Shown one piece after another: positions 1 through 64,000 of a stretch of DNA of 64,000 nucleotides (its first letter is position 1; each line of letters opens with the position of its first letter). Below the pieces are notes generated by a model. That model searched no databases. It saw only the letters and a program-made list of their open reading frames with translations, and was not told the DNA's origin. A program made the position numbers and the translations under genes. The stretch is from Solwaraspora sp. WMMD791 (lineage in GTDB: Bacteria > Actinomycetota > Actinomycetes > Mycobacteriales > Micromonosporaceae): assembly GCF_029581195.1 (NCBI RefSeq), contig NZ_CP120737.1:5805001-5869000 (forward strand). Direction: 5' to 3'.

Positions 1-1
1 C

Positions 2-820
2 CAGTTGGCCGAGCGCGGCGTACTGCGCCAGCGGGTCCGCCTGATCTTCCAGCCGGCGGAGGAGATCCTGCCCTGCGGCTCGCTGGAGGTCATCGCCGCC
101 GGCGGCCTGGCCGACGTCGAGCAGATCTTCGCCCTGCACTGCGACCCCAACCTGCCGGTCGGCAAGGTCGGCCTGCGGGTCGGGCCGATCACCGCTGCGG
201 CCGACAACATCAGCGTCCGGCTCACCGGACCCGGCGGGCACACCGCCCGCCCGCACCTGACCGTCGACCTGGTCAACGCGCTCGGCCGCCTCGTCACCGA
301 GGTGCCGGCGCTGGTCAACCGCCGGGTCCCGGCCAACTCCGGCCTGCTGCTGGTCTTCGGGCAGGCCTCCGCCGGCACCCAGTACAACGTCATCCCGAAC
401 GAGGCCAGCGCCGCCGGTACCCTGCGAGTGCTCGACCGCCCCACCTGGGACGCGGCCCCGGACATCGTCACCCAGATCATCCGCGAGGTGGTCGCGCCGA
501 CCGGGGCGACCGTCGACGTCGAGTACCTGCGCGGGCGGCCACCGGTGGTCAACGACGCCCGGGCGATCGACGTACTCACCGCGGCCACCACCGCCGCGCT
601 CGGCCCGGCGGCCGTCGCCGACACCCCGCAGAGCATGGGTGGCGAGGACTTCTCCTGGTACCTGGAGTACGTGCCCGGCGCACTCGCCCGGCTCGGGGTC
701 GGACGCGCCGAACCCGGCAGCGACCTGCACCGAGCATCGTTCGACGTGGACGAGCGGGCGATCGCCGTCGGCGTCCGCCTGCTCGTGCACACCGTCCTGC
801 AGTCGGCCGCGACCGACTGA
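2..820 (+). CDS. M20-family amidohydrolase (N-acyl amino acid / hippurate hydrolase type), 5' truncated by the window edge
   Basis: The C-terminal ~270 residues of a zinc-dependent M20 peptidase/amidohydrolase that removes acyl groups from amino acids. Visible family motifs are FQPAEE near the start (metal-ligand Glu pair), ALHCDP (metal His), GGHTARPH (dimerisation/lid domain) and MGGEDFSWYLE near the end. The frame is already open at base 2, so the real start lies upstream; about 100-130 residues, including the first metal-binding motif, are missing. The stop at 818-820 forms the first arm of a short hairpin before the convergent lipoprotein gene. Family assignment is firm; the substrate is not determined. 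Confidence 0.88.
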   Translation, partial: QLAERGVLRQRVRLIFQPAEEILPCGSLEVIAAGGLADVEQIFALHCDPNLPVGKVGLRVGPITAAADNISVRLTGPGGHTARPHLTVDLVNALGRLVTEVPALVNRRVPANSGLLLVFGQASAGTQYNVIPNEASAAGTLRVLDRPTWDAAPDIVTQIIREVVAPTGATVDVEYLRGRPPVVNDARAIDVLTAATTAALGPAAVADTPQSMGGEDFSWYLEYVPGALARLGVGRAEPGSDLHRASFDVDERAIAVGVRLLVHTVLQSAATD

Positions 821-836
821 CCCGACTACCGGGTCA
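818..836. terminator. short hairpin between convergent genes
   Basis: TGACCCG / CGGGTCA, 7 bp stem with a 5-nt loop, starting on the stop codon of the amidohydrolase gene. There is no U tract, so it is only a plausible weak terminator shared with the gene ending at 864. Confidence 0.35.
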
Positions 837-863
837 GCCGGTCGGCTACCGGGTCGTCACCGG

Positions 864-1961
864 CTAAGGGGTCGTTTCCTCCGCCGCCGGACGCGGTGCC
901 GGCGCGGTCGCCGAACTGGTCGCGGTCGTCGTCGGGGCCGCCGACCCGGCCGTGCCCGCCGCCATGGGCAGCGCCGGTCCGGTGTGTGCCGCCGAGCCAC
1001 GGCGGCGCCGGGTCCGCAGCACCCAGAGCAACCCCAGCACAGGTACGCCGAGCGCCACCAGCCAGGGCAGCAACGCCCCGAACACGGTCACCAGGATCCG
1101 TACCGAGGCGGTGAACGCCCCCCAGCCTGCGGCCAGCCCGGCCAGGAACCCGGTCTGCGGCTCCGCCGCCGCTGGCGGCGTACCCGGCCCCACCAGCTCG
1201 ACGGTGATCCGGGACAACGTCACCAGATCGGCCAGCCCGCGCTTCTTCGCCTGCAGCGACGCCAGGTCGGCCTCCCGCTTGGCGAGCTCGCTCTCCAACA
1301 TCACCAGGTCGGCGAGGGTCTCGGCCTGGGCGAGCAGGGCCCGGCCGCTGCGGACCCGGGCCTCCTGGGTGGTGATCCGGGCGTCCAGGTCGATCACCTC
1401 CTCGGTGACGTCCTGCACGCTCAACTCGCGGCTGATCTCCTCACCGAGGCGGGACAGTCGGTCGACCACCCGGTCGAACTCGGCCGCCGGCACCCGCAGC
1501 TCCAACGTGGCGCGGCCCTGGTCGTCGTACTCGGACCGCTGGTCGCGGCCGACGAAGCCGCCCACCGACGAGGCGATCGTCGCCGCCTCGCTGGCCTTGC
1601 CGGCGACATCGGTCACCTCGACGGTGATCGACCCCGAGTAGATGATCGACCGCTCGCCGACCCGCAGGTCGACCGGGGTGGCGGCGTCCGGGCCGGCGTT
1701 GCCGCCGCTGTCGCCCGCACCCGCCGCCTCCTCCGGGGCGCTGCCGCCGTCGTCGGCCGCGCCGCCCTCGGGCCGGCCGTCCGGGCCCGGAGCCGCCGCC
1801 CCGGCCACGTCCCGCTGCGGCATGTCCGCCGTGCTTCCCGCCGAGTCCTCCGACGCCGAGCAGCCGGCCAGCACCAGCAACCCGGCGAGCAGGGCCACAC
1901 CGGCGGCGACGCCGCCTCGGTGCCCGACCCGCCGGTGAATACGCTTGTTCTTGGTTGTCAA
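864..1961 (-). CDS. DUF4349 domain-containing lipoprotein
   Basis: A 365-aa predicted lipoprotein. The start is TTG at 1959-1961, chosen because AAGGAG sits 7 nt upstream and because it places a basic n-region, a hydrophobic stretch and the lipobox L-A-G-C at the N-terminus (Cys near residue 33). A Gly/Ala/Asp-rich linker follows, then the DUF4349 core with a long charged helical segment (likely coiled coil around residues 190-260), and a C-terminal transmembrane helix with an RTRRRR stop-transfer tail. The protein would therefore be anchored at both ends with the coiled coil outside the membrane. The family function is unknown. It is divergent from the metallo-hydrolase gene at 2086. Confidence 0.85.
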   Translation of the reverse strand: MTTKNKRIHRRVGHRGGVAAGVALLAGLLVLAGCSASEDSAGSTADMPQRDVAGAAAPGPDGRPEGGAADDGGSAPEEAAGAGDSGGNAGPDAATPVDLRVGERSIIYSGSITVEVTDVAGKASEAATIASSVGGFVGRDQRSEYDDQGRATLELRVPAAEFDRVVDRLSRLGEEISRELSVQDVTEEVIDLDARITTQEARVRSGRALLAQAETLADLVMLESELAKREADLASLQAKKRGLADLVTLSRITVELVGPGTPPAAAEPQTGFLAGLAAGWGAFTASVRILVTVFGALLPWLVALGVPVLGLLWVLRTRRRRGSAAHTGPALPMAAGTAGSAAPTTTATSSATAPAPRPAAEETTP

Positions 1962-2085
1962 GGGGTGTCTCCTTGGGCTCGTCACAGATGTGTCACCCGG
2001 GTGTCGCTGAGACGCGCCACGACCGCCGGCGGGTTCCGGCACACTGCAAAGCGGCAGGTCACGATTCGGTTGTCGGGAGGTCACG

Positions 2086-2715
2086 GTGCGACTGACCAAG
2101 TTCGGGCATTCCTGCGTACGGCTGGAACGCGACGGCGCGGTGCTGGTGATCGACCCGGGGGCGTTCAGCGAGCCGGCCGCGCTCGACGGGGTCGACGCGG
2201 TCCTCGTCACCCACGAGCACTTCGACCACCTCGACGTCGACCGGCTGGCCGACGTGCTCGCCCGGCGCCCGTCGGTGACCGTCCACGCGCATCCGTCTGT
2301 GGCATCCACACTGGATGTGCTCGGCGACGCGGTCGTTGCGGTCGAGGCCGGCGACCGGTTCGAGGCGGCGGGGATGCCGGTCCGGGCGTACGGCGGCTGG
2401 CACGCGGTGATCCACCCGGACCTGCCCCGGGTGCCCAACCTGGGCTTCCTGGTCGACGACTCGGTCTACCACCCGGGTGACGCGTTCGACGTGCCGGCCG
2501 ACGCGGCGGTGCAGACCCTGTTCGTGCCGGTGTGCGCGCCGTGGATGAAACTGTCCGAAGCAGTCGACTTCGTCCGGGCGGTCGCCCCCCGGCGGGCCCT
2601 GGCCCTGCACGACGGCCTGCTCAACGACGCCGGCCACCGCGTCACCGACAACCTGATGGGCAAGCTGGCCGGCTGCGACTACGCCCGGCTGCCGGCCGGC
2701 ACCACGCTGGACTGA
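2086..2715 (+). CDS. MBL-fold metallo-hydrolase
   Basis: A 209-aa metallo-beta-lactamase-fold hydrolase of the small UPF0173-like type. The metal-binding motif THEHFDH is at residues 44-50, and further conserved His/Asp residues lie in HAHPS, HPGD and ALHDG. The GTG start has GGGAGG 5 nt upstream. There is no signal peptide, so it is cytoplasmic. The next gene starts at the base directly after this stop codon, suggesting co-transcription. Substrate unknown. Confidence 0.87.
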   Translation: MRLTKFGHSCVRLERDGAVLVIDPGAFSEPAALDGVDAVLVTHEHFDHLDVDRLADVLARRPSVTVHAHPSVASTLDVLGDAVVAVEAGDRFEAAGMPVRAYGGWHAVIHPDLPRVPNLGFLVDDSVYHPGDAFDVPADAAVQTLFVPVCAPWMKLSEAVDFVRAVAPRRALALHDGLLNDAGHRVTDNLMGKLAGCDYARLPAGTTLD

Positions 2716-3660
2716 GTGCCGGGCATGAGCAGCGGTGGCGCGGCACCGGCCGAGGTGGTCCGCCGGCTCTACACCCTGCCACCCGGGCAGTTCGTGGCGG
2801 CCCGGACCGAGGCGGTCGCCGCCACGCGGGGCAGCGACCCGGCCGCCGCCCGCGCCATCGGGAAACTGCGCAAGCCGACGGTCGCCGCCTGGTTGGTCAA
2901 CCTGCTCGCGCTGCGTCGCCCGGACCTGATCGACGGGCTGGTGGAACTGTCCGGGCAGCTGCGGTCGGCGCAACGGCAGCTGCGCGGGCCGGCGCTGCGG
3001 GAGCTGTCGACGCGCCGGCGGGCGGTGATCGAGTCACTGGTCGCACAGGCCCGCGCGCTCGCCGTCGATGCCGACCCGGCGGCCGCCGCCGGAAAACTAC
3101 CCCTCGCCGAGGTGGAGGCCACCCTGTCGGCGGCCCTGTCCGACGAGCAGATCGCGGCTCAGGTGCGCTCCGGGCGGCTGATCCGGGCGGTGGACTACGC
3201 CGGGTTCGGTGAGGTGCCCCGCCCCCGGCTGCGCCTGGTCGGCCCGGACGACGTCGTGGCCGACGAGCCCGACACCGGCCGGGCCGCCGCCGGCCGGGCC
3301 AGGCGGGGCCGGGCCGCCGCCGATCGGGCGGAGCGGGACCGGGCCGCTGCCGACCGGGCCGCGCGGGAGTTGGCCGACCGGCGGCGTCGGCTCACCGCGG
3401 AGCTCGACCAGGCCAACGCCGGGCAGCACGCCGCCCAGTCCGATCTGGCCCGCGCTGCCGCCGCCGAGCACGAGGCGGCCGAGGCGGTCGCCGAGGCACA
3501 CCGCCAACTGGCCGAATGGGAACGTCGTCGGGCCGCTGCCGAACAGGAGCTTGCTCGTCGTAAGGTGGCCCGCAAGACTGCGGAGCGGGCGGTCAGTGCC
3601 GCCCGACGGTACGTCGGCGACGTGACCGCCGTGTTGGAGGATCTGCCGGAGCCCGGCTGA
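2716..3660 (+). CDS. conserved hypothetical protein with Ala/Arg-rich coiled coil
   Basis: 314 aa with no recognised catalytic motif. An N-terminal helical region (VRRLYTLPPGQFVAARTEAVAATRG...) looks like a conserved actinobacterial family. Residues ~190-300 are a low-complexity heptad-like coiled coil rich in Ala, Arg and Glu. GTG at 2716 abuts the stop of the metallo-hydrolase; ATG at 2725 is an alternative start. It probably forms a two-gene operon with its upstream neighbour. Function unknown. Confidence 0.72.
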   Translation: MPGMSSGGAAPAEVVRRLYTLPPGQFVAARTEAVAATRGSDPAAARAIGKLRKPTVAAWLVNLLALRRPDLIDGLVELSGQLRSAQRQLRGPALRELSTRRRAVIESLVAQARALAVDADPAAAAGKLPLAEVEATLSAALSDEQIAAQVRSGRLIRAVDYAGFGEVPRPRLRLVGPDDVVADEPDTGRAAAGRARRGRAAADRAERDRAAADRAARELADRRRRLTAELDQANAGQHAAQSDLARAAAAEHEAAEAVAEAHRQLAEWERRRAAAEQELARRKVARKTAERAVSAARRYVGDVTAVLEDLPEPG

Positions 3661-3676
3661 TCCGTCCACTGCGGGG

Positions 3677-3702
3677 ACTGACCGGGGTCGACATCGGTCA
3701 GT
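3677..3702. terminator. hairpin downstream of the coiled-coil gene
   Basis: ACTGACCG / CGGTCAGT, 8 bp perfect stem with a 10-nt loop, 17 bases after the stop at 3660. No U tract; possible terminator or regulatory dyad for the gene at 3769. Confidence 0.35.
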
Positions 3703-3768
3703 GGAGGTTGCCGGGACCGGCAGCTGGGAGCGTCGACCTCGGCCGGCGCGGCGAAGGGCGGCGACGCG

Positions 3769-4509
3769 GTGAATCCCGACCAGGCCGCCGGCGCGTGTCG
3801 GCGCAGCCTGCACGAGCTGACGGCGGCGTACAGCGAATGTCCGCAGACCCTGCGCCGATCCCGTCAGCTGGGGCTCGGCGGGTGGGCGTTCCATGTGGCG
3901 GGGCGGGCCGGGGTGCTGGGGCCGGTCTCCGCCGCGACCGTGACGGCCGCGATCGGCGTCATCGCCCCCGAGGCGGTCGCCGACGGCTGGGAGGCTGCCT
4001 GTGCGGTCACCACCCCGGCCGAGGCAGCCTCGGTGAGCATGGCCGAATGCTGCCGGTGGGGCGCCGAGCAACTCGGTGACCTCGCCATCGTGGAGCGGTT
4101 GGTCGAGCTGGCCGAGCCGGTGGTGCGGGCCGCCGACGCCACCGGGATGCCGCTGTTCGCCGCCTGGCGGGCGATGCCGGTGCCGGACACCACGCCCGGG
4201 GCCCGGGCCGCCGTCGCGGTCCGGCTGCTCGGTGAGCACCGGGCCGGGGCCCACCTGATCGCCGTACGGGTGGCGGGGTTGACGCCGTTGGAGGCGGTGC
4301 TCGCCGGCCCGGAGGGCGCCAGCGGGGCGGTGGCCGCCGGCTGGTCGCCGCCGTGGCCGCCGACCGGGCCGCTGGTCCGCCGCCGGCTCTGGGCCGACCA
4401 GGTGACGAACCGGTTGGCCGGGCAGGCGTTCACGGTGCTCGACCAGGGGCTCCGCCGGGAGCTGGTCGAGTTGCTCGCCGGTGCGGCGGCACACGTACGC
4501 CGACGCTGA
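3769..4509 (+). CDS. SCO6745-family (SalK-like) conserved protein
   Basis: 246 aa. The N-terminal pattern (short helix, an aromatic/Gly motif GGWAFHVAGRAGVLGPVSAATVTAAI, then APEAVADGW) matches the actinobacterial SCO6745/SalK family, whose members are all-helical proteins of unknown biochemical role found singly on chromosomes. GTG start at 3769; no clear Shine-Dalgarno sequence. No signal peptide or membrane segment. Convergent with the gene at 4554. Confidence 0.65.
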   Translation: MNPDQAAGACRRSLHELTAAYSECPQTLRRSRQLGLGGWAFHVAGRAGVLGPVSAATVTAAIGVIAPEAVADGWEAACAVTTPAEAASVSMAECCRWGAEQLGDLAIVERLVELAEPVVRAADATGMPLFAAWRAMPVPDTTPGARAAVAVRLLGEHRAGAHLIAVRVAGLTPLEAVLAGPEGASGAVAAGWSPPWPPTGPLVRRRLWADQVTNRLAGQAFTVLDQGLRRELVELLAGAAAHVRRR

Positions 4510-4553
4510 GCCGGGCGCGCTGGGGACCGTGGCGGCTCAGCGGCCAGTGGCGG

Positions 4554-5009
4554 TCAGGCGGTGGCGGTACGGGTGGGCCGGTCGCGCAGCGCCGCCACGT
4601 AGTCGTCCGGGGCACCGGCCTTCTCGGCCGCGTTGGCGATCTCGGACAGGTACCAGGCGGTGGGCAGCCCGCCCTCGTACCCGTCGAAGACGTAGACCCA
4701 GGCGGTGATCTCGCCGTCGAGGGTGACCGCCCGGACGGTCAGCCGCCGGTAGGTGCCCGACAGCGCCCCCTCGACCTCGTCGAGCTGCGCGGCGTCCCAG
4801 GGGTGGACGTCGTAGAGTGCGACGAAGACACGGTCGCCGGGCGACTCCACGATGGTGGTGACCGCACCCTCCCAGCCGATCACCCCCTCGCCGGCGAAGG
4901 TGAGCCGCCAGCCTTCCAGCCAGCCGGTACCCACCATGGGCGAATGCGGACAGTAAGCACGCATTCGTGCGGGGTCGAGGTTTGAGCCATACGCGGCGTA
5001 ATGACGCAC
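4554..5009 (-). CDS. gamma-glutamylcyclotransferase-like protein
   Basis: A 151-aa AIG2/GGCT-fold protein. The family signature YAAYGSNLDPARM opens the protein, followed by the core LTFAGEGVIGWEGAVTTI, and the acidic catalytic region is seen as LDEVEGALSGTYRR. GTG at 5007-5009 was preferred over upstream in-frame starts because the family typically begins 4-6 residues before YGSN. Likely activity is cyclotransfer on a gamma-glutamyl amine or peptide; the substrate cannot be read from sequence. Divergent from lpdA, with about 130 bp shared between the promoters. Confidence 0.78.
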   Translation of the reverse strand: MRHYAAYGSNLDPARMRAYCPHSPMVGTGWLEGWRLTFAGEGVIGWEGAVTTIVESPGDRVFVALYDVHPWDAAQLDEVEGALSGTYRRLTVRAVTLDGEITAWVYVFDGYEGGLPTAWYLSEIANAAEKAGAPDDYVAALRDRPTRTATA

Positions 5010-5114
5010 GGCGATGACGATAGCCCGGCGAGGGGGTGGGGGAGAATACGAGTGAGCGTGTCGCGTGTCGGGCGTGCCGTCGGGAGACGGCACCGGACGG
5101 GTGGAACGTACCGC

Positions 5115-5120
5115 TAAAGT
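5115..5120 (+). promoter_or_regulatory. lpdA -10 box
   Basis: TAAAGT matches TANNNT and is followed after ~8 nt by the GGGGAG ribosome binding site and a TTG start. No convincing -35 box is seen. Confidence 0.45.
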
Positions 5121-5142
5121 CCAATTTGGGGAGAAAGTCGTT

Positions 5143-6561
5143 TTGAAGCGGATAGTGATAATCGGTGGTGGCCCGGCCGGCTACGAGGCGGCCCTGGTCG
5201 CGGCACAACTGCATGCCGAGGTCACGGTCGTCGAGGCCGACGGCGCCGGCGGGGCCTGCGTACTGTCCGACTGCGTCCCGTCCAAGACCTTCATCGCCAG
5301 CTCAGAAGTGGTGACCGGATACCGGGACACCGAGGAGTTCGGCATCGACTCCGAAGGGCTCGACGCCGTGACCGTCGACGCCGCCGCGGTGCACGCCCGG
5401 GTCAAGCGCCTCGCGCTCGCCCAGTCGGCCGACGTGCACAGCAAACTCGTCAAAGCCGGTGTGACGTTCGTCGCCGGCACCGCCCGGCTCGGCGAGGACA
5501 CGCTCGGTCACACCCACCGGGTAATGGTCCGCCCGCATGACGGTGACGCAGAGTACGCGATCGAAGCCTCGACCGTACTGGTCGCCACCGGCGCCACCCC
5601 CCGGCAGCTGCCGACGGCGGTGCCCGACGGCGAACGGATCCTGACCTGGCGCCAGGTCTACGACCTGCCGGAGCTGCCCGAGCACCTGATCGTGGTCGGC
5701 TCCGGTGTGACCGGTGCCGAGTTCGCCAGCGCCTACCTGGCCATGGGGGTGCCGGTCACCCTGGTGTCGAGCCGGGACCGGGTGATGCCGCACGAGGACG
5801 CCGACGCCGCGATGGCGATCGAGCAGGTCTTCCGGGCACGCGGCATGACGATCCTGAACAACTCGCGGGCCGAGGCGGTCACCCGGACCGGCGACGGTGG
5901 TGCGGGCGACGGCGTCGAGGTCAGGCTCGCCGACGGCCGTACGGTGACCGGCTCGCATGCCCTGATCGCCGTCGGTTCGGTGCCCAACACCGCCGACCTG
6001 GGGCTGGCCGAGTACGGAGTCTCCGTCGCGCCCAGCGGCCACGTGCCGGTCGACCGGGTGTCGCGGACCAACGTGCCGGGTATCTACGCCGCCGGCGACT
6101 GTACCGGGGTGCTGCCGCTGGCCAGTGTCGCCGCGATGCAGGGGCGGATCGCGATGTGGCACGCGCTCGGCGAGGCAGTGGTGCCGCTGCGGCTGCGCAC
6201 GGTCGCGGCGAACGTCTTCACCGATCCGGAGCTGGCCACCGTCGGCGTCTCCCAGGACGAGGTCGACGACGGGCGGGTGCAGGCCCGGCAGGTGATGCTG
6301 CCGCTGGCCGGCAACGCCCGGGCCAAGATGGCCGACCTGCGCGACGGCTTCGTCAAGCTGTTCTGCCGCCCGGCCAGTGGGCAGATCATCGGCGGGGTGG
6401 TGGTGGCGCCGAAGGCCAGCGAGTTGATCATGCCGATCACCGTCGCGGTGGAGAACCACATGACGGTCAGTCAGTTGGCGCACACAATCACAATTTATCC
6501 TTCGTTGTCCGGATCAATCGCTGAAGCCGCACGTCAGCTGATGTGGCATGACGAAGAGTAA
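5143..6561 (+). CDS. lpdA: NAD(P)H-quinone dehydrogenase (LpdA type flavoprotein disulfide reductase)
   Basis: A 472-aa homologue of mycobacterial Rv3303c (LpdA), a cytoplasmic FAD enzyme that reduces quinones. The TTG start at 5143 has GGGGAG at 5128-5133. The FAD-binding GGGPAGYEAA is at residues 9-18, the NAD-binding GSGVTGAEFASAY near residue 190 and the second FAD motif YAAGDCTG near residue 320. Unlike Rv3303c, both active-site cysteines of the lipoamide-dehydrogenase CX4C motif are present (GGACVLSDCVPSK). The C-terminal His-Glu dyad is absent: the region reads IYPSLSGSIAEAA. This fits a quinone/NADPH reductase rather than a lipoamide dehydrogenase. Monocistronic. Confidence 0.92.
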   Translation: MKRIVIIGGGPAGYEAALVAAQLHAEVTVVEADGAGGACVLSDCVPSKTFIASSEVVTGYRDTEEFGIDSEGLDAVTVDAAAVHARVKRLALAQSADVHSKLVKAGVTFVAGTARLGEDTLGHTHRVMVRPHDGDAEYAIEASTVLVATGATPRQLPTAVPDGERILTWRQVYDLPELPEHLIVVGSGVTGAEFASAYLAMGVPVTLVSSRDRVMPHEDADAAMAIEQVFRARGMTILNNSRAEAVTRTGDGGAGDGVEVRLADGRTVTGSHALIAVGSVPNTADLGLAEYGVSVAPSGHVPVDRVSRTNVPGIYAAGDCTGVLPLASVAAMQGRIAMWHALGEAVVPLRLRTVAANVFTDPELATVGVSQDEVDDGRVQARQVMLPLAGNARAKMADLRDGFVKLFCRPASGQIIGGVVVAPKASELIMPITVAVENHMTVSQLAHTITIYPSLSGSIAEAARQLMWHDEE

Positions 6562-6672
6562 TTAACTGGAAACTTTTCGGGGCGGCGGAAGGCCGCCGTC
6601 ACCGCGTACGGTTGACGCGGCGGTGGCCGCTACCCCCGGATCTCCCCGTTCCCGGCGGTCGCGGACGGTGCC

Positions 6673-6705
6673 CGGGCTGCCGGCAGGTCCCGTGCCGGCA
6701 GCCCG
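6673..6705. terminator. strong hairpin after lpdA
   Basis: A 13-bp perfect stem (CGGGCTGCCGGCA against its complement) with a 7-nt loop, about 110 bases after the lpdA stop. A weaker 6-bp hairpin lies nearer at 6583-6598. Neither is followed by a U tract, which is common in high-GC actinobacteria. Confidence 0.6.
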
Positions 6706-6744
6706 CCCTCATCTGGGCCCTTCACCGTCACGCGCACCCTGGCC

Positions 6745-6813
6745 CAAGATCAATGTGAGCGCCGTGGTTGTCATCCGGCGAGTTCGACGCCCCTGGCGCT
6801 CACATCGATCTTG
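6745..6813. repeat. REP/MITE-like inverted repeat
   Basis: Two 19-bp arms, CAAGATCAATGTGAGCGCC at 6745-6763 and its complement at 6795-6813 with one mismatch, around a 31-bp spacer. It sits alone in the 370-bp gap between lpdA and the XRE gene, where I see no gene. Arm length and symmetry suggest a small palindromic mobile or REP-type element; no transposase is present. Confidence 0.5.
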
Positions 6814-6935
6814 CCCGAGGCTGGCGGACCGCCCGGCCGGGGCGTAGTCGCTGCTGCGGACACCGGCGTACCGTCGCCGTTAGAGCTCCGGCCGGCGTGG
6901 TACCCGGCCCCCAGCCCTCGGGCGGGAGGGACAGC

Positions 6936-8147
6936 ATGAACATCGGAGAGAACCTCGCGAGGAAGCGGCGACGGGCAGGCCTCACCCAGGAAGGACTTGC
7001 CGAGCGCAGCGGCGTGAGCATCTCAGTCATTCGAAAGCTGGAACGCGGCGACCGAGACTCCGCCTCGCTGCCGACACTGCGCAGCCTGGCAACCGCCCTC
7101 GGCGTGACCACAGTCGAGTTGTTTCGCCCCACTCCGACCCAACTGCAGCCGCCCATCGACGATCGCAGCGACCTCTACCTCATTCGTCGGGCGCTGCAGC
7201 CGGCCAGAACCGCCGACGGTGATCTGATTACCCTGGCAGACGACGTGCAGCCTGGTGCTGACGACGTCGCCGATTCCGTTCGTGAGATCAGCGGGTTGTT
7301 CCGGGACAGCGACTACGCCGGTGCAGTCGCCGCATTGCCCACCGCTATCAGCCATGCCCGCGCCGCAGTGGCCGAAGCCGACGAACCCAGCCGACCTGGC
7401 GTATGGGGTCAGCTGGCGCAGGTCTACCAGACCGCCGCGTTGGTACTGATCCAGCTCCGTAAAGACGACCTGGCCTACCATGCGCTCGGCTTGGCCATGG
7501 ACGCCGGCCGCCGAGCCGGCGACGACGTCCTCACAGCCTCTGTGGTCTGTAGTGAAGGATGGCTGCTCACCAGGCAGGCTCGATTCGACGAGGCCGAGCG
7601 TGCCGCGCTCGTGACCGCCGAAGCGATCGAGCCCAGGATGTCCAGGTCGCCAGCCAGCCAGGTTGCCGTATGGGGGTGGCTGAACCTCGGTGCGGCCGCA
7701 GCGGCCACTCGCAACAATCGGATGGACGTGGCCGCCGACTCCCTGCGTCGGGCTCACGCGTCCGCACACGTCGCCGCCGGCCACGTACCACCGCGTGTAG
7801 CGCACTGGACGACCTTCGCACCAGCGGTGGTGGCCATGCGTGAGGTGGAACTGGCGATGGTCGTCGGCGACGCCGGCCGCGCAGCCGAGGTGGCGCGTAC
7901 CGTCCCGCCGGGTGCGCGTCCGGCCGTGACCTACCAGCGGTTCCGGCTGGACGTCGCTGCCGCCGCACTCGACCGACGCAGACGTGACGAGGCGTTGGCG
8001 GTGCTGCTGCGGTTGCGGGAGTCTGCGCCAGAGTGGCTGCGCTACCAGCGGTACGCCCAGCGCCTCGTCGAGCGTCTCCTGCACGCCCGGTCCCGCGCAG
8101 TGCAGCCTGAACTGCGCGCCCTAGCGGACTTCCTCAACATCGCCTGA
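6936..8147 (+). CDS. XRE-family transcriptional regulator with helical repeat domain
   Basis: 403 aa. The N-terminal Cro/C1 helix-turn-helix spans residues 5-62 (GENLARKRRRAGLTQEGLAE ... LERGDRDSAS). It is followed by ~330 residues of TPR-like helical repeats (for example the WGQLAQVYQTAALVLIQLRKDD region). The ATG at 6936 has GGGAGGG 5 nt upstream. Such regulators in filamentous actinomycetes often sense a small partner protein or peptide through the helical repeats. Here the regulator is followed by three coupled small genes (8435-9329), its most likely partners or targets; that link is inference. Confidence 0.85.
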   Translation: MNIGENLARKRRRAGLTQEGLAERSGVSISVIRKLERGDRDSASLPTLRSLATALGVTTVELFRPTPTQLQPPIDDRSDLYLIRRALQPARTADGDLITLADDVQPGADDVADSVREISGLFRDSDYAGAVAALPTAISHARAAVAEADEPSRPGVWGQLAQVYQTAALVLIQLRKDDLAYHALGLAMDAGRRAGDDVLTASVVCSEGWLLTRQARFDEAERAALVTAEAIEPRMSRSPASQVAVWGWLNLGAAAAATRNNRMDVAADSLRRAHASAHVAAGHVPPRVAHWTTFAPAVVAMREVELAMVVGDAGRAAEVARTVPPGARPAVTYQRFRLDVAAAALDRRRRDEALAVLLRLRESAPEWLRYQRYAQRLVERLLHARSRAVQPELRALADFLNIA

Positions 8148-8434
8148 ACAGGCCAACTACCCCCTATTGGGTCAGTTCACGTCGGCGTGCCCACCGGAAT
8201 GCCACATCCTGCACATGTCGATCATCGCAGTTGAGTGACATGTTGTGTGCGCAGCGCAGCTGATGCCTGATCGTCACCGTGATCGGTACAAAGCGCGTTG
8301 CGCCCGTCATGGCCCGGTCCTGTTTCGGTTCCAGCGCGCGGATCCGCGGGGCCGGGCCGTAGATCGGCGGCGGTCCGGCGCGGAACCCCCGTGCCCGCCG
8401 GGCCGCCGCCCCCTTCGACTCGAGGAGCGCGCAG
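8148..8434 (+). other. non-coding interval ahead of the small-gene cassette
   Basis: 287 bp without a supportable gene. It contains two copies of the palindrome ACATGT (about 8213 and 8238) separated by roughly 20 bp, and a GATC-N8-GATC dyad near 8270. These are candidate operator elements for the cassette. No confident -35/-10 pair was identified. Confidence 0.3.
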
Positions 8435-8605
8435 ATGATCGGGAAGTGGTTCCTGCGACCCGGCACGGTCGACGTCGTTCGGCCGATGCCCGGCCACCGC
8501 CGGTACGCCGACCAGCCCGCCCGGCCGGGCACCGGCCGGCCGGCGACCCGTACCGACCGGGCCGAGCGGCGCGGCGGCAACGCCGGCCGGCACTACCTGC
8601 GGTGA
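8435..8605 (+). CDS. small basic protein of the XRE/PWPC cassette
   Basis: A 56-aa Arg-rich protein (begins MIGKWFLRPGTVDVVRPMPGH). Despite its size it is well supported: GAGGAG lies 7 nt before the ATG, and its TGA overlaps the GTG of the next gene in a GTGA arrangement typical of translational coupling. Function unknown. No membrane segment or signal peptide. It is probably the first gene of a three-gene transcript downstream of the XRE regulator. Confidence 0.6.
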   Translation: MIGKWFLRPGTVDVVRPMPGHRRYADQPARPGTGRPATRTDRAERRGGNAGRHYLR

Positions 8606-8856
8606 AGGTGCGGCCCGGGGTGGTGCACACGCCGCACCGCCCGTCCTGGATGTGCGCGGCCTGCCCGGTGGACACGCCCTGGCCGTGCCCACCGGCCCGG
8701 ATTCAACTTGCCGAGGCGTACGCGGGCGAGCCCATCGCGCTCTCGGTCGACATCGGCGAGATGCTCCCCATGGCCGCCGAGGAGGCCGGCGTCACCGACC
8801 CGGCCGAACTGTACGAGCGCTTCGTGTCCTGGACCTGGATCGGGTCGGCGACGTGA
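8602..8856 (+). CDS. small Cys-motif protein A (PWPC family)
   Basis: 84 aa. The core W-M-C-A-A-C-x5-PWPCPPAR gives three cysteines in a C-x2-C-x8-C arrangement, suggestive of metal binding. A helical C-terminal half follows (AEAYAGEPIALSVDIGEMLPMAAEEA ... LYERFVSWTW). The GTG start overlaps the preceding stop, and its own TGA overlaps the next GTG. It is clearly paralogous to the C-terminal half of the next protein. I recall such small proteins being mislabelled in databases, but no enzymatic motif is visible. Function unknown. Confidence 0.65.
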   Translation: MKVRPGVVHTPHRPSWMCAACPVDTPWPCPPARIQLAEAYAGEPIALSVDIGEMLPMAAEEAGVTDPAELYERFVSWTWIGSAT

Positions 8857-9329
8857 CCGCGATGGACGACGGGCCGGTCACCGGCCGGGACCTCGACGAC
8901 GCCGCCTGCGCGGCCCTCGCGGCCCACGACGCAGGCCGGTTCTGCCACACCGGATGCCCCGGCACCCCCGACTGCCCACAGCTGGCCTGGGCTCGCCGCC
9001 ATCACGGCCTCGGCGGGCCACAGCGGCCGTCCTGGACGTGCACGGTCTGCCCGGCCGGCACACCGTGGCCGTGCCCGCCCGCACGGGCCGCACTCGTCGA
9101 CGCGTACGCCGGTGACCGGCTCCGGATGGTCGTCGAATTGGCCACGATGATGCAGACCGCGCTGGCCGAGACCGGCGAGGACGGCGGCATGCTGTACGAG
9201 CGGTTCGTCCTCTGGACGCGCACGCGTGGGCGACAGCCAGGTGGATCTCGGCCAGCCGACGGTGAGCATCCGATGCTCGGCCCTGCGACGCCGCCCTCTC
9301 CGCCGTGGTGGCACGGCCGGCGGATCTGA
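8853..9329 (+). CDS. small Cys-motif protein B (PWPC family)
   Basis: 158 aa. An N-terminal segment with its own cysteine cluster (FCHTGCPGTPDCPQ) precedes the same core seen in the upstream protein: SWTCTVCPAGTPWPCPPAR, then AYAGD...LYERFVLWTR. The C-terminal ~35 residues are Pro/Gly-rich and may be poorly conserved. GTG at 8853 overlaps the stop of the preceding gene (GTGA); an internal ATG at 8862 is an alternative start. The two PWPC genes look like a tandem duplication with divergence. Function unknown; a metal-binding or regulatory partner role is inference. Confidence 0.68.
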   Translation: MTAMDDGPVTGRDLDDAACAALAAHDAGRFCHTGCPGTPDCPQLAWARRHHGLGGPQRPSWTCTVCPAGTPWPCPPARAALVDAYAGDRLRMVVELATMMQTALAETGEDGGMLYERFVLWTRTRGRQPGGSRPADGEHPMLGPATPPSPPWWHGRRI

Positions 9330-9567
9330 CACTGAGGGCGACCAGCCCGCCCGGCGGTGCCACCCGTGCGTTCGGCGACTGTCGATGTGACCGCGTCGCC
9401 GGCACCAGCGGCAACCGCAGGTCGGGGCGGCCGCGTTACCCGTACGCAACGAGTCCGGCGTACCGTGCGGGAACGTGAAGATGCAGGCTGGCGCACACCG
9501 TGATGGGATGGTGCAGGGCCCAGAAACGGGGTGACTGCGGTCGCCGGAGGAAGGGCGGGGCTGGCCG

Positions 9568-11181
9568 ATGGCCGATCTGTTCGAGGACTACCACCTCGGC
9601 CCCGGCTGGGACGAGATGTTCGGCGAGCCCGGCATGCCCCGGGAGACCTACGAGGCGCTGCACGCCACCCTGCAGCCGCTGTCCAGCGCCGAGCTGGGGG
9701 TGCGCGCCGACGTCCTCGCCCGGGCCTTCCTCGATCAGGGCATCACCTTCGCGCTCAAGGGCGTCGAGCGGCCGTTCCCGCTGGACATCGTGCCCCGGAT
9801 CATCGCCGCCGACCAGTGGCGCACCGTCTCGGCCGGGGTCGCCCAGCGGGTACGCGCGTTGGAGGCGTTCCTGGCCGACATCTACGGCCCGGCCCGGGTG
9901 CTCGTCGACGGCATCGTGCCCCGCCGGCTGGTGGTGACCAGCGCGCACTTCCACCGGGAGGCGGCCGGCATCGTGCCGCACAACGGGGTCCGCATCCACG
10001 TCGCCGGGGTCGACCTGATCCGCGACGAGCAGGGCACCTTCCGGGTCCTGGAGGACAACGTACGGGTTCCCTCCGGGGTCAGTTACGTGATGGAGAACCG
10101 GCGGGCGATGGCCCACGTACTGCCGGAGGTCTTCGCCTCGACCCGGATCCAGCCGGTGGAGTCCTACCCGGCGCAACTGCTGCGGGCGCTGCGGGCCGCC
10201 GCCCCGGTCGGCGTCGCCGACCCGACGGTCGTCGTGCTCACTCCCGGGGTGCACAACTCGGCCTACTTCGAGCACGCGCTGCTGGCCCGGGAGATGGGCG
10301 TCGAGCTGGTCGAGGGTCGTGATCTGGTCTGCGTCGGCAACGAGGTCGCGATGCGTACCACCGGCGGCGAGCAGCGGGTCGACGTGATCTACCGGCGCAT
10401 CGACGACGACTTCCTCGACCCGGTGCATTTCCGGGCCGACTCGGTGCTCGGCGTCGCCGGGCTGCTCAACGCCGCCCGCGCCGGCCGGGTCACCATCGCC
10501 AACGCGGTCGGCAACGGCGTCGCCGACGACAAGCTGCTCTACACGTACGTGCCGGAGCTGATCCGCTACTACCTGGCCGAGGAGCCGATCCTGCCCAATG
10601 TCGAGACGTACCGCCTCGACGACGGCCCGGACGTGCTCGCTCACGTCCTCGACCGGCTCGACCAACTGGTACTCAAGCCGGTCGACGGCTCCGGCGGTGC
10701 CGGCATCGTGATCGGTTCGCAGGCCAGTGACGAGGAGCTGGCCCGGGTCCGGGAGCAGATCGTCTTCGACCCGCGTGGCTGGATCGCCCAGCGGGAGGTG
10801 GCCCTGTCGATGGTGCCGACCCTGGTCGGCAACCGGCTGCGGGCCCGGCACGTCGACCTGCGGCCGTTCGCGGTCAACGACGGCGAACGGGTCTGGGTGC
10901 TGCCCGGCGGCCTGACCCGGGTGGCGTTGCCCGAAGGCGCGCTGGTCGTCAACTCCAGCCAGGGCGGCGGCTCGAAGGACACCTGGATCCTGGCGTCGCC
11001 GACCGCGACCCCGCATCCGGACGACGCGCCGGTGCTGGCCGAGCTGACCGTCAGCGGGGTCGACCCGGTGCCGGCGGCACCCACCCCGGATCCGGGTCCG
11101 GGCGCCGCCGCGACCTCCGCACAGCAGCAGCAACAGCAACAACAGGAGCAACGGGTACGCGGGGAGGACGGTCGATGCTGA
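9568..11181 (+). CDS. circularly permuted type 2 ATP-grasp protein
   Basis: A 537-aa homologue of Rv2411c (DUF404/DUF407). ATP-grasp features include VLEDNVRVPSGVSYV near residue 155, LLYTYVPELIRYY, and LKPVDGSGGAGIVIG near residue 370. The enzyme is expected to activate a carboxylate with ATP, perhaps ligating a peptide or amine. The C-terminus carries a low-complexity Gln run (AQQQQQQQQEQ). Its stop lies inside the next gene's start (7-nt overlap), so the trio ATP-grasp / alpha-E / transglutaminase is co-translated, as in other actinobacteria where it is thought to build a modified peptide or amide product. Confidence 0.9.
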   Translation: MADLFEDYHLGPGWDEMFGEPGMPRETYEALHATLQPLSSAELGVRADVLARAFLDQGITFALKGVERPFPLDIVPRIIAADQWRTVSAGVAQRVRALEAFLADIYGPARVLVDGIVPRRLVVTSAHFHREAAGIVPHNGVRIHVAGVDLIRDEQGTFRVLEDNVRVPSGVSYVMENRRAMAHVLPEVFASTRIQPVESYPAQLLRALRAAAPVGVADPTVVVLTPGVHNSAYFEHALLAREMGVELVEGRDLVCVGNEVAMRTTGGEQRVDVIYRRIDDDFLDPVHFRADSVLGVAGLLNAARAGRVTIANAVGNGVADDKLLYTYVPELIRYYLAEEPILPNVETYRLDDGPDVLAHVLDRLDQLVLKPVDGSGGAGIVIGSQASDEELARVREQIVFDPRGWIAQREVALSMVPTLVGNRLRARHVDLRPFAVNDGERVWVLPGGLTRVALPEGALVVNSSQGGGSKDTWILASPTATPHPDDAPVLAELTVSGVDPVPAAPTPDPGPGAAATSAQQQQQQQQEQRVRGEDGRC

Positions 11182-12140
11182 GCCGGATCGCCGAGTCGCT
11201 CTACTGGATCGGCCGGTACGTCGAACGGGCCGAGGACACCGCCCGGATCCTCGACGTGCACCTGCACCGGATCATCTCCGACCCGTGGGTGGCCGAGGAG
11301 ACCGCCTGCCGGTCGCTGCTCGGGGTGATGGGGGTCGACGTCGACGACCAGCCGTGCTCCTCCTCGCGGGTGGTCGGCCTGCTCGGACTCGACGAGCGCA
11401 ACGCCAGTTCGGTGGTGGGCTCGCTGGCCGCCGCGCGGGAGAACGCCCGGGGTGCCCGGGAAACCATCTCGTCGGAGATGTGGGAGTGCCTCAACGCCAC
11501 CTGGCACGGGCTGCCGGACGCCCGCCGCCGGGTCGAGCAGCAGGGGGTGCACGCCTTCTTCCGCTGGGTACGGGAGCGGTGCGCCCTGATGGCCGGGCTC
11601 ACCGACGCGACGATGAGCCGCGACGAGGGCTGGCTGTTCCTGGTGCTCGGGCGCAGCATCGAACGGGTCGACATGACCGCGCGGCTGCTGTCCACGCACG
11701 TACGGGCCGGCGGCAGCATCCCGTCCTGGTTGACGCTGCTGCGTTCGTGCGGGGCGTGGGAGACGTTCCTGCGCACCTACCGGGGTTCGCTGGACGACCG
11801 GTACGCCGCCGAGTTCCTGCTGCTGGACCGGCTGTTCCCCCGGTCGGTGTTCGCCGCGTTGACCGCCGCCGGGTCCTGCCTGGCCGAGCTGGAGCCGGCC
11901 GCGGGTTCAGCTGCCGGGCCGGGGGCGGCCGGTCGGGCCGGGGTGATGACCGACGCGCAGCGGATCCTCGGGCGGGCCCGCACCAACCTGGAGTTCCGGG
12001 GCGCCGACGAACTGCTCGCCGACCTGGGTACGGTGCTGGACAGCCTGGAACGGACCTGTTCGCACCTCAACGACGCGGTGTCCCGGCGCTACTTCCGGCA
12101 GACCTCGGCGGTGCTCTGGCTTCCGGAGGCGGTGGCGTGA
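11175..12140 (+). CDS. alpha-E domain-containing protein (DUF403)
   Basis: 321 aa, homologous to Rv2410c. It begins MLSRIAESLYWIGRYVERAEDTARILDVH, the hallmark of the alpha-E helical domain that accompanies type 2 ATP-grasp proteins. The domain covers nearly the entire length. The ATG overlaps the ATP-grasp gene by 7 nt. It probably acts as a partner subunit; no catalytic motif is evident. Confidence 0.9.
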   Translation: MLSRIAESLYWIGRYVERAEDTARILDVHLHRIISDPWVAEETACRSLLGVMGVDVDDQPCSSSRVVGLLGLDERNASSVVGSLAAARENARGARETISSEMWECLNATWHGLPDARRRVEQQGVHAFFRWVRERCALMAGLTDATMSRDEGWLFLVLGRSIERVDMTARLLSTHVRAGGSIPSWLTLLRSCGAWETFLRTYRGSLDDRYAAEFLLLDRLFPRSVFAALTAAGSCLAELEPAAGSAAGPGAAGRAGVMTDAQRILGRARTNLEFRGADELLADLGTVLDSLERTCSHLNDAVSRRYFRQTSAVLWLPEAVA

Positions 12141-12183
12141 CGGGCGTCGGCCGCAGCGGCCCGTCGGGCGAGGGGGTGGTGGC

Positions 12184-13047
12184 GTGAGCGTCGATTCGTG
12201 GCGGTTGAAGGTGGAGCACCGGACCGGGTTCAGCTACGCCGGCAAGGTCGGGTCGTCGTACAACGAGGCCCGGATGTCGCCACGTAACGAGGCCCGTCAA
12301 GCGGTGCTGGAGGCGCGGGTCGAGGTGTTTCCGCCGGCGCGGACCTACCGGTACGAGGACTACTGGGGGACGGTGGTCACGGCCTTCGACCTCCACAGTC
12401 CGCACGAGACGTTGGAGGTGACCGCGACCTCGGTCGTGGAGACCCTGCCCCCGGGTGACCTGCTCGACGAGCGGGCCGGTGCCGGCTGGGACGAGCTGGC
12501 CCGCCCGGACCGCGTCGACCAGTGGCACGAGTTCCTGCTGCCGACGCCGCGCACCGCGCTCGACGACGAACTGACCGGGCTGGCCGAGTCGGTGCGCGCC
12601 GACCAGGCCACCCCGCACGCGGTGGCGCTGGCGATCTGTGAGCGGGTCCGGGCCGAGGTCGAGTACGCGACCGGTTCGACGGGGGTACAGACCGACGCCG
12701 TGCACGCCTGGCGGCAACGCAAAGGTGTCTGCCAGGACATCAGCCACCTGGTGGTCGGCCTGCTGCGGGTCGTGGGGGTGCCGGCCCGGTACGTTTCCGG
12801 CTACCTGCACCCCAGCCGGGACGCGGCGATCGGGGACCGGGTGGTCGGGCAGAGCCACGCCTGGGTGGAGTGGTGGGCCGGCCGGTGGACGGCGTTCGAC
12901 CCGACCAACGGGATCCCGGTCGGCGAACGGCACGTCGTGGTCGGCCGGGGCCGGGAGTACGGCGACGTACCGCCGCTGAAGGGGGTCTACGCGGGGCCGG
13001 CGAACACCGGTCAGGGCGTCGAGGTGGCGATCACCCGGCTGCGCTGA
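12184..13047 (+). CDS. transglutaminase family protein
   Basis: A 287-aa cytoplasmic protein with an N-terminal bacterial transglutaminase-like domain (residues 1-95, WRLKVEHRTGFSYAGKVGSSYNEARM) and a papain-like transglutaminase core. Catalytic Cys in RKGVCQDISH, His in VVGQSHAWVEWW and Asp in TAFDPTNG are all present. It is the third member of the Rv2411c-Rv2410c-Rv2409c-type cluster and follows the alpha-E gene after 43 bp. Likely acts as an amidase or transpeptidase on the product of the ATP-grasp partner (inference). Confidence 0.9.
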   Translation: MSVDSWRLKVEHRTGFSYAGKVGSSYNEARMSPRNEARQAVLEARVEVFPPARTYRYEDYWGTVVTAFDLHSPHETLEVTATSVVETLPPGDLLDERAGAGWDELARPDRVDQWHEFLLPTPRTALDDELTGLAESVRADQATPHAVALAICERVRAEVEYATGSTGVQTDAVHAWRQRKGVCQDISHLVVGLLRVVGVPARYVSGYLHPSRDAAIGDRVVGQSHAWVEWWAGRWTAFDPTNGIPVGERHVVVGRGREYGDVPPLKGVYAGPANTGQGVEVAITRLR

Positions 13048-13077
13048 GCCGTACCCCGGCCGAGCAGCTCCGGTGGG

Positions 13078-14574
<1,497 letters not shown>

Positions 14575-14595
14575 TCAGGTGGCCATGCAGTGCGG

Positions 14596-16347
14596 TCAGC
14601 CGATCACACAGATCGTCGCGCCGGCGCCGACCACCGCGCCGACCTCGGCGGCCAGGCTGCTGACCGTACCGGCCTTGTGCGCGTTGAGCGGCTGCTCCAT
14701 CTTCATCGCCTCCAGCACCACGATCGGGTCGCCCTCGGCGACCTGGTCGCCGTCGGCGACCGCGATCTTGATGATGGTGCCCTGCATCGGTGAGACCAGT
14801 GCATCGCCGCTGGTGGCGGCCGCCGCGCTGGTGCCGCCCCGACGGCGGGCCGGCTGTCGGGCGGCGGTCGGCGCGGTCGGCGTACCGCCGCCGAAGCCGG
14901 CGGGGAAGGTGACCTCCAGCCGCTTGCCGCCGACCTCGACCACGACGGTCTCGCGGGCCTCGGCCGGGGTGTCGGCCGCCGCCGGCACGGTGAAGGCCGG
15001 GACGGTGTTGTCGAACTCGGTCTCGATCCACCGGGTGTGCACGGTGAACGGCTCGCTGGTGAATGCCGGGTCCCGCACCACCAGGCGGTGGAACGGCAGG
15101 GCGGTGGCCATCCCGTCGACGACCATCTCGTCCAGCGCCCGCCGGGCGCGTTCCAGCGCCTCGGTGCGGGTCTCGCCGGTGACGATCAGCTTTGCCAGCA
15201 GCGAGTCGAAGTTGCCGCTGACGGCGTCGCCGGCGGTGACGCCGGTGTCCACCCGTACGCCGGGGCCGGTCGGCAGCCGCAGTGCGGTGATGGTGCCCGG
15301 CGCGGGCAGGAAGTTGCGGCCCGGGTCCTCGCCGTTGATCCGGAACTCGATGGAGTGTCCGCGCGGCGTCGGGTCGTCGGTGAACCGCAGCCGCTCGCCG
15401 GCGGCGATCCGGAACTGTTCGCGGACCAGGTCGATGCCGGCGGTCTCCTCGGTGACCGGGTGCTCGACCTGCAACCTGGTGTTGACCTCCAGGAAGGAGA
15501 TGGTGCCGTCGGTGCCGACGAGGTACTCGACGGTGCCGGCCCCGTGGTAGCCGGCTTCCCGGCAGATCGCCTTGGCGCTGGCGTGGATCTCGGCGCGCTG
15601 GGCGTCGGTGAGGAACGGCGCCGGTGCCTCCTCGACGAGCTTCTGATGGCGGCGCTGCAGCGAGCAGTCCCGGGTGCCGACCACGACCACGTTGCCGTGC
15701 TGGTCGGCCAGGACCTGCGCCTCGACGTGCCGGGGCCGGTCCAGGTAGCGCTCGACGAAGCACTCGCCCCGGCCGAACGCGGCGACGGCCTCGCGGGTGG
15801 CCGACTCGAACAGGTCGCCGATCTCGTCGATGCTGCGGGCGACCTTGAGGCCGCGCCCGCCGCCGCCGAACGCGGCCTTGATCGCCACCGGTAGCCCGTA
15901 CTGTTCGGCGAAGGCGACCACTTCGTCGGGCCCGGCGACGGGGTCGGCGGTGCCGGGGACGAGTGGCGCGCCGGCCCGCTGGGCGATGTGCCGGGCGGTG
16001 ACCTTGTCGCCGAGGTCGCGGATCGCCTGCGGGCTGGGCCCGATCCAGGTCAGCCCGGCGTCGATGACCGCGGCGGCGAAGTCGGCGTTCTCGGAGAGGA
16101 ATCCGTACCCGGGGTGCACGGCGTCGGCCCCGGACCGGGCGGCGACGTCGAGCAGTTTGTCGATCCGCAGGTAGGTCTCGGCGGCGGTCTCCCCGCCGAG
16201 AGCGTACGCCTCGTCGGCGAGCCTGGCGTGCAGAGCCTCGCGGTCGGTGTCGGCGTAGACCGCGACGCTGGTCAGGCCGGCGTCCTGGCAGGCCCGGATG
16301 ACCCGGACCGCGATTTCGCCCCGGTTTGCGACGAGAACTTTGCGCAC
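14596..16347 (-). CDS. accA: acetyl/propionyl-CoA carboxylase alpha subunit (biotin carboxylase + BCCP)
   Basis: 583 aa, AccA3-like. It carries the biotin carboxylase N-terminal motif [21 protein letters not shown]-grasp loop GGGGRGLKV, the catalytic region [14 protein letters not shown], an Ala/Pro/Arg linker near 500-520 and the biotinyl motif EAMKMEQ near the C-terminus. GTG at 16345-16347 was chosen because AAGGGAG lies 8 nt upstream and homologues start at [10 protein letters not shown]. It carboxylates biotin for the carboxyltransferase encoded at 31330, assisted by the epsilon subunit (20337). Divergent from padR. Confidence 0.95.
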
Positions 16348-16456
16348 GCCCTGTTCTCCCTTGCTCACGGACTAATGCGGGAGTCTAACGGCCAGCGTGA
16401 TCGATCTGACCTGCGCTTCGGTGTGGGATGAGGCACCGTTCAATAGGCTCGGCGCC

Positions 16457-17080
16457 GTGTCTGCCACTCGGATGATGATTCTCGGCCTGGTCAAGTGGAT
16501 GCAACCGGTGCACGGCTACGACGTGCGCCGCGAGTTGCTGAGCTGGCGGGCGGACAGCTGGGCCAACGTGGCACCGGGTTCGATCTACCACGCGCTGCGC
16601 ACCCTTGCCGAGGAGGGACTGCTCCGGCAGGTGGGTACCGCCCAGGTCGGCTCCCGGCCGGCCCGCACCAGCTACGAGATCACCGCCGCCGGCGTCGAGG
16701 AGTTCGACGATCTGCTGCGTCGACACTGGTCGGACTCTCGACCGGCGGCGGATCCTTTCCTCAGCGCGTTCGCGTTCCTGCCGGCGATGCCCCGGGCGGA
16801 GGCGGTCGCGGCGCTGCGGGCGCGGGCGGCGACGCTGCGGGCCGGCAACGCCGCCGCCCGCGACGAGCTGGCCGGTGGCTGGCCCCGGCAGAAACCGTCG
16901 TACGTCGGGTGGATGCTGGAGCTGACGATCGCGCGTGCCGAGGGGGAGATCGCCTGGTGTGAGCGGGTCGCCGAGCTGATCGCCGCCGGGGCGTCCTACC
17001 AGCCGGCTGAGAAGTCGGCTGACGCGGCCTGGGCCGGCTGGCAGGCTGACGTCGACGCAGGTGACCGGGATCCGCTGTGA
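16457..17080 (+). CDS. PadR-family transcriptional regulator
   Basis: 207 aa. The N-terminal winged helix (MMILGLVKWMQPVHGYDVRRELL ... PGSIYHALRTLAEEGLLRQ) is characteristic of PadR. A C-terminal helical Vir domain provides dimerisation. GTG at 16457 follows TAGGCT (16444-16449) by 7 nt, so the mRNA is probably leaderless. It is located directly upstream of an ABC exporter; the likely role is ligand-relieved repression of that exporter through the dyad at 17092-17107. Confidence 0.88.
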   Translation: MSATRMMILGLVKWMQPVHGYDVRRELLSWRADSWANVAPGSIYHALRTLAEEGLLRQVGTAQVGSRPARTSYEITAAGVEEFDDLLRRHWSDSRPAADPFLSAFAFLPAMPRAEAVAALRARAATLRAGNAAARDELAGGWPRQKPSYVGWMLELTIARAEGEIAWCERVAELIAAGASYQPAEKSADAAWAGWQADVDAGDRDPL

Positions 17081-17091
17081 CCCGGGTGGAA

Positions 17092-17107
17092 TACTCAAGC
17101 TTGACTA
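17092..17107. promoter_or_regulatory. candidate PadR operator overlapping the exporter promoter
   Basis: TACTCAAGCTTGACTA is a 16-bp dyad with a single mismatched pair; its centre TCAAGCTTGA is a perfect palindrome. A TAATCT -10-like box (17106-17111) overlaps its right end, and the exporter ATG is at 17135 behind AGGAG. Confidence 0.5.
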
Positions 17108-17134
17108 ATCTTCGGGCAGTCCAGGAGCACACTG

Positions 17135-18094
<960 letters not shown>

Positions 18095-18110
18095 AATCGG
18101 AGACCACGAG

Positions 18111-18875
18111 ATGAAATTCGCCCGCGACACCTGGCTGATCTTCCAACGACAGGCGACGTTGCTGCTGCGCAACCCTGTCTGGATCTTCGTCGGCGTGTTC
18201 CAGCCGATCATGTACCTGTTGTTGTTCGCGCCGCTGCTCAAGCCGGCGCTGGCCCCGATGGGGGCGAGCACCGACGCGGAGATCTACCGCATCTTCGTGC
18301 CCGGCCTGCTGGTGCTGCTGGCCATCTTCGGCGGACTGTTCCAGGGGTTCGGTCTGATCGCCGAGCTGCGGGCCGGCGTGATCGAGCGGTCCCGGGTCAC
18401 CCCGGTCAGCCGACTCGCCCTGCTGCTCGGGCGCAGCCTGCGCGACGTGGTGTCGCTGCTGCTGCAGGCAGTGATCATCACCGTGCTGGCGATCCCGTTC
18501 GGGCTGACCGTGCAGCTGGGCAACCTGCTGCTGGCGTACCTGCTGCTCGCCCTGATCGCGCTGATGACCTCGGCCGTGTCGTACGGCGTGGCGCTGCTGG
18601 TCCGCAGCGAGGACGCGCTCGCCCCGCTGATGAACACCGTCGCCCAGCCGGTGCTGCTGCTCTCCGGCATCCTGCTGCCGCTGGCCTTCGCGCCACTGTG
18701 GCTGCAGCGGGTGGCCCAGTGGAACCCGTTCTCCTGGGCAGTCGACGGCACCCGTGCCCTGTTCGCCGGGAACATCGGCGACGACGCGGTCTGGCAGGGG
18801 CTGTTGATCACCATGGCGCTGGCCGCGCTCGCGGTGACCTGGGCTGCCCGCGCCTTCGCCCGCAGCGTCCGGTAA
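18111..18875 (+). CDS. ABC-2 type transporter permease (DrrB type)
   Basis: 254 aa with six predicted membrane helices, starting MKFARDTWLIFQRQATLLLRNPVW, the standard beginning of DrrB-like permeases. The conserved cytoplasmic segment RAGVIERSRVTPVSRLALLLGRSLRD lies around residue 90. It pairs with the ATPase at 17135 as a half-transporter and is expected to dimerise. Second and last gene of the exporter operon, followed by a strong bidirectional hairpin. Confidence 0.9.
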   Translation: MKFARDTWLIFQRQATLLLRNPVWIFVGVFQPIMYLLLFAPLLKPALAPMGASTDAEIYRIFVPGLLVLLAIFGGLFQGFGLIAELRAGVIERSRVTPVSRLALLLGRSLRDVVSLLLQAVIITVLAIPFGLTVQLGNLLLAYLLLALIALMTSAVSYGVALLVRSEDALAPLMNTVAQPVLLLSGILLPLAFAPLWLQRVAQWNPFSWAVDGTRALFAGNIGDDAVWQGLLITMALAALAVTWAARAFARSVR

Positions 18876-18891
18876 CGGCGCCGCACCCAGG

Positions 18892-18928
18892 GCTGCCCTC
18901 TGCGCACGGCAACGGCGCAGAGGGCAGC
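18892..18928. terminator. bidirectional hairpin terminator
   Basis: A perfect 14-bp stem (GCTGCCCTCTGCGC) with a 9-nt loop between the convergent permease and methyltransferase genes. Confidence 0.7.
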
Positions 18929-18996
18929 GACTCCAGGCTACCGCCGGCCGGCTCGACCCGCCCCCGGCTGCGGGCCGGGACGGGACGGGCCGGTGG

Positions 18997-19650
18997 TCAG
19001 CGGCGGCGGGCCAGGGTCAGGCCGTCGGCGATGGCCAGCATCACCACGTCCACCCGGTCGTCGTCGGCGACCTGCCGGTTGAAGGCGACCATCGCCCGGT
19101 CCTCCTCGCTCTGCGGCTGCAGGACCCGGCCGTGGCGCAGTACGTTGTCGACCACGATCAGCCCGCCGGGGCGCATCCGGGGCACCAGCTCGGCCCAGTA
19201 CACCGGATAGCTGATCTTGTCGGCGTCGATGAATGCCAGGTCCAGGTGCGGCTCGGTCGGCAACGCCCGCAGCGAGTCGGCGGCCGGCCCGATCCGCAGC
19301 TCGATCCGGTCGTCGACGCCCGCCCGCTGCCAGTAGCGGCGGGCCACCGAGGTGAACTCCTCGGAGACGTCCAGGCAGATCAGCTGACCGTCGGCGGCGA
19401 GGCCCCGGGCGATCGCGAGCGCGGAGAGCCCGGTGAAGGTGCCCACCTCGACCGCCTGGCGGGCACCCACCAGCCGGGCCAGCATGGTCATCAGGGCGGC
19501 CTGTTCGGGTGCGACCTGCATCTGCGCGTTCTCCGGCAGGTTGGTCGCGGTCTCGGCGATGAGATCGCCGACGATCTCGTCCGGCGGGGTGCCGTGGGCG
19601 ACGACGTACGCCTGCAGCGCATCCGTCATCGGCAACGTCTTGGTGGTCAT
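18997..19650 (-). CDS. SAM-dependent O-methyltransferase (family 3, caffeoyl-CoA type)
   Basis: 217 aa. The class I fold shows motif I VEVGTFTGLSALAIARGL near residue 68, the acidic motif LICLDVSEEF, and FIDADKISYPVYW, where Asp residues and a Lys coordinate metal and substrate in this family. It closely matches Rv0187-type actinobacterial methyltransferases. The ATG is preceded by TAGCGT and 7 nt, indicating a leaderless transcript. The physiological substrate is unknown. It lies 18 bp downstream of maf on the same strand. Confidence 0.88.
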   Translation of the reverse strand: MTTKTLPMTDALQAYVVAHGTPPDEIVGDLIAETATNLPENAQMQVAPEQAALMTMLARLVGARQAVEVGTFTGLSALAIARGLAADGQLICLDVSEEFTSVARRYWQRAGVDDRIELRIGPAADSLRALPTEPHLDLAFIDADKISYPVYWAELVPRMRPGGLIVVDNVLRHGRVLQPQSEEDRAMVAFNRQVADDDRVDVVMLAIADGLTLARRR

Positions 19651-19668
19651 GCACCGAACGCTAGCGGG

Positions 19669-20313
19669 TCACCGGTCCTCGTCGGCCGCGCCCCACAGAT
19701 CGGTGATCCGGTGGCCGACGTCGGCCACCAGCCGGCGCAGCAGCGGCAACGACAACCCCACGACCGTCCCGTGATCGCCTTCGATCCGGTCGAGGAACGG
19801 CGCACCCACCCCGTCGATGGTGAACGAGCCCGCCACCCGTAGCGGCTCGCCGGTGGCCACGTAGGCGGCGATCTCGTCGTCGGAGATGTCGGCGAAGTGC
19901 ACCACGGTCGCGGCGGTCCGTTCGGCCCGGACCCCGCTCGCCAGGCTGGTCAGCGCATGCCCGGTGTACAGCACCCCGCTGCGGCCGCGCATCCGCCGCC
20001 AGCGCTCGGCGGCGTCGGCGGCGTCGGCCGGCTTGCCATAGACCGCGCCGTCGAAGTGCAGCACCGAGTCGCAGCCGAGGACGAGCAGGTCGGCATCGCC
20101 CTCGACGTGGTCGGGGCGCAGCCGGTCGGCGACGGCGACCATCTTCATCCGGGCCAGGGCCAGGCACAGCTCGTCGGGGCGCTCCAGCGTCACCGACTCC
20201 TCGTCGACGCCGCTCACCAGCACCTGCGGGGTGATCCCGGCGGACTGCAGCAGCGCGTACCGGGCGGGGCTGGCCGAGGCGAGTACCAGGCGGGGACGCA
20301 TCGAGGTGGGCAC
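19669..20313 (-). CDS. maf: Maf-family nucleoside triphosphate pyrophosphatase
   Basis: 214 aa. The Maf signature LVLASASPARYALLQSAGI opens the protein (Ser and Arg contact the nucleotide). Catalytic Asp lies in VLGCDSVLHFDGAVYGKP, and the GSFTIDGVGAPFLDRIEGDHGTVVGL motif is intact. The enzyme hydrolyses non-canonical or modified NTPs to monophosphates. GTG start at 20313 follows TAGCCT by 8 nt (leaderless). It sits just downstream of accE, the order seen in many actinobacteria. Confidence 0.93.
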   Translation of the reverse strand: MPTSMRPRLVLASASPARYALLQSAGITPQVLVSGVDEESVTLERPDELCLALARMKMVAVADRLRPDHVEGDADLLVLGCDSVLHFDGAVYGKPADAADAAERWRRMRGRSGVLYTGHALTSLASGVRAERTAATVVHFADISDDEIAAYVATGEPLRVAGSFTIDGVGAPFLDRIEGDHGTVVGLSLPLLRRLVADVGHRITDLWGAADEDR

Positions 20314-20336
20314 GGTCGGTCAGGCTACCCGGCCGG

Positions 20337-20570
20337 TCAGCGCGGGGACGCCGACGTGCGCCAGGCGTCCGGGCCGGGCCGGGGCAGCGGGCCACGGTCG
20401 GGCCGGACGCTGCGGGCCCAGCGGGAGACCGCAGGGTCGCGGGCGCCGTCGTGGGCGTCACTGTCGGAAACCGGACGGGTACGGCTGAGTACGGCGCCGA
20501 CCAGCGCGGCCAGCTCCTCGGCGGTCGGTGACCCCCGGGTGATCCGCCAATCGTGCCGCGCCTCGCTCAT
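20337..20570 (-). CDS. accE: acyl-CoA carboxylase epsilon subunit
   Basis: 77 aa. The short conserved block WRITRGSPTAEELAALVGAVLSR identifies the AccE family (small accessory subunits that bind and stabilise the acyl-CoA carboxylase AccA-AccD holoenzyme); the C-terminal half is basic and variable, ending with DAWRTSASPR. The ATG follows TAGCCT by 6 nt. In related genomes accE directly follows accD; here accD lies 10.8 kb away at 31330 on the same strand. Confidence 0.85.
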   Translation of the reverse strand: MSEARHDWRITRGSPTAEELAALVGAVLSRTRPVSDSDAHDGARDPAVSRWARSVRPDRGPLPRPGPDAWRTSASPR

Positions 20571-20755
20571 CGGCCCAGGCTACGCGGAGCGGCCGACGCG
20601 GTCGACCGGTGGTCGCCGGACCGGCGACGAATGGTGATCATCACTGGCGCGCCAGGCTGGCCACCGGGTTGCCGGATCGTACAATATGACGCGCGGCTCA
20701 CACCGGCCGCGTGCCGATCGTGTGGCACCCAGATCTTCCGGGTACGGTCATTTGG

Positions 20756-23128
20756 ATGTCCGCTGTGCCCCCGCAACTTGTTGCTGACCGTTACCGGCTG
20801 GTCGAGCCGCTCGGTCAGGGCGGCATGGGCCGGGTCTGGAAGGCCCGTGACGAGGTGCTGCACCGCGACGTCGCCATCAAGGAGCTGGTGCCGCCGCCGG
20901 GGCTGACCAACCAGGAGCGCCGCGAGATGCGGGAACGCTCGCTGCGGGAGGCGCGGGCCATCGCCCGGCTCAACCACATCAACGTCGTACGGGTCTTCGA
21001 CGTGCTACGTACCGACGGTGACCCGTGGATCGTGATGGAGTACGTACCGTCACGGTCGTTGCAGGACCTGCTCGCCGACAGCGGCCCGGTGCCGGCCAGT
21101 CGGGCCGCGGAGATCGGTCTCGGCGTACTCGGCGCCTTGCGTTCGGCGCACCTTTCCGGGGTCATGCACCGGGACGTCAAGCCCGGCAACGTGCTCATCG
21201 GCCATGACGGCCGGGTGGTGCTGACCGACTTCGGGCTGGCCACCGTGCCCGGTGACCCGAACGTCACCCGGACCGGCCTGGTGCTCGGCTCACCGGCGTA
21301 CATCGCCCCGGAGCGCGCCCGCACCGGCAGCGCCGGGCCCGAAGGTGACCTCTGGTCGCTCGGCGCGACCCTGTACGCGGCCGTCGAAGGGCAGTCGCCG
21401 TACGCCCGACCGACGGCGATCGCCACGCTCTCCGCGCTGGCCACCGAGCCGCCGCCGCCGGCCCGCCGCGCCGGGCCGCTCAAGCCGGTCCTCGCCGGGC
21501 TGTTGCGCAAGGACCCGCAGACCCGGATGAAGGCCGACGAGGCGGAGCGCCTGCTGACCCGGGCCGCCGGGCGCGGTCCGCGTCGGGGCCGGTCACTACT
21601 CGACGGCGTACGCCGACCGAGCCCGCTCGGCTCCCGGGAGCTGCGGCCCGGCGAGTCACGGTCGGGGATCGTTCCCGGTCCGCGTTCGGCCGCGCCGCGT
21701 AGCCCCGTGTCGCCGGGGCCGGTCTCGCCGGTCTCGCCGTTGCCGACCCCGCTGCCGGTGGTGCCGGGGCCGGCGAAGTACGGCCCGATCGCCCGGCCCG
21801 CCGCGGCTTCGGACGAGACCAAGGTGGTCGGGTCGCCATCGGTCGCGGCCGACGAGACCAAGGTGGTCAGGTCGCCGGCCGCCGAGACCAGCGTGCTTCC
21901 GGCGCCGAAACCGGCTGCACCCGCGCCGGCCGAAACGACCGTGCTGCCGCCGGCCGGCCCGGCGCAGCCGACGCCGCCGACCCAGGCTGAGCCGCAGGTC
22001 AAGGCTGAGCCGCAGGTCAAGGCTGAGCCGCAGGTCAAGGCTGAGCCGACCCAGGTCGTGCGGGCCGTCAAGTCGGGCACCGCCAAGCCGGCGGCGAGGC
22101 AGGAGCCGGCCCCCGCCGTCGTGGCGCCGGCCCCCGCCGTCGTGGCGCCGGCCCCCGCCGTCGCGGCGCCGGTCGACGAGCCGGCCGACGAGCCGACCAC
22201 AGTGGCACCCGCCGTCGACGAGCCGGCCGACCGGAGCGGCCCCGCTGCCGCCGAGCCTTCGGCCCCTGCCGTGCCGGCCCCTGCCGTCGCCGCCGCGACC
22301 AGCGTGGACCACCGGCCGGAGCCCGCGTCGCAGCGGCAGAACTGGTCGACCCCGGCGCTGCTGTTCGACCGGGCCGCCCGCACCATCGGCGCGGTGCCGC
22401 GCAACGTGCTGCTCGGCAGCGCCGCCGGGATCGTCGTACTCGTGCTGTTGGTGACCGTCGCGATGCTCAGCCTCGGCGACGAGGGTGAGCGGCGCGGACA
22501 GCTCGGCACCGGAGCCGGCGAGTCGCCGGCCGCGCCCTCGCCGGCCGCGCCCTCGGCGGCCGCCAGCGGCGCGCCGAGCGCCGAAGCCTCACCGCAGCCG
22601 TCGTCCGCCGCGCCAACGCCGAGTGCACCGACGTCGCCGACCCCGACGACCGAACCGCCGACCGGGCCGGCCCAGGCCGGGCCGTTGCCGGCCGGCTGGC
22701 GGCTGCACGAGGACCCGACCGGGTTCTCCGTTCCGGTGCCGGAGGGCTGGGCGGTCACCCGCGACGGCAACCGGGTCGAGTTCCGGGAGACCGCACAACT
22801 CGGGCGACTGATCATCATCGACCAGACCGACAGCCCCAAGCCTGACCCGGTCGCCGACTGGGAGAGCCAGGAGCAGTCCCGGCGGGGTGGCTACAACAAC
22901 TACGAGCGGGTCCGGATCGAAGCCGTCGACTACTTCCTGTCCGCCGCCGACTGGGAGTTCCGCTACACCAGCACCCGGGGCAACCGGCTGCAGGTACGCA
23001 ACCGGGGATTCGTCACCGCGCCGGACAAGGCCTACTCGATCTACTGGTCCACCACGGCCGACCGGTGGCAGGAGGACCTGGTGTACTTCGACCTGATGGC
23101 GAGCCGGTTCCGCCCGGCCGGGAGCTGA
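20756..23128 (+). CDS. transmembrane Ser/Thr protein kinase
   Basis: 790 aa. The kinase domain occupies residues ~10-265: Gly loop LGQGGMGRVWKA, VAIKEL lysine, catalytic HRDVKPGNVL, DFG in TDFGLA, and YIAPERA. A 280-residue Ala/Pro-rich linker contains DETKVV repeats and perfect tandem DNA repeats, followed by one transmembrane helix (~550-573), a second Ser/Pro linker and a ~140-aa extracellular domain (WRLHEDPTGFSVPVPEGWAV...) of unknown fold. There are no PASTA repeats. ATG at 20756 follows TACGGT by 7 nt. Probably transmits an envelope signal to cytoplasmic phosphorylation. Confidence 0.92.
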   Translation: MSAVPPQLVADRYRLVEPLGQGGMGRVWKARDEVLHRDVAIKELVPPPGLTNQERREMRERSLREARAIARLNHINVVRVFDVLRTDGDPWIVMEYVPSRSLQDLLADSGPVPASRAAEIGLGVLGALRSAHLSGVMHRDVKPGNVLIGHDGRVVLTDFGLATVPGDPNVTRTGLVLGSPAYIAPERARTGSAGPEGDLWSLGATLYAAVEGQSPYARPTAIATLSALATEPPPPARRAGPLKPVLAGLLRKDPQTRMKADEAERLLTRAAGRGPRRGRSLLDGVRRPSPLGSRELRPGESRSGIVPGPRSAAPRSPVSPGPVSPVSPLPTPLPVVPGPAKYGPIARPAAASDETKVVGSPSVAADETKVVRSPAAETSVLPAPKPAAPAPAETTVLPPAGPAQPTPPTQAEPQVKAEPQVKAEPQVKAEPTQVVRAVKSGTAKPAARQEPAPAVVAPAPAVVAPAPAVAAPVDEPADEPTTVAPAVDEPADRSGPAAAEPSAPAVPAPAVAAATSVDHRPEPASQRQNWSTPALLFDRAARTIGAVPRNVLLGSAAGIVVLVLLVTVAMLSLGDEGERRGQLGTGAGESPAAPSPAAPSAAASGAPSAEASPQPSSAAPTPSAPTSPTPTTEPPTGPAQAGPLPAGWRLHEDPTGFSVPVPEGWAVTRDGNRVEFRETAQLGRLIIIDQTDSPKPDPVADWESQEQSRRGGYNNYERVRIEAVDYFLSAADWEFRYTSTRGNRLQVRNRGFVTAPDKAYSIYWSTTADRWQEDLVYFDLMASRFRPAGS
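21986..22039 (+). repeat. in-frame 18-bp tandem repeat (AEPQVK x3)
   Basis: Three perfect copies of an 18-bp unit encoding A-E-P-Q-V-K within the kinase linker, with a partial fourth copy after it. Perfect identity implies recent expansion. Confidence 0.85.
22106..22168 (+). repeat. in-frame 21-bp tandem repeat in the kinase linker
   Basis: Three copies of a 21-bp unit encoding P-A-P-A-V-V-A, the third with one base change. A likely length-variable spacer between kinase and membrane. Confidence 0.8.
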
Positions 23129-23199
23129 GCCGCCGCACCGTACGCATTAACTTCCGATCTTCGGGGTACCACCCTGGACACGACGGAAGGAGGTGCGAC

Positions 23200-23406
23200 A
23201 TGAGCAACCGTCGACGGATCGTCAAGCCGAGTCTGGCACTGTGGATGCTGGTGGCATTGGCCGACGTTGCCCTGCTGGTCGCCAGCGTGGGGCTGCTGAC
23301 CGTACTGCTGGTCGTGGCCGGCGTCGCCGCCGTGGCCGGAGCCGCAGTCGGGGCGTCCCAGCTGATCGGTCGCGGTGCCCGCCGAGCGGCGGACCCGCTG
23401 TCGTAA
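23200..23406 (+). CDS. small membrane protein
   Basis: 68 aa. It has an exceptionally good AAGGAGGT ribosome binding site 5 nt before the ATG. Two closely spaced hydrophobic segments (LALWMLVALADVALLVASVG and LLTVLLVVAGVAAVAGAAVG) follow a basic N-terminus, so it is likely a hairpin membrane protein with cytoplasmic ends. Function unknown; it lies between the kinase and the DUF1906 gene. Confidence 0.72.
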   Translation: MSNRRRIVKPSLALWMLVALADVALLVASVGLLTVLLVVAGVAAVAGAAVGASQLIGRGARRAADPLS

Positions 23407-23528
23407 CGATGTCACTTCTCTCCGTAGCCGTTGATTGTGATCTATGCGCCGACTAGCCTGAGGACGGCGGACCGCCACGGGCTCGATCTGCCGACCGGCG
23501 AAACCGGCGGCGCACACGGGGAGACGAG

Positions 23529-25079
23529 TTGGATCCAATGGTTCTGGCTGCCCAGCAATGGGTCAACGCCACCTATCGTCAGGTGCCCGGCTACCAGGTC
23601 GTGGCGGAGGACGGGCGCACCGGCTGGCCCACCATGTACGCCCTCACCAGGGCGCTGCAGCATGAGCTCGGCATCGCCACCCTGGTCGACAACTTCGGCC
23701 CCACGACGCTGTCCCTGCTGACCCAGCGCGGCGGGATTCGCATCGGCGACCCGAACACCAACATGGTGCGGATCCTGCAGGCGGCCTGCTTCTGCAAGGG
23801 CTACCACGCGGGCGGGATCACCGGCACCTTCGGCCCGAACACCCAGGCCGCGGTGACCGCCATGATGGCCGACGCCGGGCTGGGCCCGATCGTCGGCGGC
23901 GCCGCCTCGCCGAAGGTGGTCAAGGCGATGCTGACCATGGATGCCTACGTCCTGCTGCCCGGCGGCTCGGCGGCGATCCGGCAGATCCAGCAGTGGCTCA
24001 ACGGCCGGTACGTGCACCGCCGTGACTTCTTCGTCGCACCCTGCGACGGCAACTTCTCCCGGGACGTCCAGAAGGCGCTGTTCCTGGCCATCCAGTTCGA
24101 GCTGGGGATGACCGACGACCAGGCCACCGGGGTGTTCGGCCCGGGGACCCAGGCCGGCCTGCGCAACCACCACCTCACCGTCGGCTCGACCGGGGTGTTC
24201 GTGCAGATCTTCACCGCCGCCATGGTGGTCAACCGGATCAGGCTCGCCGCCGGCGGTACGTACCAGACCTTCACCAGCAGCTACGACGGCACGGTCGCGG
24301 CGGCGGTACGCGACTTCCAGTCCTTCTCCGTGCTGCCGGTCACCGGCGCCGGTGACTTCGCGACCTGGTGCCAACTGCTGGTCTCCACCGGCGACCCGAG
24401 CCGGCCCGGCACCGCCGCGGACTGCGTCACCACGGTCACCGACGCCCGGGCCCAGGCTCTGTACGCCGCCGGTTACCGGGTGGTCGGGCGGTACCTCGAC
24501 GAGAAGCCCTGGGGGACGCTGAACAAGAAGATCCAGCCGGGTGAGCTCGACACCATCTTCCGCAACGGTCTGAAGGTCTTCCCGATCTCCCAGTACTACG
24601 GCGAAGAGGTCTCCTACTTCACCTACGCCACCGGCTACCAGGACGCGCTGGACGCCCACGCCGCCGCGCTCGGCTACGGCTTCCGGGCCGGCACGGTGAT
24701 CTACTTCGCGGTGGACTACGACGCCACCGGGGCCGACATCGCCTCCCACATCGTGCCGTACTTCACCGGGGTGGTGGCCGGGCTGGCCGCCGCCGGCAAC
24801 CGGTACGTCCACGGCGTGTACGGATCCCGCAACGTCTGTGCCCAGGTCAGTCAGCAGACGCAGGCACGGTGGTCGTTCGTCTCCGGCATGTCGACCGGGT
24901 TCTCCGGCAACATGGGCTTCCCGCTGCCGGAGAACTGGTCGTTCAACCAGATCCAGACCCTCACCGTCGGCACCGGCAGCGGCGCCATCGAGATCGACAA
25001 GAACATCCACCGGCCGGGCACCGACCCGGGGGTCTCCTCGGTCGAGACCGCCGCCACGACGACGGAGACGACCAGATGA
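23529..25079 (+). CDS. DUF1906 glycoside-hydrolase-like protein with peptidoglycan-binding-like repeats
   Basis: 516 aa. Three N-terminal modules resemble peptidoglycan-binding domains (GTFGPNTQAAV, GVFGPGTQAGL, AVRDFQSFSVLPVTG motifs). The C-terminal DUF1906 domain (residues ~295-500) is a TIM-barrel related to GH25 lysozymes (TDARAQALYAAGYRVVGRYLD, IYFAVDYDATG, GVYGS). TTG at 23529 was chosen because GGGGAG is 5 nt upstream. No signal peptide is visible, which is odd for a wall-active protein. It overlaps the next gene, a Tat substrate, by 4 nt (ATGA). Confidence 0.85.
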   Translation: MDPMVLAAQQWVNATYRQVPGYQVVAEDGRTGWPTMYALTRALQHELGIATLVDNFGPTTLSLLTQRGGIRIGDPNTNMVRILQAACFCKGYHAGGITGTFGPNTQAAVTAMMADAGLGPIVGGAASPKVVKAMLTMDAYVLLPGGSAAIRQIQQWLNGRYVHRRDFFVAPCDGNFSRDVQKALFLAIQFELGMTDDQATGVFGPGTQAGLRNHHLTVGSTGVFVQIFTAAMVVNRIRLAAGGTYQTFTSSYDGTVAAAVRDFQSFSVLPVTGAGDFATWCQLLVSTGDPSRPGTAADCVTTVTDARAQALYAAGYRVVGRYLDEKPWGTLNKKIQPGELDTIFRNGLKVFPISQYYGEEVSYFTYATGYQDALDAHAAALGYGFRAGTVIYFAVDYDATGADIASHIVPYFTGVVAGLAAAGNRYVHGVYGSRNVCAQVSQQTQARWSFVSGMSTGFSGNMGFPLPENWSFNQIQTLTVGTGSGAIEIDKNIHRPGTDPGVSSVETAATTTETTR

Positions 25080-25765
25080 CATCGACCATGATGCCCCGCC
25101 GCAGGCTGCTCGCGGCCGGCGGAGCCGTCACCGGCGGCGCGCTGCTCGGCGCGGCCAACCTGCCGGCGGCCGGCGCGGCCGCACCCGGTGCCCCGGCCGA
25201 CCACACGGCGCCGGCCGCAGGCGCGGCACCGCCCGACCCGACCGCGACCAGCTGGCCGACAGTGGACGCCGGGCAGATCACACCGGTGCGGATCGAGGGC
25301 AGCGACGCCACCGTGCTACTGGTCGGCGGTGCCGTCGCCACCGTGCTGCGGCACGTCGCCCGCCGCTTCCACTACGAGGTCGCACCGCTGGGCGACGGCG
25401 ACGCGTCCGGCTGGCAGCCCACCGGCTCCGCCGCCCACCGCAGCGGTACGGCGATCGCCCTGCACCCGGCCCGCTATCCGGCCGGCGTGACCGGCGGCCT
25501 CTTCCCGACGCAGCTGATCGTCGTCCGCGACATCCTGGCCGAGTGTGCCGGGGTGGTCCGCTGGGGCGGCGACGACCGGCAGACGCCACAGGAGGGTCAC
25601 TTCCGGATCGACGTACCGCCGGGGGACCGCCGGCTGGCCATGGTCGCCGCCGCCGTCGACGCCCGGCGCGGACCGGGCGCCGGTGCCGGGAGCAGCCCGG
25701 ACCCGCTGGTGCCGGGCCGCCGGGCCGCCGCGCGAACCCTGGAGTCGCTGCAGCGTCGCCGCTGA
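25076..25765 (+). CDS. Tat-exported M15-like protein, possibly degenerate
   Basis: 229 aa. A Tat signal MPRRRLLAAGGAVTGGALLGAA is followed by an Ala/Pro linker and a domain resembling M15 D,D-peptidases. In the usual S-x-H-x2-G-x-A-x-D zinc motif the sequence here is AAHRSGTAIAL, so the Asp ligand appears replaced by Ala, and the late H-x-E region reads EGHFRID. It may therefore bind rather than cleave peptidoglycan. Translationally coupled (ATGA) to the DUF1906 gene, implying a joint cell-wall role. Confidence 0.72.
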   Translation: MTSTMMPRRRLLAAGGAVTGGALLGAANLPAAGAAAPGAPADHTAPAAGAAPPDPTATSWPTVDAGQITPVRIEGSDATVLLVGGAVATVLRHVARRFHYEVAPLGDGDASGWQPTGSAAHRSGTAIALHPARYPAGVTGGLFPTQLIVVRDILAECAGVVRWGGDDRQTPQEGHFRIDVPPGDRRLAMVAAAVDARRGPGAGAGSSPDPLVPGRRAAARTLESLQRRR

Positions 25766-25936
25766 CCGTCGCAGCGAGGGCAGGGCGTTCGCCAAGCGGG
25801 CGGCAGTGGCGACGCTCATGTCCGGCACCTCCCGGCCGCTGGCTGCTGTCGACGTGGCGCTGTCGACGACGTACGGCCATGTCTCACCTTTCGGCGCTCT
25901 GGTGGGGTTGGTACGCGGTGGGTAGGCTCGCGGGCT

Positions 25937-26683
25937 GTGTCGATCACCGGGCTGACGGATATGTGGAACCGCTTGTTCGGCGCGCAGCCCGACCCGCCGC
26001 CGTTGCTGGTGCTGATCACCGCGGTGCTCGCCGTGGCGGTGGTCGTCGTACGCCTGCCGTGGCGGATCGCCCGCAACGCGATCACCATCGCCCACGAGGG
26101 CGGTCACGCGCTGATCGCGTTGGTCACCGGACGCAAACTGAAGGGCATCCGGCTGCACTCGGACACCTCCGGGCTGACCCTGTCCGCCGGGCGGCCGACC
26201 GGGCCCGGCATGATCCTCACGCTGCTGGCCGGCTACGTCGCGCCGTCGCTGGTCGGCCTGGCCGGTGCCTGGCTGCTCGGCGGCAACCGGATCACCCTGC
26301 TGCTGTGGATCGCCGTGGCGCTGCTGTTCGCCATGCTGCTGATGATCCGCAACATGTTCGGCATCGTGTCGATCCTGGTCACCGGCGGGGTGGTCCTCGC
26401 GGTCTCCTGGTTGGCGACCCCGCAGGTACAGGCCGCGTTCGCCTACACCGGGGTGTGGTTCCTGCTGATCGGCGGGATCCGGCCGGTCGGTGAGTTGCAG
26501 CGGCTGCGCGCCCAGGGCCGCTCGCCGGAGTCGGACGCCGACCAGTTGGCCTGGCTGACCCGGGTGCCGGGTCTGGTCTGGGTGGGCCTGTTCGGCCTGG
26601 TCAACGTCGCGGCGCTGGTCGTCGGTGGGCTGCTGCTGGCCGGCCCCTGGCTGCCCGAGCTGAGCCTGCCGGTCGGGAGATGA
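25937..26683 (+). CDS. M50B-like membrane metalloprotease
   Basis: 248 aa with about six transmembrane helices. The zinc motif HEGGH (residues ~53-57) lies in an N-terminal membrane-proximal helix, and AGYVAPSLVG matches the conserved Pro-containing motif of the M50B subgroup. GTG at 25937 follows TAGGCT by 8 nt (leaderless). Role probably intramembrane proteolysis of an unknown substrate. Followed by a long bidirectional hairpin. Confidence 0.85.
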   Translation: MSITGLTDMWNRLFGAQPDPPPLLVLITAVLAVAVVVVRLPWRIARNAITIAHEGGHALIALVTGRKLKGIRLHSDTSGLTLSAGRPTGPGMILTLLAGYVAPSLVGLAGAWLLGGNRITLLLWIAVALLFAMLLMIRNMFGIVSILVTGGVVLAVSWLATPQVQAAFAYTGVWFLLIGGIRPVGELQRLRAQGRSPESDADQLAWLTRVPGLVWVGLFGLVNVAALVVGGLLLAGPWLPELSLPVGR

Positions 26684-26696
26684 CCGTCGAGGTCGA

Positions 26697-26735
26697 GCAG
26701 GTAGGGGGTGGAGCGCCGCTCCACCCCCTACCTGC
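26697..26735. terminator. bidirectional hairpin terminator
   Basis: A perfect 18-bp stem with a 3-nt loop between the convergent M50 and secreted-protein genes; among the most stable hairpins in the window. Confidence 0.8.
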
Positions 26736-26744
26736 CTTCGTACG

Positions 26745-27158
26745 TCAGGTGCAGATGTCGATGCCAGGGATCCAGTTCGCGTGACCGGTGTTCATGTAGT
26801 AGTCGGAGACGAAGCCCTCGCCACCGGAGTAGACCACGTAGTCCCACACGTTGTTGCCGCCGATGTTCTGTCCGGAGCGTTGGCAGACGACGTGGACACT
26901 GGTGTACCGGGGCAGATGCCTGATGAACGTGCAGTCCTGGCTCGGCGGCAGCTTCACCGTCGGGTGGTAGCAGTCCCGAAGGCTCAGTCCGGGGTCGGGG
27001 GTCCAGGAGCCGACCGAGGCCGCGTGCCAGCTGGCTGCGGCCGGCCCGGCGGAGAGCCCCACCAGGCCGGTCACCGAGACGAGGGCGAGGGCGATCGTGG
27101 CTGCGATCCGACGGAGCGCTCGGCGGCTCCGGGGTGGTGACGATGGTGCACTGGTCAT
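26745..27158 (-). CDS. secreted SH3-like small protein
   Basis: 137 aa. The ATG at 27156-27158 has AGGAGGGA 7 nt upstream. The Sec signal peptide (RRALRRIAATIALALVSVTGLVGL) ends near AAA|SW around residue 43. The mature ~95 residues contain four cysteines and a bacterial-SH3-like pattern (YTSVHVVCQRSGQNIGGNNVWDYVV ... FVSDYYMNTG). Such domains usually bind cell wall or ligands; no catalytic residues are seen. Possibly an extracellular effector. Confidence 0.78.
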   Translation of the reverse strand: MTSAPSSPPRSRRALRRIAATIALALVSVTGLVGLSAGPAAASWHAASVGSWTPDPGLSLRDCYHPTVKLPPSQDCTFIRHLPRYTSVHVVCQRSGQNIGGNNVWDYVVYSGGEGFVSDYYMNTGHANWIPGIDICT

Positions 27159-27249
27159 GTGTCGTTCCCTCCTGGCGGTCGGACGCTGATGTGCGTCCAT
27201 GTCCAGGGAATCGGCCAGGCAGGTCGCGGCGGAAGGCTCCCGGGACCGG

Positions 27250-27300
27250 TCCGGACAAGGCCGGACGGGTCGCCGCCGGCTCCGTACAAGGCCGTACGGG
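27250..27300. repeat. paired 20-bp direct repeats upstream of the secreted-protein gene
   Basis: TCCGGACAAGGCCGGACGGG (27250-27269) and TCCGTACAAGGCCGTACGGG (27281-27300), 18/20 identical and 31 bp apart (about three helical turns). Located 90-140 bp upstream of the gene starting at 27158. Candidate binding sites. Confidence 0.4.
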
Positions 27301-27325
27301 CTTCACGCAGGCGGCCAACGCGCCG

Positions 27326-30300
27326 TCAGCACGGTGGATCGTAGTGAAGATCGGGAACGTACTGTCGCCACTCGGCTTCCGTCAGCGGGTCTCCCGCAGC
27401 GGAGCAGATCCAGGATGCCACCCGTGCCGGCTCGACGTCCCACAAGCGGATGGTGCCGTCGGTACCTGCCGCAGCGAGGCCGCGTCCGTCGGAGGTGAAG
27501 GTGACGGCGTTGACCGCGTCTGTCGCCCGGTTCAACACCGCGACCGGCCGTGGCGGGCCAGGCTCGTCGAGCGCCCAGAGCCAGACGGCACCGTCGATGG
27601 AGGCTGCGGCTAGGGTGTGCCCATCCGGGCTGAAGACGACCGCGAGGACGCCACCGACCGGACCGGTGACCGGTGAGCCGACCGGGGTCGGGCGGCCTGG
27701 TTCCGAGAGGTCCCAGATCCGGATGGTCCGGTCGGCGCTGCCAGCCGCGATCCGCCGACCGTCCGGGCTGAAAGCAACGCTCTGCGCATAGCCCGTGAAG
27801 CCGGTCAACGCCCGGCCGGTGGGTACCGGGTGTCGGGGGTCGCTTATGTCGAACATCCGTACGTCGGCGTCGGTCGTCGTCGCCGCGAGCAACGTGCTGT
27901 CCGGACTCGTCGCCAGCGAGAGCACGATCGCCGTGTTGCCCTCGATCGTGCCGGCCGGGTGGGCACGGGCAGGATCCGCGACGGACCAGAGATGGATGTC
28001 GCCGTCGTCTCCGCCGGCGGCCAGGACGGCTCCGTCGGCGGTGAAGGCGAGCGCTTGCACCAAGGCCTCGGGACCCTCCAGCGCCCTGTCGAACAACCGT
28101 GGAGCGGCCGGTTCACTGATGTCCCAGAGCCGTACCGCTCCAGCCCGGGTAGCTGCCGCCAGCAAGGTTCCGTCCGGGCTGACCGCCACCGTCGCGGCGA
28201 GTTCCTCGTGAGGTGTCTGACTTCGTAGCGGCGTCCCTACCGGTTCTGGCTGTCGCACCTGCTCGATGTCCCACAAGCTGACCGTGCCGTCGCGACTCGC
28301 GGAAGCCAGCAGCGGGCCGGCGACAGCGAGATTGAAGATCGTGTCGGCCGCGCCGCGCAGCACCGGTCCTGGATACCGCCAGAACCGTACGACCCCATCG
28401 ATCCCGGAGGTGACAAGGCTGTGGCCGTCGTGACCCATCGCCACGCCGGTGACCGGTGCGGGGTGGGGAAGCGTCGCGGTCACCGCTCCGGACGAGAGGT
28501 CGTGGAGGTTCAGAGTCCGGTCGGACGAGCCGGTCGCAACAGTGCGGCCGTCTGGCCCGAAGGCGACGGTGTTGACCCAGCTCGTGTGCCCGGTCAGTAC
28601 CCGTTCCAGGACCGGTGGATCCGGATGGGCGAGGCGCCAGACCTGAGCCGACTTGTCCGTGCTCGCCGAGGCGATACGCTGGCCGTCCGGGCTGAAGGCC
28701 ACTGCGGTGATCCGTCCGGCGTGTCCGGAGGGGAAGGGACCCAGCGGCGTCGCAGCTGCGCCGCCGTCGATCCGCCACAGTCTGACGGCCCCGTCGCCGC
28801 CGGCGGCCGCCAGCATCGTCCCGAGTGGGTGCCACGCCACGGACTGGACGGTATCGGCGGAGCCGTGCAGTTCGGGCAGGACGACCGGGCGCTCCGGATC
28901 GGCGACGGTCCAGCGGTGTATCAGGCGATCAGCCCCGCCGGCGGCGAGTGTCCGTCCGTCGGGACTGAACGCGAGGGAGTAGATCGTCGATTCCGGCCCG
29001 ACGATCTCGCCGACCGACCGGAACCGGTGCGTCGCTGCGGAGGCCTGCAACAGATGGATCACTTTGTCGGCGCCGGCGGCGGCGAGCAGCTTCCCGTCCG
29101 GGCTGAACGCGACCGAGTACAGCGCCGACGGCGACTGCGCCACGGGCACGTCGTCCATCAGCGCCGGTGGCCGTACCGTCGCGTCCCAGAGGCGTACCGC
29201 ACCGTCGGCACCGACCGCGGCCAGCAACCGCTCGTCCGGACTGATCGCGACCGCCTGCGCCGCTGCTACGAAAGCATGACTGCGCGCGACCTCTGGCGTG
29301 ACTGCGGCATCCAGCAGGCTGGACCGCGCCTCGACGGTCTCGGCGATTTCGTACGCCGCGAGACTCAACTGCATGGCCAGGGCCGGGTCGCTGTCCCGGA
29401 CGCGATCAGCCCGACCCGCGATCAGCCGGGACATCGCCTCGTTGCGCTGCCTCACGGCTTCCCTGCTCCGGCTCTCGGCACGGCTGCGCTGGTCGAAGGC
29501 GTACACCGCGAGCGTCGCGGTGGTCAGAGTCAGCACGATCAGCGCAGCCACCACCTGGTACAGCGCGCGGGTCCGCCGACGGGCGTGCACGCTGCTGGCG
29601 TTGATGAACTCCCTGGTGAGCGGCGATACATCGGGGGCGTGCTGCTCGGCCCAGTCCTGTGCGGCTGTCAGCTTCACCCCGCGGTACAACGTCGCGGGAT
29701 CCCGTGCCTCCGCCTGCCAGTTCGCTGCGGCCGCGTCGAGGCGCTGACCGATGATGAGGTCCGCCCGGTCGTTGTCGATCCAGTCCTGCAGTGTCGGCCA
29801 GGCCGTGAGCAACGCCTCATGCGTGATCGTGAGGGTCTCGGCGTCGACGGTGACGAGCCGTTGGCTGACGAACCGGTCGAGCACGGCCCGACCGTCTGCC
29901 AGTTCCGACGCCTCGAAGATGGCCTCGAAGGCTCGTATCGTCATTCGGCGTCGGGTGTCTGCGGCGTCGATCGATACCTGGACCAGATTCAGCAGCAGCC
30001 GACGAGCCAGTCTCTTCTGTCGGGGATCGAGACTCTGGTAGACCTCGTCGGCCGTGGCGGCCAGCGCGCCGTCGAGGGTTCCAGCCCGACGATACGATTC
30101 CACGGTCAACTGCTTTCCCCGCTCGTACTGCCAGGTGGCGTGCAAGGCGTGGGAGAGCAGCGGGAGGACTCCGGGATCATGCGCCCCGGTACTCGTCCGG
30201 TTCTCTGGGGACACCTCACGCAGCAGCAGTTCAACGAGGGCGTCGTCGACATCCACGCCGCTACGGCGGGCGGGTTCGACGATCGCCTCCCGTAGCTCCG

Positions 30301-31192
30301 ACTCGCTCATCGGCCCGACGGTGACCTGGCGGGTGCGGACAGCCTCGACGAGCTGCGGAAAACGGAGCAGGCTCGCGTAGAAGTCGGCACGGACGCCCAG
30401 GACGACGACCATTGCGTCCGCACCGGTGGCCAGCTCGGCGAGCATGCCGACGAACTGCTGTTGGGCGGCGGCGGCGGTGGTCAACGCCTCCTCGAACTGG
30501 TCGATGATCACGACGGTGCCCGGCGCGGGCCGGCCGGTGCGTTGCAGTTGCTCGCGAAGGGTCTGCACCGGCTCGGCGGTGGGCGTGAGGAGTAGCGGTC
30601 CGGTCGTCCTGGTGGTGTCGTCGGGCTGGGATCGCAGGGCCGGTACGAGCCCGGCCTGCAGCAGTGACGACTTACCCGCCCCGGAAGCGCCTACCACGAC
30701 CACGATTCCGCCGCCCGCGTCCAGCGCGGAGTGGACCTCGGCCACCAGCGCGGCGGTGAGGTGGGCGCGGCCGTGGAACCAGTCCGCGTCCTCGGATCGG
30801 TATGCTGCCAGCCCGCGGTACGGTGTCGGCCCGTCCGGCCTGCGGCCCGGCTCCTGGCGTACCCGGTGCCATGCCGCGTTCCATTGCTCGACGAGTTCGT
30901 GGTCGCTGACCCCGCACGCTGCGAGTACGGCGTTGAACAGCTCTCCGGAGGCCAGCGACGGCAGGCCGCGTCCGGCGAACCAGTCACCAACCGTACTGTG
31001 CGCGCCACGGACACCTACTCTCCCGGCGACCTGGCGCACTGTGACGCCGGCGGCCACCCGCAGCCTGGTCAGTTCGCGGGCGAAGTCCCTGCGGGTGTCG
31101 ATGGCGGCGGGGTCGATGAACCGTTCGGAGCGACCAACGGATGACGAGGGGTACGGATCCGAAGGGTCTGGTTGTCGCCGGCGGTCGGCCAT
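27326..31192 (-). CDS. HTH-STAND NTPase with 14 WD40 repeats (nSTAND1 type)
   Basis: 1288 aa. An XRE-type helix-turn-helix lies at residues ~35-80 (FARELTRLRVAAGVTVRQVA). The STAND NTPase follows, with Walker A VGASGAGKSS near 167 and Walker B VVIIDQFEEAL near 240, then winged-helix/helical regions, one transmembrane helix (~541-562) and 14 WD40 repeats (~634-1262), enough for two seven-bladed propellers. It ends ...LTEAEWRQYVPDLHYDPPC, a common C-terminus of this family. ATG at 31190-31192 has a GGAGGG site. The WD40 propellers probably sense a ligand that triggers oligomerisation of the NTPase. Related STAND proteins act in signalling and antiphage defence; a role here is unproven. Confidence 0.88.
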   Translation of the reverse strand: MADRRRQPDPSDPYPSSSVGRSERFIDPAAIDTRRDFARELTRLRVAAGVTVRQVAGRVGVRGAHSTVGDWFAGRGLPSLASGELFNAVLAACGVSDHELVEQWNAAWHRVRQEPGRRPDGPTPYRGLAAYRSEDADWFHGRAHLTAALVAEVHSALDAGGGIVVVVGASGAGKSSLLQAGLVPALRSQPDDTTRTTGPLLLTPTAEPVQTLREQLQRTGRPAPGTVVIIDQFEEALTTAAAAQQQFVGMLAELATGADAMVVVLGVRADFYASLLRFPQLVEAVRTRQVTVGPMSESELREAIVEPARRSGVDVDDALVELLLREVSPENRTSTGAHDPGVLPLLSHALHATWQYERGKQLTVESYRRAGTLDGALAATADEVYQSLDPRQKRLARRLLLNLVQVSIDAADTRRRMTIRAFEAIFEASELADGRAVLDRFVSQRLVTVDAETLTITHEALLTAWPTLQDWIDNDRADLIIGQRLDAAAANWQAEARDPATLYRGVKLTAAQDWAEQHAPDVSPLTREFINASSVHARRRTRALYQVVAALIVLTLTTATLAVYAFDQRSRAESRSREAVRQRNEAMSRLIAGRADRVRDSDPALAMQLSLAAYEIAETVEARSSLLDAAVTPEVARSHAFVAAAQAVAISPDERLLAAVGADGAVRLWDATVRPPALMDDVPVAQSPSALYSVAFSPDGKLLAAAGADKVIHLLQASAATHRFRSVGEIVGPESTIYSLAFSPDGRTLAAGGADRLIHRWTVADPERPVVLPELHGSADTVQSVAWHPLGTMLAAAGGDGAVRLWRIDGGAAATPLGPFPSGHAGRITAVAFSPDGQRIASASTDKSAQVWRLAHPDPPVLERVLTGHTSWVNTVAFGPDGRTVATGSSDRTLNLHDLSSGAVTATLPHPAPVTGVAMGHDGHSLVTSGIDGVVRFWRYPGPVLRGAADTIFNLAVAGPLLASASRDGTVSLWDIEQVRQPEPVGTPLRSQTPHEELAATVAVSPDGTLLAAATRAGAVRLWDISEPAAPRLFDRALEGPEALVQALAFTADGAVLAAGGDDGDIHLWSVADPARAHPAGTIEGNTAIVLSLATSPDSTLLAATTTDADVRMFDISDPRHPVPTGRALTGFTGYAQSVAFSPDGRRIAAGSADRTIRIWDLSEPGRPTPVGSPVTGPVGGVLAVVFSPDGHTLAAASIDGAVWLWALDEPGPPRPVAVLNRATDAVNAVTFTSDGRGLAAAGTDGTIRLWDVEPARVASWICSAAGDPLTEAEWRQYVPDLHYDPPC

Positions 31193-31208
31193 GGTGCGCC
31201 CTCCTCGC

Positions 31209-31259
31209 GGACTGCGTCGCATCGACAACGTAAAGTATCGATGCGATGACTCGCAGTCC
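31209..31259. promoter_or_regulatory. nested dyad centred on the STAND gene -10 box
   Basis: Inner perfect 9-bp arms TCGCATCGA (31217-31225) and TCGATGCGA (31238-31246), 12 bp apart, enclose the minus-strand -10 box TACTTT (31232-31237). Outer arms GGACTGCG (31209-31216) and CGCAGTCC (31252-31259) are also perfect complements. The start codon is ~33 nt downstream of the expected transcription start. Confidence 0.6.
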
Positions 31260-31329
31260 CCCGTGGGGCGAGTTGTGTGACCGCTGTCGGAACCCGTGGA
31301 CGTCGACCGGTCTACCTGACGGCGGGTTC

Positions 31330-32928
<1,599 letters not shown>

Positions 32929-33054
32929 ACCGCGGATGGTATCGACGCACGGGGCGTCGGGCAGGTGCGGCCGGTGTGCGGTTCGCCTCAACCCGCTCGG
33001 TGCTCCGGTGCGACGGCGACGTTTCCTGGTTGTTGTCCGGTTCGTTACCCCACC

Positions 33055-33612
33055 GTGACGATGTTCGGAGTCGCGCTGTTCGCAGCCGGTCTGACGGTGC
33101 TGCTGGTCATGTGGCCGATGCTGCGCCCGGCCCGGCCCGCCACCGAGGCGTGGACGGTGGACCCGGCCACCGGGGTATGGACGGTCGACGAGGCCACCGG
33201 GGCGTGGACCGTCGACGAGGCAGGCCCGCCTGCCGATCGATGGCGGGGCGGCCGGCGACCCGCGCCCCGGCACCGGCGGGGTGGGCGTCGCCGCGCCGGG
33301 CGGGCCGGGCTGCCACGTCGCCGCGTACCGGCGGGTGTGGCCGCGACCGCGACGGTGCCCCGGCAGCGGCGTGGTGGCCGGGGTGCCGACGACATCCCGC
33401 CCCGGCAGGGCGTGGTGGGCATCGTCGGTACGCCGCCGGAAGGTACCCCGCCGACCGGACCTGTGCCGACTGGACCTGTGCCGACTGGACCTGTGCCACC
33501 TGTGCCGACCGGACCGCCGCCGGCCACCGTGCCGGTGATCGGTACGACGGTCGCCGGTACCCCGTACCGGGGCGTCGCACCCGTACCGGACGGTTCCCGT
33601 CAGTTTCCGTGA
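33055..33612 (+). CDS. single-pass membrane protein with WTVD repeats and Pro-rich tail
   Basis: 185 aa. N-terminal transmembrane helix ([20 protein letters not shown]), then three tandem 9-residue repeats of the form A/V-WTVD-x-ATG, an Arg-rich region, and a Pro-rich tail containing 15-bp DNA repeats coding GPVPT. Start GTG 33055 or ATG 33061. Low-complexity, no known domain. Lies between accD and birA; conservation outside the membrane helix is doubtful. Confidence 0.55.
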
Positions 33613-33632
33613 TCGCGCCGTAGGCTGGGCGG

Positions 33633-34670
33633 ATGTCCGCTTCGCCGTACACCGATCTGGACCGCCCGCCGCTCGATCAGCGCGGGCTGCGCCGGGCGTT
33701 GGTCGTCCCTGGTGGACTCTGGACGGACCTGGAGGTCCGGCCGGTGACCAGGTCGACGAACATCGACGTGCTGGCGGCGGCACGGGCCGGAGCGGCCGAG
33801 GGTCTGGTGGTGGCGGCGGAACAACAGACTGCCGGGCGGGGGCGGCTCGGCCGCGACTGGATCTCGCCGCCCCGCGCCGGGTTGGCGGTGAGCCTGCTGC
33901 TGCGTCCGGCGCTGGCCCGGCCCTCGCGGGGCTGGCCGGCGGTGCCGCCGGCCCGGTACGGCTGGTTGCCGCTGCTGGCCGGCGTCGCGTTGGCCGAGGC
34001 GGTGTCCCGACTGGCCGAGTTGCCGGCCCGGCTGAAATGGCCCAACGATCTGCTGATCGGGGAGGCGAAGTGCGCGGGAATCCTCGCCGAGGCGGCACCG
34101 GTCGGACCGGCCGCCCTCGCCGCCCCGGCGGCGCCACGGGAGGCACCGCAGCCGGAGGCGTCGCAGACCGGCGGGGCCCCGGCGGTGGTGCTGGGTATCG
34201 GGTTGAACGTGACGCTGCGTGCCAACGAGCTGCCGCCGTCGGGCTCCGGCCTGCCGGCCACCTCGCTGCAGTTGGCCGGGGCGGCGGCGACCGACCGCGA
34301 CCCGTTGCTGCGGGCCCTGCTGCGCGGCGTCGAGAGCTGGTACGGGCGGTGGCGGGCTGCCGGTGGCGACCCGACGGCGGCCGGGCTGCGACCGGCGTAC
34401 CTACGGCACTGCGCGACCATCGGCCGTGCGGTCCGGGTGACGCTACCGACCGGGGTGGTCCGGACCGGGGTGGCCGTCACCGTCGACGACGGCGGTCGGC
34501 TGGTGGTCCGGACCGCAGCCGGCGACCTGCCGGTGGCCGCCGGTGACGTGCTGCACGTACGGGCCGCCGACGCGGTGGACGTGCCCGCCGGCGACCTGCC
34601 GGAGGTGCCCGCCGGCGACCTGCCGAAGGCACCCGGACCCGACGCGCCGGGAAACGGTACGCGCGGTTGA
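33633..34670 (+). CDS. birA: biotin--[acetyl-CoA-carboxylase] ligase
   Basis: 345 aa, without the DNA-binding domain of E. coli BirA (monofunctional). The catalytic core shows [34 protein letters not shown] (biotinyl-AMP loop GRGRLGR), [20 protein letters not shown] and VLGIGLNV. The C-terminal SH3-like domain is followed by a short AGDLPEVP repeat. ATG follows TAGGCT by 6 nt (leaderless). It biotinylates the AccA EAMKMEQ lysine encoded at 14596. Confidence 0.93.
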
Positions 34671-34765
34671 CCGTCGCGGTGGCGGGAAGCCGCTACGGTC
34701 TTGCCGGCGCCGGTGTGCGGCGCGCCGGCCGGGCCGACGGCCCGGCTGTGGGCGAGGAGGTTGGC

Positions 34766-35353
34766 GTGGCGTTTCCCGAGGACATGCTCACCGATGACGA
34801 GCATGTCGTGTTGCATCTGCACCCGCACTGGAAGGCCCTGGTGGGGCCGGTAGCCGTGCTGGTGCTCGCGGTGGCCGCCGTGGTGGCCGGGTTCCTGTTG
34901 CTGCCCGCCGGCACCGGCGGCACCGTCGCGCTGTACGCGATCGCCGTCGCCGGGCTGGTGGCCGTGTCGTGGCTGACGGTCCGCCCGTTCCTGATCTGGC
35001 GGACCACCCACTACGTCTTCACCAACGAGCGGGTGGTGCTGCAGCACGGGGTCTTCTCCCGGGAACGGCGGGACATCCCGCTGAACCGGGTCAACGACCA
35101 CTCGATGAGCCAGCGGTTCAGCGAGCGGCTGCTGGGCTGCGGCACGTTGACGATCGAGTCCGCCGGGGAGCGGGGGCAGACGGTGCTGGCCGACATTCCC
35201 GGCGTGGGTCGGGTGCAGACCACGTTGTACGAACTCGTGGAGAACCACCACGACCGGCACAGTCTCGGTGACGGCGAGATGCGGGAGATCCTCGAGGAGG
35301 TCCGCCAGGACCGGGGCCAGGACCGGGTCGACGACACTCCGGCGGCCACCTGA
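34766..35353 (+). CDS. PH domain-containing membrane protein
   Basis: 195 aa. GTG at 34766 has AGGAGG 5 nt upstream. Two hydrophobic helices (LVGPVAVLVLAVAAVVAGFLLL and GTVALYAIAVAGLVAVSWLTV) precede a bacterial PH domain (bPH2) with the hallmark HYVFTNERVVLQHGVFSRERRDIPLNRVNDHSM. A short acidic C-terminal helix follows. Likely membrane-associated scaffold; conserved next to birA in actinobacteria. Confidence 0.87.
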   Translation: MAFPEDMLTDDEHVVLHLHPHWKALVGPVAVLVLAVAAVVAGFLLLPAGTGGTVALYAIAVAGLVAVSWLTVRPFLIWRTTHYVFTNERVVLQHGVFSRERRDIPLNRVNDHSMSQRFSERLLGCGTLTIESAGERGQTVLADIPGVGRVQTTLYELVENHHDRHSLGDGEMREILEEVRQDRGQDRVDDTPAAT

Positions 35354-35401
35354 CCCGCTGGGCGATCCTGGCCGGTGCGGCCTCCGCGCCGACCGGGCCC
35401 C

Positions 35402-35453
35402 GGCCTGACGCGGTCCGGGTCAGGTCACCCGGCCTGACGCGGTCCGGGTCAGG
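35402..35453. repeat. 23-bp direct repeat, each copy a hairpin, at a convergent gene end
   Basis: Identical 23-bp copies at 35402-35424 and 35431-35453, each containing CCTGAC / GTCAGG arms. They separate the PH-domain gene from the MaoC-like gene, whose stop codon (35420-35422) lies in the first copy and whose last residues are encoded by the second. Probably a duplicated terminator. Confidence 0.6.
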
Positions 35454-35944
35454 CCGGGGCCGTCGTCGCGCAGCGCGAACCAGCCGCGGAACCTGGTGCG
35501 CAGCACCTCACGTTCGGGGCGGTCGTAGGTGTCGAGCCGGGTCAGCGACCCGACCAGGGTCACCGTGCCGAGACCCGGCCGGGCGTGGGACAGCCGACGA
35601 CTGAGCACGTCGAGGCGACCGGCCAGCCGGTCACCGGCGTACACCGGTGCCAGCCAGCGCAGTTCCTCCAACCCGGGGGAGGCGTCGGCGGCCGCCCGGG
35701 AGAGCACCGCGTCCACGTAGGCCCGCATGAACAGGCTGACGGTGAAGAAGCCGCTGGCGATCAATGCCCCGTGGTGGCTGGCCCGGGCCAGCCGCGCGTC
35801 GACGTGGTACCACTGCGGGTCGAACCGTTGCGCGAAGCTGACCATCTCGCTGCCGTCGACCGTGGTGACGCCGAGGTCGAAGGATCCGCCAGGGGCGAGG
35901 TCCTCGAAGAACAGTTCGGCGTCAGCACCGGTGCCGGAGCGCAC
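35420..35944 (-). CDS. MaoC-like acyl dehydratase
   Basis: 174 aa hot-dog fold protein. The MaoC signature region FDPQWYHVDARLARASHHGALIASGFFTVSLFMR carries the catalytic Asp and His of R-specific hydratases. It follows a typical N-terminus LFFEDLAPGGSFDLGVTTV, and the family-typical LRWLAPVYAGDRL is present. Predicted to hydrate an enoyl-thioester or act as a thioesterase-like domain; substrate unknown. Immediately downstream of a GtrA gene (8 bp gap) on the same strand. Confidence 0.82.
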   Translation of the reverse strand: MRSGTGADAELFFEDLAPGGSFDLGVTTVDGSEMVSFAQRFDPQWYHVDARLARASHHGALIASGFFTVSLFMRAYVDAVLSRAAADASPGLEELRWLAPVYAGDRLAGRLDVLSRRLSHARPGLGTVTLVGSLTRLDTYDRPEREVLRTRFRGWFALRDDGPGLTRTASGRVT

Positions 35945-35952
35945 GACGTGGG

Positions 35953-36582
35953 TCAGTGGGGGGCCGGGCGGGACGCCGCTGTGGCGATCTCCGCGGGATG
36001 GCGGGCCTCGCCCGGTTCGGCCAGCAGCGCGGGGCTGTCCGGCACCTGAACCGACGCCGACAACTGCGGGTCGCGGTGCAGTTGCTGCGGGACACGGCCG
36101 GTCGGCTGCGCCGGGTCGCTCGGGGCGGGTCCGCCAGCGGTCGCCCGAGGTGCCGGCCGGAAGACAAACGTCCGATATGCCCAGAATCGGAAGATGGTGC
36201 CGAGGACCAGTCCGACGATCTTGATGATGTTCAGCGCCAGCAGCCCGTGGATGGAGAAGCCGTACTTCGCCAGGGCCAGGATCCCGACCTCGATCAGCAG
36301 GCCGGTGATGTTGAACAGGAAGAAGAGCACGTACTCCCGCTGGAGCGCCGACTTGGGCCGGTCCCGGTAGGTCCAGTACCGGTTCATGAAGTACGAGCTG
36401 GTGGTCGCCACGATGGCCGCGACCACCGTCGCCTTCAACTGGCCGTCGCTGAGTACGGTCAGTGCCAGCGCGTTGAACACCGCGAAGTTGATCACCGTAT
36501 TGATGCCACCGACGGTGCCGAACTTGACGACCTCGCGGACGAACTTCTGCCAGCGCTCGGGCAGAAGGTTGAGTACTCGCAT
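35953..36582 (-). CDS. GtrA family membrane protein 1
   Basis: 209 aa with four transmembrane helices and the GtrA hallmarks VKFGTVGGINTVINFAVFNAL and FMNRYWTYRDRPKSALQREYVLFFLFN, plus LGTIFRFWAYRTFVF. A 60-residue Pro/Ala-rich cytoplasmic tail follows. GtrA proteins are thought to flip polyprenyl-phosphate-linked sugars for cell-surface glycan modification. ATG follows TATGGT by 6 nt. Paralogue of the next gene upstream. Confidence 0.88.
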   Translation of the reverse strand: MRVLNLLPERWQKFVREVVKFGTVGGINTVINFAVFNALALTVLSDGQLKATVVAAIVATTSSYFMNRYWTYRDRPKSALQREYVLFFLFNITGLLIEVGILALAKYGFSIHGLLALNIIKIVGLVLGTIFRFWAYRTFVFRPAPRATAGGPAPSDPAQPTGRVPQQLHRDPQLSASVQVPDSPALLAEPGEARHPAEIATAASRPAPH

Positions 36583-36650
36583 CAGATCACCATACGGTAG
36601 TTCGGTCCCCCACTCGGGTCGACCGGCGATCAGCCCCGCGCGACGTGCGG

Positions 36651-37187
36651 TTACTCACGTTCGGTCGCCGCCGCCGGGACCACGGCCGCGGTGGTGCCGA
36701 CGAACACGAACCGGCGGTAGGACCAGAACCGGAACAGGGTGCCCAGCGCGACCCCGACGACGTTGGCCGCGATGTTGTCCGCCAGCAGGGTGCGGAACAC
36801 CTCCGGCCAGATGCTGCCCAGCCCGTAGTGGCTGATGGCCAGACAGCCGAGGCCGATGCCCAGACCGACGGCGTTGAAGAAGAAGTAGAGCCCGTACTCC
36901 CGGGCGAGCCCGGACCGGCCCCGGTGCCGCCAGGTCCAGAACCGGTTGCCGACGAAGGCCACCGAGGCGGCCACCACCGTCGACAGCGTCTTGGCGGTCA
37001 GCGGCCCCAGCCCGAGCACGCTGGCGGCGACGTTGAACAGAACGATGTCGATGACGAAGGCGATTCCGCCCACGATGCCGAACTTGCCCAGCTCGCGTAC
37101 CAGTTGACCGAACCGGTCGCGGAGCCGGTGGATCAACCCTGGAGGGGAGGCGGGCGCGGATGGCTCGCCGGTGGCGGACACGGACAC
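36651..37187 (-). CDS. GtrA family membrane protein 2
   Basis: 178 aa with four helices: LGKFGIVGGIAFVIDIVLFNVA, ASVAFVGNRFWTWRHRGRSG, LYFFFNAVGLGIGLGCLAI and GTLFRFWSYRRFVF. GTG at 37185-37187 was chosen because TACGCT lies 7 nt upstream (leaderless). It shares the domain and many motifs with its neighbour at 35953, indicating duplication. No glycosyltransferase gene is adjacent. Confidence 0.86.
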   Translation of the reverse strand: MSVSATGEPSAPASPPGLIHRLRDRFGQLVRELGKFGIVGGIAFVIDIVLFNVAASVLGLGPLTAKTLSTVVAASVAFVGNRFWTWRHRGRSGLAREYGLYFFFNAVGLGIGLGCLAISHYGLGSIWPEVFRTLLADNIAANVVGVALGTLFRFWSYRRFVFVGTTAAVVPAAATERE

Positions 37188-37359
37188 GGCCCCGAGCGTA
37201 GCGGGTGCCACCCCTGAAGTGGTGGACGGCACCGGTATTGGCGTCCGCGCCAACTACTTTCGGTAGTCGCTGTTCCGGGCGGCCGACGACCGGAAGATTG
37301 TGCGTAGAACTGCGCGTGGGAGCGAGAAACAGCTCGTCAGATTGCATTTGTCGACGTCT

Positions 37360-37375
37360 TGTGCAGTTCTTCACA
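37360..37375. promoter_or_regulatory. Crp/GlxR-like binding site upstream of pckG
   Basis: TGTGCAGTTCTTCACA fits the TGTG-N8-CACA core of Crp/GlxR family sites; flanking bases extend the dyad to CTTGTG / CACAAG. Its centre is about 53 bp upstream of the start predicted from the TACCCT -10 box. Confidence 0.5.
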
Positions 37376-37438
37376 AGCTCCCCGGCTGTCCTGAACGGTC
37401 GATCGGTTTACCCTGAGTCCAACTCCCGGACCTGTATC

Positions 37439-37466
37439 CCGGCGGTTGGACCAGTCCAACCGCCGG
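37439..37466. promoter_or_regulatory. perfect 28-bp inverted repeat in the pckG leader
   Basis: 13-bp arms beginning CCGGCGGTTGGAC with a 2-bp centre, about 50 bp before the pckG ATG. It could be a repressor operator or an RNA hairpin. Confidence 0.6.
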
Positions 37467-37516
37467 TGCGGTGCACTCCAGGAACGAGGTCAGCGCCGAC
37501 CATCGAGGAGATCGCC

Positions 37517-39364
37517 ATGACTGCAACGGCCACCACGCCCGTACCGTCGAACAGTCCGAGCCCCGCTCCCACCGACCACCCCCGCCTGCTGTCCTGGGTG
37601 CGCGAGATCGCCGCACTGACCACGCCGGACCGCGTGGTCTGGGTCGACGGGTCGACCGCCGAATGGCACCGGCTCACCGACGAACTCGTCGACGCCGGCA
37701 CCCTGGTGCGACTCGACGGCGAACGCCGCCCCAACTCCTTCTGGGCCCGTACCGACCCGACGGACGTCGCCCGCGTCGAGGAACGCACCTTCATCTGCTC
37801 GCCGGACGCCGCCGACGCCGGACCCACCAACAACTGGATGGACCCGGGCGAGATGAAGCGGGTGATGACCGAGCTGTACCGGGGCTGCATGCGGGGCCGG
37901 ACCATGTACGTCGTCCCGTTCTGCATGGGCCCGCTGGACGCGCCGTCGCCGATGTTCGGGGTGGAGATCACCGACAGCGCGTACGTCGTCGCCTCGATGC
38001 GGATCATGACGAGGATGGGCGCCGAGGTGCTCGCCGCGATGGGCGACGACGCCGACTTCGTGCCGGCCCTGCACTCGGTCGGCGCCCCGCTCGCGCCGGG
38101 CCAGGCCGACGTGCCGTGGCCGGCCAACGAGACCAAGTACATCTCGCACTTCCCGCAGACCCGGGAGATCTGGTCGTACGGATCCGGCTACGGCGGCAAC
38201 TCGTTGCTCGGCAAGAAGTGCTATGCGCTGCGGATCGCCAGCGTCATGGCCCGCGACGAGGGCTGGCTCGCCGAGCACATGCTGATCCTCAAGCTGACCG
38301 CCCCGGACGGCCGGGTCCGCTACATCGCCGGGGCCTTCCCGTCGGCGTGCGGCAAGACGAACCTGGCGATGCTGGAGCCGACCATCCCCGGCTGGAAGGT
38401 CGAGACGATCGGCGACGACATCGCCTGGATGCGCTTCGGCGACGACGGCCGGCTCTGGGCGGTCAACCCCGAGTACGGGCTCTTCGGCGTCGCCCCCGGC
38501 ACCGACTGGCGCACCAACGCCAATGCCATGCGGACCCTCGACCGGGGCAACAGCATCTTCACCAACGTCGCGCTGACCGACGACCGCGACGTCTGGTGGG
38601 AGGGGATGGGGGAGCCGCCGGCGCACCTGACCGACTGGCGGGGCCAGGACTGGAACCCGGACCGGGGCACCGACGCCGCCCACCCGAACAGCCGGTTCTG
38701 CACCCCGATCACCCAGTGCCCGATCCTGGCCGACGAGTACCACGACCCGCGCGGGGTGCCGATCGACGCGATCCTGTTCGGCGGCCGGCGGCGGACCACC
38801 GTACCGCTGGTCACCGAGGCGCGCGACTGGGTGCACGGCGTCTATCTCGGGGCCACGCTCTCCTCGGAGACCACCGCTGCGGCCACCGGCGAGGTCGGCG
38901 TGGTCCGCCGCGACCCGATGGCGATGCTGCCGTTCATCGGCTACCACGCCGGGGACTACTTTCGGCACTGGATCGAGATGGGCAAGGGCGTCGACGGCGA
39001 CGCGGCCAAGCTGCCCCGGATCTTCTACGTCAACTGGTTCCGCCGCGACGACCAGGGCCGCTTTCTCTGGCCCGGCTTCGGGGAGAACTCCCGGGTGCTC
39101 AAGTGGATCGTCGAGCGACTCGACGGTACGGGCGCGGCGGTCGACACCCCGATCGGCAACGTACCGACCGTCGACGCGTTGGACCTGACCGGCCTGGACG
39201 TCGATCCGGCGGACGTGGCCGCCGCGCTCGCCGTCGACCCGGCGCAGTGGCGGGCGGAACTGCCGCAGATCACCGAATGGTTCGAGCGGTTCGGCGACAA
39301 GCTCCCCGGCGTGCTCTGGGCGGAGCTGGACGCGCTGCGGGCCCGGCTGGACGCCGCCGGGTGA
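37517..39364 (+). CDS. pckG: phosphoenolpyruvate carboxykinase (GTP)
   Basis: 615 aa, full length for the GTP-dependent enzyme that converts oxaloacetate to phosphoenolpyruvate in gluconeogenesis. Visible are YVVPFCMGP, the PEP-carboxykinase P-loop [12 protein letters not shown] near residue 275 (with the hyper-reactive Cys), [11 protein letters not shown] metal-binding aspartates, and [15 protein letters not shown] at 37517 has GAGGAG 6 nt upstream. A long upstream region with a Crp-like site suggests carbon-source control. glpX (49014) is the other gluconeogenic gene in the window. Confidence 0.96.
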
Positions 39365-39384
39365 GCGTCGGCTAGCCTGCGCCG

Positions 39385-40254
39385 GTGGCGGCAGACCCTC
39401 CAGCTCCCGTCCGTCTGCTGGTCTGGTTGCTCGCCGTCACCGCCGCGGCCACCGTCGTGGTCGACCTGCTCAACTGGCGGTACGCGGCCGAGCAGGACTT
39501 CGCCATGGCGGTCCGGTCCGGCTGGGCGCTGCTGCGGGCGGTCGGTTTCCTGATCCTCATCCGGCAGGTGCGCCGGGGTCGGGCCGGCGCGCGACCATTC
39601 GGGCTGATCCTGGCGGTGACGACGGTCTTCGCCCTCGGCCGGTTGGTGGTGCCCCGCTCCGGCGTGCCGCTGCTGCCGCAGGTCGCCGGCTTCAGCCTGC
39701 TGGTCGGCCTCTGCCTGGCCGTGGTCTGGCTGCTGTACCGCTCGCCGGTGGTCGGCGCCCATCTGGTGCGTCACCCCGCCCGGCTGGTCTTCGACGGCGC
39801 CCGGCCGGCGTGGCGGGAGGCGCCGCCCAGGCGGCCGCCGGTCGCCGCCGGGCTGCTGATCGCCCGGGTGGCGGCGTTCACCTACACACCGCTGATGCTG
39901 GTGCCGGCCCTGGTGTCGATCGGGGTGCTGGTCGACGGGCGGTTGGCCGCCGTACCGCTGGTCGTCGGATGGATCGCGGCCGCGCTGGTGACCAGTTACC
40001 TGGTGCTGCTCGTCTCCTTCTTCATGTTGCGCGGTCGACGGTGGGCGCGGGGCCTGCTACTCGTGATCAGTGTCGGGGTGCTCGCCGTCGACCTGCCGTT
40101 GTGCTGGTGGCTGCTCGGCGTGGACGGGCTGGTCCGCGACGGTGCCCCGTTGGTGGTGGCGGTGCTGCTGGCCGCGTACGGAGTGTGGCGGGCCGCCCGG
40201 GCCGCCCGGGCCGACAGGGTGGGCGATACCACCAGATCGCGTCCGGGTCGCTAG
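39385..40254 (+). CDS. polytopic membrane protein of unknown function
   Basis: 289 aa with about seven predicted transmembrane helices; no domain recognised. GTG at 39385 follows TAGCCT by 6 nt (leaderless). The next gene starts 11 bp after its stop but has its own leaderless promoter inside this gene's end. May belong with the prenyl transferase as an envelope gene, though no motif supports a specific role. Confidence 0.75.
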   Translation: MAADPPAPVRLLVWLLAVTAAATVVVDLLNWRYAAEQDFAMAVRSGWALLRAVGFLILIRQVRRGRAGARPFGLILAVTTVFALGRLVVPRSGVPLLPQVAGFSLLVGLCLAVVWLLYRSPVVGAHLVRHPARLVFDGARPAWREAPPRRPPVAAGLLIARVAAFTYTPLMLVPALVSIGVLVDGRLAAVPLVVGWIAAALVTSYLVLLVSFFMLRGRRWARGLLLVISVGVLAVDLPLCWWLLGVDGLVRDGAPLVVAVLLAAYGVWRAARAARADRVGDTTRSRPGR

Positions 40255-40264
40255 TCTGCAGGAG

Positions 40265-41035
40265 ATGACTCTGCGGGACCTGCTCTATTCGGTCTATGAG
40301 CGACGGCTCATGGCCAGACTGGCGGGCAAGCCGGTGCCCGGCCACGTGGGCGTGATGTGTGACGGCAACCGCCGCTGGGCCCGGGAGATGGGCTTCGTCG
40401 ACCCCAACGACGGGCACCGGGTCGGCGCGGCGAAGATCAAGCACCTGCTGAACTGGTGTGACCAGGCCGGGATCGGCCACGTCACGCTCTACCTGCTGGC
40501 GACGGACAACCTCCGTCGACCGGCCCGCGAGCTGGATCCGCTGCTGAAGATCATCGAGGATCTGGTCACCGAGCTGGCGGAGGACGGCAACCCTTGGCGG
40601 TTGCGGATCGTCGGCGCGCTGGACCTGCTGCCCGCTGCCACCGCGACCGCGTTGAAGGCGGCCCAGGAGCGTACCCAGACGAGGTCCGACGGCGCGCAGG
40701 TCAACATCGCCGTCGGGTACGGCGGCCGTCGGGAGATCGCCGACGCCGTCCGGTCGCTGCTGTACGAGCACGCCAAGTCCGGTGGGACGCTGGAGGAGCT
40801 GGCCGAGGTGCTCGACGTCGACCACATCGCCGAGCATCTCTACACCCGTGGCCAGCCCGATCCCGACCTGGTCATTCGGACCAGCGGCGAGCAGCGGCTC
40901 TCCGGTTTCCTGCTCTGGCAGTCGGCGCACTCGGAGTTCTACTTCTGCGACGTCAACTGGCCGGACTTCCGGCGGGTGGACTTCCTCCGGGCACTGCGGT
41001 CCTACGCCAACCGGCAACGGCGCTACGGCGCGTGA
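40265..41035 (+). CDS. cis-prenyl transferase (short-chain, Rv1086-like)
   Basis: 256 aa. Cis-prenyltransferase motifs: HVGVMCDGNRRWAREMGF (diphosphate-binding Asp), AAKIKHLLNWCDQAGI, LYLLATDNLRRP, NIAVGYGGRREI and DLVIRTSGEQRLSGFLLWQSAHSE. The overall pattern, including GEQRLSGFLLWQSA, resembles Mycobacterium Rv1086, which makes Z,E-farnesyl diphosphate, rather than the long-chain UppS. ATG follows TAGTCT by 7 nt. Product length is inferred from homology. Confidence 0.9.
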   Translation: MTLRDLLYSVYERRLMARLAGKPVPGHVGVMCDGNRRWAREMGFVDPNDGHRVGAAKIKHLLNWCDQAGIGHVTLYLLATDNLRRPARELDPLLKIIEDLVTELAEDGNPWRLRIVGALDLLPAATATALKAAQERTQTRSDGAQVNIAVGYGGRREIADAVRSLLYEHAKSGGTLEELAEVLDVDHIAEHLYTRGQPDPDLVIRTSGEQRLSGFLLWQSAHSEFYFCDVNWPDFRRVDFLRALRSYANRQRRYGA

Positions 41036-41085
41036 GCCACCGGGGGCCAGCCCAAGGGGAGCCGGGCAGGTAGCGGGCGGGCCGG

Positions 41086-41910
41086 TCAGTCGAGGGCGAG
41101 CACCGCCGAGGTCAGGAAGTCGCCGAGCGCCTCGGGCGAGTCGATGGTGAGGTCGGCGGCGGCGGACACGTCGTGTCCGGTCTCGGAGTTGGCGACCGCC
41201 ACGCACACCCCGAAGAAGTCCGGGTGGGCTTCCTGATGCGCCCGCAGCGCCGCGAAGGCCTTGATGTCCGACACGTCGTCGCCGAAGTACCAGGCACAGC
41301 TGGCGGTGCCGACGGCCTCGCCGATGATGCTGCCCTTGTCCCGGTCGACCGGGGGCTTCAGCTCGAGCACCATCCGGCCGCTCTGGCTGCGCAGACCGAG
41401 CCGCTCGGCCTGGTCGTGGCCCCAGGACTCGACGACGCCACCGAGCTCGGGTGCGGTCCGGTAGTGCAGCGCCACCGACAGCCGTTTGTACTCGACCAGG
41501 GTGCCGGCCGGTAGTTCGGCACGGGCCCGGTCGGCGAGCTCGGCCATCGCGGGGACCCACGGCAGTGCCGCCGGCTCGGTCACCGTCGGTCCGGAGCCGT
41601 GGCTGTGCTCCAGCCCGTACAACCCGTACAGGTCGACGTCGGAGATCTCCGCGAACTGGTCGCGGAGGAACTCGACGGGGCGGGCCGACACGATCGCGAT
41701 CCGCTGCACCACCCCGGTGAGTGACTCGATCGCCGCCAGCACCTTGGGTGCCGGTTGCACCGAGGTGGGATCGTCGCCGACCGGGGCGAGGGTGCCGTCG
41801 AAGTCGAAGAACAGCACGCACCGGTCGGCGCGATCGATGGTGGCTCGCCATGCCTGCTCCGCGGTCAGCGGACGGGCCAAGCGCTGGTTTCCTGCATCGA
41901 ACGGCCGCAC
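41086..41910 (-). CDS. otsB: trehalose-6-phosphate phosphatase
   Basis: 274-aa HAD-family phosphatase. Motif I VLFFDFDGTLAP, motif II IVSARP, the substrate-binding region LYGLYGLEHSHG, LELKPPVDRDKGSII with the motif III lysine, and motif IV YFGDDVSDIKAF are all intact. Completes trehalose synthesis by dephosphorylating trehalose-6-phosphate; otsA is not in the window. GTG at 41908-41910 follows TACTCT by 7 nt. Confidence 0.92.
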   Translation of the reverse strand: MRPFDAGNQRLARPLTAEQAWRATIDRADRCVLFFDFDGTLAPVGDDPTSVQPAPKVLAAIESLTGVVQRIAIVSARPVEFLRDQFAEISDVDLYGLYGLEHSHGSGPTVTEPAALPWVPAMAELADRARAELPAGTLVEYKRLSVALHYRTAPELGGVVESWGHDQAERLGLRSQSGRMVLELKPPVDRDKGSIIGEAVGTASCAWYFGDDVSDIKAFAALRAHQEAHPDFFGVCVAVANSETGHDVSAAADLTIDSPEALGDFLTSAVLALD

Positions 41911-42014
41911 GGGCGTCAGAGTACCTGCTGGCGAACGCGGTGCCAGACCTCTCGCCGGATGAACATCGGGCTACGCCGGCGCGGCCGACTACGGTCCGCC
42001 TACCGCCCGGGCGG

Positions 42015-42389
42015 TCAGTCGTCGCCCCCACCCATCAGCCGACGGCCATGCATCCGCGGTGGAAATTGCACGACTGCCGCGTCCTGTTGGTGACCTTGTC
42101 GGAGCAAATACCCCTCGACGAACCCGGTATTGCGATCGCCCACGTGGGCGTCGACTTCATTGAGCCGGGCAACGAGGAATTCGGTGAGCGCGGTGAGCCG
42201 CCCCTGCTGCCGGTCATTGAGGTGTGCGATGACCGCCACCAGGGTGGCGACGGCCGCGCAGGCGATGGCGAACATGTTCACCACCGCGGGCACCTGCCCG
42301 GTCCGCAGGAGGGCGACGACGATATTCGTGGTGGCGCAAAGGGTGACCGCGACGGCCGCGATCACTACTGCCGACCATTTGAGGGTCAT
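42015..42389 (-). CDS. small membrane protein downstream of an XRE gene
   Basis: 124 aa. Two N-terminal transmembrane helices (VVIAAVAVTLCATTNIVVALL and VVNMFAIACAAVATLVAVIA) are followed by a charged cytoplasmic tail. A G-rich site (AAGGGGGGG) lies about 10 nt before the ATG. Same strand as the XRE gene at 42555, with 165 bp between. Function unknown. Confidence 0.6.
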   Translation of the reverse strand: MTLKWSAVVIAAVAVTLCATTNIVVALLRTGQVPAVVNMFAIACAAVATLVAVIAHLNDRQQGRLTALTEFLVARLNEVDAHVGDRNTGFVEGYLLRQGHQQDAAVVQFPPRMHGRRLMGGGDD

Positions 42390-42554
42390 CGGTATCGACC
42401 CCCCCTTCTGTCCCGCAGGGCTGTGTCCGGCCTTGTCCCGTCGCCCCCGCCGACGAACGAGCCCAAGCAGTACGGAGAGGAACGTTATCGTGACTCAGCG
42501 TGCAAGTGGGACGGAATCGGGCTGCTTGATCGGCTTTCTTTCGCCATCTGAGAA

Positions 42555-43115
42555 CTACCCTGCTCGCTTGGGGCCTTTGCGAGGTTCGGCCGGGAGTGGA
42601 GGCCGATAGGCGAGATACCGGATTGTCTCCCTGATGTGAAACTTCTCCGCATCAGAGACGTTGGGGTCGACCAGCCGCCGCAGCAGGGCCTCCACGTCCG
42701 GATCCATCGGAGGAGCGCTCGGTGCCGGCCTGGCGTTGGTCGCCCGGTCCCAGCCGAGTACGCCGAAGGCGACTGTCGGGCTGATGCCGAGCCCGTCACA
42801 GAAGGCGACCACCCGTTCGGCCTCCGGGTCGCTGGACCATTCGCCCCGTACCCAGCGGTTGATGGTCTGTCGGGAGACGCCGGTGCGGCGCGAGACCTCG
42901 GAGCCGGTCCAGGCGCGGGTCGCCCGCGCGTCGGCGAGCGCCTTGCGTACGAAGGCGGCGAAGGCGATCTTCCGCCCGGCGGAGCTGTCCGGCACCGGCC
43001 GACGGTACGGCGATTCGCCGTTCCGTCTGGGGGCGGGCACTCTCCTGTACTGCGTCTGTGACAGAGCTTTGTGAATCTCTGTCGGGAAATTATCCCTTGT
43101 CGAGAGGGGTGTCAC
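42555..43115 (-). CDS. helix-turn-helix (XRE-type) regulator
   Basis: 186 aa. The central HTH is TGSEVSRRTGVSRQTINRWVRGE (about residues 69-91); a C-terminal segment DVEALLRRLVDPNVSDAEKFHIRETIRYLAY is helical. GTG at 43113-43115 is 6 nt from the -10 box TAGACT (43122-43127), so the mRNA is leaderless. The inverted repeat CGTCAC-N4-GTGACG lies 4 bp upstream of that -10 box, and a related one precedes the divergent gene, so the protein probably represses both directions (inference). Confidence 0.82.
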   Translation of the reverse strand: MTPLSTRDNFPTEIHKALSQTQYRRVPAPRRNGESPYRRPVPDSSAGRKIAFAAFVRKALADARATRAWTGSEVSRRTGVSRQTINRWVRGEWSSDPEAERVVAFCDGLGISPTVAFGVLGWDRATNARPAPSAPPMDPDVEALLRRLVDPNVSDAEKFHIRETIRYLAYRPPLPAEPRKGPKRAG

Positions 43116-43131
43116 GGGTGCAGTCTAAGGA

Positions 43132-43147
43132 CGTCACTGAGGTGACG
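43132..43147. promoter_or_regulatory. operator candidate O1 (XRE promoter)
   Basis: CGTCAC-TGAG-GTGACG, perfect 6-bp arms. Four bases separate it from the minus-strand -10 box TAGACT. Confidence 0.6.
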
Positions 43148-43171
43148 CTAATCAACCGAAAAGATGATGCT

Positions 43172-43187
43172 GTCACTTGCGCGTGAC
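43172..43187. promoter_or_regulatory. operator candidate O2 (divergent promoter)
   Basis: GTCAC-N6-GTGAC, extended to GTGACG on the right. Three bases after GTGACG comes the plus-strand -10 candidate TACTCT (43192-43197), mirroring O1. Confidence 0.55.
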
Positions 43188-43260
43188 GCTTTACTCTACG
43201 TCACGTGCTTGAGACGCTTAGTGAGTGGAGTTGTCGCTTACGCGTGACGGAGACCGCTCG

Positions 43261-43605
43261 GTGACCGAGCTGGCCACCCGTGCCCAGGCCTTCGGCCTGA
43301 TCGCCGACGCCGTGGCTTCGGGTCTCAGCGCGCCCTGGCGGCTCTACCTCGCCCGGGGATGTCGCTACCTGTCCCTCAACGTCGGTGACCGGGGCGAGTG
43401 GAACGCATGGCGTTCGCATCTGGGCTGTCCGGAGCTGAGCGTGCGGGTGTACGACGCCGGAGGGGAGATCAGGCGGGCCTCGACGGCGGAAGTGGTGCTG
43501 GGCGGTTGCCGGATCAGCGTGGAACTGGTCGAGGAGGTGCGGACCGACGATGTCGATCGGCTTCTCACCGACGACCCGACGTCGTTCGACTCGGAGGAAC
43601 AATGA
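43261..43605 (+). CDS. conserved hypothetical protein divergent from the XRE gene
   Basis: 114 aa from GTG 43261 (GGAG 8 nt upstream); a longer form of 126 aa would begin at GTG 43225 without a clear ribosome site. No signal peptide or membrane segment. The body (FGLIADAVASGLSAPWRLYLARGCRYLSLNV ... VVLGGCRISVELVEEV) looks like an alpha/beta domain but is not recognised. Expression is probably controlled by O2. The next gene begins 22 bp downstream. Confidence 0.62.
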   Translation: MTELATRAQAFGLIADAVASGLSAPWRLYLARGCRYLSLNVGDRGEWNAWRSHLGCPELSVRVYDAGGEIRRASTAEVVLGGCRISVELVEEVRTDDVDRLLTDDPTSFDSEEQ

Positions 43606-43627
43606 TCAGACGGATCAGGGCGACCGG

Positions 43628-44152
43628 ATGAGCCCGTTCTTCGCGGTCTTCCTCGTGCTGCTGCTGGCGTCGTCGAGCTACGCCGCCGGCCGGCTGCACG
43701 GACAGCTCAGCTACCGGATCGGCTACCGCTTCGGCTACCGCCAGGGCTACTTCGACGGGGACAGGGGTGCCTGGAGCCGCCGGCAGACCCGGACGGCGAT
43801 CACCTCGGTGCCTTCGGCGGAGGCCGTCCCGGTGGCAACGGCCGGCACCCCGCTGGCCGGGTCTCCGCTGGCCGGCACCCCGCTGGCGGTGAGTCAGCCC
43901 GCGGCCGGCCCGCCGCTTGCGGCACCGGTTGCGGCGCCGGTGCTGGTCGAGCGTCCGGCGGCACCGGCGACCGCCGCCGCCCGCCAGGGCACGACGTACA
44001 CCGGTGCGTCCTTCGCCGGCACCACCGGAACCATCAGCACCACCGGCACGACCGCCACCGGCACCACCGGCACCACCGGCGGGGCCGCCGGCACCGGAAT
44101 CGCGGGTAGCGGTCGGCACGCCCGGGAGGTGCTCGTCGGGCGTCGCCCCTGA
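43628..44152 (+). CDS. membrane-anchored low-complexity protein
   Basis: 174 aa. N-terminal hydrophobic segment [18 protein letters not shown], then a Tyr/Gly-rich stretch ([19 protein letters not shown]), an Ala/Pro region and a Thr/Gly repeat tract (TTGTTATGTTGTTGG). Probably a single-pass protein with an extended tail. Likely co-transcribed with the gene at 43261. Function unknown. Confidence 0.6.
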
Positions 44153-44244
44153 ACCGGGACCAAGACCTTTCCGAGCGCGGCGTCGGCGTTGAGGCGGACG
44201 CGCCGCCGCGCGGGGAGCACCGGCGTCACCGCGCCGGGCTCCTC

Positions 44245-44283
44245 CCGGCCGGGATGCGTGCAGGGGGTGCGCATCCCGGCCGG
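44245..44283. terminator. hairpin terminator
   Basis: Perfect 14-bp stem (CCGGCCGGGATGCG) with an 11-nt loop, 93 bp after the stop at 44152. The remainder of 44153-44430 shows no gene. Confidence 0.5.
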
Positions 44284-44443
44284 CCACCCCGCACGGGGGC
44301 AGGTCAGGAGTGTGTCCGGCGCGTGGCCACGCTGTTTCGGGGATCGGTACGGCGGGCTGCGGGACGGCCGACGGGTGGGAACGGCGTCGAAGATCGGCTC
44401 GGATGCCTAGCCGAGGCCGGGATCCGGCAGCTAGCGTCTAAGC

Positions 44444-44584
44444 ATGGTTCAGGGTCGTCCTGGACCAGCCGGACGCTCCGGACCTGCTGTTCGCATGGGT
44501 TCCGCATCCGACCCGTGCCCCCGGGCCCCGGTGGAGCCGGATCGCGGGCGGACCGGGTGCACGCCCGACGGAGCAGGCCTGTGA
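44444..44584 (+). CDS. leaderless leader ORF upstream of PIN-PhoH gene
   Basis: 46 aa ([20 protein letters not shown]...). A TAGCGT -10 box at 44432-44437 places transcription start essentially at its ATG. Its TGA (44582-44584) overlaps the GTG start of the PhoH-like gene at 44581, an arrangement expected for translational coupling. Low complexity and no homology recognised, so it may be regulatory rather than encode a functional protein. Confidence 0.4.
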
Positions 44585-46026
44585 CGAGTCGACGTACCAC
44601 CCCCCGGGCCGATCAGGACCCGACCGCCACTGTCCCGTCCAGCCGCAGCCGGACCCGCCGCCGTACCTCGGATGCGACCACCGCATCCCGGTCGGCGGAC
44701 AAGTCCGCCGGCACAGACCGATCGGAACCCGCCACCACCGCCCGCGCGTACGTGCTGGACACCTCGGTCCTGCTGTCCGACCCGGGGGCGTTTCACCGCT
44801 TCGCCGAGCACGAGGTGGTGATCCCGCTGGTGGTCATCTCCGAGCTGGAGGGCAAGCGGCACCACCCGGAGCTGGGCTGGTTCGCCCGGCAGTCCCTGCG
44901 GATGCTCGACGAACTGCGGGTCCGTCATGGCCGGCTGGACCAGCCGGTGCCGGCCAACGACGTCGGCGGCACCCTGCGGGTCGAGCTCAACCACGCGGAC
45001 ACCGACGTGCTGCCGCCGGGCTTCCGCAACGAGTCCAACGACACGCGGATCCTGTCGGTCGCCCTGAGCATGGGTGCCGAGGGTCGCGACGTCGTCCTGG
45101 TCAGCAAGGACATGCCGCTGCGGGTCAAGGCGGCGTCGGTCGGTCTGGTCGCCGACGAGTACCGGCACGGCCAGGCCAGCGACCCCACCTGGACCGGCAT
45201 GGCGGAGCTGGAACCCACCGACGAGCAGGTCACCCAGCTGTACGGGGGCGACGCGGTCGATCTGGACAGCGCCGCCGGGCTGCCCTGCCACACCGGGCTG
45301 GTGCTGCACGGCACCGGTGGTTCCGCGCTCGGGCGGGTGATGGCCGACAAGACGGTACGGCTGGTCCGCGGTGACCGGGAAGCGTTCGGCCTGCGGGGCC
45401 GCTCCGCCGAACAGCGGATCGCCCTCGACCTGCTGCTCGACGAGACGATCGGGATCGTCTCGCTGGGTGGGCGGGCCGGCACCGGCAAGTCGGCGCTGGC
45501 CCTGTGCGCCGGACTGGAAGCGGTGATGGAGCGACGCCGGCACAAGAAGGTGATCGTGTTCCGTCCGCTGTACGCCGTCGGCGGCCAGGAACTCGGCTAC
45601 CTGCCGGGCTCGGAGTCGGAGAAGATGTCGCCCTGGGCGCAGGCGGTGTTCGACACCCTCGGCGCGGTGGTGCACGAGAACGTGATGGAGGAGGTGCTCG
45701 CCCGCGGCATGCTCGAGGTACTGCCGCTGACCCACATCCGGGGCCGCAGTCTGCACGACGCGTTCGTCATCGTCGACGAGGCACAGTCGCTGGAGCGCAA
45801 CGTCCTGCTGACCGTGCTGTCCCGGATCGGCCAGGGGTCGCGGGTGGTGCTCACCCACGATGTCGCCCAGCGGGACAACCTGCGGGTCGGGCGGCACGAC
45901 GGCGTGACTGCGGTGATCGAGGCGCTGAAGGGCCATCCCCTGTTCGCGCATGTCACCCTGACCCGTTCGGAGCGGTCGCCCATCGCCGAAATGGTTACCG
46001 ATCTGCTGGAGGACATCCCCCGCTGA
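44581..46026 (+). CDS. PIN domain-PhoH family ATPase (PhoH2-like)
   Basis: 481 aa. After a ~50-residue Arg/Ser/Thr-rich leader comes a PIN ribonuclease domain ([36 protein letters not shown]) and then the PhoH ATPase with Walker [15 protein letters not shown] near 305 and Walker [16 protein letters not shown] near 395. This PIN-PhoH fusion is known in actinobacteria as PhoH2, an ATP-dependent RNA helicase/RNase. GTG at 44581 has GGAG 7 nt upstream and overlaps the leader ORF stop. Confidence 0.9.
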
Positions 46027-46071
46027 GCCACTGGGCGGGAGTGTTACGACCGTATTCACCCCGAAGTGCGG

Positions 46072-46087
46072 CGTGACCAATGTCACA
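46072..46087. promoter_or_regulatory. Crp/GlxR-like site upstream of the muralytic gene
   Basis: CGTGACCAATGTCACA matches TGTGA-N6-TCACA at 9 of 10 conserved positions. It is nested in a larger dyad, GCGTGACC (46071-46078) with GGTCACGC (46093-46100). Confidence 0.5.
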
Positions 46088-46180
46088 ATGATGGTCACGC
46101 GTTTCCCAAGGGCCTCACCGTGCGCGATGGTGGTCGGCGAGCGCGCGCACCGGCGGCGGCCTGTCGACGGACGTCGGTGG

Positions 46181-46218
46181 TGGCGCGCCGACCGACCCCC
46201 ATCACGGTCGGTCGGCGC
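46181..46218 (+). other. very stable hairpin in the leader of the muralytic gene
   Basis: 15-bp perfect stem GCGCGCCGACCGACC with an 8-nt loop, 110 bp before the start codon, in a 300-bp GC-rich non-coding region (46027-46328). Could be a structured 5' leader or attenuator. I could not match it to the c-di-AMP (ydaO) consensus often found before such genes. Confidence 0.5.
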
Positions 46219-46328
46219 GCGACCCACCCGGTCGGGCGCTCACGGCGTGCCCGCCCCGCCGCGCCCCTTCGTCGGGCGCTGCGGTCGGCGCACCGCCGTG
46301 CCCTTGCCCCCGACGAAGGGACCACTTC

Positions 46329-47015
46329 GTGAGTCGGCTGTGGAGCCGGTTCGGTCTCCGGGCACTCGCCGTCGGCCTGTTGGTGACAGGCGTCGCTGGC
46401 GGGTTCTACCTGGAGAGCGACCGGGACACCCAGCAACGCATCAGTGACGCCCGGTTGGCGGCACAGGCCGAGCAGGTCGAGCTCGAGCTGCTCCGGCAAC
46501 GCCGCGCCGAGCATCAGCGGGTCACGGTGCAGCGCCGAACCGCAGAGCGGGAAGCAGCGGAGAAGGCCACCGCTGCCGCCAAGTCCGAGGCCGCCAAAGT
46601 CAAGCGGGCCGAGCAGGTCACCCAGCAGAAGCAGGAACAGACGGCCCAGCAGCCGTCCAACTCGGGCGCGACCGTGCCGTTCACCGGCGAGATTCCCGCC
46701 TCCTGTGACGAGTTCAGCGGCAACCGGGCCATCGGCTGCGCCCTCACCCTGGAGCGCGGCTGGGGCCTCGACCAGTTCGCCTGCCTGAACAAGCTCTGGA
46801 ACAAGGAGAGCGGCTGGAACCACAAGGCCTACAACGCCGCCTCCGGTGCCACCGGCATCCCCCAGGCGGTACCCGGCAGCAAGATGTCCTCGGCCGGCGC
46901 CGACTGGCAGACCAACCCGGCGACCCAGATCAAGTGGGGTCTCGGCTACATCGCGAACCGCTACACCAACCCCTGCGGTGCGTGGCAGATGTCGCAGGCC
47001 GAGGGCTGGTACTGA
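46329..47015 (+). CDS. secreted lysozyme-like (transglycosylase SLT type) protein
   Basis: 228 aa. N-terminal signal/anchor (FGLRALAVGLLVTGVAGGFYL), a charged coiled coil at ~35-100, then a C-terminal lysozyme-like domain: CALTLERGWGLDQFACLNKLWNKESGWNHKAYN (catalytic Glu in NKESGW), ASGATGIPQAVPGSKM and GLGYIANRYTNPCGAW. It should cleave peptidoglycan or bind it outside the membrane. GTG start at 46329. Preceded by a Crp-like site and a stable hairpin, followed by an excellent terminator. Confidence 0.88.
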   Translation: MSRLWSRFGLRALAVGLLVTGVAGGFYLESDRDTQQRISDARLAAQAEQVELELLRQRRAEHQRVTVQRRTAEREAAEKATAAAKSEAAKVKRAEQVTQQKQEQTAQQPSNSGATVPFTGEIPASCDEFSGNRAIGCALTLERGWGLDQFACLNKLWNKESGWNHKAYNAASGATGIPQAVPGSKMSSAGADWQTNPATQIKWGLGYIANRYTNPCGAWQMSQAEGWY

Positions 47016-47062
47016 CCAGGTCGGCAGCGACCCGGCCCGACACCTGGGCACAGAGCAGGACA

Positions 47063-47105
47063 CCCGGCGGCGGTACGGAGGACTCCGTACCGCCGCCGGG
47101 TTTTT
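47063..47105 (+). terminator. Rho-independent terminator
   Basis: 18-bp perfect stem starting CCCGGCGGCGGTACGGAG with a 2-nt centre, followed directly by TTTTT: the clearest intrinsic terminator in the window. Confidence 0.92.
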
Positions 47106-47162
47106 CCGCCCGTCCGCGCGCTCGGGTGGCAACGGTTGCGCGGACCTGATAGCTACTTGAGG

Positions 47163-47810
47163 ATGGCGTACGGCGTGTCATCCTCCAGCGGCGACCCGAA
47201 CCGGTTCGGGACCGAGGCGTTCTACGCCTCGCTCGGCCGGGCGTTCGTCGCGATGTGCGCCGTCGTGCCGGTGCTCTTCGTCATCGAGGCCTTCGACGTC
47301 TGGCTCAATGCCGGCTTCGACTACAGCGCCGGCATCATCCCCCGGCGCATCGCCGGCCTGGACGGGGTCTTCTTCGCCCCGTTCCTGCACCACGGCTTCG
47401 ACCACCTCTACAGCAACAGCGTGCCGCTGATCCTGCTCGGCACCTTCGTGCTGGCCGCCGGGGTGCGGCGGTTCCTCTACTCGACCCTGGTGATCATCCT
47501 GGTCAGCGGCATCGGGGTGTGGTTCACCGGCTCACCGAACACCGTCGTCGTGGGCGCCAGCGGAGTCGTCTTCGGCTACCTCGGCCTGGTGCTGATGCGT
47601 GGCATCGTCGAACGCACCTGGTGGAACCTCGGCGTGGTGCTGCTGGTCGGCCTGCTCTACGGCTGGCAGCTGGTCGGCATCCTGCCCACCGACGCGCTGA
47701 TCTCGTGGCAGGGGCACCTGTTCGGTTTCGTCGGCGGGGTGCTCGCGGCGATCCTGTTCCGCCGGCGCAGCTACGACCCGTACGAGTCGGACCCGCTCAC
47801 CATGCCCTGA
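47163..47810 (+). CDS. rhomboid family intramembrane serine protease
   Basis: 215 aa with six transmembrane helices. Conserved elements are APFLHHGFDHLYSNSVPL, the catalytic Ser in VVVGASGVVFGYLG and catalytic His in SWQGHLFGFVGG. Start chosen at ATG 47163; an upstream ATG at 47136 is less likely as it lies in the previous terminator/promoter space. Cleaves unknown membrane substrates. Confidence 0.9.
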   Translation: MAYGVSSSSGDPNRFGTEAFYASLGRAFVAMCAVVPVLFVIEAFDVWLNAGFDYSAGIIPRRIAGLDGVFFAPFLHHGFDHLYSNSVPLILLGTFVLAAGVRRFLYSTLVIILVSGIGVWFTGSPNTVVVGASGVVFGYLGLVLMRGIVERTWWNLGVVLLVGLLYGWQLVGILPTDALISWQGHLFGFVGGVLAAILFRRRSYDPYESDPLTMP

Positions 47811-47921
47811 CCTGGGCGGAGGCATCCATCCAGGTGGGAATGGGTTGCCGCGCCGCAGCAGCGGCCCTACGTTCGACGAACGGGTCGACGCGGACCCGAC
47901 GGCGAGAGGTCCGGTGGTGGG

Positions 47922-48890
47922 ATGCGCGCAGTCGACGTGGCGATCGTCGGTGCCGGGCCGACCGGGCTGTTCGCCGCCTACTATGCCGGATTCCGGGGGC
48001 TGTCCACGGCCGTCATCGACGCTCTGCCGTCGCCGGGCGGTCAGGTGGCGGCGATGTACCCGGAGAAAGCGATCTTCGACATCGCCGGGTTCCCGGTCAT
48101 CAAGGGCCGGGAACTGGTGGCGAACCTCGTCGAGCAGGCCGCGCCGTACCAGCCCGAGTACCTGCTCGGCGTCCGCGCCGACACCCTCGATCTGGTCGAC
48201 GGCCGGCCGGTGCTCGGCCTGGCCGACGGCGCGCGGCTGGCCTGCGGCGCGGTGGTGGTCACCGGGGGGATGGGCAGCTTCACCCCTCGGCCGTTGCCGG
48301 CGGCGGCCGGGTTCACCGGCGACGGGATCGTCTACTTCGTGCCCCGGCTCGCCGAACTCGCCGGGCACGACGTGGTGATCGTCGGCGGCGGTGACTCGGC
48401 CTTCGACTGGGCGCTGGCCCTGCAGCCGCTGGCCCGCTCGGTCACCATCGTGCACCGCCGCGACCGCTTCCGGGCCCACGCCGCGACCGTCGAGCGGGTG
48501 CGTGCCCTACCGGTCCGCATCGTCGTCAACGCCCAGCTCACCGCCGTACACGGCACCACCCGGGTGACCGGCGTCGACATCACCACCGGTGACGGCGGCC
48601 CGCAGACCGTGCCGGCGGACACCGTGGTCGCGGCGCTCGGCTTCACCGCCGATCTCGGACCCCTCACGACGTGGGGCCTGGAGCTCGACAAGCGGCACAT
48701 CCGGGTGGACAGCGCGATGGCCACCAACCTGCCCCGGGTCTTCGCCGCCGGGGACATCGCGGACTACCCCGGCAAGGTACGGCTCATCGCGACCGGGTTC
48801 GGCGAGGCGGCCACGGCGGTCAACAACGCCGCCGTGGCCATCGATCCGAGCGCGCACCTGTTTCCCGGTCACTCCTCCGACGGGACCTGA
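47922..48890 (+). CDS. thioredoxin reductase-like ferredoxin-NAD(P)H reductase
   Basis: 322-aa FAD/NAD(P) oxidoreductase. VAIVGAGPTGLFAAYYAGFRG binds FAD, VVIVGGGDSAFDWALAL binds NAD(P)H and VFAAGDIADYPGKVRLIATGFGEAATAVNNA is the C-terminal FAD motif. The CxxC disulfide of thioredoxin reductases is missing, placing it in the TrxR-like ferredoxin/flavodoxin reductase group. Cytoplasmic. ATG 47922 is preceded by GAGAGGT. Electron partner not adjacent. Confidence 0.87.
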   Translation: MRAVDVAIVGAGPTGLFAAYYAGFRGLSTAVIDALPSPGGQVAAMYPEKAIFDIAGFPVIKGRELVANLVEQAAPYQPEYLLGVRADTLDLVDGRPVLGLADGARLACGAVVVTGGMGSFTPRPLPAAAGFTGDGIVYFVPRLAELAGHDVVIVGGGDSAFDWALALQPLARSVTIVHRRDRFRAHAATVERVRALPVRIVVNAQLTAVHGTTRVTGVDITTGDGGPQTVPADTVVAALGFTADLGPLTTWGLELDKRHIRVDSAMATNLPRVFAAGDIADYPGKVRLIATGFGEAATAVNNAAVAIDPSAHLFPGHSSDGT

Positions 48891-49013
48891 CCGCCCGCCA
48901 CCACCACCGCCACCGCTGCCGGCACCAATGTCGGCACCAATGTCGGCACCGGCACCGGCGTCGGTGCCCGAGTCGGCGTCTGCATCGGCGCCCGAGTCGG
49001 CGTCGGCTCAGGC
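48891..49013. repeat. low-complexity intergenic tract between convergent genes
   Basis: 123 bp composed of degenerate 12-15 bp repeats such as GGCACCAATGTC (two perfect copies) and GGCTCAGGCTCAGG. No gene supported; lies between the flavoprotein and glpX stop codons. Confidence 0.6.
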
Positions 49014-50054
49014 TCAGGCTCCGGCGTCGAGCTCGGCGATCGGTCGGCCGTCGAAGTCGACCGCCGAGTAGAGCGCCAGTTTCTCCAACCGGTGGTAGGA
49101 GTCGATGACCCGGATCGTGCCACTCTTGGACCGCATCACGATCGACTGCGTGTAGGCACCGCCGGCCCGGTACCGCACGCCGCGCAGCAGGTCGCCGGAG
49201 GTCACGCCGGTGGCGACGAAGAAGCAGTTGTCGCCGGTCACCAGGTCGTCGGTGTCCAGCACCCGGTCGAGGTCGTGCCCGGCGGCGACGGCCCTGTCCC
49301 GTTCGTCCTCGTCACGGGGCCAGAGCTTGCCCTGGATCGCCCCGCCCATGCACTTGAGCGCGCAGGCGGCGGTGATCCCCTCCGGGGTGCCGCCGATGCC
49401 CATCAGCACGTCGACGTCCGACTCGTCGCGGGCGGCGGAGATCGCCCCGGCGATGTCACCGTCGGAGAGGAAGTGGATCTGGGCGCCGGCGTCGCGGACC
49501 TGCCGGACCAGTTCGCCGTGGCGTTCCCGGTCGAGGACGCTCACCGTCACGTCGGAGACGCTGGACTTCTTCACCTTGGCGATCCGGCGCAGGTTCTCCC
49601 GCACTCCGGCGTCGATGTCGATGACGTCGGCACAGTCCGGGCCGACGGCCAGCTTCTCCATGTAGAACACGGCGCTCGGGTCGAACATCGCGCCCCGCTC
49701 GGCGACCGCGAGCACGGCGAGGGCGTTCGGCATGCCCTTGCTCATCAACGTGGTGCCGTCGATCGGGTCGACCGCGACGTCCACCTCGGGGCCGGTGCCG
49801 TCGCCGACCTGCTCGCCGTTGTACAGCATGGGGGCGTTGTCCTTCTCGCCCTCGCCGATCACCACCACCCCGCGCATCTGGATCGAGTTGATCAGTTTGC
49901 GCATCGCGTCGACGGCGGCGCCGTCGCCGCCCTCCTTGTCGCCACGACCCACCCAACGGCCGGCGGCCATCGCGGCGGCCTCGGTGACCCGGACCAGGTC
50001 CAGGGCCAGGTTGCGGTCGAGATTCTGCGGCTGTCGGGTACGGGCTTCGGGCAT
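49014..50054 (-). CDS. glpX: class II fructose-1,6-bisphosphatase
   Basis: 346 aa, the GlpX enzyme that dephosphorylates fructose-1,6-bisphosphate in gluconeogenesis. Motifs: [83 protein letters not shown] at 50052-50054 has AGGAGGAG 6 nt upstream. Divergent from a DUF4245 gene, the same pairing as Rv1099c/Rv1100 in mycobacteria. Confidence 0.95.
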
Positions 50055-50244
50055 CGGGGCTCCTCCTCGCGACGGTGCGGGGCGTGGGCCCTGGCTCGCG
50101 GCGGTTGTCGGCGGGTGCGTGCCGACCCCGCCCCGGCCGGCGCCAGGTCCTGGAAGAATCCTGGCACGTCCGGCTGCGGGCGTGCCGGTGCGGGTGCACC
50201 GGGGCCCCACGCGGCGGACCGTCGTGGGCTGGGACGATGGAGCG

Positions 50245-50868
50245 ATGGACGCAGCCGAGCCGACCGCCGGGGCCGCCGCGCAGCGAGCTGCCGGGGCCGC
50301 CACCACCCCCAGCGCCGGACCGACCACCGGTGCGACGCGCGGCGGCGGTGACCGGTCGGGGCGCTCACCCCGGGACATGGCGCTGTCGCTGGCCGTCCTG
50401 CTGGTGCCGATCCTGCTGGTGTTCGTCGGGTACCAGGTCTTTCTGGGTGGCGACGAGCCGGTGGAGATTGACCCGGGCCCGGCGTACGAACAGGCCCGGT
50501 CGGCCGGCGAGTTCCCGGTGCTGGAGCCGGCCGGCCTGGGCCCGGACTGGCATCCGGTGAGTGCCGCGTACCGGCCGGCGGGCTCCGAGGGGCCGACCCT
50601 GCGGGTCGGCTACGTCACCGCCGACGGCGGGGCGCTGCAGCTGGTGCAGAGTTCCCGGCCGGTCCCGCAGCTGCTGGTGGCGGAGCTGACGTCGACCGCG
50701 CAGCCGCAGGGCCAGGTCCAGATCGGGGCCGCGACCTGGCAGTGGTACGCGGCCCGGCCTGGCGAACGCGCACTGGTGTGGCTGACCCCGCAGCGCAGCG
50801 TCCTGCTGGTCGGCAGCGCGACGGAGAGCGAGTTCACCGCGTTGGCCGCCGCACTCGCCGTACGGTGA
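50245..50868 (+). CDS. DUF4245 membrane-anchored protein
   Basis: 207 aa. A ~45-residue Ala/Thr-rich cytoplasmic segment, one transmembrane helix ([24 protein letters not shown]), then the extracytoplasmic DUF4245 domain ([60 protein letters not shown]). Conserved beside glpX in actinobacteria. Function unknown. Confidence 0.87.
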
Positions 50869-50938
50869 GGCCCCGGCCGGTCGGCCCCGCGCGCGGGCGG
50901 GAAACCGGTTGCGGGGCCCGGGTGGCAGACTCAACGGG

Positions 50939-51604
50939 GTGAGCGACGTGGCCGCATCGTCGGTGGATGGTGAGCTGGAGAGCATCAGCCTCGTGGAGCT
51001 GGCCGTGCGGCGGCTGCGTCGCGAGATCCTCAGCGGCAAGACCGACCCGGGGGAGCGGCTCGTCGAGGAGCACCTGACCCGCCGGCTCGGGATCAGCCGG
51101 GCACCACTGCGCGAGGCGCTGCGTCTGCTCGCCCAGCAGGGCCTGGTGGAGCACGTACCACGACGCGGGGTGCGGGTCGCGACCCTGTCCGACCGGGACG
51201 TCCAGGAGCTGTACGCGGTCCGCGACGTCCTGGAGCGGTACGCCGTGGAGACGGCGCTGCCGGTGCGTCGGGCCGGCGTACTCGGCGGGCTGCGGGCGGC
51301 GATCGAGGAGATGCGGCTGGCGACGGCGGTCGCCGACCGGCTGCGCATCGCCGAGGCGCACCGGCGGTTCCACGTCGAGCTGGTCGGCCTGGCCGGCAAC
51401 CAGCAGCTGACCGCCGTCTACGAGTCGGTGCTGGTGAAGCTGCAGCTGTACATGGCGATCAACCTGCGCCGGGAGGCCGAGGTGGCGCAGCCGGTCGACG
51501 GCGTACACCGGCACGAGCGGCTGCTGGCCGCGATCGAGGCGGGCGACCCGGCGGTGGTGCTGCGGGAGCTGGCCGCCCACGGAGCCCGAACGTACCTCGG
51601 CTGA
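50939..51604 (+). CDS. GntR-family (FCD) transcriptional regulator
   Basis: 221 aa. Winged helix at residues ~18-80 (ELAVRRLRREILSGKTDPGERLVEEHLTRRLGISRAPLREALRLLAQQGLVEHVPRRGVRV) and an FCD ligand-binding domain with the expected His residues (AEAHRRFHVELVGLAGN, HRHERLLAAIEAGD). GTG at 50939 follows CAGACT by 7 nt. It heads the hydrolase operon at 51763-53602 after 158 bp and is the likely regulator of it. Confidence 0.88.
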   Translation: MSDVAASSVDGELESISLVELAVRRLRREILSGKTDPGERLVEEHLTRRLGISRAPLREALRLLAQQGLVEHVPRRGVRVATLSDRDVQELYAVRDVLERYAVETALPVRRAGVLGGLRAAIEEMRLATAVADRLRIAEAHRRFHVELVGLAGNQQLTAVYESVLVKLQLYMAINLRREAEVAQPVDGVHRHERLLAAIEAGDPAVVLRELAAHGARTYLG

Positions 51605-51762
51605 CCAGCCCGGACCTTCTGTGGCCCGCAGAACCCGGACCTCCTACGGCTGACCAGCTCCGCCATCGCCCGGCCGGCTACGGCGTCACACGCTCGTTAC
51701 CGCAGAAGGCGCTGCCGGAAACAGTGCGGTCGACAATCGACTGTACTGACGAAGGAGGCGCG

Positions 51763-52452
51763 ATGGCCCGCATCGGTCCGGTCAAGGCCGACCCCTACCT
51801 CTGGCCGTACGACGGCGCCGCGCCGGTCGAGCGCACCGCGCTGCTCTGCATCGACTGGCAGACCGACTTCTGCGGCCCCGGCGGCTACGTCGACGCCATG
51901 GGCTACGACATCAGCCTCACCCGGGCCGGCCTGCCGGCCACCGCCCGGCTGCTGGCCCACGCCCGCTCCCTCGGCATGCTCGTGGTGCACACCCGCGAAG
52001 GGCACGCGCCGGACCTGTCCGACCTGCCGGCCAACAAGAAGTGGCGGTCGGCCCGCATCGGTGCCGAGATCGGCGGCGCCGGCCCGTGCGGCCGGATCCT
52101 GATCAAGGGTGAGCCCGGCTGGGAGATCGTGCCCGAGGTCGCCCCGGTGGCCGGCGAGGTGATCGTCGACAAGCCCGGCAAGGGCGCGTTCTACGCCACC
52201 AACCTCGACCTGGTCCTGCGTACCCACGGGATCACCCACCTGATCCTCACCGGGATCACCACCGACGTATGCGTGCACACGACGATGCGCGAGGCCAACG
52301 ACCGCGGCTACGAGTGCCTGATCCTGTCCGACTGCACCGGCGCCACCGACCCGGGCAACCACACCGCCGCCCTGCACATGGTCACCATGCAGGGCGGGGT
52401 ATTCGGCGCCGTCGCCACCGCCGACGACGTCATCGCGGCGACCGAGCGGTGA
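51763..52452 (+). CDS. isochorismatase-family cysteine hydrolase A (biuret hydrolase-like)
   Basis: 229 aa. Catalytic triad Asp-Lys-Cys seen as [26 protein letters not shown] and [25 protein letters not shown]. The [11 protein letters not shown] and [13 protein letters not shown] segments are typical of biuret/ureidoacrylate-type amidohydrolases. ATG 51763 has AAGGAGG 4 nt upstream. Its stop overlaps the start of a paralogue. Probable function: hydrolysis of a ureido or biuret-like C-N bond. Confidence 0.85.
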
Positions 52453-53150
52453 GCAGGCCCGTGGCACACCGCCATCTGCTGCGGGTGCCGGCCCGGCCGG
52501 CGCCGTACACGTTCGAACCTGCCACCACCGCGCTGCTCGTCATCGACATGCAGCGCGACTTCCTGGAGCCGGGTGGCTTCGGCGAGAGCCTCGGCAACGA
52601 CGTCAGCCAGCTGCGGCGCACGATCGACCCGCTGCGCCGGGTGCTGGCCACCGCCCGCGCGCTCGGGTTGACCGTGGTGCACACCCGCGAAGGCCACCTG
52701 CCCGACCTGTCCGACTGTCCGCCCGCGAAGCGCCAACGTGGGGCACCGAGCCGGCGCATCGGTGACCTCGGACCGTACGGGCGGATCCTGATCCGTGGCG
52801 AGTACGGCCACGACATCGTCGACGAGCTCGCGCCGGTCCCCGGCGAGCCGGTGATCGACAAGCCGGGCAAGGGCGCCTTCTACGCCACCGACCTCGACGG
52901 CCTGCTCGGCGAACGGTCGATCACCAGTCTGCTGGTCACCGGCGTCACCACCGAGGTCTGCGTGCATACCACCGTGCGCGAAGCCAACGACCGCGGCTAC
53001 GAGTGCCTGGTGCTCGCCGACTGCGTAGGCTCGTACTTTCCGCAGTTCCACACCGTCGGGCTGGAGATGATCGCCGCGCAGGGTGGCATCTTCGGCTGGG
53101 TCGCCGAGTCGACCGACCTGCTCGCCGCCCTCGGGCCGGCCACCCCGTGA
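52449..53150 (+). CDS. isochorismatase-family cysteine hydrolase B
   Basis: 233 aa, paralogue of the preceding protein with the same triad ([47 protein letters not shown]). The GTG start overlaps the upstream TGA (GTGA), and its own stop overlaps the next GTG. The substrate-binding middle region ([30 protein letters not shown]) differs, suggesting a related but distinct substrate, or a hetero-oligomer with hydrolase A. Confidence 0.85.
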
Positions 53151-53602
53151 GCGCCGAGGTGAACCGGCCGGACGGGTACGCCGAGGTGAACCGGCCGGAC
53201 GTGTGCGCCGAGGTCCGGGAGGCCTTCGACAGCTACGAGAAGGCCCTGGTCGACAACGACGTCGCGGCGATCGTCGGCTGGTTCTGGTCGTCGGAGCACA
53301 CGGTGCGCTTCGGCATCGCCGACCGCCAGTACGGCATCGACGAGCAGCGCGCCTGGCGGGCGGCGCAACCGCCGTTGCCGCCCGGCCGACGGCTGTACGA
53401 GGTACGGGTGACCACCTTCGGTGCCGACTTCGCCGTGGTCACCTGCCGGTTCGACTACCCCGGTGGCGCCGTCCACCCCGGCCGGCAGTCCCAGACCTGG
53501 GTACGCGGTCCCGCCGGCTGGCGCATCGTCAGCGCCCACGTCTCCCAACCCGCCGCGATCTTGCACCTATCGACCGATAACTCGGACATATCTTCGCGAT
53601 AA
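53147..53602 (+). CDS. AtzH/HpxZ-like NTF2-fold protein
   Basis: 151 aa. Core [55 protein letters not shown] ... [22 protein letters not shown] matches the AtzH-like/HpxZ family; AtzH is a partner of the amidase AtzE in 1-carboxybiuret hydrolysis and HpxZ is tied to oxalurate breakdown. No AtzE-type amidase is adjacent here. The N-terminus carries a 27-bp in-frame duplication ([18 protein letters not shown]), and the last ~13 residues are encoded by a palindromic repeat. Start GTG overlaps the previous TGA. Confidence 0.8.
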
Positions 53603-53611
53603 GTGCAAGAT
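53558..53611. repeat. palindromic REP-like element covering a gene end
   Basis: 15-bp arms ATCTTGCACCTATCG (53558-53572) and CGATAAGTGCAAGAT (53597-53611), 14/15 complementary, with a 24-bp centre. The stop codon of the AtzH-like gene (53600-53602) lies in the right arm; xseB ends at 53622. Confidence 0.6.
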
Positions 53612-53621
53612 CTCGGCGATG

Positions 53622-53900
53622 TCAGGCGTCGGTGGTCGTCCGGGACTGGCGGGCGGTGTCGAGGCGCTGACGGGCACCGTCGAGCCAGCGTTGGCAGATG
53701 CCGGCGAGCTGCTCGCCGCGTTCCCACAGCGCCAGCGACTCCTCCAACGACGTACCGCCGGACTCCAGCCGCTCCACCACCGAGGCCAGCTCGGCGCGGG
53801 CCTGCTCGTAGCTCAACGATTCCGCCGCCGCGACCACTTCGCCGGTCGACCGCTCGGTGGCTGCCTTCTTCGTACTCAACTGGGTTGCCTCGTCAATCAC
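53622..53900 (-). CDS. xseB: exodeoxyribonuclease VII small subunit
   Basis: 92 aa. The conserved core [44 protein letters not shown] is diagnostic of XseB. GTG at 53898-53900 overlaps the end of xseA by 8 nt. Forms the accessory subunit that binds the XseA helical region for bidirectional single-strand DNA digestion. Confidence 0.93.
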
Positions 53901-55122
53901 GTCGGGCGGCGACGGCCGGCAGGTCGCCGCCAGCGAGCCGGAGCCGCAGCGGGTCACCGGCGGCCACGTCGTCGGGGGAGCGGACCACCTGACCGGCGGC
54001 GTCCTGCACGATCGCGTACCCCCGGTCGAGGGTCGCCGCCGGCGACAGCGCCCGCAGCCGGGCCAGGGTGTGCCCGAGCTCGGCGGTGCCGGCGGCGAGC
54101 CGGTGGGCCACACAGCGGGTGGCCCGGTCACGCAGCGCGTCGACCTCACCGGCCCGGCCGTCGAGCAGCACCTGCGGGCGGGCCAGCACCGGCCGGGACC
54201 GCACCATCTCCAGCCGGTGCGACTCCCGGTCGAGCATGCCGAGCACCGCGCGGTCCAGCCGGTGCCGGGCCAGGGCGATCAGCCGCTGCTCCTCGGCCAG
54301 ATCCGGCACCAGCCGCTTCGCGGCGTCGGTCGGGGTGGAGGCGCGCACGTCGGCCACGTAGTCCAGCAGCGGGGTGTCCGTCTCGTGGCCGATCGCGCTG
54401 ACCACCGGGGTCCGGCAGCGGAACACCGCCCGGCACAGCGCCTCGTCGGAGAAGGGCAGCAGATCCTCGACGCTGCCGCCGCCCCGGGCGACGACGATCA
54501 CGTCGATCGACGGGTCTGCGTCGAGCACGGCGAGCGCGTCGAGCATCTGCGACACCGCCGTGGGGCCCTGGACGGCGACGTTGACCACCCGGAAGTCGAC
54601 CGCAGGCCAGCGGCGGCGGGCATTGGTCAGCACGTCCCGCTCGGCGGCCGACGCCCGACCGGTGATCAGGCCGATCCGCTGCGGCAGGAACGGCGGGCGG
54701 CGTTTGCGGGCCCGGTCGAACAGCCCTTCGGCGGCCAGCAGCCGCTTCAGCTTCTCCAACCGGGCCAGCAGTTCACCCAGACCGACCTGGCGGATCTCGT
54801 CGGCGCGCAGGCTCAGCGTGCCCCGGGCCGGGTAGAACTCCGGCTTGGCGCGCAGCACCACCCGGGCGCCGTCGGCCAGCTCCGGGGCACCGGCGTCGAG
54901 CACGTCCCGGTGGGTGGTGACGGTCAGACTCAGGTCGGCTGCCGGATCCCGCAGGGTCAGGAACACCGTGGTCGCGCCGGGCCGGCGGCTGATCTGCGCG
55001 ACCTGGCCGTCGACCCAGACCCAGCCGAGCCGGCCGATCCAGGCGCTGATCTTCTGGCTGACCACCCGGACCGGCCACGGATCGTCCGCGGTGCTGCGCG
55101 GCGTCGTCTCGGTGTCGGTCAC
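53893..55122 (-). CDS. xseA: exodeoxyribonuclease VII large subunit
   Basis: 409 aa. OB-fold N-terminus (residues ~20-115, [32 protein letters not shown]), catalytic domain with [44 protein letters not shown] and [29 protein letters not shown], then a helical C-terminal region. GTG at 55120-55122 follows TACCCT by 6 nt. Overlaps xseB; divergent from ispH, an arrangement conserved in actinobacteria. Confidence 0.95.
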
Positions 55123-55236
55123 CCGGCCAGGGTACGGGCGGACCCCGACAGCGCCGTCGCGCCCTGCCGCTCATGGACTGCGCGCCCTGCCGCTCGCGCT
55201 CTGCCGTCCGGGCGGACGGCACGTAGACTCGGGCGG

Positions 55237-56244
55237 GTGAGCGAGCGTGAGGCGAATCCGGTCCGACCCAAGCGGGTGCTGCTGGCCAACCCCCGGGGCT
55301 ACTGCGCCGGGGTCGACCGGGCGGTGCAGACCGTCGAGGAGGCGCTGAAGCTGTACGGTGCCCCGGTCTACGTCCGCAAGCAGATCGTGCACAACAAGCA
55401 CGTCGTCTCGACCCTGGAGGCCCAGGGGGCGATCTTCGTCGAGGAGAACGAGGAGGTCCCGCACGGGGCGACCGTGGTGTTCTCCGCCCACGGTGTCGCC
55501 CCCGAGGTGCACGAGCAGGCCCGGGAGCGCTCGTTGAAGGCGATCGACGCGACCTGCCCGCTGGTGACCAAGGTGCACCAGGAGGCCCGCCGGTTCGCCG
55601 CCCAGGACTACGACATCCTGCTCATCGGGCACGAAGGCCACGAAGAGGTGATCGGCACCTCAGGCGAGGCGCCGGCGCACATCCAGCTGGTCGACGGCCC
55701 GGCCGACGCCGACTCGGTCACCGTACGGGACCCGGAGAAGGTCGTCTGGCTGTCCCAGACCACGCTGTCGGTGGACGAGACGATGGAGACCGTTGCGCGG
55801 CTCAAGCGCCGGCTGCCGATGCTGCAGTCACCGCCGACCGACGACATCTGCTACGCCACCCAGAACCGCCAGCAGGTGGTCAAGCAGTTCGCGGCGCAGT
55901 GCGACGTGATGCTGGTGGTCGGGTCCCGCAACTCGTCGAACTCGGTCCGGCTGGTCGAGGTGGCGCTCGACGCCGGCGCGCGGTCCGGTCATCTGATCGA
56001 CTACGCCGCCGAGATCGACGACGCCTGGCTGGTCGGCGCGACGACGGTCGGGCTGACCTCCGGCGCCAGCGTGCCCGACGAGCTGGTGCAGCAGGTGGTC
56101 GACCACCTCGCCGCGCGCGGTTTCACCGACCTGGAGACGGTCACCACGGTCGAGGAGACGATCACCTTCTCGCTCCCGTCCGAGCTGCGGCGGGACATGA
56201 AGGCGGCGGCTGCGGGAACGGACGTCCGCGCCGCCGCGTCCTAG
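55237..56244 (+). CDS. ispH: 4-hydroxy-3-methylbut-2-enyl diphosphate reductase
   Basis: 335 aa, last enzyme of the MEP isoprenoid pathway. The three [4Fe-4S] cysteines lie in [25 protein letters not shown] and [11 protein letters not shown]; catalytic Glu and His residues ([17 protein letters not shown]) and [10 protein letters not shown] are present. GTG at 55237 is 7 nt after TAGACT (55224-55229), so leaderless. Supplies IPP/DMAPP that the prenyl transferase at 40265 uses. Confidence 0.96.
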
Positions 56245-56249
56245 ATCAT

Positions 56250-56699
56250 ATGAGAGCGACTCGGATCGGCGTACCGCTGCTGTTGGTCTGTCTGACGCTG
56301 GCGTCGGGGTGCGGCGCCAGCGGGCCCGGCACCGAGCCGGACCCGACCGACCCCGCGCCGACCACGGCCGTGACTTCGCCGCCGACCACGGCCGCGCCCT
56401 CGACGTCGGCCCCGACGCCACCGAGTGGAGGAGTCACCGTGAGTCCGACCCCGCAGACCCCGGGTCCGCCGGAGGACCTGCCGACCGGCTCCGCCCGGCC
56501 GATGACCCTGACCGGTACGGTGCAGCCCGGCGTCGAGCACAACTGCTTCCTGCTGGACGGCTACCTGCTGGTGGGCGGGCCGGCGGACCTGGTCCGGGCC
56601 GGTGCCCGGGTGCGGGTCACCGGGCACGTCCAGCGCGACCTGATGACCACCTGCCAGCAGGGCGTCCCGTTCGTGGTGCAGCGGGTCGAACCGGCCTGA
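56250..56699 (+). CDS. lipoprotein with OB-like C-terminal domain
   Basis: 149 aa. Signal peptide with lipobox LASGC (Cys at residue 21), a ~50-residue Pro/Thr-rich linker, and a compact domain (MTLTGTVQPGVEHNCFLLDGYLLVGGPADLVRAGARVRVTGHVQRDLMTTCQQG) resembling an OB-fold with two Cys. Begins 5 bp after the ispH stop and could be co-transcribed. Function unknown. Confidence 0.78.
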   Translation: MRATRIGVPLLLVCLTLASGCGASGPGTEPDPTDPAPTTAVTSPPTTAAPSTSAPTPPSGGVTVSPTPQTPGPPEDLPTGSARPMTLTGTVQPGVEHNCFLLDGYLLVGGPADLVRAGARVRVTGHVQRDLMTTCQQGVPFVVQRVEPA

Positions 56700-56818
56700 G
56701 CCGGGATCACCTCGGCCGGACCGACGCAGGGTCGGCACCCCTGGCGACGATGAATTCACCGCGCGTGCCCAGGTTGACCGGGCCGCCCTCGTGCATCATC
56801 ATCTCCCCCTGAGGTGAG

Positions 56819-57754
56819 GTGGTCCTCGCCCGGGCACAGACAAGGGCTAAGACGCTGATTAATCGGACCTGGACGTTCGCCAAGCACCACACGCCGAGTC
56901 CCGTGCGTATCGCGGTGCGGTGGACGATGCTGGAGACGCGGAACGCGCGAAGCCGCCTGACGGTTCCGGTGGTGGCGCGGTGCGAGTACGACAACGTCTA
57001 TCACTGTACGGTGCGCAAGACGGCCAGCCAGTGGGTCAAGGCGCTCGTCAGCGATCCGGTGGTGTACCGCTACTCCGGGCTGTTGCCCTTCGACCAGCGG
57101 GTGCACCGGCGGCGCTACCCCGACGCGATCCCGCCCGGCCGGATGGCCTCGTCGCTCTTCGTCGGGTACAAGCGTTTCAGCGCCATCCCCAAGCCCGACA
57201 AGTACCGGGCGTTCTTCATCACCCGGGACCCGCGTGACATCGTCGTCTCCGGCTACTTCTCCCTGCGGAATTCGCACACCCCGATGGGCGACATCCTGCA
57301 CCACCGCAAGATCCTCCAGGAGCTTCCGCGAAAGGAAGGCCTGCTGTACGTCATCAAGCACCTCAAGGACACCAACCTCTTCTCGGCGCTGCGCTCCTGG
57401 GTGGTCGCGCCCCCTGCGGAGACTTACCGGCTGTTCAAGTACGAGGACCTCACCGGTGAGCGGCAGGTCGACGAGGTCGACCAGTTGATGCGCCACTGCG
57501 GGATCGTCCTGCCGCCGGCCGAGTTGACGGCGCTGCTCGACCGGCACGGGTTCGCCCGGATGCGCAAGACCCGCCTGGAGACCGAGGCGAAGGCCCACTA
57601 CCGCAAGGGCAAGGCCGGCGACTGGCTCAACCATTTCGACGACGACATCTACGAGGCGTTCGTCGCGGCGACTGGTGATCTCGTCGAGCGGTGTGGCTAT
57701 CCCAGCCGCGAGGAGGCGCTGCGCGCCCGCGAACAGGACCGGACCGAGGCGTAG
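56819..57754 (+). CDS. sulfotransferase domain protein
   Basis: 311 aa. PAPS-binding motifs are visible: 5'-phosphosulfate loop region VRKTASQWVKALV near residue 63 and the 3'-phosphate motif FFITRDPRDIVVSGYFSLRNSH near residue 132. The C-terminal W-L/K-G-K-x2-DW pattern (RKGKAGDWLNHF) is also typical. GTG start at 56819 with a weak GAGGTGAG site. It stands alone, with no PAPS-synthesis or glycan genes nearby. Acceptor unknown; an envelope or secreted carbohydrate or natural product is plausible. Confidence 0.85.
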   Translation: MVLARAQTRAKTLINRTWTFAKHHTPSPVRIAVRWTMLETRNARSRLTVPVVARCEYDNVYHCTVRKTASQWVKALVSDPVVYRYSGLLPFDQRVHRRRYPDAIPPGRMASSLFVGYKRFSAIPKPDKYRAFFITRDPRDIVVSGYFSLRNSHTPMGDILHHRKILQELPRKEGLLYVIKHLKDTNLFSALRSWVVAPPAETYRLFKYEDLTGERQVDEVDQLMRHCGIVLPPAELTALLDRHGFARMRKTRLETEAKAHYRKGKAGDWLNHFDDDIYEAFVAATGDLVERCGYPSREEALRAREQDRTEA

Positions 57755-57814
57755 CGGTCGTAGCCGGGTCGCCGCGACCTGGCGGTTCCCGCGCCCACCG
57801 GCCAGCTGAATGCG

Positions 57815-57850
57815 AGTTGGGGCCCATCCCGTACGGGATGGGCCCCAACT
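57815..57850. terminator. 36-bp perfect palindrome, bidirectional terminator
   Basis: Starts AGTTGGGGCCCATCCCG and continues as its exact complement; lies between the convergent sulfotransferase and subtilase stop codons. Confidence 0.8.
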
Positions 57851-57864
57851 GCGATGGGAAGGCG

Positions 57865-60800
57865 TCAGCTCACTGAGCTGACCGTGACGCCGCCGCGTCC
57901 CACGACCGCGCCCTGGTCGGTGACGACCAGCATCTCGCCGAACAGTTCCCGACCGGCCGCCGGAGCGGCGTCGACCGTGACACTGCCGGTGACAGTGGCA
58001 CTGTCACCGTTGTCCAGGTCGACGGTTGCCGGGGCGACCGCGATGGTGCCCAGCCCGGTCGAGTAGAACACATCCAGGTAGTCGTACTCGGTCGTGCCGG
58101 CGGGCACCGAGTATCCTTCGACCTCGATGTCGTACACGCCCGGCACCGGGTTGTTGATGGTGACCTGCTCCTCCGAGTCACCGTCGGCGTCGTAGGCGAC
58201 GCGCGTCCCGTCCCGGTAGACGAACAGGTCCAGATCGGCACCGAGGTCACTGGTGTTGCCGATCTTGGCAACCAGCCTGGTCGCGCCGGCCGGCACCGTC
58301 ACCTGGAAAGCTTGAACGTCCTTGTCGGCGATGGTCGGCCGCTCGCTGTTCGACGAGCCGAGCGATCCACCCTGGCCGGAGACGGTGACCGGGCCGAACG
58401 TGTTGCTGATCTCCCAGTCGATCGGGGTCGCCGCACCGGGCGTGACGCCCTCCAGCACGGTGGTTGCCGGGTCGACCGCCACGCCCTGCACCTCGGCGGT
58501 GAGGGTGTACGGGTTCTGCAGCATCGGCGTGGTCCGCCGCGTCTCGACCGTGATCTCCCAGACACCCGGCAGCGGGTTCTGGTAGTCCCGCTCGTCCGGC
58601 TTGCAGGTCGCCGGGTCGGAGAAGTTGGTGAAGCAGATCAGGGTGCTGCCGGACTCCACCGGCACACCTTGCGGGTTGACCGCCCGGAACCGGGTCTGCG
58701 ACCCCTCGGCGATGCCGGACAGGTTCACCTGCAGCGCCGTCGCGCCTTCCGGCACGGTGACGAAGTACGAGGTGAAGCCGTTGCGGGCGATCTTGCCGGA
58801 GGTGCTGAACCCGTACTCCGGGCTGGCCAGCGTGTTCGACGCGACCACCGTGTTCATGAACTCGAAGTCCACGGTCGAGGTGAACGGGTTGTCCACTCGC
58901 AGGATGGCGCTGCGCGCGCCACTGGCCGGGGTGGCCCGTACGTTGATCGTGACCGGCTTGTTCAGCGGCAGGACGACCTGGCCCGGGGCAGCGAAGGTGC
59001 CGTCGTTGCCGACCCAGTCGAGCTTGTGCAGCAGGTCGACGTCCGGGCCGGTGGTCCGGGTGATGGTCACCGGGTAGGACTTGAACTGCCCCGGCCGGTG
59101 CCCGCCGGCGTCGGCCGCGCACCGGTTGTAGACGCCGGTGCCCCGGTGCGGAGTGGCCAGGAACTCCGAGATCGGGGTGCAGACCGGAGCGTCCACGACG
59201 TACTCCGCGGTCGTGACGCCCTCGCGCAGCAGCTTCCAGGTGTCGGCGACGTGCACCATGCCGTTGCCCTGAGCGTACGCCGGCACGTTGTTGATCCACC
59301 GGGCACCGCTGTAGAGCGCCCGCCGCAGCTGTACGGGGCTGACCTCCAGGTCGTTGGCCTTCGCCCCGGACAGCAGCAGCGCGACGGCGCCGGTGGCCTG
59401 CGGGGCTGCCATCGAGGTGCCGTTGTACATGGCGTAGCCCGGCGGCAGCGGGTAACCGGCCTCGGGGACCGGGCCGCCCGCCTCGTAGCCGGCGATCGGC
59501 GCGATGGCCGAGCCCGGCGCGCTGATGCTCGGCTTGAAGCCACCGTCCTCACGCGGGCCGGTGGAGGAGAAGTAGATCATCGCGTTGCGGACGTTGACCT
59601 CGGAGCCGTAGTTGGCCAGGTAGGTGTCCTTGCTGATGCTCGCGCCGACGCTGACCACGCTGGACGCCACCGACGGGTCGCCGATGGTGTTCAGGCCGGG
59701 ACCGGAGTTGCCGGCGGAGATGAACATCTGCACGCCGTACTCGTCGATCAGGATGTCGTAGAGCTCGGCACGGGCGTTGTTGCCGTCGTTGAGCGCCGGC
59801 AGGCCGCCGATCGACATGTTGATGATGTCGACGCCCCGGTTGAGCACCAGGTCGACCATGCCGTCGGTGAGCGCCGCCGCGGTGCAGCCGCCAGCGAAGG
59901 TGCAGGCCCGGGAGGAGACCAGCTTGGCACCGGGTGCCGCGCCGTCGAAGTCGGCGTTGCCGAGCATGTCGTTGGCGGCCACGATGCCCGCCACGTGGGT
60001 GCCGTGCGACGAGGAGATCAGGCCGATGTTGACGTAGTCGACCAGGCCGGGGCCGCCGACCGGGGTGGTGTCGACGCCGGTGCGGTACTCGACGACGAAC
60101 GGCACCTGCTCGGCGATGGCCGTGGCCGGGTCGTCCGCGCCGAAGTGTCCGATGTCGAAGCGCTCGTTGTACGGGCGCATGACGGCGTCGTCGGTGAAGT
60201 CGAGGTTCTGGTTGGTGTCGACCCGCACGTCGCCGGTGGCCGGGTCGTAGAGGACGCCGAACCGGTCGGTGGTGTCCCCGTCGCGGTTGACGTCACCGTT
60301 GGACGCCCCGCCCACGGTGATGTTCTCGGCGAACAGGTTGATCCGGTAGGTGCCGGCCGGCGCGGTCCAGGTCACCCCAGCGTAGCTGAAGCTCGGGCCG
60401 GCGACCTGGGTCAGCATCGGCCGCCAGCTGCCGTCGTTCTCGAACACCGGGTCGACAGTGGTGACCCAGTCGACGATCTTGCGCTCACCGGTGGTGGTCG
60501 TCTTCAGCGCGGGGTGGTCCAGGTCGATGCCGGAGTCCATGATGCCGACGACGACGTTGCGTCCGTCCCAGCGGGGGTGGCTCTTCTTGAACGAGACCGC
60601 GCCGGTCTCGTTCGTCGGCATGTACGGGTTGACCGCGTCGGTGTCCGGTCCGGGACCGGTCGCCTCGGTGGCCACGGAGGAAGCGGCCGGCAGGCTCTCC
60701 GGGGTCGGGTCCGGCAACTGGATGGTCTCGTTGAGGTCGATCGCGGAGACGCCGGCGAGCTTCGATGCCTTGATGACGTTGCCCGTCGGCACCCGGGCCC

Positions 60801-61122
60801 GGACGTAGCCGACCTCGTCGACCTGGTTGCCGATGACGCCGCCGAGCTTCTTCAGCTCCGCAGCGACCTTCGGGGCCTGGCCCTTGTCGGTGGCGACCAG
60901 CAGTGTGACGGTCTGCTCGCTCTTGGCCTCGGCCTCGGCGAGCAGGTCAAGGTCGCGTGACCCCAACGTATCGGCAGGGGTGTCCTTCAAAACGTCGGCT
61001 TCGGTCGACGGGTTGGCGCTCGCGGTGGACGCACCACCCGCCAGCGTCACGGCACCGGCCGCCATGACGGATGCCAGGAGTGCGGCAGAGGTTCGCCGCC
61101 TCCAGATGCGGGGTTTACTCAC
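57865..61122 (-). CDS. secreted subtilisin-like serine protease (S8) with C-terminal PPC-like domains
   Basis: 1085 aa. The GTG at 61120-61122 has GGAGGAAG 6 nt upstream. Twin-Arg-like signal (RRRTSAALLASVMAAGAVTLAGG), I9-type propeptide at ~55-140 and an S8 catalytic domain with Asp in GIMDSGIDLDHP (~197), His in SSHGTHVAGIVAA (~372) and Ser in NGTSMAAPQATGAVALLL (~570). An inserted PA-like/beta region lies between Asp and His. The C-terminal ~480 residues include two pre-peptidase-like beta domains and a fibronectin-like end. Predicted extracellular protease; its own maturation is probably autocatalytic. Confidence 0.92.
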   Translation of the reverse strand: MSKPRIWRRRTSAALLASVMAAGAVTLAGGASTASANPSTEADVLKDTPADTLGSRDLDLLAEAEAKSEQTVTLLVATDKGQAPKVAAELKKLGGVIGNQVDEVGYVRARVPTGNVIKASKLAGVSAIDLNETIQLPDPTPESLPAASSVATEATGPGPDTDAVNPYMPTNETGAVSFKKSHPRWDGRNVVVGIMDSGIDLDHPALKTTTTGERKIVDWVTTVDPVFENDGSWRPMLTQVAGPSFSYAGVTWTAPAGTYRINLFAENITVGGASNGDVNRDGDTTDRFGVLYDPATGDVRVDTNQNLDFTDDAVMRPYNERFDIGHFGADDPATAIAEQVPFVVEYRTGVDTTPVGGPGLVDYVNIGLISSSHGTHVAGIVAANDMLGNADFDGAAPGAKLVSSRACTFAGGCTAAALTDGMVDLVLNRGVDIINMSIGGLPALNDGNNARAELYDILIDEYGVQMFISAGNSGPGLNTIGDPSVASSVVSVGASISKDTYLANYGSEVNVRNAMIYFSSTGPREDGGFKPSISAPGSAIAPIAGYEAGGPVPEAGYPLPPGYAMYNGTSMAAPQATGAVALLLSGAKANDLEVSPVQLRRALYSGARWINNVPAYAQGNGMVHVADTWKLLREGVTTAEYVVDAPVCTPISEFLATPHRGTGVYNRCAADAGGHRPGQFKSYPVTITRTTGPDVDLLHKLDWVGNDGTFAAPGQVVLPLNKPVTINVRATPASGARSAILRVDNPFTSTVDFEFMNTVVASNTLASPEYGFSTSGKIARNGFTSYFVTVPEGATALQVNLSGIAEGSQTRFRAVNPQGVPVESGSTLICFTNFSDPATCKPDERDYQNPLPGVWEITVETRRTTPMLQNPYTLTAEVQGVAVDPATTVLEGVTPGAATPIDWEISNTFGPVTVSGQGGSLGSSNSERPTIADKDVQAFQVTVPAGATRLVAKIGNTSDLGADLDLFVYRDGTRVAYDADGDSEEQVTINNPVPGVYDIEVEGYSVPAGTTEYDYLDVFYSTGLGTIAVAPATVDLDNGDSATVTGSVTVDAAPAAGRELFGEMLVVTDQGAVVGRGGVTVSSVS

Positions 61123-61293
61123 GTTCTCTTCCTCCGGAAGAACTGGGCCCTGGGGTGCAGGACACGTGTGACCGCATCCTTTGTGTTCCGGACGATCGCT
61201 GTCACTACTTCCCACCGCGTTGTGACCAGCCCGTGACATGCACATTTTTGAATGGCAGGGACCGCGGTAGCGAATTGCCTGCAATGAGTGAGG

Positions 61294-62547
61294 TCAATCG
61301 AGAGCTTCCCTGCTCAACCGGTCCACTCGGGACGTGTCCGATGCGTCGTGCGTCAGGTACGGCTGGCCGTCGCCGGCCGTACCGGAGGCCACCGGATCCA
61401 ACTCCGGTGCCTGCACCTGCCGGGGCACCACCTCGACCTGGGCCGGCGCGGCCAGCTCGGCGTCGGACACCCCGAGGTCGGCCAGCTTGCGGGCGCTGAC
61501 CAGGACCCGCGCCTCCAACGAACCCACCGCCCGGTTGTACGCGGTGACCGCGCCACCCAGCGCGTTGCCCAGCTTCGTCACGTGCTCGCCCAGCGTGCTC
61601 AACCGCCCGTACAGCTCCCGGGCCAGCGAATGCACCGCCACCGCGTTGCGGGCCAGCGCCTCCTGCCGCCACGAATACGCCACCGTCCGCAGCAACGCCA
61701 CCAACGTCGCCGGGGTGGCCAGCACGATGTCCCGGCTGAAGGCGTGCTCCAACAGCGTCGGATCCCGCTGCAACGCGGCGTCCAGGAACGGATCGGCCGG
61801 CACGAACAGCACCACGAACTCGGGGGTCTGCGCAAATGCCGACCAGTACCGTTTGCCGGCCAGCGCGTCCACGTGCGCCCGCAACTGTCGGGCGTGGCCG
61901 TCCAACTGCTGGTCACGGGTGCGTTCCTCGCGTGCCTCCATCGCCGACAGGTACGCGTCGAACGGTGCCTTCGCGTCGACCACCACGCTGCGCCCGCCGT
62001 GCAGCCGTACCACCAGGTCGGGCCGGACCGACTGCTGGTCGGTGGCCGCCGTGACCTGCTCGGCGAAGTCGCAGTGCTCCAGCATTCCGGCGGCCTCGAC
62101 GATGCGGCGCAGCTGGTGCTCCCCCCACCGGCCCCGCACCTGCGGCGCGCGCAACGCGGCCACCAGCTGTTTGGTCTCGGTCCGCAGCTCGCCGGAGACC
62201 GTCGTCATCGCCCGTACCTGCTCGCGCAGTTCGGCGTAGGCGTCGACCCGGTCGTGCTCCAGTTCGGCGACCCGCTGCTCGTAGCGGCGCAGCGTGTCGT
62301 GCAGTGGTGCCACCGCCCGCGCCACCGCCTCCTGCGACTGGGCGGTGGCCTCGTACGACAGGGCCCGCAGCGACTGCTCCAGCCGCCCCTCACCGTCCCT
62401 GGTCGCCCGCAGGGTGGCGTCCAGACGGGCGATCTCCGTCGCCGACCGGGCCCGCGCGGCCAGCCAGCCGAGCGCCCCACCACAACCCAGACAGACGACC
62501 ACCACCGCCACCGTCGAGACATCCACGTCGGGAAGCATGTCAAACAC
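61294..62547 (-). CDS. rmuC: DNA recombination protein RmuC
   Basis: 417 aa. N-terminal transmembrane helix (VSTVAVVVVCLGCGGALGWLAA), coiled coil at ~40-115 and the RmuC nuclease-like domain (GRWGEHQLRRIVEAAGM, RPDLVVRLHGGRSVVVDAKAPFDAYLSAM, EFVVLFVPADPFLDAALQRDPTLLEHAF, LVALLRTVAYSWRQEALARNA). GTG 62547 or ATG 62538. Thought to limit inversions or process broken DNA; localisation to the membrane is inferred from the helix. Confidence 0.92.
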   Translation of the reverse strand: MFDMLPDVDVSTVAVVVVCLGCGGALGWLAARARSATEIARLDATLRATRDGEGRLEQSLRALSYEATAQSQEAVARAVAPLHDTLRRYEQRVAELEHDRVDAYAELREQVRAMTTVSGELRTETKQLVAALRAPQVRGRWGEHQLRRIVEAAGMLEHCDFAEQVTAATDQQSVRPDLVVRLHGGRSVVVDAKAPFDAYLSAMEAREERTRDQQLDGHARQLRAHVDALAGKRYWSAFAQTPEFVVLFVPADPFLDAALQRDPTLLEHAFSRDIVLATPATLVALLRTVAYSWRQEALARNAVAVHSLARELYGRLSTLGEHVTKLGNALGGAVTAYNRAVGSLEARVLVSARKLADLGVSDAELAAPAQVEVVPRQVQAPELDPVASGTAGDGQPYLTHDASDTSRVDRLSREALD

Positions 62548-62615
62548 CCACGACGTACGCCCGCCATGCCGGCGGTGTTGGCTGGTGGTGGATCAGGGCG
62601 GCTACCGTCGTAGGC

Positions 62616-63389
62616 ATGGAATTTCTTCTGCTCCTGGTCCTGGTGGCGCTGCTCGCCGGCGGCGCGCTGTGGTGGCGACGGGAGAGCGCCGCCCGCAAGG
62701 AGCGTGCGTTGGCCGACGCCCGCGCCGAGGCGCAGCGCTGGTACGAGCGGCTCGGCGGGCAGGTGATGAACCTGCACGGCGACGCTCCGGCAGTTAAGCA
62801 GGCCCTGTTGGACGCCGGTGAGCGCTACAACGCCGCCGGTTCGCAGCTGGAGCAGGCCCGCAGCGTCACCCAGTTCGAGCTGGCCCGGGAGACCGCCCTG
62901 GAAGGGCTGGCCTACGTGCGGGCCGCCCGGGTGGCGCTCGGCATCGACCCGGGCCCGGAGCTGCCGCCACTGGCCGCCGCCCGGGGCGCCGGGCAGCTCA
63001 CCAAGGAGCGCGAGGTCGACGTACAGGGGCAGACCTTCCGGGCCGGGCCCAACCCGGGCCCGCAGACTCCGCACTACTACCCGGGCGGCTACCACCAGGG
63101 GCGGCCGGTGCCCGCCGGCTGGTACTCCCAGCCGCTGTGGAAGCCGGCGCTGGCCGGTGCCGCCGGTGCCCTCGGCGGCATGCTGATCTTCAGCGCGTTG
63201 TTCTCTCCGGCGTTCGGTGACCCTGGCTACGACGCCGACTCCGCCGCTGGTCTGGACGACGGCGGGGCCGGCGGTGACGACTTCTCCGGCGGTGAGGACT
63301 TCTCCGGCGGCGGTGAGGACTTCGGCGGTGGCGATTTCGGTGGTGGTGACTTCGGTGGTGGTGACTTCGGCGGGTTCGGGGATTTCTGA
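62616..63389 (+). CDS. membrane protein with Gly/Asp/Phe-rich tail
   Basis: 257 aa. N-terminal transmembrane helix (FLLLLVLVALLAGGALWWRR), a helical middle domain (ERYNAAGSQLEQARSVTQFELARETALEGLAYVRAARVALGIDPGPELPPLAAARGAG), a second hydrophobic segment (ALAGAAGALGGMLIFSALF) and an unusual acidic tail of GGGDF/GGGEDF repeats. ATG at 62616 follows TACCGT by 7 nt. Resembles conserved actinobacterial proteins of unknown function; the tail may be disordered. Confidence 0.77.
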   Translation: MEFLLLLVLVALLAGGALWWRRESAARKERALADARAEAQRWYERLGGQVMNLHGDAPAVKQALLDAGERYNAAGSQLEQARSVTQFELARETALEGLAYVRAARVALGIDPGPELPPLAAARGAGQLTKEREVDVQGQTFRAGPNPGPQTPHYYPGGYHQGRPVPAGWYSQPLWKPALAGAAGALGGMLIFSALFSPAFGDPGYDADSAAGLDDGGAGGDDFSGGEDFSGGGEDFGGGDFGGGDFGGGDFGGFGDF

Positions 63390-63449
63390 CCGTCGGAGGT
63401 AGGGCTAGCCGGATGGTGCGCCGGCGTGCCGGCCGGCAGAGTCGTCGTC

Positions 63450-64000
63450 GTGGACACCAACGGTCAGACTCAGCGCGGTTGGCTCGCCGGAATCGGCGCG
63501 GCGGCCCTGGCCACCGGTGCGGTGACCGCCCTCGCCCAGTCGACGGGCCGGTTCCACTGGTGGGCCGGCTTCGTCCTGGTGCCCGGTGCGTTGCTGGCCG
63601 CCTGCGGCGGGCCGCTGCTGGTCCGGGGCGGCGGCCGAGCCCTCGGCGGGTACGTGACCGCGTGCGCCGGTGCCCTGGTCTGCACCGTCGGCGCCCTGCT
63701 CATGCTGGGGTTGATGGGCGTCGGCTGGCCAGTGATGATCGCCCTGCCGTGCCTGGCCGTCGCCGGTACCTACCACTGGCGGCCGGAGCATCCGCTCGGC
63801 CGGGGGCTGCACCGAACCGTCGCGTCGCTGGCCCTGACCGGCGCCGGGCTCGGCGTGACGTTCCTGCTGATCACCACCGGTGTCGTCGATCTGGCCGGCA
63901 CCGGTTGGTGGGGGGCCTTCATGATGCTGGCCGCCGTCGCGGTCCTCGGTAACGCGGTCGACCTCGGCCGGCACCGGATGCCGTACCGGCTGCAGGCGGT
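63450..64000 (+). CDS. polytopic membrane protein, 3' truncated by the window edge
   Basis: At least 183 residues, frame still open at base 64000. GTG 63450 (VDTNGQTQRGWLAGIG...) or in-frame GTG 63426 could be the start; no strong ribosome site. Five hydrophobic segments are visible (for example AAALATGAVTALAQ, WWAGFVLVPGALLAACGGPLL, VTACAGALVCTVGALLMLGLMGV, LALTGAGLGVTFLLITTGVVDL, GAFMMLAAVAVLGNAVDL). No domain recognised. Confidence 0.6.
   Translation, partial: MDTNGQTQRGWLAGIGAAALATGAVTALAQSTGRFHWWAGFVLVPGALLAACGGPLLVRGGGRALGGYVTACAGALVCTVGALLMLGLMGVGWPVMIALPCLAVAGTYHWRPEHPLGRGLHRTVASLALTGAGLGVTFLLITTGVVDLAGTGWWGAFMMLAAVAVLGNAVDLGRHRMPYRLQA

Follow-up and report, generated by a model that had tools for sequence, protein, structure and literature searches.

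WhiB-like proteins are small cysteine-containing proteins of actinomycetes that are linked to regulation, and the exchange of a specificity gene within a conserved frame is familiar from hsdS and from phage repressor swaps. Two further systems resemble the locus described here in their gene layout. The XRE-DUF397 pairs of Streptomyces (Scr1/Scr2 and WhiJ type; PMC10364602) likewise place an XRE gene beside a small-protein gene, in many copies per genome and in actinomycetes. RRNPP receptors (ComR, PlcR, Rap, PrgX and NprR; PMC10075063) combine an N-terminal HTH with a TPR-like C-terminus in about 400 aa (250–500 aa as a size range) and have a small ORF adjacent, the propeptide (10–100 aa), which is exported by Sec or PptAB. 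The cassette reported here is a variant of the already known arrangement of an XRE regulator with a small partner; a search of titles and abstracts returned no publication on it. It contains members of what are, by sequence comparison, three small-protein families for which we found no description, GKWF, PWPC and CHTGC, which are hereby defined as families tied to transcription regulators in actinomycetes. A constant set of small proteins combined with a regulator swapped among species suggests a type of gene switch that has so far escaped study.

Within the window, the whole 64,000-nucleotide stretch of Solwaraspora sp. WMMD791 DNA that was analysed, all parts of the locus lie on the forward strand. 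A promoter-like motif, GTACCGTC (6868..6875, recognised by eye and followed by an enrichment count), stands 5' of XRE-A (6936..8147), a 403-aa regulator with an HTH (HTH_3/HTH_31) and a helical, TPR-like remainder that constitutes the exchanged part of the cassette. The 287 bp between XRE-A and the 56-aa gene contain a conserved two-hairpin leader, of which hairpin 1 (8311..8358; single-sequence folds and by-eye alignment) belongs to a second sequence type found in CHTGC cassettes, and hairpin 2 (8366..8410; pairing count against slid controls) is kept in 30/30 cassettes. A GAGGAG ribosome binding site (8422..8427, from reading the sequence) is followed by the GKWF peptide gene (8435..8605; alignment A1), with an ATG start and encoding 56 aa that end in GGNAGRHYLR, by PWPC1 (8602..8856; alignment A3, with genome and genus matches), an 84-aa protein with a GTG start and a His preceding a three-Cys core, and by a 158-aa protein (8853..9329, GTG start, seven Cys) in which cassette comparison recognises a CHTGC module joined to another PWPC core, termed PWPC2. 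The three ORFs are coupled by two GTGA stop/start overlaps of 4 nt each. The coordinates thus bear out the first-pass annotation in its three small ORFs, its two overlaps, its ribosome site and the XRE gene ahead; its tandem paralogues hold as well, PWPC1 and PWPC2 having the PWPC core in common, and the second cysteine cluster that it gave the larger protein is the N-terminal module CHTGCPGTPDC. The shared PWPCPPAR and LYERFV-WT elements are found in both PWPC proteins, but the spacing reads W-x-C-x2-C-x4 and not x5. Absent from that annotation were the hairpin leader in the 287-bp gap and XRE-B, usual downstream and missing here.

Our survey comprised 30 cassettes in seven genomes of the window's genus, ordered as XRE-A (where present), hairpin leader, 56-aa GKWF peptide gene, PWPC gene and third gene. 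PWPC directly follows GKWF in 30/30, and XRE-A, co-oriented and 186–302 bp upstream, is present in 25/30. The third gene is XRE-B in 23/30 and a CHTGC module (the window type) in 7/30, the two being mutually exclusive and together exhaustive. GKWF and PWPC overlap by 4 nt in 27 of the 28 loci scored, and a candidate XRE-B start lies at a 4-nt overlap in all 16 loci where the search pattern occurred. The upstream XRE is the exchangeable part, and the translationally coupled XRE partner normally stands downstream of PWPC. This qualifies the proposed likeness to XRE plus small-partner switches: HTH regulators do accompany PWPC, but the usual coupled one is XRE-B, whose slot in the window is taken by the CHTGC-PWPC2 fusion, so that this copy has small partners and no second regulator. 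An XRE gene beside a small gene is also what defines the likeness to XRE-DUF397 pairs, but here a 186–302 bp gap intervenes and XRE-B follows in 23/30; the small protein has a Cys motif, an extra 56-aa peptide and leader are present, and there are usually two helical-repeat XRE genes. Furthermore, the small window proteins match no DUF397 model and the window XRE has no DUF5753. The window leader is matched by the leader model at 8312–8439 (E 2e-12) and by no Rfam family. Hairpin 2 has 14 pairs, with 99.3% of 419 cells paired against at most 61.9% in slid controls, and is conserved with G-U/G-C interchange; two-sided change occurs at one pair, no more than in shuffles.

With sites grouped by their flanks and XRE-A classes set at a minimum identity of 75%, XRE-A classes differ in 38 of the 51 same-site pairs, and members of one class recur at different sites of different genomes, while leader, peptide, PWPC and XRE-B remain similar. 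In this class of locus the site is fixed and the partners remain, but the regulator gives way to a very dissimilar one; in contrast to hsdS and phage repressor swaps, a TPR-like transcription regulator is what is swapped, within a conserved frame that usually holds a second regulator. Core identity of GKWF and PWPC is 0.812 for the same class at different sites versus 0.799 for different class and site. The sequences of these partners do not track XRE-A class, and hence no specific pairing with XRE-A is visible; cognate pairing of XRE-A with GKWF was rejected, GKWF tails being independent of XRE-A class. For all eight same-class pairs compared, a unit of about 3 kb can be aligned between different sites and the flanks within 6 kb cannot. 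This pattern, together with replacement at the same site and a second copy of the leader in L112 and in L119, would suit a cassette selected because it propagates itself or protects against mobile DNA, with the regulators as specificity alleles. We consider this quite unlikely: homologous recombination among related strains would give the same pattern, PADLOC has no match for the small proteins and matches XRE-A and XRE-B over hardly more than their HTH, and a phage or plasmid origin was set aside after tblastn returned no match for the 158-aa protein in phage or plasmid records. Integron-like recombination at the hairpins, raised because alignment edges fall there (at about −130 and −77), was likewise dropped, since cassettes are alike from the hairpins onward and the edges say nothing about crossover. 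No clean empty site was obtained at site 4 or site 7. Site 4 still holds a relic of XRE-B in G000, whereas for G001, G003 and G004 right-hand flank homology restarts there at about the XRE-B stop and the left-hand side differs; the site 7 flank gene has no good match outside G000 save a 73% one in G003.

Among the 27 XRE-A genes examined in the seven genomes, no pair of the same class occurs within one genome. Permutation gives a mean of 3.82 such pairs (P 0.011), and the more stringent within-site permutation gives P 0.096, which is only suggestive of exclusion between XRE-A of one class. This speaks for a toxin-antitoxin module in which GKWF or PWPC is toxic, XRE neutralises it and cassettes are thereby retained, as do multi-copy, patchy and exchanged loci combining XRE with small coupled genes. 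Yet GKWF is still open in L101 and L129, which have no same-strand XRE-A, in the seven CHTGC cassettes, which have no XRE-B, and in L131, which has neither, a loss that would not be tolerated if XRE were the antitoxin, and the DUF397 proteins, of similar layout, are reported in PMC10364602 to be non-toxic on overexpression in S. coelicolor. We thus hold a toxin-antitoxin role to be decidedly unlikely.

The regulators differ strongly in their conservation, mean identity being 30% for XRE-A (HTH 39%) versus 73% for XRE-B (HTH 88%). Window XRE-A is matched by HTH_3 (E 4.7e-13) and HTH_31, with no Pfam family outside the HTH group other than DUF5997 at E 0.067, and by phrog_5823 across residues 1–401 (E 2.9e-101). 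TPR_12 is found in 5 of 27 XRE-A/XRE-B members, and window XRE-A has no TPR family at E 0.01. A single-sequence model of XRE-A (pLDDT 60.7) resembles the RRNPP receptors ComR, PlcR, Rap, PrgX and NprR, which rank with its best structural matches; in Foldseek no known structure matched at E 0.001, and unrelated TPR proteins such as LGN score equally well. An RRNPP-like fold is thus a low-confidence prediction. The motif GTACCGTC, chosen by eye from the very upstream regions later counted, is present, allowing one mismatch, upstream of XRE-A in 23 of 27 cases versus 39 of 352 control upstream regions (Fisher 1.7e-16). In the gap between XRE-A and GKWF, TGTACC-N3-GGTACA is present in 5/5 members of class b and TCACT-N3-AGTGA in 3/3 of class a; classes c and f have no palindrome and class w, that of the window, no consistent one. 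Gap palindromes with arms of 6 or more number 10 in 27 against 3.7 in shuffles, a modest excess.

The receptor-like size of XRE-A (403 aa), the adjacent 56-aa gene 287 bp downstream and the model invite the reading that GKWF is a propeptide with its C-terminus as the signal, the XRE-TPR proteins its receptors, and PWPC a maturation aid or second output. The GKWF C-terminus is indeed strongly conserved (GGNAGRHYLP), but it is constant across XRE-A classes, unlike cognate pheromone-receptor pairs, and the TPR resemblance stems from a weak model. GKWF is highly polar (GRAVY −1.14, pI 11.9), with no hydrophobic export segment or secretion signal visible by eye. The host is moreover an actinomycete, further genes belong to the cassette, and peptide and upstream receptor do not co-vary. 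We regard RRNPP-like signalling as unlikely.

Alignment A1 has 27 invariant GKWF columns across 16 sequences, and median dN/dS values of 0.276 for GKWF (29 sequences) and 0.207 for PWPC (28 sequences) indicate purifying selection on both. Some cassettes are broken (L104 by a frameshift, L118 by a stop in GKWF, L106 with XRE-B cut, L112 with PWPC cut), and L104, L109, L118 and L123 are decaying, as is the site 4 relic in G000. Decay of this kind is what ordinary paralogous expansion of an XRE cluster under relaxed constraint would produce, with the small genes in a housekeeping zinc or redox role apart from the regulators. Against this stand dN/dS values of 0.21–0.34, the invariable succession of GKWF and PWPC and the XRE link in a second genus (see below), and we deem it very improbable. 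The PWPC core reads H..RPxWxCxxC(x3-5)WPC with RFxxW (alignment A3, 19 rows) and the window proteins fit it, with the aligned His of PWPC2 off the usual spacing. Searched against the genome it comes from, the 158-aa protein gives nine matches, made up of the protein itself, the 84-aa gene and seven further loci, from which we conclude that PWPC ORFs are not chance. It also has an orthologue in G005 (94% identical). Searches with PWPC of Pfam, NCBIfam, PHROGs, PADLOC, PDB sequences and PDB folds returned no match usable as identity, the empty fold search being a missing match and not proof of a new fold. A known enzyme or domain was discarded on these grounds, and the earlier call of an uncharacterised Cys-motif family stands. 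None of the three small window proteins has a Pfam match at E 1 or better, DUF397 and WhiB domains included, and NCBIfam gave only two chance-level rows for the 158-aa protein (E 0.14 and 0.16); the PWPC core differs from WhiB-like proteins in its three-Cys C-x2-C-x7-C pattern with WPC. Going by the conserved Cys and His, PWPC may bind a metal, probably zinc.

The observed anatomy, conservation and linkage of the cassette, and the exchange of XRE-A, would fit a regulatory cassette in dispersed copies whose input (XRE-A) is exchangeable and whose output is constant, a reading to which we give a roughly even chance. XRE-A would sense a ligand via its TPR-like domain, bind an operator of its own that lies in the gap ahead of the operon and so set transcription of a structured mRNA encoding the basic 56-aa peptide, PWPC and usually XRE-B. 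PWPC may act as a small protein partner of HTH regulators, a role also proposed for the DUF397 proteins encoded beside XRE genes. Since XRE-B differs little from copy to copy in its DNA-binding domain, we infer that copies in one genome would converge through it on common target genes, each XRE-A supplying a different input; the window copy would have kept the small partners, with CHTGC-PWPC2 replacing the second regulator. A bolder form, rather unlikely in our estimate, has chromosomal sites with the same output unit (structured leader, basic peptide, Cys protein and usually XRE-B) taking up different TPR-type XRE sensors, so that what is listened to changes and the message does not. It would be the actinomycete equivalent of peptide-receptor signalling, with receptors that can be swapped. 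Should the inputs prove to be signals, these loci offer a system in which nature itself rewires sensing, and they make it directly testable what small partners do for XRE regulators in actinomycetes.

Outside the genus, two weak GKWF family matches (L047 and L048) were found, with no cassette in the surrounding stretches examined. PWPC extends further: in a second genus of the same family an XRE gene lies within 2.5 kb at 14 of 20 sampled PWPC loci versus 0 of 20 control regions, which were scored for XRE only. At the remaining six loci we found GntR genes (three), a sub-threshold HTH_17 match (one), DUF397 (one) and nothing assigned (one). The association of PWPC with XRE, which the first-pass annotation proposed to check by neighbourhood, accordingly holds in the window's genus (25/30) and in the second genus, but is less frequent in our first wider sample, the best-scoring 28 loci outside the window's genus, of which only nine have an XRE within ±1.5 kb. 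At two loci of the second genus, L148 and L149, the PWPC genes adjoin what by eye appear to be XRE-DUF397 pairs.

The XRE regulator gene of the window (XRE-A, 6936-8147, 403 aa) is followed, after a gap of 287 bp, by three small ORFs encoding a 56-aa basic peptide (GKWF, 8435-8605), an 84-aa Cys-motif protein (PWPC1, 8602-8856) and a 158-aa protein (CHTGC-PWPC2, 8853-9329), with GAGGAG at 8422-8427 preceding the first. As the first-pass annotation had proposed, the small ORFs are coupled through GTGA overlaps, the two larger products have the PWPC core in common, and the longest carries an additional cysteine module, CHTGCPGTPDC. Pfam returned no family for any of the three at E values up to 1, and NCBIfam gave just two chance-level rows, both for the 158-aa protein. 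The cassette lies between pyridine-nucleotide oxidoreductase and CP-ATP-grasp genes; the product of the latter, 3' of the cassette, has a glutamine run near its C-terminus (about 11115-11150).

Counting itself, the 158-aa protein is matched nine times in the window's genome, and all seven genomes of the genus have matches. Profile annotation covered 35 stretches of these genomes, each taken around a GKWF or PWPC match and four of them from the window's own genome, leaving out nine more near-identical matches in genome G003 on other contigs or at the opposite contig end; the ten near-identical G003 copies, on contigs C2-C8 and C10 and at both ends of chromosome contig C9, are probably assembly redundancy and not real copies. 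Counts rest on the thirty stretches whose GKWF sequence is nearly full-length (E < 1e-25), five being dropped: the partial L109 and L123, and the divergent L108, L113 and L122, where the order is PWPC, GKWF-like, XRE. In all 30 cassettes GKWF is followed by PWPC, and the third slot holds either a second XRE gene (XRE-B, 23) or the CHTGC module (7), never both and never neither. XRE-A, co-oriented and ending 186-302 bp 5' of GKWF, is present in 25 (missing from L101, L104, L129, L130 and L131). The 4-nt GKWF/PWPC overlap recurs at 27 of the 28 loci scored (L118 excluded beforehand, L130 unmatched by the pattern), the sole miss being L104, and an XRE-B start candidate sits at such an overlap at 16/16 loci with the pattern, six further XRE-B loci giving no pattern match. 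Four cassettes are damaged, by a frameshift (L104) or TAG stop (L118) in GKWF, a short XRE-B (L106) or a cut PWPC (L112). Median dN/dS is 0.276 for GKWF (29 sequences), 0.207 for PWPC (28) and 0.343 for XRE-B (15). Cassettes can be clustered, two or three within about 16 to 46 kb (L105/L106 in G004, L126/L127/L128 in G001).

Sorting the loci by flanking homology gave nine chromosomal sites (assigned from one flank only for L115/L128, L130/L131, L129, L132 and the divergent L108/L113/L122), two of which, the window's among them, are filled in all seven genomes, one copy (L109) decaying. At a 75% identity cut-off, the 27 XRE-A proteins (the 25 plus those of L109 and L123) form nine classes. Only 13 of 51 same-site pairs are of one class, and different-class same-site pairs, among those listed for sites 1-4, show 27-42% identity or no blastp hit; conversely, 19 same-class pairs occupy different sites. 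All eight of the latter compared align from about -1.4 to -1.6 kb through about +1.5 to +1.7 kb of the GKWF start, with no flank alignment within 6 kb except short cross-matches; in a ninth pair (L117/L119, only 45% related) alignment begins at -238. In most of 12 pairs that share a site but differ in class, alignment covers the flanks and resumes from the leader onward, leaving XRE-A unaligned; for L132 pairs a flank match is absent within 6 kb, and for L128/L115 it is only short. The clearest of these pairs is L101/L133, with flanks and core 94% alike and the XRE-A stretch alone differing, L101 having no XRE-A. Second leader copies in L112 and L119 are read as relics of such succession. Mean identity between copies is 30% for XRE-A, 73% for XRE-B and 88% for the HTH of XRE-B. 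Leader, GKWF, PWPC and normally XRE-B make up the constant unit, of which the window carries the CHTGC-PWPC2 variant; the XRE plus small-partner cassette first proposed is real, the XRE taken as partner being its exchangeable part. We favour a regulatory switch whose input would be swappable; a toxin-antitoxin system and a selfish or defence cassette are rival explanations. Within any one of the seven genomes no XRE-A class occurs twice (0 pairs, mean 3.82 expected, P 0.011), but avoidance is not firm, since shuffling labels within sites gives 1.83 expected and P 0.096. At site 4 of the window's own genome a stretch 77% like XRE-B (L192, about 6370-6553) apparently marks a cassette lost by deletion.

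Two GC-rich hairpins form the leader 5' of GKWF. Hairpin 2 occurs in every one of the 30 cassettes, with 99.3% of 419 cells paired against at most 61.9% with slid partners, and 0/500 shuffles match its pairing percentage or covariation score; of its 14 pairs six are invariant and only one changes on both sides (equally frequent in shuffles). Its variation is chiefly G-U for G-C, so RNA fits better than a DNA palindrome. Inspection of the alignment shows hairpin 1 to be missing from two cassettes (L101, L129) and altered in three (L114, L115, L133), and one leader type is common to the seven CHTGC cassettes, another to the remainder. A search of Rfam with the leader found nothing. The motif GTACCGTC, chosen by eye from the very regions scored, occurs within one mismatch 5' of XRE-A in 23/27 cases against 39/352 control regions. 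The XRE-A to GKWF gap contains TGTACC-N3-GGTACA in 5/5 class b and TCACT-N3-AGTGA in 3/3 class a cassettes; classes c and f have no palindrome there and the window's class no consistent one, and the overall excess of strong palindromes is modest (10/27 against 3.7 in shuffles). A long inverted repeat, GGTAGAGGC ... GCCTCTACC, lies immediately 5' of the class b XRE-A start codon (L133, L114, L105).

For the XRE-A model, predicted from a single sequence (pLDDT 60.7), the leading Foldseek matches include ComR, PlcR, Rap and PrgX (best E 2.1e-3, no value as low as 0.001). In a second comparison, Rap and NprR reach Z scores of about 14-16, on a par with LGN, a TPR protein unrelated to them. These matches support a TPR-like sensor domain but indicate no function. 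XRE-A and one XRE-B match phrog_5823 over nearly full length. Peptide signalling is a further rival to the swappable-input switch: RRNPP peptide-receptor systems (PMC10075063) have receptor size and gene adjacency in common with the cassette, but export of GKWF is not apparent from its sequence. Closest in layout among known systems are the XRE-DUF397 pairs (PMC10364602), although DUF397 and DUF5753 are missing from the cassette. The PWPC model has three helices and two short strands (pLDDT 83.8) and no match in the PDB.

Among 101 genomes of the family the GKWF profile is positive in eight, six of the window's genus and two weak hits with no cassette in the surrounding stretches retrieved. 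In the sample searched, GKWF thus appears restricted to the genus (G001, the seventh genome, lies outside this table and has GKWF copies). The PWPC profile (alignment A3) is positive in 22/150 genomes of the order and 3/43 genera: 20 genomes of one genus (6-26 matches apiece), one of another, and the window's own. At nine of the 28 best-scoring loci outside the genus (L072-L100 minus L093) an XRE HTH lies inside the +-1.5 kb stretch. For 20 further matches of one other genus, hand-picked from large contigs, XRE is found at 11/20 within 1.5 kb and 14/20 within 2.5 kb, against 0/20 control regions taken about 0.5 Mb away in those genomes (Fisher 1.5e-4 and 3.3e-6). The six remaining loci have close by GntR (L139, L154, L156), a sub-threshold HTH_17 match (L153), a small ORF without assignment (L152) or DUF397 (L141), neighbours scored at these loci only, the controls having been scored for XRE. 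Small basic proteins with LTPAQ-WRANGGRW that adjoin PWPC in another genus (L080 1892-2227, L147 4154-4423) may be counterparts of GKWF. Directly 5' of PWPC at several loci of another genus lies a second small Cys family of the RRHRPVWSWRRWRRICRCGAELPCR...RGHWP type (L085 1885-2070, L148 3568-3756, L145 3766-4149, L144 4433-4840), its L148 member giving no Pfam match. At L006, L007, L078 and L039 divergent PWPC genes adjoin short ORFs whose products have a hydrophobic N-terminus and carry WCPxCGxTLxCxxC, with a shorter version in L039.
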